A DNA stretch of 34,627 bases, taken from assembly GCA_949299395.1 (NCBI GenBank), contig CASGAB010000015.1, forward strand, positions 1 through 34,627, given 5' to 3'. This DNA comes from an uncultured bacterium (lineage in GTDB: Bacteria > Bacillota_I > Bacilli_A > RFN20 > CAG-826). The position numbers and the translations under genes were made by a program. Numbering within the stretch: position 1 is the stretch's first letter; each line of letters starts with the position of its first letter. The notes below the pieces were generated by a model, which saw nothing but the letters and a program-made list of their open reading frames with translations, had not been told where the DNA came from and ran no database searches. Below are positions 1 to 34,627 of the stretch, piece by piece.

Positions 1-62
<62 letters not shown>

Positions 63-230
63 TTTTGTATCTCTAGTTCATTATTATTCTGGTTTTGTTA
101 AAAATTTTCTTAAATTAATTGACGTTGTGTTGTTTGTACATCTGTCTAGTTTTCAAAGATCTCTTATCTGCGTCACTCTCGTGAATCTAATACTTTTAAA
201 GTATTAAATCTGTTTAACAGCGCGAATAAT

Positions 231-260
231 AATATACTATAGACATTAATATGTTGTCAA
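231..260 (-). promoter_or_regulatory. Proximal rRNA promoter (P2)
   Basis: On the minus strand a perfect -35 TTGACA (255-260) is followed after 18 bp by TATATT (231-236). Transcription would start near 224, about 160 nt before the mature 16S 5' end, which suits an rRNA leader. The two hexamers and their spacing are seen directly; the role is inferred from position. Confidence 0.7.
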
Positions 261-350
261 TAGTTTTTTGAAAAAACTCAATAACTTTTTGCTATGAAGT
301 TTTGTGTGTTTTTAGTCTTTTTTAACCTTTCCTAAAAACGCAGTGTCCTT

Positions 351-379
351 ATATTAAATTAATTTAAAATTTTTGTAAA
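351..379 (-). promoter_or_regulatory. Candidate distal rRNA promoter (P1)
   Basis: On the minus strand TTTACA (374-379) is followed by a 17-bp spacer and TAATAT (351-356). It lies about 120 bp upstream of P2 and just downstream of the terminator of the neighbouring gene, as expected for a tandem rRNA promoter pair. In DNA this AT-rich, chance matches are common, so confidence is moderate. Confidence 0.5.
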
Positions 380-389
380 GATAAAATTT

Positions 390-426
390 ATAAAAAAGTC
401 GGGAAATTTTTTATCTTTTTTCCCAA
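390..426 (-). terminator. Rho-independent terminator after the BI-1-like gene
   Basis: On the minus strand GTTGGGAAA pairs with TTTCCCGAC (arms 418-426 and 398-406, one mismatch) and is followed by six T residues (397-392). It insulates the rRNA promoters from the gene at 457-1212. Confidence 0.75.
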
Positions 427-456
427 CCTTTTATTATTAATAATAAAGAAGCAATT

Positions 457-1212
457 TTAATTATTACTTCTATTTCTTAAAAGTACAGAAATGACTTTAA
501 GTAAAATAAGAATGAAATCTGAATATAATGAAACAGAGAAATATAAAGCTAATGTATTATTTGTTTGACCCATTTGAGATGCTTTTTTGATTTTAAAGAC
601 ATCAATGATAGTAATAACACATGCATAGATTAATAAAATGACTTCTCCAACATAGATTCCGGTAACATATTCATCAACTAATCCAGTATTTCCAAATAAA
701 ATTGGAAAAAGAAGGAATGTATTAACTAAATAAATAATTCCTACACTTACAATTAAGCCAATTGATAAACCAATTAACCAGCCGATTCTTTTTTTAATTA
801 AAAGACCAAAAATAGCCATAATAAAGAATAAACCGGAAGTAATTAATACCGCACTTCCTAAAATTTCTTTTGGAACATAGTATGTGAAAGAAGAAAGTAA
901 GAAAGACATAAAAAATACATACAAAAATGATGTAATTAAGCCTCCCTTTCCTGACATCATAGCTTTTGTTGAAATAACAATTGAACAAACTATAATTCCA
1001 ATTGAAGAAATAATTGCCATTGTTAAATAAACAACTGGATTTCCAGCAATAGGGAAAACCGTATTAAATAAATAAGAAAATCCGAATGTTAAAAGAGCTG
1101 TTAAAATAAGTTCAATTCCAAAAAAGGCAAATGTTTTAAATAAAAGTGAAGAAAAAATGCTATCGGATTGAGTAGGAGCATTTCCATAACTTTGATATCT
1201 ATTTTCGCTCAT
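457..1212 (-). CDS. Bax inhibitor-1 / YccA family membrane protein
   Basis: A 251-residue polytopic membrane protein with a short polar N-terminus (about 25 residues) and roughly seven hydrophobic segments. The C-terminal region, with an acidic residue inside a helix (LYSDFILILLKV, about residues 228-239), resembles the closing helix of the BI-1/YccA/YetJ family, whose bacterial members are pH-sensitive calcium leak channels. Length fits the family (210-250). The start is supported by AGGAGGT 8 nt upstream. The gene is monocistronic: it has its own terminator, and tpiA upstream ends in another. The family call rests on topology and the C-terminal motif; the function in this organism is inferred. 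Confidence 0.75.
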   Translation of the reverse strand: MSENRYQSYGNAPTQSDSIFSSLLFKTFAFFGIELILTALLTFGFSYLFNTVFPIAGNPVVYLTMAIISSIGIIVCSIVISTKAMMSGKGGLITSFLYVFFMSFLLSSFTYYVPKEILGSAVLITSGLFFIMAIFGLLIKKRIGWLIGLSIGLIVSVGIIYLVNTFLLFPILFGNTGLVDEYVTGIYVGEVILLIYACVITIIDVFKIKKASQMGQTNNTLALYFSVSLYSDFILILLKVISVLLRNRSNN

Positions 1213-1297
1213 TTCGCTTACCTCCTATATATAAATAATAAAGGTTTTAAAATAAAACCTAAATCAAATGATAATTCAAATTTAAACTTTGGCAATG

Positions 1298-1326
1298 AAA
1301 AAAGATGGATATATGCAATATCCACC
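1298..1326 (-). terminator. Terminator after tpiA
   Basis: On the minus strand TGGATAT-TGCAT-ATATCCA (7-bp stem, 1306-1324) is followed by TC and a run of six T residues. It ends the pgk-tpiA transcript. Confidence 0.75.
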
Positions 1327-1353
1327 TTTATTAGATTTAGTTTTTATGGCTAA

Positions 1354-2112
1354 TTAGATGATGTTGTGTAATAAACCTTTAAATGAATCAACCTTTAAAG
1401 AAGCTCCACCAACAAGTGCACCATCAACATCTTTTTGTGTTAAATATTCTTTAATATTTTCTGGTTTAACACTTCCGCCATAAAGAATTCTAACTTTATT
1501 AGCAGTTTTTGTATCATAGAGTTCTCTAACGATTTTTCTAATATATTTACAAACATCTTCTGCGATTTCTTTAGAAGCGTTTTTACCTGTTCCGATTGAC
1601 CAAATTGGTTCATAAGCGATAACAAGTTTTGTAACATCTTCTTTAGAAACGTCTTTAAGACCAACTAAGATTTGTTCTTTAACAAATTCTTTAGTTTTAT
1701 TAGCTTCAAATGTTTCTAATGATTCACCAACACAATAAACTGGGACCATTCCGTTTTTGAGTAAAGCTAAGATTTTAGCATTACATTTTTCGTTAGTTTC
1801 ATTATCATATTGTCTTCTTTCGGAGTGACCGATTAATGAACAATTGATATTGATATCTTTTAACATTGGGATAGAAACTTCACCAGTATAAGCGCCGCTT
1901 TCTAAATAGTGAACATTTTCAGCAGCAACGATCATTGAATTTTTTAAAATCTTTTTAACTGGTTCAAGATCTAAATATGGAACACAGACACCTAAATCAA
2001 CTTTATGAGATCTTGCTTCTTTTGCAAGTGGTTTAATTTCTTTAGCAAATTCTCTTGATTCGGTAACTGTTTTATTCATTTTCCAGTTGCCAAGTAATAA
2101 TTTTCTTCTCAT
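1354..2112 (-). CDS. tpiA: Triosephosphate isomerase
   Basis: A 252-residue TIM-barrel enzyme that interconverts dihydroxyacetone phosphate and glyceraldehyde-3-phosphate in glycolysis. All active-site elements are present: GNWKMNK at residues 8-14 (catalytic Lys11), IGHSERR with electrophile His96, AYEPIWSIGTGK with catalytic base Glu168 and the mobile phosphate loop, then YGGSV at 211-215 and GALVGGASL near the C-terminus. Length is normal. It starts six bases after the pgk stop and must be co-transcribed with pgk; a weak AGGA lies about 9 nt before the ATG. Confidence 0.98.
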   Translation of the reverse strand: MRRKLLLGNWKMNKTVTESREFAKEIKPLAKEARSHKVDLGVCVPYLDLEPVKKILKNSMIVAAENVHYLESGAYTGEVSIPMLKDININCSLIGHSERRQYDNETNEKCNAKILALLKNGMVPVYCVGESLETFEANKTKEFVKEQILVGLKDVSKEDVTKLVIAYEPIWSIGTGKNASKEIAEDVCKYIRKIVRELYDTKTANKVRILYGGSVKPENIKEYLTQKDVDGALVGGASLKVDSFKGLLHNII

Positions 2113-2118
2113 ATTTTA

Positions 2119-3345
2119 TTATCCTATAACGTCAATACCTGGGAGGTGACCATCATTTTCAATCATTTCAAGTGATGCACCGCCACCTGTTGAAACGTGT
2201 GAGAAGAGTTGAGCATAGCCAAATTCTTTAGCTGCTGCAGCACTATCACCACCACCGATAACTGAGAATGCTTCGGTATTTAAAGTAATTGCTTTACAAA
2301 CTTCAACAGTACCTTTTTTGAATTCTTCTTTTTCGAAGACACCAAGAGGGCCATTCCAGAAAATTAATTTTGCTTTTCTAATGACATCAGCATATAAAGC
2401 AACTGTTTTTGGTCCGCAGTCAAATCCTGCTAAACCGTCTGGAATACCAGCACTATGTTTATCATTATCTGTATCAAATGTAGCAATCTTTGTTGGATTT
2501 TCTAAATCATCAGCACAAACTGTATCGATAGGGAGTAAGATTTTACCACTTGAATAGCATTTTCTTGCATAATCTAATTGATCATCTTCACATGGAGAAT
2601 TACCAATTCCAATACCTAATGCTTTATAGAATGTGAAAGCCATAGCTCCACCGATTAAGATCTTATCGCATTTTCTTAATAATGAATCGATAACTTTAAT
2701 TTTATCTGAAACTTTGAAACCACCTAAGATAGCAACGTAAGGATGGACATCACCTTTAACACATGCACCTAAGTTTTCAACTTCTTTTTCCATTAAGTAA
2801 CCTAAAGCAACTTGTTTTCCTTCAGCTTTTAAGATTTCTGGAACACCATATGTTGAAGCGTGAGCTCTATGAGCACTACCGAATGCATCCATAACGAAAA
2901 CATCAAAGTTTTTAGCCCAATCAGCTGCTAAAGTTTCATCGTTTTTGCTTTCGCCTTTTTCATATCTTGTGTTTTGAACGAGTAAGATTTCGCCATCATT
3001 TAAAGCATTGATATGAGCTGTTAATTCTTCTCCTCTTGTTTCTGGAGAGAATGTAACTTTTGTATCAGGAAGATATTTTTGTAAAACTGGTAAAACATAT
3101 TCCATATTATTTTTTGCTTTTTGTTTTGCGATTTCTTCATCGTCAACTTTTCCCCATTTAATTTTACCTAAATGGGACATTAAGACGACTCTTGCGCCTT
3201 CTTTTAATAATTTTTTAATTGTAGGTAAAGCTTGAACAACTCTATTGTCGTCTCTAACTTCACTGCCTTTTAAAGGGACGTTAAAGTCAACTCTAACAAG
3301 GACTTTTTTACCTTTTAAATCGGTTAATCTGTCAATTGTGTTCAT
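2119..3345 (-). CDS. pgk: Phosphoglycerate kinase
   Basis: A 408-residue cytosolic glycolytic kinase that transfers phosphate from 1,3-bisphosphoglycerate to ADP. Seen directly: the N-domain signature VRVDFNVPL (about residues 17-25), RVVLMSHLGK, the hinge and nucleotide-domain motifs, GGGDSAAAAKEFG and the C-terminal STGGGASLEMIEN. The stretch after SHLGK (IKWGKVDDEEIAKQKAKNN) departs from the usual SHLGRP context; it is a lineage variation and removes no catalytic residue. RBS AGAGGA precedes the ATG. It lies between gapA upstream, with a terminator-like hairpin between them, and tpiA six bases downstream. Confidence 0.98.
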   Translation of the reverse strand: MNTIDRLTDLKGKKVLVRVDFNVPLKGSEVRDDNRVVQALPTIKKLLKEGARVVLMSHLGKIKWGKVDDEEIAKQKAKNNMEYVLPVLQKYLPDTKVTFSPETRGEELTAHINALNDGEILLVQNTRYEKGESKNDETLAADWAKNFDVFVMDAFGSAHRAHASTYGVPEILKAEGKQVALGYLMEKEVENLGACVKGDVHPYVAILGGFKVSDKIKVIDSLLRKCDKILIGGAMAFTFYKALGIGIGNSPCEDDQLDYARKCYSSGKILLPIDTVCADDLENPTKIATFDTDNDKHSAGIPDGLAGFDCGPKTVALYADVIRKAKLIFWNGPLGVFEKEEFKKGTVEVCKAITLNTEAFSVIGGGDSAAAAKEFGYAQLFSHVSTGGGASLEMIENDGHLPGIDVIG

Positions 3346-3365
3346 TTATAATTCCTCTTTTTATT

Positions 3366-3400
3366 TTAAAAGGGGCTTTGCCTCATAGTAAAACCCCTTT
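3366..3400 (-). terminator. Hairpin between gapA and pgk (terminator or attenuator)
   Basis: AAAGGGG...CCCCTTT arms (3368-3374 and 3394-3400) extend inward by a further TTT/AAA pairing. On the minus strand the stem is followed by only four T residues, then AAAATAAAAA. That short T tract suggests partial termination, letting gapA be made in excess of pgk-tpiA. The hairpin is seen; the attenuation role is inferred. Confidence 0.65.
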
Positions 3401-3418
3401 AATTGCTAAATTATTATA

Positions 3419-4435
3419 TTATTTTAATTCTGCAAAGTATTTGATAGTTCTAACCATTTGGCTAGTGTATGAATTTTCATTATCATACCAAGAAACGACT
3501 TGAACTTGATATGTATCATCATCAATCTTAGCAACCATAGTTTGTGTTGCATCGAATAATGAACCATATGTCATACCGATAACGTCAGAAGAAACAATTG
3601 GGTCTTCATTATATCCATAGGATGCGGAGGCATGGTTTTTCATCCATTCATTGATTGCTTCTTTAGTTAAATCGTGAGCTTTAACAACAGCAACGAGGAT
3701 TGTTGTTGAACCTGTACAAACAGGGACTCTTTGTGCTGAACCGATTAATTTACCATTTAATTCTGGAATAACTAAACCGATTGCTTTAGCAGCACCTGTT
3801 GAGTTAGGAACGATGTTGATAGCTGCAGCTCTAGCTCTTCTTAAATCGCCTTTTCTATGTGGTCCATCTAAAACCATTTGATCGCCTGTATAAGCGTGGA
3901 CTGTTGTCATGATACCACTTTGAATTGGGCAAAGTTTATTTAAAGCATCTGCCATTGGAGCTAAACAGTTTGTTGTACAGCTAGCTGCTGAGATGATTTG
4001 ATCATCAGTTGTTAATGTATTTTCGTTAACACTGAAGACGATTGTTTTTAAATCATTTCCAGCTGGAGCTGAGATGATAACTTTTTTAGCACCTGCATTG
4101 ATGTGTGCCATAGCTTTTTCTTTTTTAGTATAGAAACCTGTACATTCTAAGACGACATCAACACCTAAGTCACCCCATGGGAGTTTTGAAGCGTCTGCTT
4201 CTTTATAGATTTCAATTTCGTGTCCATCGACGACGATTGAAGTTTCTTTAGCTTCAACTTTATCAGCTAATGCATATCTACCTTGAGCTGAATCATATTT
4301 TAAAAGATGAGCTAACATTTTTGGGTCTGTTAAATCGTTAATAGCGACGATTTCATAACCTGGTGCTTGGAACATTTGTCTGAAAGCAAGTCTTCCGATT
4401 CTTCCGAATCCGTTAATTGCAACTTTAATTGCCAT
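3419..4435 (-). CDS. gapA: Glyceraldehyde-3-phosphate dehydrogenase, type I
   Basis: A 338-residue enzyme that oxidises glyceraldehyde-3-phosphate to 1,3-bisphosphoglycerate. The Rossmann motif GFGRIGR lies at residues 9-15, with Asp34 after the second strand (INDLTD), a pattern that favours NAD+. The catalytic motif [12 protein letters not shown] places the nucleophile at Cys153. HAYTGDQ, the [20 protein letters not shown] substrate loop and SWYDNENSY are all present. A strong AGGAGG lies about 12 nt before the ATG, and a -10-like TATAAT (4475-4480, minus strand) sits just upstream, so gapA probably starts the gapA-pgk-tpiA unit. Confidence 0.98.
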
Positions 4436-4506
4436 ATTTTTTAAATTCCTCCTTAAGAATTTTTTAACGTTATTATTATAGAAAAATAATTCATAGAATT
4501 AAAGAT

Positions 4507-4566
4507 AAAAAACACTCTAAAAATCAATTTTTTAATACTTTGGAGTTAAAAATCGTCTTTAGAGTG
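4507..4566 (-). terminator. Long-loop terminator after the DUF47 gene
   Basis: On the minus strand CACTCTAAA (4558-4566) pairs with TTTAGAGTG (4513-4521), followed by six T residues. The loop is unusually long, about 36 nt and very AT-rich. The stem and T run support termination of the pit-DUF47 transcript upstream of the gapA promoter. Confidence 0.6.
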
Positions 4567-4588
4567 CCAATTTTTTAATTTTTGTCGA

Positions 4589-5221
4589 TTATAAGTTTTT
4601 ATACATTATGATTTGAATTTCTTTAACGATATCACGACATTTATCGGTAACATATTCAAAATATGAATAAATCTTTTCGCTCATTACAATATCCATATAG
4701 TTTGTAATGTTTTCTTTATATAAATCACGAACATTTACTTCATAAAGTTGATCAACTTCTTCTTCAATATTAATAACTTTATTTAATAATGGATCCATAA
4801 CCTTTTTATTTGAGATTTTATCCATTTGATCTAAGATCTCTAATAATGATTCAATAGCTTCTTTTGTTTTAGAAATAAAGATTGAAGTATTTGCAGGAAT
4901 TTTTTGATAGTTTCTAATATAAAGTTTATAAGATATTTCATCGATAGAGTCAGTTAAATCATCAATTTTATCTAAAAGTAAGAAAATATCTTCTCTATCA
5001 ATTGGAGTAATAAATTCTTTAGCAAGTCTTTCTTCAAATTCATGTTTTTTTAAATCAGCATTGTGTTCAATTTCATGAACACTATTTTTTAAAACAATTA
5101 AATTATTAGGATCAAAATTATTTAATCCTTCCTCAAGTTTAGTGATTGCATCTTTTGCATAAGTAGCTAAGATTTGAAATGATTCGAAGAAATAATCTTT
5201 CTTTTTCTTAAAAATTCCCAT
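4589..5221 (-). CDS. DUF47 / PhoU-like phosphate transport accessory protein
   Basis: A 210-residue, almost wholly helical cytosolic protein. It has the regular heptads and acidic clusters of the DUF47 (Pit accessory) family, structurally related to PhoU. Diagnostic stretches are EIEHNADLKKHEFEERL (about residues 49-65), then FITPIDREDIFLLLDKIDD, the best-conserved part of the family. It lies 19 bases downstream of the Pit gene and shares its transcript, the standard arrangement in which DUF47 modulates a Pit permease. RBS AAAAGGAGA precedes the ATG. Family call is secure; the regulatory role is known for relatives, not shown here. Confidence 0.92.
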   Translation of the reverse strand: MGIFKKKKDYFFESFQILATYAKDAITKLEEGLNNFDPNNLIVLKNSVHEIEHNADLKKHEFEERLAKEFITPIDREDIFLLLDKIDDLTDSIDEISYKLYIRNYQKIPANTSIFISKTKEAIESLLEILDQMDKISNKKVMDPLLNKVINIEEEVDQLYEVNVRDLYKENITNYMDIVMSEKIYSYFEYVTDKCRDIVKEIQIIMYKNL

Positions 5222-5240
5222 AAACTTCTCCTTTTATTTA

Positions 5241-6335
5241 TTAAAATGCAGCAATAAATATCAGCGCAAAAATATATCCAATAATTCCACAACCTGGGAA
5301 AGTAAATAACCACGTCAAAACCATTTCTTTAGCCGTGTTCCAATTAACCTTTTTAATTGAACGAGTACAGCCAACACCTAAAATAGAAACCGATTTAACC
5401 TGAGTTGTTGAAACTGGAATTCCTAAATAGGTAGAAATAAAAATACCAATTGCACTAGTAAAATCAGTAGCAAAACCTTGATAAGATTCAAGATTTACCA
5501 TGCCCATACCAACTTTTTTAATAATTCTATATCCACCAATTGAGGTTCCAAGTCCCATAATTAAAGCGACAATTACCGCTAAATACCATAATGATACATC
5601 ACCAGAAAATTCGGTATTCATGATGTTTGTATTAAATTCTTGGTTATATAAATTTGCGGCTAAATTTAAAGCCATAAACATAACACCAATAAACTTTAAG
5701 CCATCTTGGGCACCATGAACATAAGCCATTCCTGCCCCAGAAGCAATTTGAGCATATTTAAAGAAAGGTCTGGTTTTATTTCTATTAACTTTTCTAAATA
5801 TCAATTCAATCAGTTTTGTTAATAAATAACCAACAATAAAACCAAATAAACAGGAAATAATTAAGCCATAAATTGTTTTTGCCCAAGAACTATCCCATCC
5901 AAAAGGAATTGTTGCATCTTTTCCCATAGTTATTGCAGCAAGTCCAGCACCCGTAATTCCAGCAATTAATGCATGAGATTCACTAGAAGGAATACCAAAA
6001 ATCCAAGCTATAACTCCCCAAGCAATAACTCCGATCATTCCAGCACATAAAGCATTTAAAGCCATTCTATAGTCACTACCAAAATCAACCATATCAGAAA
6101 TAGTATCGGCTGTAGCGGTAGTTAAAAAATACATAGTAAAAACACCTAAAAAATTGAAGATTGCTGCCATAATTATCGCGCTTCTTGGTTTTATTGCTTT
6201 TGTAGAAATACAAGTAGCAATAGCATTAGGTGCATCGGTCCAGCCGTTAATAAAAATAACGCCAAAAACTAAAAATAAAGCAACTCCTAATATTGGATAA
6301 ACTCTAATAAGTTCAAAAACTTGACCGAAATCCAT
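5241..6335 (-). CDS. pit: Low-affinity inorganic phosphate transporter, Pit/PHO4 family
   Basis: A 364-residue membrane transporter that moves metal-phosphate complexes or phosphate with protons. The duplicated PHO4 fold is visible: the N-terminal repeat has GWTDAPNAIAT (about residue 31 on) and GIPSSESHALIAG, and the C-terminal repeat has the matching GIPVSTTQVKS. About ten hydrophobic helices are separated by a charged central loop (FRKVNRNKTRPFFK). The DUF47 gene follows after 19 bases. No Shine-Dalgarno precedes the ATG; a TATAAT on the minus strand lies roughly 30 nt upstream. Family is clear; ion coupling cannot be read from sequence. Confidence 0.95.
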   Translation of the reverse strand: MDFGQVFELIRVYPILGVALFLVFGVIFINGWTDAPNAIATCISTKAIKPRSAIIMAAIFNFLGVFTMYFLTTATADTISDMVDFGSDYRMALNALCAGMIGVIAWGVIAWIFGIPSSESHALIAGITGAGLAAITMGKDATIPFGWDSSWAKTIYGLIISCLFGFIVGYLLTKLIELIFRKVNRNKTRPFFKYAQIASGAGMAYVHGAQDGLKFIGVMFMALNLAANLYNQEFNTNIMNTEFSGDVSLWYLAVIVALIMGLGTSIGGYRIIKKVGMGMVNLESYQGFATDFTSAIGIFISTYLGIPVSTTQVKSVSILGVGCTRSIKKVNWNTAKEMVLTWLFTFPGCGIIGYIFALIFIAAF

Positions 6336-6475
6336 ACTTTAAAATGATAAGAAAATTATTATAACTTTACAATCACTTAATAATCTTTAATTTTTCTTTA
6401 AAAATATAATAATTCACAAAAAGTCGATTATTATCATAAATATCTAACATTAAAAAATATTAAAAATAATTTTTA

Positions 6476-6506
6476 TTAAAAAACGCCTAAACATTTGTCT
6501 AGGCGC
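6476..6506 (-). terminator. Terminator after clpB
   Basis: On the minus strand CGCCTA pairs with TAGGCG around a short loop (arms 6500-6505 and 6484-6489), followed directly by six T residues. A clear Rho-independent terminator for the clpB transcript. Confidence 0.85.
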
Positions 6507-6512
6507 TACGAA

Positions 6513-8618
6513 TTATTCTAAAACTAATTCTTCTTTATCTTTATCGTATTTAAGGAGATATTTAGTGTTAGGTTTAATCGATTCATCAATAATTAATTTT
6601 GCAAGATAAGTTTCGATATTGTGTTGAATAAATCTTTTTAAAGGACGAGCTCCAAATTCTTCACTAAATGAATTTTCAACAATATAAGAAATTAATGAAT
6701 CATCAAAGTCGACATAATAATATTCGTTTTCAAGTCTAGCTTTAGTTTCATTAAGCATTTTATTAGCAATCTTATATTGGACTTCTTTATTTAATGGATT
6801 GAAAGTAACAATTTCATCGATTCTATTTAAGAATTCTGGTTTGAAATGAGCACCTAAAAGATATTTTAATGCATCATTATTTCCATTTAAGATTTCTTCA
6901 CTACCAATATTTGAAGTCATGATAATTACAGTATTTTTAAAATCACATAATCTTCCTTGAGCATCGGTAAGTCTTCCTTCATCCATAATTGAAAGTAAAA
7001 GATTTAAAACATCTAAAGAAGCTTTTTCGATTTCATCAAAAAGAACAATTGAATATGGATTATGTCTAACAGGTTCAGTTAATTGGCCGCCTTCTTCATA
7101 ACCAATATAACCTGGAGCTGCACCAATAAGACGAGAAACACTATATTTTTCTTGATATTCAGCCATATCTAAACGAATAACATGGCTTGAAGAATCAAAA
7201 AGTGCATCTGCTAAAGCTCTAGCAACTTCAGTTTTACCTACACCAGTAGGACCCATAAAAAGAAACGATCCAATTGGTCTACTTCCATCATTAATTCCAG
7301 CTCTTTGTCTTAAAATAGCATTTGAAACGAGTTCGATTGCTTTATCTTGACCAATAACTCTCTTTTTAAGCATTTCTTCAAGATGTAAGACTCTTTCTTT
7401 TTCACCTTTTTTAATTCTTGAAACAGGAATATGAGTCATTTTAGCAACAATCTCAGCAATACTATTTTCATCGATAAGTTCGGAAATAATATGGTGATCT
7501 TTTTCTCTTTCCTCAATTTCTTCAATTCTTTTTTTAACATTAGGAATTTCTTTATAGTTAATTTCACTAGCTTTCTTAAAATCGCCGTTATTATAAGCGG
7601 TTTGAAGTTCAAAAGATAAATCATCGAGTTTTTTCTTTAAATTCTTACTTTCTTTGATTTCATCTTTTTCTTTACTCCATTCACTCATTAAATCATTTCT
7701 TTCTTTTTCTAAAGATGTTAAATCATTAATTAAAGCGTTTAATCTAACTTTTGATTGTTCGTCTTTTTCTTGTTCGAGTGCGAGTTTTTCCATTTGAAGT
7801 TGATTAATTTTTCTATTAACTTCATCAAGTTCATAAGGCATTGATTCAATTTCAACTCTTGTTTCAGCACATGCTTCATCCATTAAATCGATTGCTTTAT
7901 CAGGTAAAAATCTATTAGGAATATATCTAACAGAATAATTTACTGCTGCAACTAAAGCATTATCAGAAATATGAACACCATGATGTGCCTCAAATTTAGG
8001 TTTTAAACCTCTTAAAATTGAAAGAGTATCTTCTTTTGTAGGTTCATCAACCATTATAGGTTGGAATCTTCTTTCTAGAGCTCTATCTTTTTCAATATAT
8101 TCTTGATATTCCTTTAAAGTTGTAGCACCAATACAATCAATATCACCTCTAGCAAGCATTGGCTTTAACATATTAGAAGCATCAAGTGCACCGCTACTTC
8201 TTCCAGCACCAACAATTAAGTGAATTTCATCAATAAAAAGAATAATTTTATGATTACTATCTTTAATTTTATTTAAGACAGCCTTTAATCTTTCCTCGAA
8301 TTCACCTTGATATTTAGCACCAGCTAAAAGTGAACCCATATCAAGTTCAAAAATTTCTTTATCTTTCAAAGATTGAGGAACATCGTTTTTAATAATTCTT
8401 TGAGCAAGTCCCTCAATAATAGCGGTTTTACCAACGCCTGGTTCACCTAGTAAAATTACGTTATTTTTAGTTTTTCTAGCTAAAACTGTAACAATATCTC
8501 TAATTTCTTGATCCCTACCAATAACTGGGTCAATTTTATTAGACTTAACTTCTTCAGTAATATTTCTTCCGAATCTTTTTAAAATATCTTGATCTTTTGA
8601 ATAATCTTCCATCATCAT
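6513..8618 (-). CDS. clpB: ClpB-type AAA+ disaggregase lacking the N-domain
   Basis: A 701-residue Hsp100 chaperone that, with DnaK, extracts proteins from aggregates. The first AAA+ domain begins almost at once: GRDQEIRDIV, Walker A GEPGVGKT (residues 58-65), Walker B ILFIDEIH. A coiled-coil middle domain (about 310-420, rich in E/K) separates it from the second AAA+ domain with GPTGVGKT (about 455), VLFDEIEKA and sensor-2 GARPLKR. The usual ~140-residue Clp N-domain is absent, as in mycoplasma ClpB. The C-terminal domain shows no ClpP-binding tripeptide that I recognise, and the long middle domain favours ClpB over ClpC. Three ATGs occur in tandem; AGGAGG sits 9-10 nt before the first. Controlled by the CIRCE element upstream. 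Confidence 0.95.
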   Translation of the reverse strand: MMMEDYSKDQDILKRFGRNITEEVKSNKIDPVIGRDQEIRDIVTVLARKTKNNVILLGEPGVGKTAIIEGLAQRIIKNDVPQSLKDKEIFELDMGSLLAGAKYQGEFEERLKAVLNKIKDSNHKIILFIDEIHLIVGAGRSSGALDASNMLKPMLARGDIDCIGATTLKEYQEYIEKDRALERRFQPIMVDEPTKEDTLSILRGLKPKFEAHHGVHISDNALVAAVNYSVRYIPNRFLPDKAIDLMDEACAETRVEIESMPYELDEVNRKINQLQMEKLALEQEKDEQSKVRLNALINDLTSLEKERNDLMSEWSKEKDEIKESKNLKKKLDDLSFELQTAYNNGDFKKASEINYKEIPNVKKRIEEIEEREKDHHIISELIDENSIAEIVAKMTHIPVSRIKKGEKERVLHLEEMLKKRVIGQDKAIELVSNAILRQRAGINDGSRPIGSFLFMGPTGVGKTEVARALADALFDSSSHVIRLDMAEYQEKYSVSRLIGAAPGYIGYEEGGQLTEPVRHNPYSIVLFDEIEKASLDVLNLLLSIMDEGRLTDAQGRLCDFKNTVIIMTSNIGSEEILNGNNDALKYLLGAHFKPEFLNRIDEIVTFNPLNKEVQYKIANKMLNETKARLENEYYYVDFDDSLISYIVENSFSEEFGARPLKRFIQHNIETYLAKLIIDESIKPNTKYLLKYDKDKEELVLE

Positions 8619-8649
8619 TTTTACGACCCTCCTTTACTGACTATTAGTA

Positions 8650-8690
8650 ATTATAATAAAAAATTAGCACTTGTCAATTGAGAGTGCTAA
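8650..8690 (-). promoter_or_regulatory. CIRCE operator (HrcA site) with embedded clpB promoter
   Basis: TTAGCACTT-N9-GAGTGCTAA (8664-8690) matches the CIRCE consensus TTAGCACTC-N9-GAGTGCTAA with one mismatch, the binding site of the heat-shock repressor HrcA. On the minus strand a perfect -35 TTGACA (8672-8677) lies mainly in the CIRCE spacer and is followed by 16 bp and a perfect -10 TATAAT (8650-8655). HrcA binding would therefore block RNA polymerase directly. The stem is also followed by six T residues (8658-8663), so in the transcript arriving from ktrA it could act as a terminator. Confidence 0.95.
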
Positions 8691-8720
8691 TTTGTTTTAT
8701 TTATTTTAAATAGAGTGAAA

Positions 8721-9371
8721 TTATTTTTCAAATTCAGCGATATTATCTTTATTTCCAACGACAACTATCGCATCTTTTTCTTCAAATACATGTTTTGGAG
8801 AAATATTAATATCAATTTCATCATCTCTTTCAATAGCGACAATATTAAGATTGAATTTTCTTCTAATATCACTATCCATTAAGGCGACACCAACGTATCT
8901 TTTTGGAATTTTAATTTCAACGATTTCGATATTTTCGTTTAAAGAAATGAAATCAAGAATATTATTTGAAAGGATCTTTTTAGCTAAACGGTCAGCACTA
9001 TCTTTATCAGGATAAATGACTTCAGCGCCAAGTCTTTCTAAAACTCTCCCTTGTTCTTCACTACCTGCCTTAGCAATAACTTTTTTAACTCCTAAAGAAA
9101 TTACATTTAATGTGGTTAAAATAGAAACATCGATTTTTTCACCAATACAAACAATAACGGTTTCACATTCTTTAAAACCGAGTTCTTCTAAAGTTTCTTG
9201 AGTTAAATCTTCACTAACATAAGCATAATCAGTGAAATTCAAAATTTCTTTGACCTTTTTTTCTTCTTTATCAACACAAATAATTTCTCTACCTTTAGAA
9301 GTTAATTCATGTGCTAAAGACATACCAAATCTTCCTAATCCAATAATTCCAATTGATGCTTTTTCACTCAT
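8721..9371 (-). CDS. ktrA: Potassium uptake regulatory subunit KtrA (RCK domain)
   Basis: A 216-residue cytosolic gating subunit that forms a ring on the KtrB channel. The N-terminal RCK/TrkA-N Rossmann domain shows GLGRFG (residues 11-16) and the acidic residue after strand two (CVDKEE, about 34). An RCK-C domain follows (about 140-216, with KRYVGVALMDSDIRRKFNLN). Length matches single-RCK KtrA/KtrC rather than the ~450-residue duplicated TrkA. It starts 14 bases after ktrB with a good AAGGAG RBS. In relatives, ATP/ADP bind the N-domain and c-di-AMP the C-domain; ligand use here is not established. Confidence 0.95.
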   Translation of the reverse strand: MSEKASIGIIGLGRFGMSLAHELTSKGREIICVDKEEKKVKEILNFTDYAYVSEDLTQETLEELGFKECETVIVCIGEKIDVSILTTLNVISLGVKKVIAKAGSEEQGRVLERLGAEVIYPDKDSADRLAKKILSNNILDFISLNENIEIVEIKIPKRYVGVALMDSDIRRKFNLNIVAIERDDEIDINISPKHVFEEKDAIVVVGNKDNIAEFEK

Positions 9372-9385
9372 AAATAGTCTCCTTT

Positions 9386-10792
9386 TTAACCAATAGGTAA
9401 TTCTTCATCAACGAAACTCCATTTAGGGTTTCTTTTGAGTTTAAATAAAGATAATGAAATAGACATAGGTCCAATTCTTCCAATATACATTAATAAAATT
9501 AAACAAATCTTAGATCCAATTGAGAAATATGGAGTAACACCTGTTGTTAATCCAACTGTAGCAAATGCACTAAATGCATCGAAAACAAAATCAAGTGAAT
9601 CGTAAGTTATTCCATCTTTTGTAACAATATTTCCACCTTCAAAAGCAAAAATCATAAAGATGAAGAATAAAATAAATAAGATTGATAAGAAGAATAAAGT
9701 GAATGCTTTTTGAACAGTATCTTTTGAAATACTTCTTCTAAATGCATGAGGATATTTTCCATCAATTCCACTTCTTATTCTCATAAATAATGCAAATGCT
9801 GTAGTTGTTTTAATACCACCACCAGTACCACCTGGAGAAGCACCAATAAACATTAAAGCATTCATTAATAAGATAGTTGCAATTTTTCCATCATATAAAT
9901 TATAAGTTGTAAAACCAGCAGTTCTTGTTGAAACACTTAAAAAATAACTTTCTAAGAAATTCATTCCTTTATCTTTGCTATTATCGATAAAGTAATCCAT
10001 ATTTTCACTTAAATAAATCGAAACTGTTCCTAAAACTATTAAGAATAAAGTCATCGAAATAACAACTTTTGAATGTAAATTTAATTTTTTAAACTTAAAC
10101 TTTTTAGAAACAATATCGATAACAACTAAATAACCGAGACCACCAAAAATAATTAAGAATGAAATTATTAAATTTAAGAAAATATCATTTGAAAAATTAA
10201 TTAATGAAGAACTTCCAAAAATATCAAACCCAGCATTATTAAAAGCACTTATTGATAAAAAGAAAGCTTGTCCAAAAGCATCGTCAACGCCACTAATTAC
10301 TTCGCTATATAGCGGATTAAAATATAAATCAAAAAATAATAAGAAAGCACCACTAAATTCGGCGATAAATGTAATTAAAAGGTTAAGTAAGAAGATCTTT
10401 TTTAAGCCCTTGAAAGATGATATATTCCAACTTTCCTTAACTAAAGTTTGTTGAGACATTGATAATTTATTAGAAACAATAAGAATAAAAGACATTGCTA
10501 AAGTTGCAGCTCCTAACCCACCAATTTGAATTAAAACTGCAATAACAAATCTTCCAAATAAATTATATGTATCAGCAACCGAAGCATTTGGTAAAGAAAC
10601 TAAACCAGTAACACATGTTGCACTAGTTGATGTAAATAAAGCATCAATATAAGAAACACTTATTCCTTCATTTAAAGAAAAAGGTGCCCATAAAAGTAGG
10701 GAACCAATAAGTATTACAACTAAAAAGGCGATGCATATAAATGCAACCGGCCTTATTTCAAACTTCTTTTTCTTTTCTATAAAAGATTTCAT
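9386..10792 (-). CDS. ktrB: Potassium uptake channel subunit KtrB (TrkH/KtrB family)
   Basis: A 468-residue integral membrane protein with four membrane-pore-membrane repeats. Each pore loop keeps its filter glycine: TSATCVTGL (repeat 1), SAFNNAGFDIFG (2), STRTAGFTTYNL (3) and SAFATVGLTTGVTP (4). The intramembrane loop region of repeat three (IGASPGGTGGGIKTTT) is also typical. It forms a K+ (Na+-coupled) uptake system with ktrA, 14 bases downstream. There is no Shine-Dalgarno; a minus-strand TAATAT (10804-10809) lies 11 nt before the ATG, suggesting a very short or absent leader. Confidence 0.96.
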   Translation of the reverse strand: MKSFIEKKKKFEIRPVAFICIAFLVVILIGSLLLWAPFSLNEGISVSYIDALFTSTSATCVTGLVSLPNASVADTYNLFGRFVIAVLIQIGGLGAATLAMSFILIVSNKLSMSQQTLVKESWNISSFKGLKKIFLLNLLITFIAEFSGAFLLFFDLYFNPLYSEVISGVDDAFGQAFFLSISAFNNAGFDIFGSSSLINFSNDIFLNLIISFLIIFGGLGYLVVIDIVSKKFKFKKLNLHSKVVISMTLFLIVLGTVSIYLSENMDYFIDNSKDKGMNFLESYFLSVSTRTAGFTTYNLYDGKIATILLMNALMFIGASPGGTGGGIKTTTAFALFMRIRSGIDGKYPHAFRRSISKDTVQKAFTLFFLSILFILFFIFMIFAFEGGNIVTKDGITYDSLDFVFDAFSAFATVGLTTGVTPYFSIGSKICLILLMYIGRIGPMSISLSLFKLKRNPKWSFVDEELPIG

Positions 10793-10835
10793 AGGTTATC
10801 TGTATATTATGTAGATCAAAAATTATTTTTAAATT

Positions 10836-11669
10836 TTAAAAACAGCAAATAATGCCACCTTCAAGGGAATAAAAACCCGCTAAACCACGATTAGCAACGA
10901 CTTTTACTTCTTTAAAATCGTATTCTTTTTCAATCATTTCCTTTATAGAATTTGCTACTTCTTCACACTCGGTATGAGAAATAATACAAACACGATTTTT
11001 AATATCTTTACACATCTTTCCGATATTAAAAACTAATCTTTTTGCAGCTCCTTGAACGGTTCTAATTTTTTCTTTAATTTTAATTTCACCTTCATCGCCA
11101 TAACAAAGTGGTTTAATGTTAGCAAGTTGAGCAACAAAAGCAACAACTTTATTCATTCTGCCGTTTTTAACGAGGTTATCAAACTTTTCTAAAATGAATA
11201 AAAGGTTCATTGAATCTCTAAATTCTTCTAACTTTTTACTAATTTCTTTAAAAGATAAGCCTTCTTTAATAAGTTTAACTGCCTCAATAACTAATTGTTC
11301 AATACTTCCACAAACTAATTTTGAATTTAAAACGAAGATATTATCTTTATTTTCAGAAGTATCTTTTGCAATTAAGGCACTATTATAAGAGCCTGATAAT
11401 TTAGATGAGATAGTAAAAATAAAATAATATTCACTTCCTTCAAGATGATTTAAAAAATCTTGTGGTGAAGGGCAAGATGATTTTGCATTATCCTTACTTT
11501 TAGATAAATCAACTAACATTTGGTGAACATCTAAGTTTTCATCATCAATATATTCTTTCCCATCAAATCTAATTGTTAAAGGTGCAACACTAAATCCGAT
11601 ATCGTTTTCATTTTTTAAATAATCTTTAGTTAGATTTGAAGAGGAATCAACAATAATTTTAAATTTCAT
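10836..11669 (-). CDS. DegV family fatty-acid-binding protein
   Basis: A 277-residue cytosolic protein of the DegV (FakB-like) family, which binds a fatty acid and in characterised species presents it to the kinase FakA. Seen: N-terminal IIVDSSSNLT (residues 5-14), the SCPSPQDFL segment, TISSKLSGSYNSA, and the NGRMNKVVAFVAQLANIKPL helix typical of the second domain. Length is usual (about 280). It stands alone, ahead of ktrB on the same strand; RBS AAGGA lies upstream. No fakA is in the window, so the partnership is only expected. Confidence 0.93.
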   Translation of the reverse strand: MKFKIIVDSSSNLTKDYLKNENDIGFSVAPLTIRFDGKEYIDDENLDVHQMLVDLSKSKDNAKSSCPSPQDFLNHLEGSEYYFIFTISSKLSGSYNSALIAKDTSENKDNIFVLNSKLVCGSIEQLVIEAVKLIKEGLSFKEISKKLEEFRDSMNLLFILEKFDNLVKNGRMNKVVAFVAQLANIKPLCYGDEGEIKIKEKIRTVQGAAKRLVFNIGKMCKDIKNRVCIISHTECEEVANSIKEMIEKEYDFKEVKVVANRGLAGFYSLEGGIICCF

Positions 11670-11793
11670 TTTAAATAAAATCCTTCCTTTAAGTCTAAAT
11701 TATCTCACGAAGTTAAAAATAAATAAATATTTAAACTTTTCTCTACTTAAAGATTATAAAAAATAATAAAATTAAAAAGGGCATTAGAAAAAT

Positions 11794-12417
11794 ATGGCAA
11801 AATTAATTTTAGTTGGCGGCGGCTCCGCTAGTGGAAAGACTTATGTTATCGATGAAGTTATTAAAATCATCGGAACTGATAACGTCTGTCATTTTTCAAT
11901 TGATGATTATTATAAAGATTTAGGTGATTTACCTTTTGAAGAAAGAAAAAAGCAAAACTTTGATCACCCTAAAGCCTTCGATTGGAAATATATGTTTGAA
12001 CAACTTTCTGATTTAAAAAACGACAAAGCTATTGATAAACCACTTTATGATTATGCAATTCATAATCGTAGTAAAGAAACTGAACACGTTGAACCTAAAA
12101 AACTTATTATTGTTGAAGGAATTATGGGTTTAGTTAATAAAAAAGTTCGAGATTTAGGTGATTTAAAAGTCTTTATTAATGCTTCTAGAGAAAGAAGACT
12201 TGTTAGACGTTTAGATAGAGATATCAAAGAAAGAGGAAGAGATAGAGATAATATCCTCGATCAATATTTTTCTACCGTTCAACCAATGTATGAAGAAATT
12301 ATTGGACCATCCCAATATTATGCTGATTTAATCATTAATAACGATGGTTATGATAATAAATCTATTGAAGTATTAGGTGCCGTATTAAAAGCATTCTTAA
12401 ATGATGAAATACACTAA
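11794..12417 (+). CDS. udk: Uridine kinase family protein
   Basis: A 207-residue P-loop kinase, probably phosphorylating uridine/cytidine in pyrimidine salvage. The Walker A motif GGSASGKT is at residues 9-16; SIDDYYKDLGDLP (about 35-47), then NFDHPKAFDW are signatures of the uridine kinase/phosphoribulokinase fold; LIIVEGIMGL and RRLVRRLDRDIKERGRD give Walker B and the lid arginines. Length fits Udk (~210). The gene is transcribed away from degV and converges on the membrane-protein gene at 12430, sharing a terminator. Only a weak AAGGG lies about 14 nt before the ATG. Confidence 0.9.
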   Translation: MAKLILVGGGSASGKTYVIDEVIKIIGTDNVCHFSIDDYYKDLGDLPFEERKKQNFDHPKAFDWKYMFEQLSDLKNDKAIDKPLYDYAIHNRSKETEHVEPKKLIIVEGIMGLVNKKVRDLGDLKVFINASRERRLVRRLDRDIKERGRDRDNILDQYFSTVQPMYEEIIGPSQYYADLIINNDGYDNKSIEVLGAVLKAFLNDEIH

Positions 12418-12441
12418 AAAAAGATGAGGCTAGTCCTCATC
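12416..12441. terminator. Shared bidirectional terminator, overlapping a stop codon
   Basis: GATGAGG-CTAGT-CCTCATC (12423-12441) forms a 7-bp stem. Plus strand: CTTTTCTTC follows. Minus strand: seven T residues follow (complement of 12416-12422). The loop contains the TAG stop of the minus-strand gene, so the last codons of that gene build the terminator. It serves udk and the convergent gene at 12430. Confidence 0.85.
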
Positions 12442-13026
12442 CTTTTCTTCATCGATTTCAATGGTTACATCATCATCGATATAACTATTCTTTTTCTTTT
12501 CTTTATTAATTTGAATAATTGATCCAGCAATTGCATAAAAAATAGGAATAATAAATAAAATTACCCAATATGGATGCCAACCCTGATTATTAGGAAGTAA
12601 AGTTCCTAAAAAGAAATAAGTAGTTAAAGCTATCCAAGTAATCGGAAAGCGATTAATTTTTCTTAATCCAATTGCTTTAATTAATCCTTCAGGAATTAAA
12701 ATAGTAAGGAATAATGGCCACATTGTTTCCCAACATCCTTCAATAAAAATACCTAAAACGACATAAATTACAGCAATAATTAAAGCCATTATTCCAGTAA
12801 TTAAATCGGCAACTTTTTTAATAATTCTTTTATTTTTAGCTTTTTCACTATAAACGACTTTCCGTTTGCCATTATCATTAACAAAGTCATAATTTTCATC
12901 ACAATTTGATGAACTACCATCACTAATATTTATTCCATCTTTATTGATAGAGAGAAATGTTTCATCTTCTCGATCGTTAATAAAAATTCCTTTTTTAGAA
13001 ACATGAACAAATGGTCCGCTTCCCAT
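12430..13026 (-). CDS. Membrane protein with C-terminal helices, overlapping the XRE regulator
   Basis: The frame is open from a GTG at 13050, but an ATG at 13026 gives a more plausible 198-residue protein. Neither start has a good RBS, so translational coupling with the upstream regulator is likely. The N-terminal ~75 residues are polar with repeated beta-like units (FVHVSKKGIFINDRED, then FLSINKDGINISDGS). Three or four hydrophobic segments follow (VADLITGIMALIIAVIYVVLG, then ETMWPLFLTILI, TWIALTTYFFLGTLL and YWVILFIIPIFYAIAGSII), then a charged tail. This architecture resembles the C-terminal half of XRE-membrane fusion regulators. It overlaps the regulator by 32 bases in the +1 frame; see findings. 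Confidence 0.75.
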   Translation of the reverse strand: MGSGPFVHVSKKGIFINDREDETFLSINKDGINISDGSSSNCDENYDFVNDNGKRKVVYSEKAKNKRIIKKVADLITGIMALIIAVIYVVLGIFIEGCWETMWPLFLTILIPEGLIKAIGLRKINRFPITWIALTTYFFLGTLLPNNQGWHPYWVILFIIPIFYAIAGSIIQINKEKKKNSYIDDDVTIEIDEEKDED

Positions 13027-13255
13027 TTTCTTTATAACAATCCTCAACACTTTTTGTAGTATTGATTAAATCATCGACTGAAACTTGATAAATTTTTGCC
13101 ATTTCTTGAACAAATTCAATTGAAGGAGATGAATCACCACTTTCCCAATTGCAAATGCTTTGTCTAGAGACTTGTAATTTATTAGCAAGTTCTTCTTGCG
13201 ATAATTGATTTCTTTTTCTAAATTCAGCTAATCTTTTTCCTAATTCGACACCCAT
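12995..13255 (-). CDS. XRE-family helix-turn-helix regulator
   Basis: An 86-residue DNA-binding protein consisting of one Cro/C1-type HTH: LAEFRKRNQLSQEELANKLQ, then VSRQSICNWESGDSSPS and IYQVSVDDLIN. The ATG at 13255 is preferred over the upstream in-frame GTG at 13270, because GAGGTG lies about 7-8 nt before it. The last ~15 residues (CYKENGKRTICSCF) look like read-out of a wrong frame, since the overlapping frame continues with domain-like sequence. It probably controls its own operon and perhaps the divergent PAP2 gene through the TTTACAT motifs in the intergenic region. Confidence 0.9.
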   Translation of the reverse strand: MGVELGKRLAEFRKRNQLSQEELANKLQVSRQSICNWESGDSSPSIEFVQEMAKIYQVSVDDLINTTKSVEDCYKENGKRTICSCF

Positions 13256-13317
13256 AAATAAGCACCTCACTTAATTTAAGTTTAAAGTTAAACAACAAAA
13301 AATAAAGAGAAATTATC

Positions 13318-13426
13318 TTTACATTAATCTTTACAAAAATGTAAATAATATTTTACATGAAAGAAAATGCGATAATTATCGATATTATTTTTACATACCG
13401 ATTAAATAATCAAAAATTAGTGTAAA
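13318..13426. promoter_or_regulatory. Cluster of TTTACA(T) motifs, candidate operator array
   Basis: In the divergent 179-bp gap between the XRE regulator and the PAP2 gene, TTTACA(T) occurs at 13318, 13330, 13352 and 13390 and its inverse TGTAAA at 13340 and 13421. The copies at 13330-13345 form a perfect inverted repeat TTTACA-AAAA-TGTAAA. A separate perfect palindrome CGATAATTATCG lies at 13370-13381. The repeats are seen directly; that they bind the adjacent XRE protein is inferred. Confidence 0.55.
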
Positions 13427-13434
13427 TTAATTTT

Positions 13435-14073
13435 ATGAATAAATATAATTTAGATATGGTTACATTTTTATCAATGAGGAATCCATTTGATGATTCCATA
13501 ACAAATTTTTTTAAACAATTTATTGAAAATCCAGAATGGATAAATTGGATGACAATTATTTCCTGTTTTTTCGTTTTCTTTTATGTAATTGCCGTGATGT
13601 TTTTGTTTAAAAAAGAAAACAGAATGATTGGAATTTTAATGCTCATTTCACTTGTAGTTGCTTTTATTTTAAATGATTTAATTCTTAAAAAAGCATTTAC
13701 TCGTGATCGTCCTTTTATAGCCTTAGGAATAGAACCACCTGGATTTTTTATTGATGGGTATTCTTTTCCAAGCGGTCATTCAGTAACTGTTTCAGCTGGA
13801 TTTTTCGCCTTCCTTTTATACTTTTTAATAATTGAAAAAGGAAAAAATAAGGTCCATATTGCTTATTCAGTTATTTTTGGACTTATTGCATTTGGAGTAA
13901 TGTTATCTAGAATTGCACTTTTACACCACTACTTTACCGATTGTTTAATGGGTATGGCAGAAGGTTTAATCGTTGCTTTAATAGTTATTTTTACTTATAA
14001 ATTTATTCTTTATCAAAAAGCGAAGAAAGAGTATCTTCAAAATGAACATATTGATGAAGAGCAATCTTCTTAA
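13435..14073 (+). CDS. PAP2-family membrane phosphatase
   Basis: A 212-residue membrane enzyme of the type 2 phosphatidic acid phosphatase family, acting on lipid phosphates such as undecaprenyl diphosphate or phosphatidic/phosphatidylglycerol phosphate. All three catalytic motifs are present: KX6RP (Lys85-Arg92-Pro93), PSGH (residues 112-115) and SRX5HX3D (Ser158, Arg159, His165, Asp169). About five hydrophobic helices. There is no Shine-Dalgarno upstream of the ATG. Its last 71 bases overlap, antisense, the 3' end of the HAD gene. Substrate cannot be told from sequence. Confidence 0.93.
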   Translation: MNKYNLDMVTFLSMRNPFDDSITNFFKQFIENPEWINWMTIISCFFVFFYVIAVMFLFKKENRMIGILMLISLVVAFILNDLILKKAFTRDRPFIALGIEPPGFFIDGYSFPSGHSVTVSAGFFAFLLYFLIIEKGKNKVHIAYSVIFGLIAFGVMLSRIALLHHYFTDCLMGMAEGLIVALIVIFTYKFILYQKAKKEYLQNEHIDEEQSS

Positions 14074-14794
14074 CGCTATCTAAACTATCATTTGGGCAAT
14101 AACTATTCTCAGTAAGTTTTAACATTGAAATATCATTTTCTCCATCACCAAAAACATATAAAGCTAAATCGTTAATTTTAAATCTATCAAGAACATATTT
14201 AACTGCTTCCCCTTTATTTCCGTTAAGTGGAGAAACATCGATCCAGCGATTGTTAGCATCAAAAACTTCAATATCACTATATTTTTTATTTAATGAATCA
14301 TAAATTTCATAAAATAGAGTATCCATTTTCTCTTTGAAAATGGATATTTTTATTATGTCTTTTCCATTAAAATATTCGATTAACTTCATTAAATCTATAT
14401 TTTTATAACGAGGAGTTTCTTCTTCGTCAATATAAATCTCATCATTTTCATAATAAATTGCTTCAAATGGCGTCGAAATCAAAATAGCGATTAAATCTTT
14501 TTTATAACCATATAAAAATTTAATAATATCGATTGCTTCATCATGATTAAATTTATTTATTTTTAAAAATTCTTCATTAAATACAATTTGATTACCATTT
14601 TCACTAATATAAATTATTCTTTTATCATAATTAAAAATCTTAAATAAATTACGATAAGTTCTTCCACTTGCGACAATTAAATAAGAATCATTATTTAAAA
14701 CTTTTAAATATGCTTCTTTAACTTCTTTTCTAAATTCTTGTTCACCTGATTTCATTGATGTTCCATCAACATCACTAACAATAATCTTTTTCAT
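14003..14794 (-). CDS. HAD-superfamily (Cof-type, class IIB) phosphatase
   Basis: A 263-residue cytosolic phosphatase. Motif I is DVDGT with nucleophile Asp8 and acid/base Asp10; VASGRT (about 42-47) is motif II; a lysine in GNKGEAVKYVL is motif III; GDGENDISML is motif IV. The layout, with a cap domain between motifs II and III, is that of Cof/YkrA sugar-phosphate phosphatases. Length is typical. No Shine-Dalgarno is present; TAAAAT boxes lie on the minus strand at 14805-14810 and 14815-14820, the first only 10 nt before the ATG. The 3' end overlaps the convergent PAP2 gene. Confidence 0.92.
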   Translation of the reverse strand: MKKIIVSDVDGTSMKSGEQEFRKEVKEAYLKVLNNDSYLIVASGRTYRNLFKIFNYDKRIIYISENGNQIVFNEEFLKINKFNHDEAIDIIKFLYGYKKDLIAILISTPFEAIYYENDEIYIDEEETPRYKNIDLMKLIEYFNGKDIIKISIFKEKMDTLFYEIYDSLNKKYSDIEVFDANNRWIDVSPLNGNKGEAVKYVLDRFKINDLALYVFGDGENDISMLKLTENSYCPNDSLDSVKKIALHQYVHFEDTLSSLFDKE

Positions 14795-14864
14795 ACCGCA
14801 ATTAATTTTAGCAAATTTTACTTTCTTTTTCTTTAGCTAATTATTTTTAATAAAATAATTTTTA

Positions 14865-16100
14865 ATGTATAAAGAAAAAGCCAACATTTTATATGGGCAA
14901 AGCGGCGGTCCAACTAGTGTTATCAATACTTCTTTTTTAGGTTTAATCAAAGAAGCAAGTAAACATCCTGATAAGATCGATAAAATTATCTGCATGCATT
15001 ATGGAATTGAAGGATTATTAAACGAAGATTTATTCGTAATTAATCCTAAAAATTTTGAAAACTATAAAAAGTTAGAAAATACTTCTGGAGCTTTTTTTGG
15101 AAGTAACCGCTATAAATTAAAAAAGTTTAATGAAGATGAAACAGATTATAAAAAAATCTTAAAAATCTTTAAAAAATATAATATCCGCTACTTCTTTTAT
15201 AATGGCGGAAACGATTCAATGGATACCATCAATAAAATTGATGAATATTTAAAACGCAACAACTATAAATGCGACACAATTGGAATTCCTAAAACAATCG
15301 ATAACGATTTAATGGGTACCGATTTTTCTTTTGGTTTCCCTTCAAGTGCAAAATTTGTAATAAATTCTATCATTAATATTTATAACGACGACGCCTCTTA
15401 TAAAAAAGGAAGGGTCAATATTGTTGAAGTCATGGGAAGAAATGCCGGATGGTTAACAGCTTCAAGTAAAGTTTTAGAAGATTTTAATATAACTGTTGAT
15501 TTAATTTATCTTCCTGAATTTACTTTTAAGGTTGATGAGTTCTTAACAAAAGTAAAAGAAATATACGATAAAAAAGGTCATTGCTTAGTCGTAGTTAGTG
15601 AAGGAATAAAAAACGAAAACAACAAACTTGTTTATCAAGCCAACTTAAAAAAAGATGAATTTAACCATCACTCTTTAGGTGGAGTTTCTTCTTATCTTGC
15701 TTCATTAGTTGAAGAAAAACTTGGCTTTAAAGTTAGAGGAATAGAATTATCACTTCTTCAAAGAGCTAATTCTTTTTCGCCATCTAAAGTCGATTTAACT
15801 TTAGCAAAAAGAGCTTCTTCTTTTGCATTAAGAAATGTTTTAAGAAAAGATATCAATAGCAAAATGATTAAGATCGGTTATAAAAATGATGGAAAATATG
15901 TTTTTGCTTTCACAAGTATCAATGACGTTGCAAATAAGGAAAGAAAAATGGATGAAACATATTTAGATTATGAAAACAAAGTAATCAAAAATGAATATAA
16001 AGATTACATCAAAAGATTAATCAAAGGAAAAGTTGATACATTTAATGAAAACGGAGTTATTGATTTTTTAAAAAATGATTCCGGACCGGCATATAAATAA
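14865..16100 (+). CDS. 6-phosphofructokinase, pyrophosphate-dependent type
   Basis: A 411-residue phosphofructokinase that phosphorylates fructose-6-phosphate at the committed step of glycolysis. YGQSGGPTSVIN (residues 10-21) forms the phosphoryl-donor loop. GGNDSMD (114-120) has Asp where ATP-PFKs have Gly in GGDGS, and PKTIDND (142-148) has Lys where ATP-PFKs have Gly in PGTIDND. Both substitutions are established markers of PPi use. GRNAGWLTA and the C-terminal substrate motifs are present. Length exceeds the bacterial ATP-PFK (~320) and suits PPi-PFK. No RBS: TAAAAT (14851-14856) ends 8 nt before the ATG. PPi preference is inferred from these residues. Confidence 0.92.
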   Translation: MYKEKANILYGQSGGPTSVINTSFLGLIKEASKHPDKIDKIICMHYGIEGLLNEDLFVINPKNFENYKKLENTSGAFFGSNRYKLKKFNEDETDYKKILKIFKKYNIRYFFYNGGNDSMDTINKIDEYLKRNNYKCDTIGIPKTIDNDLMGTDFSFGFPSSAKFVINSIINIYNDDASYKKGRVNIVEVMGRNAGWLTASSKVLEDFNITVDLIYLPEFTFKVDEFLTKVKEIYDKKGHCLVVVSEGIKNENNKLVYQANLKKDEFNHHSLGGVSSYLASLVEEKLGFKVRGIELSLLQRANSFSPSKVDLTLAKRASSFALRNVLRKDINSKMIKIGYKNDGKYVFAFTSINDVANKERKMDETYLDYENKVIKNEYKDYIKRLIKGKVDTFNENGVIDFLKNDSGPAYK

Positions 16101-16130
16101 AATAAGAACGGGGAACGTTCTTATTTTATT
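16101..16130 (+). terminator. Terminator after the phosphofructokinase gene
   Basis: AATAAGAACG-GGGAA-CGTTCTTATT is a perfect 10-bp stem starting right after the stop codon, followed by TTATTTATT. Strong stem, modest T run. Confidence 0.8.
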
Positions 16131-16237
16131 TATAAAAGGATTCCCCACCACCCCCTGTATATATCGCCTGTAATATACAGGAATGTAACGAAGAACCGAT
16201 TTTATGCAAAATTATAAAAAAATTAATATTATCTTAA
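16131..16237. other. Unassigned intergenic segment with C-rich run and perfect hairpin
   Basis: Between two convergent terminators lies a stretch unlike its surroundings: TTCCCCACCACCCCC (16141-16155), then a perfect 9-bp inverted repeat CCTGTATAT/ATATACAGG (16154-16162 and 16173-16181) with a 10-nt loop, and no T run after it on either strand. No reading frame or RNA family that I recognise. It may be a small RNA, a mobile-element remnant or a protein-binding site. Confidence 0.35.
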
Positions 16238-16268
16238 TAAAAAATCGACTTTGTATAAGTCGATTTTT
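16238..16268 (-). terminator. Terminator after the endonuclease I gene
   Basis: AAAAATCGACTT (16240-16251) pairs perfectly with AAGTCGATTTTT (16257-16268) around a 5-nt loop. On the minus strand the stem ends in a T run. It ends the transcript of the nuclease gene and could also act on plus-strand read-through. Confidence 0.8.
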
Positions 16269-16272
16269 ATAA

Positions 16273-17418
16273 TTATTTTGCAAATAAGATATTAGCTAAA
16301 TTAGGATAATCAACGAATGGGTTTCTATTTCCTTGAAGATGATGAACGATATTATTTCTAATCATTTCATTTTCAGAAACCGGATCAAGTTGATTCCATT
16401 CTAATAAAGTCGATAATACTCCAAATTCAGCTGGATTAACTTTAGTTTCTGATGGTTCAACAGTTGAAGGAATTCTAATAGCATCATCTGTTAATTTAAT
16501 AGCAGGACCTTCAGTTAAACCATTTTCACCCTCTTCATAATTATGATATTTAACAGCCATATAAAAAACTGCTCTAGCAATTTCGCCTTTATCTTCATCT
16601 TGAGGTTCGAAATAATTTTCATTAAATAATGAGTAAGATTTTTCATCAGGATCATATACTTTCTCAACTCCAGCAGTGCCTTCATCTAAATCATCATAAA
16701 GTCGATTGTTATGTCCAGTTCTATTACCCTCACCATCAGCACTTCTTAAATTGTGTAAATCACAACCGGCATCTAATTTTTGATAAGCTTCATCATCGTC
16801 AGAAAAATTAAATCCATATGATTTAGGTAAAATGTGCTCTCTATCTAAAAGCCCTTTGCTTCCTAATGATGATTCAAAAACTACATTTTCTGTTCTATAT
16901 AAAATATCTAAAGTAACATCTTTATCCCAACCACCTCTATCAACTTCTTCTTGTGTTAAAGGAGATGCACTAAAATCACGGTCAGCAATTACATAATTTG
17001 CCCAAGTGAAATTTGTTCCTGGATATTTGCTATTACTATTTTTACCGTTATAGTTTAGTTTTGTGAAATTTACTGATAATAAAACTTGTAAATCAGCAAA
17101 GAAATTTTCTTTTGTCTCTTCATTTGTTGCTTCTTTAAAATCAATAGTTGAATAGTAAGATAAAATATCATCTTTATCGCTTTGATAGAAAACACTATTT
17201 TCAGGAATATTCAATTCTGTGTTCCATGAAACTGCTTTAGCAACATTTGCTTCTCCTAAATCTGTAGGAAGCTCAATTGGTGGATCTTCTTGTGGTTTAT
17301 GAGGTGATTGAAGTACATATCTATAAAATAAGAAACCACCAACAATTGCAACAATCACAATTAAAGTTACTATTATTGATATAGTTTCTTTCTTTTTATT
17401 TCTTTTTCTTTTTGCCAT
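16273..17418 (-). CDS. Membrane-anchored or secreted endonuclease I family DNase
   Basis: A 381-residue protein. A lysine/arginine-rich N-terminus is followed by one hydrophobic helix (about residues 13-32) and a Pro-rich linker, so the body is outside the cell. The catalytic core fits endonuclease I (EndA/NucM): DREHILPKS (about 192-200), then DLHNLR, a downstream RTGHNNR, ARAVFYMAVKYHNY, LLEWNQLDPV, ERN-like MIRNN, and GNRNPFVDYP close to the C-terminus. These are the Mg-dependent beta-beta-alpha-metal nuclease residues. RBS AAGGAG is good. The likely role is degrading extracellular DNA for nucleotide supply, consistent with the salvage kinase elsewhere in the window; that link is inference. 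Confidence 0.93.
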   Translation of the reverse strand: MAKRKRNKKKETISIIVTLIVIVAIVGGFLFYRYVLQSPHKPQEDPPIELPTDLGEANVAKAVSWNTELNIPENSVFYQSDKDDILSYYSTIDFKEATNEETKENFFADLQVLLSVNFTKLNYNGKNSNSKYPGTNFTWANYVIADRDFSASPLTQEEVDRGGWDKDVTLDILYRTENVVFESSLGSKGLLDREHILPKSYGFNFSDDDEAYQKLDAGCDLHNLRSADGEGNRTGHNNRLYDDLDEGTAGVEKVYDPDEKSYSLFNENYFEPQDEDKGEIARAVFYMAVKYHNYEEGENGLTEGPAIKLTDDAIRIPSTVEPSETKVNPAEFGVLSTLLEWNQLDPVSENEMIRNNIVHHLQGNRNPFVDYPNLANILFAK

Positions 17419-17420
17419 TT

Positions 17421-18323
17421 TTATTCTCCTTTATTTTTAAAATATTTATCGTGAATTTCGTTAATATTTTTAAATGCTTTGTTGAATATTTTATAAAATC
17501 CTTTTTGATGGTATTTTAAATATTCGCCTTTTATTTCATTCGAATTAATAATTCGATTAAAATCATATTTTCCATTAACTCTCCAACCATTTAACATCCC
17601 GATATTTATCGCATCTTTTGGGCAATTAAAAGAACATCTCATACACATTATACATTTGTTTTTAAATTTATATTTATCGTTTTCTTTTATAATATTTTTG
17701 GTTGGGCAAGACGATAGACATAACCCGCAATTTATACATTTTGAATAATCAATTTTATAAAAATATGAATTAACCGGTCCGCCTAGTCTTTGAATTTTAA
17801 AAAATAATGAATCTAGATAAATAAATGGATTTGATTTTAACTTTCTATCGATATTATTTTTTAATTCATAAATAAAAATATCTAATAGTTTTTGATCATA
17901 ATTATAAATTTCTTTAACAAACTCATCTTCATAACGGAAATGGATGTTATAAGGAAGCAGAAAGTGATATTCACCGCTCAGCTTAACTTTAAATTTTCTT
18001 AGTTTTCTTTTTATATAGTAAGAGGATGAATTATTAAGTGATAAACTTTCTCCACTTTGTTTCAAGATGTAATATTTTTTATCACTTGGGAGTTTTAATT
18101 TTTTAAGATATTTATCGAATATAATTGGAGTATTAAAAGCATAAATTGGATAAGAAAAAATAATTAAATCATATGGATTTAAATCAACTACTTCAGTTTC
18201 ACTATCAATAGAAACTAAATCAGTTTCATATAAGATTTCTTTATTTAATCTATCTTTTATTAATGTAGCTAGGAAGTGAGTATTTCCAGTTCCACTAAAA
18301 TATATAATTACTGCTTTTAACAT
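17421..18323 (-). CDS. EFR1-type flavodoxin-ferredoxin fusion protein
   Basis: A 300-residue cytosolic redox protein. The N-terminal flavodoxin-like domain starts with YFSGTGNTHFL (residues 8-18), the FMN phosphate-binding loop. The C-terminal part has two [4Fe-4S] cluster motifs, CINCGLCLSSCP (about 195-206) and CIMCMRCSFNCP (about 224-235). This order is that of the EFR1 family ferredoxins of anaerobic Bacillota. It lies 12 bases after the SDR gene and 2 bases before the nuclease gene, so the three probably share a transcript. The electron partner is unknown; the SDR is a possible one. It implies a largely anaerobic lifestyle. Confidence 0.92.
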   Translation of the reverse strand: MLKAVIIYFSGTGNTHFLATLIKDRLNKEILYETDLVSIDSETEVVDLNPYDLIIFSYPIYAFNTPIIFDKYLKKLKLPSDKKYYILKQSGESLSLNNSSSYYIKRKLRKFKVKLSGEYHFLLPYNIHFRYEDEFVKEIYNYDQKLLDIFIYELKNNIDRKLKSNPFIYLDSLFFKIQRLGGPVNSYFYKIDYSKCINCGLCLSSCPTKNIIKENDKYKFKNKCIMCMRCSFNCPKDAINIGMLNGWRVNGKYDFNRIINSNEIKGEYLKYHQKGFYKIFNKAFKNINEIHDKYFKNKGE

Positions 18324-18335
18324 AATTTCTTTTTC

Positions 18336-19265
18336 TTATAATCTTTCATTAATTTCTTTAGTTAATTCATAAACTCTTTTATTTAATTTTTTATTAAATA
18401 AATCTTTTTTAAGTTTATAAATACTAGGATAGCCATAACTACTAGCAAATCCTTTTGGGCCAACCCAATAGCCTTCTTTAATTTTATCTATTTCTAAAGC
18501 TAGAATCATTGGTAAACTTGCTTTTTTAGGAGACATAAAGACTAACTCCATAAGTTTAGGGACAAATAGATAAAACCAAGAAGGATAAGCGTTATTCTTT
18601 TTAGAGAATAGATTAGTTTTACTAATACCTGGATGAGTAAAAATAAGGTTTATATTATGAATGTCTTTTATAAATAAAAGACATTCCATTTTTAATCTTT
18701 TAGATAAAGCATATCTAGAAGTTTTATTTTTATATGAATTAAGATAGTTGATATAAGCATCAGGATTAGATAAAGAACTTAAATCTTTCTTTTTAATCTT
18801 TTTAGAGGAATAAGTAATGCTACTAACATCAACTATTTTTGAAGAAGGGAAATAAGCGATATATTTTTCAATAAAATAGACGGAATTAAAATAATTAACG
18901 ATATATGTTTTTTCAATATTAGAAATATACTCTTCTTTTTGATGATAGATTCCACCTATATTAATAAAAGCATAAATATCGTTATATTTACTTAGCTTGT
19001 TAAGTGAGTTATCTAAAGAACATTTATCCAAAAAATCAAAATAAATAACTTCGATATGATTAGAGAATTTAGTTTCAAATTCTTCCTTTAGTTTTTCTCC
19101 TTCGTTTATGTTTCTAACTAAAAAGATTAAGTTATTTTTTAAATATGAAAGATAAAAAGCAACTTCTTTTCCAATTCCGCCAGTTGCTCCATTTAAAACT
19201 ATTCTTTTTTCTTTTAAGTTTTTAATATTTTTATCAATCCATTTAAGATATTTATTTTCTTTCAT
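18336..19265 (-). CDS. Short-chain dehydrogenase/reductase
   Basis: A 309-residue SDR oxidoreductase. The dinucleotide-binding motif GATGGIG is at residues 26-32, NIGG stands for the structural NAG motif, VSSIT carries the catalytic serine, and YALSK (about 184) the catalytic Tyr and Lys. The extension before and after the core, and the segment WVGPKG, resemble retinol-dehydrogenase/WW-oxidoreductase-like SDRs. Lysine- and asparagine-rich, as are its neighbours. There is no Shine-Dalgarno; TAAAAT (19277-19282, minus) lies 11 nt before the ATG. It leads a minus-strand group with the EFR1 and nuclease genes. Substrate unknown. Confidence 0.9.
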   Translation of the reverse strand: MKENKYLKWIDKNIKNLKEKRIVLNGATGGIGKEVAFYLSYLKNNLIFLVRNINEGEKLKEEFETKFSNHIEVIYFDFLDKCSLDNSLNKLSKYNDIYAFINIGGIYHQKEEYISNIEKTYIVNYFNSVYFIEKYIAYFPSSKIVDVSSITYSSKKIKKKDLSSLSNPDAYINYLNSYKNKTSRYALSKRLKMECLLFIKDIHNINLIFTHPGISKTNLFSKKNNAYPSWFYLFVPKLMELVFMSPKKASLPMILALEIDKIKEGYWVGPKGFASSYGYPSIYKLKKDLFNKKLNKRVYELTKEINERL

Positions 19266-19322
19266 AAACCATTTAAATTTTATCTAAATCGAGTAATTTT
19301 AACACTAATTAATTAAGTTTTT

Positions 19323-19346
19323 TTATTTATTTGATAAAATAAATAA
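19323..19346. promoter_or_regulatory. Perfect 10-bp inverted repeat upstream of the glycosyltransferase
   Basis: TTATTTATTT-GATA-AAATAAATAA lies in the divergent gap between the SDR and glycosyltransferase genes, about 30 bp before the latter's ATG. It is not followed by a T run on the plus strand, so an operator or mRNA hairpin is likelier than a terminator. Low complexity weakens the case. Confidence 0.35.
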
Positions 19347-19375
19347 TAGTTTAAAAGGAGAATATAAATTCTTTT

Positions 19376-20413
19376 ATGAAAAAATTAAAAATTAATATGC
19401 ACGCAGGCGGATTAAAAATCGAAGGCCAAGGTGTTGGTGCTAACTTTTTTGAACAAGTAGATTTAGTCAAAAAAATTGATAGTTTAGATATAGATATTAA
19501 TAATCATCACGTTAAAAGATTTGATATTAATCATTTTCATACAGTTAATCCAACCTTCTTTTTAAGAATGAAAAAGAAAAAGATTAATATTTGTTATGTC
19601 CATTTTATTCCAGATCCAAATGATGGAAGTTTAAAAATGCCTAAATGGATGTTTAAGATTTATAGACGGTATGTTTTTAAATTTTATAAAAAAACTGATG
19701 AAGCAATTGTTGTTAATCCTTATTACATCAATGATTTAGTAACAAAAGTAGGAATTGAAAAAGAAAAAGTAACTTATATTCCTAATTTTGTTAGTAATGA
19801 AAAGTTCCATTCTTTAGATAAAGAAACAATTGAAAAAGTAAAAGAAGAATTTAATATTCCTAAAGATAAATTTATTGTTTTAGGGGTTGGTCAAACTCAA
19901 ACTCGTAAAGGGATTTTAGATTTTGCTAAAGTAGCTGAATCTAATCCTACTATTCAATTTATTTGGGCTGGTGGTTTTTCTTTTGGAAAATTGACTGATG
20001 GCTATGAAGAAATTAAAAAATTAATGGATAATCCTCCAGCTAATTTAAAATTCTTAGGTATTATTCCTAGAAATAGAATGAATGAAATATTTAATGTTTC
20101 AGATATGTTATTTTTACCATCTTATCAAGAACTTTTCCCAATGACTTTACTTGAATGTTTAAATGTAGAAAAACCATTTTTAGTTAGAGATTTAGATCTA
20201 TATAAAGATATATTCCTTTCTAAATATTTAGTTGGTAATAATAATGAAGAATTTAGTGAATTAATTAATAAAATTAAAAATGACGATAACTTCAAAAATG
20301 AAGTTATCGGATATAGTAAAGAAATTAAAGATTTCTATAGTGAAGAACATGTTAAAAAGTTATGGGATGAATATTATCATCGAATTTATGATAAATATCC
20401 TGAAAAACATTAG
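19376..20413 (+). CDS. Glycosyltransferase family 4 (GT-B fold)
   Basis: A 345-residue glycosyltransferase. The N-terminal domain has a short acceptor loop (GQGVGANFFEQV, about residues 17-28); the C-terminal domain shows the donor-binding pattern of GT4: VGVGQTQTRKGILDF, the segment FIWAGG, KFLGII-RNRMNEIF, and the EX7E motif in YQELFPMTLLEC. Basic and aromatic patches (KMPKWMFKIYRRYVFKFYKK) could mediate membrane association, as in diacylglycerol glucosyltransferases. AAGGAG lies about 15 nt before the ATG, rather far. A membrane protein follows after 28 bases. A glycolipid product is plausible but unproven. Confidence 0.9.
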   Translation: MKKLKINMHAGGLKIEGQGVGANFFEQVDLVKKIDSLDIDINNHHVKRFDINHFHTVNPTFFLRMKKKKINICYVHFIPDPNDGSLKMPKWMFKIYRRYVFKFYKKTDEAIVVNPYYINDLVTKVGIEKEKVTYIPNFVSNEKFHSLDKETIEKVKEEFNIPKDKFIVLGVGQTQTRKGILDFAKVAESNPTIQFIWAGGFSFGKLTDGYEEIKKLMDNPPANLKFLGIIPRNRMNEIFNVSDMLFLPSYQELFPMTLLECLNVEKPFLVRDLDLYKDIFLSKYLVGNNNEEFSELINKIKNDDNFKNEVIGYSKEIKDFYSEEHVKKLWDEYYHRIYDKYPEKH

Positions 20414-20441
20414 TTAATAATATTAAAAAGGTATAGATATT

Positions 20442-21245
20442 ATGATTTTTACGGATTTATTAGAAGATATTACTCAAATTACTCCATCTAGGAGTTTAAA
20501 TTTATTTTATATTATCATCGATATTATCTTTTTATGTATTTTTACGATTCTTCTTTTATATAAAAAAAGATATGAAACATGTTTATTTGGACTATTTGGG
20601 GGAATCATTTATACAATTGTTGATTATGGTGGATTTTATCTTTTAGCTCATTCTAGAAGTATTTATATTGATGGAGTTTTAGCATCTAATTTCCAAACAT
20701 TTTTAGTCCTTTTATGGATGAGTATGTCATATGGCTTTACTAATTTTGTATTTATTTGGCTTTGTATAGCTAAAGATAAATATTTAAAAGTTTGGCTTTC
20801 AATGATTGTTGGATGGTGGCTAATTGCTCCTTCAATTGCTAAACTTGGCGGAGAAGCAACTATTTTTACAACTAGAACCACTAATGAATACCATCATTAT
20901 ATGGGTATAGCGCTTGTTGTAAGTTATCTAATTTTAATAATTGTAATGTTTATTAAGAAAAAACAATTTGTTAATATCTTAACTTTAAATCTAATTGGAA
21001 TTAGCGTCCAATTTGGATGGGAATTTGCTCTTTTAATTAACGGCATTAGACCATTAAATGAAATGTCTGTTCAAACAATTATTGTTAATTCAATTATGGA
21101 AACAAATTTAGGAATGCCACTTATTCTTCTTATCTTCTATAGTGTTAGAAAATACTTTAACGAAGATTTAAGTAAAACTGAAAATAACTCTTTAGATTTA
21201 GGTATTATTAAAAAAGAATTACAAGCAGAAGGTAATAATATATAA
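20442..21245 (+). CDS. Polytopic membrane protein of unknown function
   Basis: A 267-residue protein with about seven hydrophobic segments: LNLFYIIIDIIFLCIFTILLL, LFGGIIYTIVDYGGFYLL, TFLVLLWMSMSYGFTNFVFIWL, LSMIVGWWLIAPSI, YMGIALVVSYLILIIVMFI, ILTLNLIGISVQFGWEFALLI and a last helix near IMETNLGMPLILLIFYSV, then a charged tail. I do not recognise a family. Conserved-looking polar residues inside membranes (the Asp-Tyr of VDYGG, Glu in GWEFALLI, Glu-Thr-Asn near the end) suggest transport or catalysis. It is transcribed with the glycosyltransferase (28-bp gap; weak AAAGG RBS) and ends at a shared terminator. Confidence 0.85.
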   Translation: MIFTDLLEDITQITPSRSLNLFYIIIDIIFLCIFTILLLYKKRYETCLFGLFGGIIYTIVDYGGFYLLAHSRSIYIDGVLASNFQTFLVLLWMSMSYGFTNFVFIWLCIAKDKYLKVWLSMIVGWWLIAPSIAKLGGEATIFTTRTTNEYHHYMGIALVVSYLILIIVMFIKKKQFVNILTLNLIGISVQFGWEFALLINGIRPLNEMSVQTIIVNSIMETNLGMPLILLIFYSVRKYFNEDLSKTENNSLDLGIIKKELQAEGNNI

Positions 21246-21255
21246 TAAATAATAA

Positions 21256-21281
21256 AAAAATGCGATAAATATCGCATTTTT
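21256..21281. terminator. Bidirectional terminator between the membrane protein and tRNA-Ser
   Basis: AAAAATGCGAT-AAAT-ATCGCATTTTT is a perfect 11-bp stem with T or A runs on both sides. It ends the plus-strand glycosyltransferase operon and the minus-strand tRNA transcript. Confidence 0.9.
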
Positions 21282-21297
21282 ATTACTTATAATTTAA

Positions 21298-21387
21298 TGG
21301 CGGAGTAAGAGAGGATCGAACTCTCGCCCCGGTTGCCCGAGCTACTTCCTTAGCAGGGAAGCCCCTTCACCACTTGGGTATTACTCC
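21298..21387 (-). tRNA. tRNA-Ser (anticodon GCU)
   Basis: The minus strand gives GGAGTAA acceptor pairing with TTACTCC, discriminator G and an encoded CCA (21298-21300). The anticodon loop CTGCTAA gives GCU, which reads AGU/AGC serine codons. A long variable arm (TAGCTCGGGCAACCGGGGC region) and a T-loop GTTCGATC fit a class II tRNA-Ser. Confidence 0.95.
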
Positions 21388-21461
21388 ATCTATATTTAAT
21401 ATATTTTACCTTAAAGGCTTAATAATTATACTATAAGAATATTTAAATTACTATATAAATA

Positions 21462-21486
21462 AATTCCTACCCCGAGGGTAGGAATT
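21462..21486 (-). terminator. Terminator after guaA
   Basis: AATTCCTACCC and GGGTAGGAATT (21462-21472 and 21476-21486) form a perfect 11-bp stem with a 3-nt loop immediately after the guaA stop, followed on the minus strand by TATTTATA. GC-rich core; convincing, although the T run is interrupted. Confidence 0.8.
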
Positions 21487-23022
21487 TTATTCATATTCAA
21501 TAGTAGAAGGTGGTTTAGATGTTACATCATATAGTATTCTATTAATTCCTTTAACTTCATTAACTATCCTAGAAGATATTTTAGCGATTATTTCATAATT
21601 CATCCTATAAAAGTCTGCAGTCATACCATCAATAGAAGTAACACATCTAATTGCTAAAGCATAAGAATAAGTTCTATTATCTCCCATAACTCCAACACTT
21701 TTAATATTAGTTAAAACTGTAAAATATTGCCAAATATCGTTAGTTAAATTATTCTTTTTAACTTCTTCTCTTAAAATATAATCCGCATCTTTAAGAATAT
21801 CTAATTTTTCTTTAGTGATTTCTCCGATAACTCTAATTCCTAAGCCAGGTCCTGGGAAAGGTTGACGATATAAAAATTCTTTGTCTAAACCTAAAATAGT
21901 TCCCACTTCTCTTACTTGGTCTTTATATAAAGTTTTTAAAGGTTCAATTAAAGAAAATTTTAAATCTTTTGGTAAGCCTCCAACATTATGGTGAGATTTA
22001 ATAACTTTTGAGATTCCACCTTTTCCTGATTCAACAATATCAGTATAAAGAGTGCCTTGAGCTAAAAATTCAACACCTTCCAAAGAGTTAGCAACTTCAC
22101 TGAAACAATCAATAAATGTTTTACCAATGATTTTTCTTTTTGTTTCAGGATCTGTTACACCTTTTAATCTACTTAAAAATAATTCTGAATAATCTTTAAT
22201 TAAAACATTTAAATGTAAATTATTAATAAATCTTTCTTCTAATTCTTCTTTTTCAAATTTTCTATTTAAACCATGATCTATAAAAACTGGAATAAGTTGA
22301 TTGCCAATTGCTTTATGAAGTAAAAGGGCACAAACCGCACTATCTACTCCGCCTGAAAGTCCTAATATAACTTTTTTATTTCCAACTTTTTCTTTAATTT
22401 CTTTAATTTGGTCTTCAATAAATGTGTCCATTTTATATTCTCTTTTTGCTCCACAAATATCGATGAAATTAAGGAAAATTTCTTTAGAAAATTCAGTGTT
22501 ATTAACTTCAGGATGGAATAATAACCCAAACATATTTTCTTTATAAGAAAAACCAACTACTTCTTCATTTATATTTTTTGCAATTATTTTTAAGTCATCT
22601 TTAAGTTGGTCATCATTAAAAGAAACACTATCAGAATGAGACATCCAAACATTAAAGTTTTCTGGTAAATCTTTAAAAATCTTTGAAGTATTATCAACAT
22701 TAATTAAACTTCTTCCATATTCACTATTTTTTGCTTTATTAATATTTCCTTTTAAAAAGAATGATAAAAGTTCCATCCCATAACAAATTCCTAAAATTGG
22801 AACATTAAGTTTTAATAATTCTTCATTAAAGGTAAGTGATTCATTAGAAACACTATCAAAACCACCACTTAAAATAATTCCTTTTAAATCTTCTATTTTT
22901 AAAGCTTCTTCATAAGAAAAGGTTGAAGGATATAAATAAGATTCAACATTTAAATCTCTTAATCTTCTAACAATTAACTCGTTATATTGGCTACCATAAT
23001 CAATAACAATGATTTTATCCAT
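21487..23022 (-). CDS. guaA: GMP synthase (glutamine-hydrolysing)
   Basis: A 511-residue enzyme converting XMP to GMP with glutamine and ATP. The class I glutamine amidotransferase domain has the nucleophile in GICYGMELL (Cys80) and the His-Glu pair in LLFHPEVNNTEF (about 169-171). The ATP-pyrophosphatase domain begins with LGLSGGVDSAV (about 220). The dimerisation domain ends with the diagnostic SKPPSTIEYE, and QPFPGPGLGIRV is intact. Normal length. RBS AAAGGAGA precedes the ATG. The PfkB kinase gene ends 31 bases upstream on the same strand. I saw no guanine riboswitch before it. Confidence 0.98.
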   Translation of the reverse strand: MDKIIVIDYGSQYNELIVRRLRDLNVESYLYPSTFSYEEALKIEDLKGIILSGGFDSVSNESLTFNEELLKLNVPILGICYGMELLSFFLKGNINKAKNSEYGRSLINVDNTSKIFKDLPENFNVWMSHSDSVSFNDDQLKDDLKIIAKNINEEVVGFSYKENMFGLLFHPEVNNTEFSKEIFLNFIDICGAKREYKMDTFIEDQIKEIKEKVGNKKVILGLSGGVDSAVCALLLHKAIGNQLIPVFIDHGLNRKFEKEELEERFINNLHLNVLIKDYSELFLSRLKGVTDPETKRKIIGKTFIDCFSEVANSLEGVEFLAQGTLYTDIVESGKGGISKVIKSHHNVGGLPKDLKFSLIEPLKTLYKDQVREVGTILGLDKEFLYRQPFPGPGLGIRVIGEITKEKLDILKDADYILREEVKKNNLTNDIWQYFTVLTNIKSVGVMGDNRTYSYALAIRCVTSIDGMTADFYRMNYEIIAKISSRIVNEVKGINRILYDVTSKPPSTIEYE

Positions 23023-23053
23023 ATATTTTTTATTTCTCCTTTTTCTTATTTTT

Positions 23054-23944
23054 TTATAAAAGATCTTTTAAATTAGCAATTTCTTTAGAAACAGCACTTT
23101 CACTATATAAAGTTAAATTTGCAAGTTTTATTCCTGTTTTTATACCTTCATCTAAAGATTTTTCATTAATTAAAGAATGGAGTAATCCGGCAAAAAGAGC
23201 ATCTCCACAGCCAGTGGTATTAACAATATTTTTTTGTTTTTCAATCTCTTTTCTTTTATTTATCCCATTATCTAAATATAAAATATCATCACTTCCTTGA
23301 GTAACAACAACATTTTTAATTCCTCTTTTATTAAATTCATCTAATATTTCAAAATCTTTTAATGAATCATTATTTAAAATAGCTTTTGCTTCATAAGCAT
23401 TACATTTTAATAAATATATCTTAGATAAATAATTAATAAATTTAATTACTTTTGTTGAAGACACGGCTTCAACAATTATTTTTTTATTATTGAAGATATT
23501 AAATATATTTTTAATTATTGATTCATCTAAATTACCGTCAATTACTAAATAATCACAATTATCAATATAATTTCTATTAGTTAATATAAAATCTAATGTT
23601 AAATCAGAAAATATCGAGTTATCGGTTAACCCACAAATCATATCGTTATCATTATCATTTAAACATAGGTAGATTGCACTATTTTTATTAGTAGAAGGAA
23701 AGATAACACTTACATTATTATTTTCTAATTCTTCTTTATTATTAATCCCATATAAATCATTACCTAAAGTCGTAAAAAAAGTAATTTTATTTTTTAATAA
23801 TCCTAAAGAATAAGAAACATTTCTCATTACTCCTCCAAAAGATATTTTTATTTCTCCAGGATTTTTATTTTTTAAAATAAACCTATCTTTACTTTTAGCA
23901 ATAAAATCTATGGTGCTTGCTCCAATTAATACTACTTGTTTCAT
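23054..23944 (-). CDS. PfkB-family carbohydrate/nucleoside kinase
   Basis: A 296-residue ribokinase-fold kinase. The N-terminal GASTIDFIAKS and SFGGVMRNVSYSLGLL (about residues 35-50) are the first PfkB region; the G-x-x-RN pattern recalls pseudouridine and ribonucleoside kinases. The second signature is NTTGCGDALFAG (about 243-254) with catalytic Asp and anion-hole GCGD, where Cys replaces the usual Ala. A pseudouridine kinase (PsuK-like) role is the best guess given the next gene, guaA, but no psuG is in the window. No RBS is visible; the upstream 60 bases are alternating AT. Confidence 0.85.
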   Translation of the reverse strand: MKQVVLIGASTIDFIAKSKDRFILKNKNPGEIKISFGGVMRNVSYSLGLLKNKITFFTTLGNDLYGINNKEELENNNVSVIFPSTNKNSAIYLCLNDNDNDMICGLTDNSIFSDLTLDFILTNRNYIDNCDYLVIDGNLDESIIKNIFNIFNNKKIIVEAVSSTKVIKFINYLSKIYLLKCNAYEAKAILNNDSLKDFEILDEFNKRGIKNVVVTQGSDDILYLDNGINKRKEIEKQKNIVNTTGCGDALFAGLLHSLINEKSLDEGIKTGIKLANLTLYSESAVSKEIANLKDLL

Positions 23945-24008
23945 ACTTATATATTTATATATATCAAATATATATACTCGTTGATTATAAATAAAATCTT
24001 ATATAAAA

Positions 24009-24038
24009 ATAAAGAGGGAAGACCAAGTTGGTCTTCCC
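24009..24038 (-). terminator. Terminator after the pilin-like gene
   Basis: GGGAAGAC-CAAGTTG-GTCTTCCC (24016-24038) is a strong 8-11 bp stem; on the minus strand it is followed by TCTTTATTTTT. Separates the pilin-like gene from the PfkB gene. Confidence 0.9.
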
Positions 24039-24068
24039 TTTAGGGGTTTTTATCTACATAACTTAGAC

Positions 24069-26720
24069 TTAAGTTAATAGATGGAAATTGGAAGATAATA
24101 ATAACTTTAAAACATTAATATCAAAGTCTGCAGCAGATTTTAATTTTGTAATGTCAAATAAATCTGGAGTATCTCTATAATCTGTATTTACTACATAAGT
24201 ATCAATATTTTGACCTGTTTTAACATTTAAAACTGGATATTTAACAACAAATTTAACACCATTTGCGAAGATAGTTTCCATATTAATATCATTAAAAGCC
24301 ATCATTAAGAAACCAAAATTAGTATTAAAAGTTTTATCTTCAAGATTAATTGTATGAGACGAAGTTGAATCTAATTCAATTAATCCATCAAGTGATTTAG
24401 TTTTAATAACTGCTTTTGAGCCATTCTTTAATTCAATCTTTGCATCTTCGGTTGAAGTTATAAGTTTACTAACTGGATGATTAGCGGCATTTTTAACAAA
24501 GTTACCATTACGATCTTCATAACCTGAATTAAAATAATCTCTTTCCATTAAATTGATTTGAGAAGTTTGATTGATAGCAAGAGTTGCATTATTTACACTA
24601 ATCTTACTTCCTGGATAGAAAATGTATTTGTTGTTAAGAGTTAAAGATGAATTTTCATTTAAGATAAATTCGAAATTAAATAATGGTAAGTTGAATAATT
24701 TTGAATCTAATGGATAGAAATTTGCACCAAATAATAAATCAAATAACGTATTAAATCCATCTGCAGCAGCTTCAAAATATTCGATTTCAACAGGTGCATT
24801 ATTGTCAGTTACATCACCATTAAATTTGAGCTTTGTTTTTCCATCTTCAAAAGATTTAACAACAGGATGCTCTTCCTGATTACTAGCACGCGGTTCAAAT
24901 AAACCTTGCTCAATTTCTCTAGAATCAGATTTCAAAATAGGGATAACCAATTTAGTTGGTTCAAAATCGTCTGTTCCTGCGAGAATAGCAGAAACAGCTG
25001 CTAAAACATCTGACTTATCCTTTAATTTTGGTGCAGTTAAAACTGCAACACCTTGATATGATGCTTCTTTTTCAAAATTAATATCATTTTGAATTCTTTC
25101 CAATGTGAAATTGTTGAAAGGGAATTGTTTTGCAAAGAAATCTTTTTTAATTTCTAGGAATAATTTTGGTTCGTTTTTCATAAGATCCTTTAAACTGGAT
25201 CCAGCACTTAAAGCATCTTTTTGAAACATAGCACCATAAACAAGTAATGCAGAAGAATCAATTGAACCAAGAACAATAATATCTTGAGCCTCAGCAAAAT
25301 TAGCCATTAAGGTAGTAACATAGCCTTGTAAACCTGGCCAATCATAAATATCCATTTTTTCATCAACATTAGATCCGGTATTAGCATTAATTTCACCAGT
25401 TCCATTAATCATTCCATAAACTGATAATGATGCATCTTTATTTAAGTTAATAGTTCCGTTATTTTCGATTTTTGCATAATCAGCTTTATTAAATTCACCA
25501 TTAACACCAGTTACATAAATATCGCCATCAACTTCAAAATTTACACCACTTTCAATAACTAATGTTGAATAACGGTTTTCATTAGAATTGTCTACAACAT
25601 TAATATCCCAATTATAACGGTCTGTATCTTTATCAAAATTTGTAATCATTTCTTCGTTTGAAGGAATGATTAAAGATAAATTTGCAGGAATATTAGTATT
25701 TTTATCAATCTTTGTTTCACCTTCTTTGAGTGTAAGATTGACATCGCCATCAATTTTTGAAGCAGCAGCTAAAGCATCTTCAAAATCACTAAACAAATAT
25801 AAATCTTTTTTCGATTCTACTTTGTAATAATTAGGAATTTTATATCCATCGATTTTTGGAGATAATTTATTAAATCCTCCTATAGTAATCTCATTAGTAG
25901 CATCATAAATTTTTCCATTTTCATCTACATATTCAAAAACATTAATTTTTTTACCCTCTATTTCTATTTCGTGTGGAGGTAAAAAGATTTTTTTACCATC
26001 AAAATAAGATCTTGTTTTACCAGAAATATTAACTTCTTTAAATAAAGTTCCTTCCTCTAATTTACGATTCATTTCAACTAAATCTATAGGTTCATCAACA
26101 TTGAATGTCCAATAATTGTTTTTAGTTGTACTTTCATCTCCTGCAAAAACAGCATTATTTACTTCGTCAATATTTTTATAAATATCTTCATTAATTTTTA
26201 AAGAAGAGAAATCAAATTCGCTTGTATATTTTATAGTAGCGCTTCTTGCTTTACTACTAACTGTTTCTTTAGCAAAAGAAATATCAAAGGTTGAATAATA
26301 ACCATTTGTTGAAAGTAAAAATACTACTTTTGAGAAATTATTTGTAGTATCTGCTTCATTAGAAAAATAAGGTATACCATTTCCGTCAAATAATGCGAAA
26401 TTAAGATTAACACTTAAACCTTGATCATAAGTATATGTAATAAAATCTGCTAAATATTCTTGAGTTTCATCAAGTTTAGCATCTTCTGCGGAGCCCCATC
26501 TAACATCGTTACGATTGTTATATTCAAGTAAGCTCCAAGTAGTAAAAATAGTTTGGACTTGTTTCATTTCAGCTTGTAACTTAGCTTTGTTAGCACTATC
26601 AGTCACACCAAAATAGGTGGCAACACTAACTCCCGCCAAAACAGCGATAACAGCGATAACTACAACAAGCTCTACTAACGTAAAAGCTTTAGTAATTATC
26701 TTCTTTATTTTTCTTTTCAT
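24069..26720 (-). CDS. Giant type IV pilin-like (class III signal) surface protein
   Basis: An 883-residue protein. The N-terminus is a prepilin leader: 12 residues rich in Lys/Arg, then cleavage context KA|FTLVE with the Glu at mature position 5 (Glu17), and a hydrophobic helix VVVIAVIAVLAGVSVATYF. Position -1 is Ala, not the usual Gly. The ~60-residue pilin N-helix (ANKAKLQAEMKQVQTIFTTW) is followed by more than 700 residues with many short beta-strand units (for example NLTLKEGETKIDKNTNIPANL, IENNGTINLNKDASLSVYG), suggesting a beta-solenoid passenger. Ordinary pilins are 130-200 residues. No pilus assembly genes are in the window. RBS GGGGGT is good. Likely an envelope-anchored adhesin or pseudopilin; exact role unknown. 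Confidence 0.85.
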   Translation of the reverse strand: MKRKIKKIITKAFTLVELVVVIAVIAVLAGVSVATYFGVTDSANKAKLQAEMKQVQTIFTTWSLLEYNNRNDVRWGSAEDAKLDETQEYLADFITYTYDQGLSVNLNFALFDGNGIPYFSNEADTTNNFSKVVFLLSTNGYYSTFDISFAKETVSSKARSATIKYTSEFDFSSLKINEDIYKNIDEVNNAVFAGDESTTKNNYWTFNVDEPIDLVEMNRKLEEGTLFKEVNISGKTRSYFDGKKIFLPPHEIEIEGKKINVFEYVDENGKIYDATNEITIGGFNKLSPKIDGYKIPNYYKVESKKDLYLFSDFEDALAAASKIDGDVNLTLKEGETKIDKNTNIPANLSLIIPSNEEMITNFDKDTDRYNWDINVVDNSNENRYSTLVIESGVNFEVDGDIYVTGVNGEFNKADYAKIENNGTINLNKDASLSVYGMINGTGEINANTGSNVDEKMDIYDWPGLQGYVTTLMANFAEAQDIIVLGSIDSSALLVYGAMFQKDALSAGSSLKDLMKNEPKLFLEIKKDFFAKQFPFNNFTLERIQNDINFEKEASYQGVAVLTAPKLKDKSDVLAAVSAILAGTDDFEPTKLVIPILKSDSREIEQGLFEPRASNQEEHPVVKSFEDGKTKLKFNGDVTDNNAPVEIEYFEAAADGFNTLFDLLFGANFYPLDSKLFNLPLFNFEFILNENSSLTLNNKYIFYPGSKISVNNATLAINQTSQINLMERDYFNSGYEDRNGNFVKNAANHPVSKLITSTEDAKIELKNGSKAVIKTKSLDGLIELDSTSSHTINLEDKTFNTNFGFLMMAFNDINMETIFANGVKFVVKYPVLNVKTGQNIDTYVVNTDYRDTPDLFDITKLKSAADFDINVLKLLLSSNFHLLT

Positions 26721-26863
26721 CTGATACCCCCTAAATTAATAAATAGAAAAAATAAAAAAGTATAAATAAGAAAAGAAAATTAAATATTATTAACTAAAAA
26801 ATATAAAAAATCTATTTATCAATTCTTATTTAATCACTCTACTTTATTTAAATTAATTTGCAA

Positions 26864-26923
26864 GATATTTATCATTGATTAACGACAAAGTTAGCACTAT
26901 TTGTCACTTTAATGATAAATATC
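26864..26923. promoter_or_regulatory. Nested 60-bp inverted repeat in a divergent gap
   Basis: Between the pilin-like gene (minus) and the GPH transporter (plus), GATATTTATCATT (26864-26876) and AATGATAAATATC (26911-26923) are perfect 13-bp arms. Inside them GACAAA (26884-26889) pairs with TTTGTC (26900-26905). It has no T run after it. It could be a large operator or a structured RNA. The symmetry is seen; its role is not known. Confidence 0.55.
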
Positions 26924-27025
26924 GTGACTAATTTACTTTAAATATTTTTAATTGACAAAATGTTGGCTATTGACAATAAAGAAACTATATTTTTTTATAA
27001 ACTAAATAAGTATAATTTTAATAGC

Positions 27026-28573
27026 ATGAAAAACAATATGTTTTTATCTAGAACTTATAGTGGGGATTTAGCTCCTAAAAGCACAAGATTTGTCTATTCT
27101 TTTGTTTCGACTTTTAGAGATGCCTTACTTCAATTTGTTTCTTTATTTTTACTTTTATATATCCAATTTGCTTCTCCATTAGGAAATGAAAGTTTAGAAA
27201 ACTATGAAACAATGTATTTAATAATTACTATTGGCTTAGTATTTATTAAAGTTTTAAGCGGTTTACTTGCTCCAATTACTTCTTATTTAATAGATATCTC
27301 TATTTTAAAAATGGGTAAATTTAGACCATTTGTTCTTTTTGGAGCATTAATTTCAATTATCTTTTATTTTTTAATGTTTTTTACTCCAGGAAGTGGCTAT
27401 TTATTTGTTTCTTTATTTTTAATATTTGTTTTACTTCAAGAAATAACTTATCAACTTAATGATATTGCTTTTTGGGGCTATCTTCCTACAATGACTAGTG
27501 ATGAAACTAAAAGAGCTAATATCTTATCAATAATGAATACATTTATTGCAATAGGAAGTTATACAGTTTGTGCAATTTCACCAATTTTAACGACTGGAGA
27601 TGCTAAAAAGAATTTAACAATTGTTGCGATAATTATCGGGGTTTTATATTTACTATCCCAAGTTATTTTTACTCTTTTCTTTATGAAAGAAAAAGAAGGG
27701 ATCAATGTTAAAAAAGAAGGCTTAAAAATTAAAGACAGTTACACCCCTTTATTTAAAGATAAACAAGTTTTATTAATTATGATCTGTTTCCTTTTAATGT
27801 TTGCTTCTCAATTTATCATTATTGGAAATAGCGCTAACTATTTTTATTATAACTATGGCTATGGATCTTTTGATTCTATTCCGTTAGAAGGAGCTTCTTT
27901 AAGTGGAGGAGTAATGTCTTTTATCTTCTCTCTTATTTTTGGAGCCGGATCACTTTTAGCGATGTTTACTTTCCAATTTATTATTCGAAAATTTAAGAAA
28001 AAACATGTTTTATTTTTTGCGATGTGTTTGGTAATAATTGGTTATTTATACATGTTTTTCTTTGGTTTTAATAAAGGATATGAAGTTTCATTATTTATTG
28101 TTAGTTTCTTTGCCTTTTTTGGACAAGGTTTAATTTATATGATTTTTTCTTTAAATTGCACAAATGTTGTTGAGTATCATGAATATTATTATAAAAGTAG
28201 AAATGATTCTTCAATTGCTTCATATAAATTTATGGGTGTAAAAATTGCTAATGGCTTACAAACATTAATCCTCTATTTTTCATTATTTTTTGCTAATTTA
28301 ATGCCTTTAAATAGTTCTATCTCCAATATTGAGTCAAGATTTAATATTGGAGATATTGATTTAGCTACTAAAAACGAACTTATTTTAAATGCTATTACAA
28401 CTTATACTAATCTTTCTTCTTATCTATTTATATATAGAATAGGATTTGTTTTAGTTCCACTCATTCTTTTAGTATTAACATCTTTATTAACTATAACTAG
28501 AGTTAAAATAATGAATGAAGAATTTGATAAAAAGATTAAATTAGAATTAATGAATATTAAAAACTCCGATTAA
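27026..28573 (+). CDS. GPH/MFS-type sugar symporter
   Basis: A membrane transporter with about 12 helices, 515 residues from the chosen start. RTYSGDLAPKSTRFVYSF, FWGYLPTMTSDETKRAN and GLIYMIFSLNCTNVVEYHEYYYKSR resemble the glycoside-pentoside-hexuronide:cation symporter family (MelB-like). The frame is open back to ATG 26960, but I prefer ATG 27026: the earlier segment contains a TTGACA and other promoter-like sequence and reads as non-membrane, and TATAAT (27011-27016) ends 9 nt before ATG 27026. No Shine-Dalgarno exists for either, so the transcript may be leaderless. Its last codons form the downstream terminator stem. Substrate unknown. Confidence 0.85.
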   Translation: MKNNMFLSRTYSGDLAPKSTRFVYSFVSTFRDALLQFVSLFLLLYIQFASPLGNESLENYETMYLIITIGLVFIKVLSGLLAPITSYLIDISILKMGKFRPFVLFGALISIIFYFLMFFTPGSGYLFVSLFLIFVLLQEITYQLNDIAFWGYLPTMTSDETKRANILSIMNTFIAIGSYTVCAISPILTTGDAKKNLTIVAIIIGVLYLLSQVIFTLFFMKEKEGINVKKEGLKIKDSYTPLFKDKQVLLIMICFLLMFASQFIIIGNSANYFYYNYGYGSFDSIPLEGASLSGGVMSFIFSLIFGAGSLLAMFTFQFIIRKFKKKHVLFFAMCLVIIGYLYMFFFGFNKGYEVSLFIVSFFAFFGQGLIYMIFSLNCTNVVEYHEYYYKSRNDSSIASYKFMGVKIANGLQTLILYFSLFFANLMPLNSSISNIESRFNIGDIDLATKNELILNAITTYTNLSSYLFIYRIGFVLVPLILLVLTSLLTITRVKIMNEEFDKKIKLELMNIKNSD

Positions 28574-28594
28574 CATCGGAGTTTTTAATATTCA
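28551..28594. terminator. Bidirectional 20-bp terminator built on the GPH gene end
   Basis: TGAATATTAAAAACTCCGAT (28551-28570) and its exact inverse (28575-28594) flank a 4-nt loop TAAC whose first three bases are the stop codon of the GPH gene. The stem includes T5 on either side, serving both the GPH gene and the convergent proS gene. Confidence 0.92.
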
Positions 28595-28611
28595 TAAATA
28601 AAATAAATTTA

Positions 28612-30039
28612 TTAATAAGCTTTAGCAAAATAAATAACATATTTTGCTTTTTTACCACATACTGGACATACTTCACTAAATGAAGTTTGATCAAAAGGCA
28701 TACAGCGAGAAGTTGCATTAGTATCTTCTTTAATTTTGTTTTCACAAGCTTCATCGCCACACCACATCATTTTAGCGTAGCCTCCCTTATTAACAACTTC
28801 TTTAAGTTCTTCATAAGTATGAACTTCAGTAATATTATTTAAAAGATTTTTAAACGCTGCTTGATACATTTCTTCATGAATTTTCTTTAATAAACGAGAG
28901 ACTTCTTCTTTAACGTTATCAATAGAAATAGTTTCTTTACTACCATCATTTCTTTTAGCGATAGTTAAAACATTATTTTGAATATCTCGAGGTCCAATTT
29001 CAATTCTTAAAGGAACACCTTTCATTTCATATTCTGAGAATTTCCATCCTGGAGTTTTGTCACTATCATCTAGTTTAACTCTTAAACCCATTTCTTTAAG
29101 TTCATTATAAACTTCATGACACTTTTTCATGACTCCTTCTTTAGCCATTTGAATAGGAACAATTGCAACTTGAATAGGTGCAACAAATGGAGGTAAAACG
29201 AGTCCATTATCATCACCATGAACCATAATAATTGCTCCAAGTAAACGAGTTGAAACACCCCAAGAAGTTTGATGAGGATGTTTGATTTTACCATCTTTAT
29301 CTAAATATTGAACTCCAAAAGCTTTAGAGAAACCATCTCCAAAATAGTGAGTTGTACCACTTTGAAGTGCTTTTCCATCATGCATTAAAGCTTCAATTGA
29401 ATAAGTTTCAACAGCTCCAGCAAATTTTTCTTTTTCTGTTTTCCTACCCTTAACAAAAGGAATAGCCAATAAATCTTTACCACATTTATCATAAATTTCG
29501 AGCATATTAAGTGCTTCTTCTCTAGCTTCAACTTCACTAGCATGCATTGTATGACCTTCTTGCCACAAGAATTCAGCACCTCTTAAAAATGGACGAGTTG
29601 TTTTTTCCCATCTTACAACGGAACACCATTGATTATATTTTTTAGGTAAATCACGATAAGAAGAAATAATATGAGCATAGTGATCTGTAAAAACACATTC
29701 ACTAGTTGGACGAATAATTAATGGATCTTGAATTTCTTCTCCCCCACCTCTTGTAGCAACTAATGTTTCAGGAGCAAAACCTTCAATATGATCTTTTTCT
29801 TTTTGGAAAAGTGATGTAGGAATAACACAAGGCATATAAACATTTTCATGTCCAGTAGCCTTAAATTCTTTATCTAAATAGTTTTGAATATTTTCCCAAA
29901 TTGCATAGCCATAAGGTCTATAAATAATAAAGCCTTTAGTGGATGTATAATCCATTAATTCAGCTTTTTTACAAACATCGGTATACCATTGAGCAAAATC
30001 TTCATCGCGAGATGTAATACTTTTATTTTTAATATCCAT
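28612..30039 (-). CDS. proS: Prolyl-tRNA synthetase, archaeal/eukaryal-like type
   Basis: A 475-residue class II aminoacyl-tRNA synthetase that charges tRNA-Pro. Motif 2-type LIIRPTSECVFTDHY and FLRGAEFLWQEGHTMH, then SWGVSTRLLGAIIMVHGDD (motif 3), are present. The C-terminal zinc domain has paired cysteines (CGDEACE and CPVCGKKAKY) and the family's terminal Tyr (FAKAY). There is no editing insertion between motifs 2 and 3, which marks the short archaeal-type ProRS shared with Mollicutes and some clostridia, as opposed to the ~570-residue bacterial type. RBS AGAGGAG is strong. Confidence 0.97.
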   Translation of the reverse strand: MDIKNKSITSRDEDFAQWYTDVCKKAELMDYTSTKGFIIYRPYGYAIWENIQNYLDKEFKATGHENVYMPCVIPTSLFQKEKDHIEGFAPETLVATRGGGEEIQDPLIIRPTSECVFTDHYAHIISSYRDLPKKYNQWCSVVRWEKTTRPFLRGAEFLWQEGHTMHASEVEAREEALNMLEIYDKCGKDLLAIPFVKGRKTEKEKFAGAVETYSIEALMHDGKALQSGTTHYFGDGFSKAFGVQYLDKDGKIKHPHQTSWGVSTRLLGAIIMVHGDDNGLVLPPFVAPIQVAIVPIQMAKEGVMKKCHEVYNELKEMGLRVKLDDSDKTPGWKFSEYEMKGVPLRIEIGPRDIQNNVLTIAKRNDGSKETISIDNVKEEVSRLLKKIHEEMYQAAFKNLLNNITEVHTYEELKEVVNKGGYAKMMWCGDEACENKIKEDTNATSRCMPFDQTSFSEVCPVCGKKAKYVIYFAKAY

Positions 30040-30064
30040 ATTCGTTTTTCTCCTCTTTTTCTTT

Positions 30065-31819
30065 TTATTTATTCATATTTATTAACTTTTTAATAGTTTT
30101 TTTATCAAGTGGAGTAATCATTGAAGATAATTCTTGAATACAATCACTTGTAAAATATTGGATGCCCGAACGATATATTAATTCAATTTCATTGAAAGAA
30201 CGAGCATTAATTTCAATAATTGGTTTTTTATAAGAAACAATTTTTTCTAAGAAGGCATGAGCACTAATAAAGCTTTTTGAATCAGCTTTAACGTTTTCTT
30301 CAAGTTCACAATCAACAAATAAAACATCAATTTGTTCAAATAATTCACGTTTTACATTGAATTCACCTTGTCTCATTAAAATTCCTATTTCATAGCCCTT
30401 AATTTGAGCATCTTTTATTTTTTCAATTACTTCATCCATCTCATCAATATCTAAGAATTCATTAATATCGATTAAAAAGACAATATGTGATTCTTTTAAA
30501 TGAGAAACTCTTGCTGCTTGATCAAGTGAATCTTCTAATTCATCATAATCAATTGGAATAATGAGTTTAGAAAAATAGTTTTCTCTAGCATTAAAATATT
30601 GAGGAATTACTTCTTTCATACATAAAGAAATAACCCCTTTACATTGATTAAATTGTTTACCTGCTCTTTTTAAAGCATCTAAATTTTTAAAATTTTTATT
30701 TTTAATTTTAAAGTCACTATAGTAACCATAATTAATGATTCTATCGCCCTTTATTTGAACTATCGGTCGATAAAGCGCCTCAATTTGACGAGCAGCAATA
30801 ACATTATTTAATTCTCTTCTTAAATTATCACTAGCATTTTTAAAGTTTTCTTCTTTTCTAAATAAACCATATTTAACGTTTTTCTCATAGTTTTCATCAA
30901 TATATTGATATAAAGAGTTATACATTGAACCAAATGAATGAGATAAATCAGAAACAATTCCCCCAATTATTGTATAGTCATATGTTCTATTAAAACCAAA
31001 AGCTTCCATTGTAGCCATAATTGAATTAGAAATATCTTCTAATCTAACTCTAGTATCAGCAATAGTAATGAAATTGGAATCTAATATTCCAATTTCAAAT
31101 GTATCAGGATTTTTAAAATAATATTGAAGAGTATTTTTATCAAATAATTTATATAAGTCGTTAAGAATTAAATAACAGAGTAAACTTTCATTATAAATTG
31201 ATTCAACATCTTCTTTTTTAAAAAAACATATTAAATAAGAAGATCCTTTTGCAAAAAAACCATCTTCATAATTTTTCTTAACTTCTCCTAATTCATAAAT
31301 TGTTTTTTTGCTTCTTCTTTTATTTTTAAATTCTGGAATAGGAAAATTAGATAATTGGAAAGTTTCTAAAAATACAACATCTTGATCTTTTTTAATATCA
31401 ACAATTTTTATTGCAACTCTTCTTAAAATACTATTTGTTCTTAAATCAGTAATTGTAAATAAATCTACATTATCATAATCATATTTATCAAATAGATCAC
31501 CATTATCGAGTTTATTTTTTAACCAAACCTTAACTTTATTTTGATCTTCACTAGAAAAACGTGCTAAAAAATCAACATATGTTTCTTCATCACTTCTTCC
31601 GAGTTCTCGAATATTATATTTTAAAACTTTTTGAGTTCTTAAATTGATTTCAAAATAATATGCTGAATGATAATCTTCATTATAATGTTTAGTATCTCTT
31701 TTTTTACTTAATTTAAAATAAAAAACACTACCTACAGCAAGGGCAGCTAATAAAATTAAGATAATTACAAAAAAGAGAGTAAAATCTGATACATCAATTG
31801 CTAAAATAGCGCCTTCCAT
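30065..31819 (-). CDS. Membrane protein with degenerate GGDEF and EAL domains
   Basis: A 584-residue protein. An N-terminal transmembrane helix (about residues 12-34) is followed by a PAS-like region (about 50-160), then a diguanylate-cyclase-like fold without GGDEF (about 165-330), and finally an EAL-like domain. The latter begins RQIEALYRPIVQIKGDRIINYGYY (about 342 on), which aligns with the usual QPIV-x-G-x-EALLR start but lacks the EAL. Metal-binding LTE, DDFG and KID positions are also lost (LIDIN, GILMRQ, FVDCE). A c-di-GMP sensor or scaffold without catalysis is the best reading. It has a strong promoter (TTGAAA-N16-TATAAT) and no RBS. Confidence 0.75.
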   Translation of the reverse strand: MEGAILAIDVSDFTLFFVIILILLAALAVGSVFYFKLSKKRDTKHYNEDYHSAYYFEINLRTQKVLKYNIRELGRSDEETYVDFLARFSSEDQNKVKVWLKNKLDNGDLFDKYDYDNVDLFTITDLRTNSILRRVAIKIVDIKKDQDVVFLETFQLSNFPIPEFKNKRRSKKTIYELGEVKKNYEDGFFAKGSSYLICFFKKEDVESIYNESLLCYLILNDLYKLFDKNTLQYYFKNPDTFEIGILDSNFITIADTRVRLEDISNSIMATMEAFGFNRTYDYTIIGGIVSDLSHSFGSMYNSLYQYIDENYEKNVKYGLFRKEENFKNASDNLRRELNNVIAARQIEALYRPIVQIKGDRIINYGYYSDFKIKNKNFKNLDALKRAGKQFNQCKGVISLCMKEVIPQYFNARENYFSKLIIPIDYDELEDSLDQAARVSHLKESHIVFLIDINEFLDIDEMDEVIEKIKDAQIKGYEIGILMRQGEFNVKRELFEQIDVLFVDCELEENVKADSKSFISAHAFLEKIVSYKKPIIEINARSFNEIELIYRSGIQYFTSDCIQELSSMITPLDKKTIKKLINMNK

Positions 31820-31827
31820 AATTTAGT

Positions 31828-31855
31828 ATTATATACTAAATTCACTAATTTTCAA
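31828..31855 (-). promoter_or_regulatory. Promoter of the EAL-like gene giving a leaderless transcript
   Basis: On the minus strand TTGAAA (31850-31855), a 16-bp spacer and a perfect TATAAT (31828-31833). The ATG (31817-31819) follows after 8 nt, so transcription would begin at or within a base or two of the start codon. There is no room for a Shine-Dalgarno. Confidence 0.7.
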
Positions 31856-31937
31856 AATTAAGAAAGGTTAATAAACTAACTTAAAAAGAAGACAAGAATA
31901 ATGTAATATATTTATCGAAATTATTAATTAAAAGAAG

Positions 31938-32025
31938 GAGAAATACCCAAGAGGCTGAAGGGGTTGGTTTCGAAAACCAATAGGAGTTAACGCTCGCAGG
32001 GGTTCAAATCCCCTTTTCTCCGCCA
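31938..32025 (+). tRNA. tRNA-Ser (anticodon CGA)
   Basis: GGAGAAA pairs with TTTCTCC; discriminator G and encoded CCA follow. The anticodon arm TTGGT-TTCGAAA-ACCAA gives CGA, which reads UCG. A long variable arm (TAGGAGTTAACGCTCG) and T-loop GTTCAAATC identify a class II tRNA-Ser. It ends in its own terminator. Confidence 0.95.
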
Positions 32026-32041
32026 AAAATAAAAATTATAG

Positions 32042-32070
32042 ACACCATCGATAAAAATGGTGTTTTTTTA
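32042..32070 (+). terminator. Terminator after tRNA-Ser(CGA)
   Basis: ACACCAT-CGATAAAA-ATGGTGT (32042-32063) forms a 7-bp stem followed by seven T residues. Confidence 0.85.
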
Positions 32071-32074
32071 TAAT

Positions 32075-32109
32075 AAAAAGAGGTTAATTTGTTGTTTTAA
32101 CCTCTTTTT
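32075..32109. terminator. Bidirectional terminator beyond the yitT gene
   Basis: AAAAAGAGGTTAA (32075-32087) pairs perfectly with TTAACCTCTTTTT (32097-32109). Its main client is the minus-strand YitT gene ending at 32113; it may also back up the tRNA terminator. Confidence 0.88.
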
Positions 32110-32112
32110 ATT

Positions 32113-33252
32113 TTATTTAATTGGTTTTCTAAAGAATTTACCATAAACTTGTTCTGTTGCAAGAGCATTAATAAAACAAGATGGATCAGCGGTTTTAGCA
32201 ATTTTAATAACTCTTTTACGTTCGTTTTTTCTAATTGTAACCATAATAATATGGACTTCATTTCCAGTATAGCCACCTCTTCCATCAATAACGGTGCAGC
32301 CATGAGGGATATTTGCCATAATAACTTGCGCTAAATTAGCATCTTTAGAAGTAATTTGAAGAGATAACTTTTTATTAGAAATATTAATGGTATCAACAAC
32401 TAATGTTGTTAAAATCATATAAACAAAAGTATAAAGGAAGATAATTGCTTGATGAGAAATGCTTACTGCAATAAAGTGAGTTCCGTCTACAAGTCCTCCA
32501 TGACAACAAGATAAAATTGAATAAAGTAAAACAATCATGAAGTTAAATATCGCACTATAAATTCCAACTGCTGATGATTTTTTCTCACTAATATAATAAG
32601 CAATAATATCGATTCCACCACAAGTTGATTCAATTAAGTAACTTAGGGCTGTTGCTACTCCAGTACAAAGTCCAGCAAATAAAATTCTAGCGACTGGTTG
32701 ATTATAAACTGCTTCACTAATTTCAGTAATAAAATCACCACTTCCGTTAGGTAAAATAATACCGAATATAGTAACGAATATAACATTAATTAAACTTAAT
32801 GCTGCAAACTTTTTACCTAATTTAAAAAAGGCTAAAAGTAAAAGTGGAATATTAATAATAAAGTAAGCAATAAAGTTAGTAACATATTGATTAAATGGAT
32901 CAATAATAAATTCTAATCCTATCAATTTAAAGATTTGTAAAACCGATTGAGAAAGTCCACTTGCTCCACTACTTGCTAAAGCTAAAATTGCTCCGTTTTC
33001 ATAAATTAAAGAAGGATCACTAAAAGCTTGATAGTTTGGTTGAATAAAACATTTAAAACCAAAAGAAAAAATAATCGCACTTAAAGCCGTAACAATTATT
33101 GCATAAGACCAATTTAATGTTCCTTTTTGAACAGGATGATCATAAAAATAGTTAATAACTTTCTTTTTAAAACGGTTAACGTAATACATCGCCATTAATA
33201 TAAACAAAAATACGCTTAAAAACAATAAAATATTTAAGAATTTTCTCTTCAT
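32113..33252 (-). CDS. YitT family membrane protein with DUF2179 domain
   Basis: A 379-residue protein. One extra N-terminal helix (residues 8-26) precedes a core of five to six membrane segments with GASGLSQSVLQ and ESTCGGIDIIAYYISEKK, characteristic of the YitT/DUF161 repeats. The cytosolic C-terminal DUF2179 domain carries HGCTVIDGRGGYTG. YitT proteins are putative transporters of unknown substrate. There is no RBS before the ATG. Transcribed divergently from the thioredoxin-like gene, across a 188-bp gap with a palindrome. Confidence 0.92.
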   Translation of the reverse strand: MKRKFLNILLFLSVFLFILMAMYYVNRFKKKVINYFYDHPVQKGTLNWSYAIIVTALSAIIFSFGFKCFIQPNYQAFSDPSLIYENGAILALASSGASGLSQSVLQIFKLIGLEFIIDPFNQYVTNFIAYFIINIPLLLLAFFKLGKKFAALSLINVIFVTIFGIILPNGSGDFITEISEAVYNQPVARILFAGLCTGVATALSYLIESTCGGIDIIAYYISEKKSSAVGIYSAIFNFMIVLLYSILSCCHGGLVDGTHFIAVSISHQAIIFLYTFVYMILTTLVVDTINISNKKLSLQITSKDANLAQVIMANIPHGCTVIDGRGGYTGNEVHIIMVTIRKNERKRVIKIAKTADPSCFINALATEQVYGKFFRKPIK

Positions 33253-33326
33253 TTTAGAAAAGTAATTTTGCTTAAAAAAATTCTATTATTTTTTAACCTC
33301 TTAGTTTATAATTTTATAGAAAATTT

Positions 33327-33391
33327 GATACCTTATACCTATGGTATAAAGAAACATTTTAGACTTGTTTAAAAGTTAATATAATGGTATC
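33327..33391. promoter_or_regulatory. Palindrome cluster in the yitT/thioredoxin-like gap
   Basis: TTATACC-TAT-GGTATAA (33333-33349) is a perfect 7-bp inverted repeat. It is flanked by GATACC (33327-33332) and GGTATC (33386-33391). The last overlaps the start region just after a TATAAT (33380-33385), so a bound repressor could block the plus-strand gene. The symmetry is seen, the role inferred. Confidence 0.45.
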
Positions 33392-33440
33392 TTATTATTT
33401 GCGTTTAATTTAATTATTATTATTTTGAGGATTATACACG

Positions 33441-34316
33441 ATGAATATTTTAAAGAAAATTGGAACTCCATTTATTGCAATTTGGAGATGGATTAAAGAA
33501 ACCGCTTGGGTTCAACCTCTCTTAATTGTTGGTATTATATTTGCTATTATTTTCTCAATTCCATCAATTACTAGTGGAATTCAAGGATTAATCAATCAAA
33601 CTGAAAGTGATATTGTTTATTTCCAAAAAAATCAATTATCTCTTGAAGGTTCAAAACTTGGTGAAGAAAATAGTGAAGCAAATGTCTTCTTCGATAAGTT
33701 TGTTGAAGCTCAAGGTGAATGGGAAAATGGAAATAAAGAAGGTGCTAGAGAAATCTTAAAAGATTATTCTAATGGCGGAGATAAATTCTTCCTCTTCTTC
33801 GTTCAAGAAGATTGTGCTGGATGTACATCACTTAAAGAAGGCAGTGAATATTTAGAAAAGAACTGGTCAACATATGTTACTGATGAAAACGAAGCAAAAT
33901 TTGCTTATCAATCAATTATCGTTGATCAAGAAATCGATGATCAATATTATGAAGATGAAAATAAACATCCTATTGATGATTTAGTTACTTATGATAATTA
34001 TCTTGCATTCTATCGTATCGTTATGAGTAACGTTCAAAATACAAGATATTATATTAATGTTGGCATTAGAGATGGTTCAAGTGGACAAAATACAATTTAT
34101 ACTAATACTGAATCATTAATTGATACTGCAGATCTTCAAACTCCAACAATCATGTTATTAGATTTAACAGATACAAATGAAACATCATACATGATAACTG
34201 AAGTCTTCTATACAAGTGATGCTACTTTCTCAAGTGCTGCTGATGTTTATACTAAAGCATCATTTATAGCAGATGCTTGGACTTACGATAATATCTTTGG
34301 TAAAGATTATCGTTAA
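33441..34316 (+). CDS. Membrane-anchored extracellular thioredoxin-like protein
   Basis: A 291-residue protein. One transmembrane helix (about residues 24-46, LLIVGIIFAIIFSI) anchors an extracytoplasmic domain. DKFFLFFVQEDCAGCTSLK places a CxxC pair at Cys125 and Cys128 after a hydrophobic strand, and DLQTPTIMLLDL further on resembles the cis-Pro strand of thioredoxin folds. The domain is rich in Asp, Glu, Tyr and Asn. It is probably a disulfide reductase/isomerase or a bacteriocin-accessory-like redox protein on the surface. GAGG lies 10 nt before the ATG. The fold call rests on two motifs only. Confidence 0.65.
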   Translation: MNILKKIGTPFIAIWRWIKETAWVQPLLIVGIIFAIIFSIPSITSGIQGLINQTESDIVYFQKNQLSLEGSKLGEENSEANVFFDKFVEAQGEWENGNKEGAREILKDYSNGGDKFFLFFVQEDCAGCTSLKEGSEYLEKNWSTYVTDENEAKFAYQSIIVDQEIDDQYYEDENKHPIDDLVTYDNYLAFYRIVMSNVQNTRYYINVGIRDGSSGQNTIYTNTESLIDTADLQTPTIMLLDLTDTNETSYMITEVFYTSDATFSSAADVYTKASFIADAWTYDNIFGKDYR

Positions 34317-34333
34317 TATTATATGTAATATAT

Positions 34334-34360
34334 AAAACCTCGATTCTATCGAGGTTTTTT
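34334..34360 (+). terminator. Terminator after the thioredoxin-like gene
   Basis: AAAACCTCGA-TTCTA-TCGAGGTTTT (34334-34358) is a perfect 10-bp stem followed by more T residues. Confidence 0.92.
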
Positions 34361-34435
34361 AATATTAAAATAATAAACAAGATAGCAATTGTTCTTTAAC
34401 AAATGATGTGAAACAAAATCGATAAAAATAAAAAG

Positions 34436-34478
34436 GGTAGCTGATATAATGTTTTTACCACAAAACAAGGAGGCTACC
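34436..34478 (+). promoter_or_regulatory. Promoter and RBS of the transposase-like frame with inverted repeat
   Basis: GGTAGC (34436-34441) and GCTACC (34473-34478) are inverse copies flanking an extended -10 TGATATAAT (TATAAT 34445-34450) and an excellent AAGGAGG (34467-34473), 6 nt before the ATG at 34480. A second perfect repeat, ATGTTAAA-TAT-TTTAACAT, covers the start codon itself (34480-34498). Confidence 0.6.
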
Positions 34479-34479
34479 T

Positions 34480-34627
34480 ATGTTAAATATTTTAACATTA
34501 AACGACACAAAAGTATCAAGCGATTTATAAACAAGACAGAAAGCTGTAAAAGCTAGATGCATTAATAAACGGAGTGTTAAAAAGACATGTTCTTACTATC
34601 ATTGTTCCATTATCTTCGCTGTGAATA
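34480..34627 (+). pseudogene. Broken transposase-like 5' fragment, runs off the window
   Basis: From the ATG with a strong RBS the frame reads 16 codons (MLNILTLNDTKVSSDL) and then a TAA at 34528-34530. After the stop the same frame stays open to the window end and reads TRQKAVKARCINKRSV, then a cysteine-containing stretch KKTCSYYHCSI, reminiscent of the N-terminal zinc-binding region of ISL3-like transposases. One nonsense change thus seems to have killed the gene. The family is a guess from short similarity; the 3' part lies outside. Confidence 0.4.

Follow-up and report, generated by a model that had tools for sequence, protein, structure and literature searches.

The window, by which the whole analysed stretch of 34,627 nucleotides is meant, includes a gene for a protein that begins like a type IV prepilin and is about five times longer than one, with 883 residues, the small pilins encoded in this genome having ~180. 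The locus raises the question of whether this protein can be a pilin, what its long passenger is and where it would act. An earlier note made from the letters of the sequence had described it as a protein with a prepilin signal, Ala rather than Gly at the cleavage site, a beta-rich passenger and no assembly machinery nearby.

The window gene and its product

The open reading frame of the earlier note is real and lies on the minus strand, which that note had not named, at 24069..26720 (ATG at 26720, stop at 24069). It is preceded by a good ribosome-binding site, AGGGGG (26727..26732, minus strand), 6 nt ahead of the ATG, and a bidirectional terminator-like hairpin is found just behind it (24013..24041). 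The product is best described as a giant (modular) type IV prepilin.

A class III signal consists of a short hydrophilic leader ending with Gly or Ala, followed by ~21 hydrophobic residues with Glu at position +5. The N-terminus of the window protein, MKRKIKKIITKA^FTLVELVVVIAVIAVLAGVSVATYFGV, has such a leader with an Ala end at -1, the hydrophobic stretch and Glu at +5, and the residues around the cleavage point are KKIITKA^FTLVELVVVIAVIAVLAGVS. The predicted leader peptide includes residues 1–12 (MKRKIKKIITKA; 26685..26720, minus strand), with cleavage expected after Ala12. The prepilin signal claimed in the earlier note is borne out by a match to NCBIfam TIGR02532 at residues 11–31 with 21.2 bits, above the cut-off of 16.3. 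N_methyl (PF07963) is the sole Pfam family on the protein; it scores 20.7 bits on the protein, just below its cut-off of 21.2, and 25.7 bits, above that cut-off, for the same gene in the genome search.

The long N-terminal helix of the mature pilin, residues 13–68 (FTLVELVVVIAVIAVLAGVSVATYFGVTDSANK...; 26517..26684, minus strand), was assigned from a hydropathy of over 2, from alignment by sequence of the solved pilins 8pfb and 9egp with the 50 N-terminal residues of the mature protein, and from an AF2 model. In the latter the pilin N-helix, on which the earlier note had made its reading depend, is predicted at residues 15–68 with low confidence (pLDDT about 50). Residues 69–305 (25806..26516, minus strand) are poorly conserved, with pLDDT mostly under 50, and may be the place of a pilin globular head. 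They are followed by a module, residues 306–735 (24516..25805, minus strand), recognised from alignment, profile and AF2 model as common to other giant pilins and to Sec-type secreted proteins. Within it, a helical insertion at residues 460–530 (25131..25343, minus strand) is found in the window protein alone, as indicated by alignment gaps and low-confidence AF2 helices. The AF2 model of the full-length protein, from an 11-row alignment, is poor (pLDDT 49).

Ala at position -1 is present as noted earlier, but it is no anomaly. According to a review (PMC10191384), a prepilin leader ends with Gly or Ala. In 13 genomes of the order, 61 distinct pilin N-termini were compared, of which 24 have Ala and 37 have Gly at -1, and among pilins longer than 400 residues Ala (15) and Gly (13) are found in similar numbers. 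Ala at -1 is thus ordinary in these genomes, and the idea that it casts doubt on the signal was rejected.

Genomic site

The interval between the genes for a PfkB-type kinase and an MFS transporter, in which the gene is located (23945..26959), measures 3,015 bp in the window. In three genomes of the same genus that lack pilins (G003, G014 and G022), the same interval is an empty site of ~90–100 bp, and the flanking kinase and transporter genes are 66–68% identical to those of the window and in the same order. These conserved flanks identify the gene as a genuine part of the chromosome, and contamination as its source was rejected. No repeats or mobile genes were seen at the junctions of the occupied site. 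The gene was either gained here or lost in the sister genomes; as judged from these same-genus sites, gain would be the simpler reading. Elsewhere in the window, a gene at 30065–31819 (minus strand) encodes a 584-residue protein without a Pfam match, whose C-terminal half resembles, by eye, a degenerate EAL domain.

Type IV filament genes in the genome

The statement of the earlier note that no assembly machinery lies nearby holds within the window; the genome, however, contains a complete locus for a type IV filament, on a different contig. On contig C4 of the genome (G000; 1.24 Mb, 39 contigs, 97% complete), a compact locus combines genes for two small pilins, with 180 and 186 residues, and for several minor pilins with those for a prepilin peptidase (PF06750, E 1e-21), a GspE/PilB-type ATPase (433 bits) and a GspF/PilC platform protein. 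The N-termini of both small pilins are nearly identical to that of the window protein and also have Ala at -1. Hence the peptidase, whose absence would have told against the earlier reading, and the ATPase, likewise looked for, are present in the same genome together with the platform protein, as a type IV pilin requires. For the ATPase and the platform protein, GspE and GspF are the best-scoring families, but neither score reaches the family cut-off. The PilT-type retraction ATPase that would mark a retractile type IVa pilus was not found in this genome by a search with PF00437, in which only the PilB/GspE-type ATPase and a TadA-type ATPase on contig C20 exceeded the cut-off. The latter gene is followed by genes for two TadB/TadC-like membrane proteins, assigned by eye and from the PF00437 match (L048:7286-9750), and, as judged from their sequences, these Tad-type genes encode another type IV filament system.

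Eight other frames of the genome match the same prepilin signal as the window gene, several with near-identical N-termini, so the arrangement seen in the window is no accident. In a genome of the same genus (G005), a 456-residue frame (L050:4812-6182; RGFSIIEVVVSLLLF) fuses a protein of unknown family encoded beside pilins to a minor pilin; it corresponds to two separate genes in the window's genome.

Giant pilins across the order

The window protein is not alone: four more giant pilin genes are present in its genome. Two of these, for proteins of 929 and 822 residues, lie on C4, the contig of the pilus locus, and two, each with a frameshift, on contig C26 (L047:2500-2560 and 5180-5360). The relative of one of the latter in G005 (L057) is intact; the frameshifts may be due to assembly error or phase variation or may mark pseudogenes. 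In G005, three giants are encoded inside the pilus locus, on a single contig, and a fourth elsewhere.

Contig searches with the whole window protein gave no matches and those with pilin N-termini mostly ordinary pilins; a search of viral contigs with the N-terminal motif revealed distant pilin-type helices only. Since searches with the protein or N-termini were uninformative, whole genomes were searched with a profile of the module. Pilin signals were detected in 17 of 279 genomes of the order, and each of the 13 pilin-bearing genomes read out encodes at least one pilin of over 400 residues, the longest having 1,109. The search for similar large proteins suggested earlier thus yielded giants both in the window's genome and across the order. 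Their ectodomains are of several types, and the module of the window protein was seen on a pilin leader only in G000, G005, G120 and G121.

A second ectodomain type, recognised by eye from a shared 'HYG...SYHE.G', occurs in giant pilins from further genera in the order (G042, G095, G097, G103 and G232; L051, L089, L092, L093 and L096). In G042, contig C16 encodes a 483-residue pilin (L052:12440-13891) with a passenger that matches Pfam Esterase (PF00756, 1.2e-6) and may be, from this match, a pilus-borne enzyme. A neighbouring 551-residue pilin (L052:10779-12434) has a glycine-rich C-terminus (GGGNDGFGGYYGTRIIYIPQ), which gives the impression, and only that, of the variable C-lectin-type targets of diversity-generating retroelements. 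No literature on giant pilins in RF39-like Bacilli was found.

Family and predicted fold of the module

Residues ~306–735 of the window protein align with other giant pilins. The module profile also matches proteins without a pilin motif, with E-values down to 1e-34 for members that were not used in building the profile. The module is present in 49 of the 279 genomes, 42 of which lack any pilin match, and in a few other families of the class. The non-pilin module proteins that were read out have ordinary secretion signals or membrane segments at the N-terminus (Sec-type). The module is therefore not specific to pili, being carried by Sec-type proteins in the 42 pilin-free genomes (as read out), and in the window protein it stands behind a pilin moiety, as in a modular pilin in the sense of PMC8179133. 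None of 44 module members has a Pfam match, and no match was found to PDB sequences searched with the module profile. Two non-pilin module proteins (L305:7449-10094 in G271 and L306:4031-7600 in G008) give weak matches to Pfam Hint near their C-termini (22–24 bits, below the cut-off), and these ends are possibly a self-processing part.

The AF2 model of the module alone, from a 44-row alignment, has pTM 0.76 and stretches of short regular strands with pLDDT >90. Its structural neighbours in VIA-align are nearly all right-handed beta-helices, with Z 7–9, and they include among the best the adhesins PfbA of Streptococcus pneumoniae and SRRP of Limosilactobacillus reuteri (Z 8.8 and 8.7, respectively). 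Foldseek with the same model gave no significant match, none having E below 0.38. The module is thus probably, as modelled, a right-handed parallel beta-helix, and the beta-solenoid passenger proposed in the earlier note is backed by prediction for residues ~306–435 and ~628–725. Values of Z 7–9 are common to all kinds of beta-helix, and pectinases, lyases and phage tailspikes score like adhesins. Hence, the fold does not point to one function, and an adhesin reading based on it is weak.

Exchange between anchors and a linked ABC cassette

In G055, one locus encodes both a 446-aa pilin and a 1,097-aa non-pilin protein, the latter combining a plain membrane segment with the module, and the two are homologous over ~370 residues (6e-31). 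In a tree built from 44 modules, at least two changes between the pilin and non-pilin states are needed, counted on starred branches only, the deep branching being unsettled; the module of the window protein has no firm sister. These data support, at the level of sequence, movement of the module between pilin leaders and Sec-type leaders. As the genomes with the module outnumber those with pilins (49 and 17), the others having it on Sec-type proteins, the module would have been exchanged between anchors at least twice.

Genes for the module are recurrently accompanied by a cassette for an ABC ATPase, a multi-spanning permease and a large exported protein of about 700–1,020 aa (L046:1826-6767 on C4 of the window's genome, L049:3255-8217, L266:4226-9743 and others). 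In the window's genome, the exported protein has 805 aa, and one member of its family shows a weak match to Pfam Beta_helix. Of the 279 genomes, 66 encode the exported protein, and these include 46 of the 49 genomes with the module; in 34, the two genes are within 15 kb of each other. Fisher's test of the association gives 5e-33, a value that is descriptive, as it ignores relatedness and the profiles were derived partly from loci of co-occurrence. Cassette and module are both found mostly in genomes without pilins. A tentative suggestion, which we hold to be possible and rather short of probable, is that the two belong to a single undescribed surface system of Bacilli with reduced genomes. Its client protein would be displayed by an ordinary membrane anchor in most species, and in a few it would have been transferred to type IV pili in the form of a giant pilin family.

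Proposed role and alternatives

The window protein is, on balance, likely to be a modular giant type IV pilin with a filament-displayed beta-helix arm that serves as an adhesin or ligand-binding subunit; its cleavage, incorporation, display and binding are inferred from the features described above. It would be inserted into the membrane by the Sec route, and the 12-residue leader would be cut off after Ala12 by the prepilin peptidase encoded on C4. The assembly ATPase and platform protein encoded on C4 would then pack the hydrophobic N-helix into a filament, the main subunits of which are probably the two ~180-residue pilins. The right-handed beta-helix (residues ~306–735) would project from the tip or the side of the filament and act as the adhesin or ligand-binding arm. 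An adhesin or pilus-displayed role, already put forward in the earlier note, thus remains the leading guess, modular pilins with adhesive modules being established (PMC8179133); the role of a carbohydrate-binding tip is possible and putative.

Against display on a pilus speak the low-confidence model of residues 69–305, the stretch expected to hold a pilin head, and the position of the window gene, which stands alone among housekeeping genes, outside the pilus locus. An orphan at such a distance would also suit the main rival, in which the peptidase trims the pilin-type helix and the protein remains at the cell surface as an unpolymerised, membrane-anchored stalk. At ~815 residues, the ectodomain is a bulky one for a filament, and relatives of the module are presented from ordinary N-terminal membrane segments, so that surface anchoring alone seems enough. 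However, conservation of the pilin motif (Glu at +5 and a small residue at -1) is high in genomes where the module follows a pilin leader, several giants are encoded inside or beside a pilus locus, and giants are kept in all pilin-bearing genomes examined in the order. We therefore regard the stalk as rather unlikely. A pseudopilus like that of a type II secretion system, with the giants as substrates or tip adaptors for secretion or surface assembly by a system including the ABC cassette, would agree with the lack of a detected PilT-type ATPase, with the GspE- and GspF-like scores and with the closeness of module genes to the cassette. It appears quite improbable, as cassette and module occur mostly in pilin-free genomes, which indicates that the cassette is not tied to a filament, and monoderm cells have no outer membrane through which the piston of a pseudopilus must push.

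ComZ of Thermus thermophilus, proposed as a DNA receptor located at the tip of its competence pilus, suggested the same role for the window protein. It likewise joins a pilin to a beta-solenoid (PMC6561018) and was found (6qvi) in the Foldseek list of the full-length model at rank 32, a match that is not significant. ComZ was neither among the PDB sequence matches of the window protein nor among the 50 VIA-align entries listed for the module. The window protein is net acidic (D+E 129, K+R 81), and ComEC (PF03772), present in 10 of 14 control genomes, is missing from the 97%-complete genome; owing to the latter absence, the competence receptor was rejected, and we give it hardly any probability.

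Relation to known systems

The preferred reading, a modular giant pilin, follows a known principle: modular pilins are widespread, 264 architectures having been counted in 2021 (PMC8179133), and ComZ is a beta-solenoid on a pilin (PMC6561018). Like PilB and PilC of Streptococcus sanguinis (PMC8179133), which also come from a monoderm host, the window protein combines a pilin N-helix with a bulky C-terminal module found in non-pilus proteins too, and an adhesion role is proposed here by analogy with them. PilB has 50.5 kDa and a known vWA domain (PMC8179133), whereas the module of the window protein has no Pfam or PDB relative and is a predicted beta-helix; unlike PilB and PilC, the protein belongs to a paralogous set of five giants. 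With ComZ, which is argued to sit at the filament tip, it would share a large beta-solenoid domain, predicted in the present case. ComZ differs in having 554 residues, a solenoid inserted in the pilin fold, a DNA-binding function and a diderm host (PMC6561018); the present genome has no ComEC, and no likeness to ComZ was found by sequence. The right-handed beta-helix predicted here would be shared with PfbA and SRRP, but no sequence similarity to them was found, and they are anchored by other means, not as pilins. The tapirins of Caldicellulosiruptor (4wa0, 6n2b and 6n2c), which are beta-helix surface adhesins, gave only low-scoring structural matches to the window protein or module. Tapirins are associated with type IV pilus genes and are not themselves known to be pilins.

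As far as could be found in the collections searched, the unannotated module, the size and number of the paralogues in a small genome, the exchange of anchors and the link to the cassette are new. Modular pilins are known mostly as pilins onto which a recognised domain has been grafted, whereas in this genome of ~1.2 Mb paralogous giants share an unannotated module, which suggests that surveys of annotated domains miss many such pilins. The recurrent cassette connects the module with an ABC transporter in a way that can be tested. As the same module can be traced between pilin and non-pilin anchors in close relatives, these bacteria offer a natural experiment on how filaments gain new functions.
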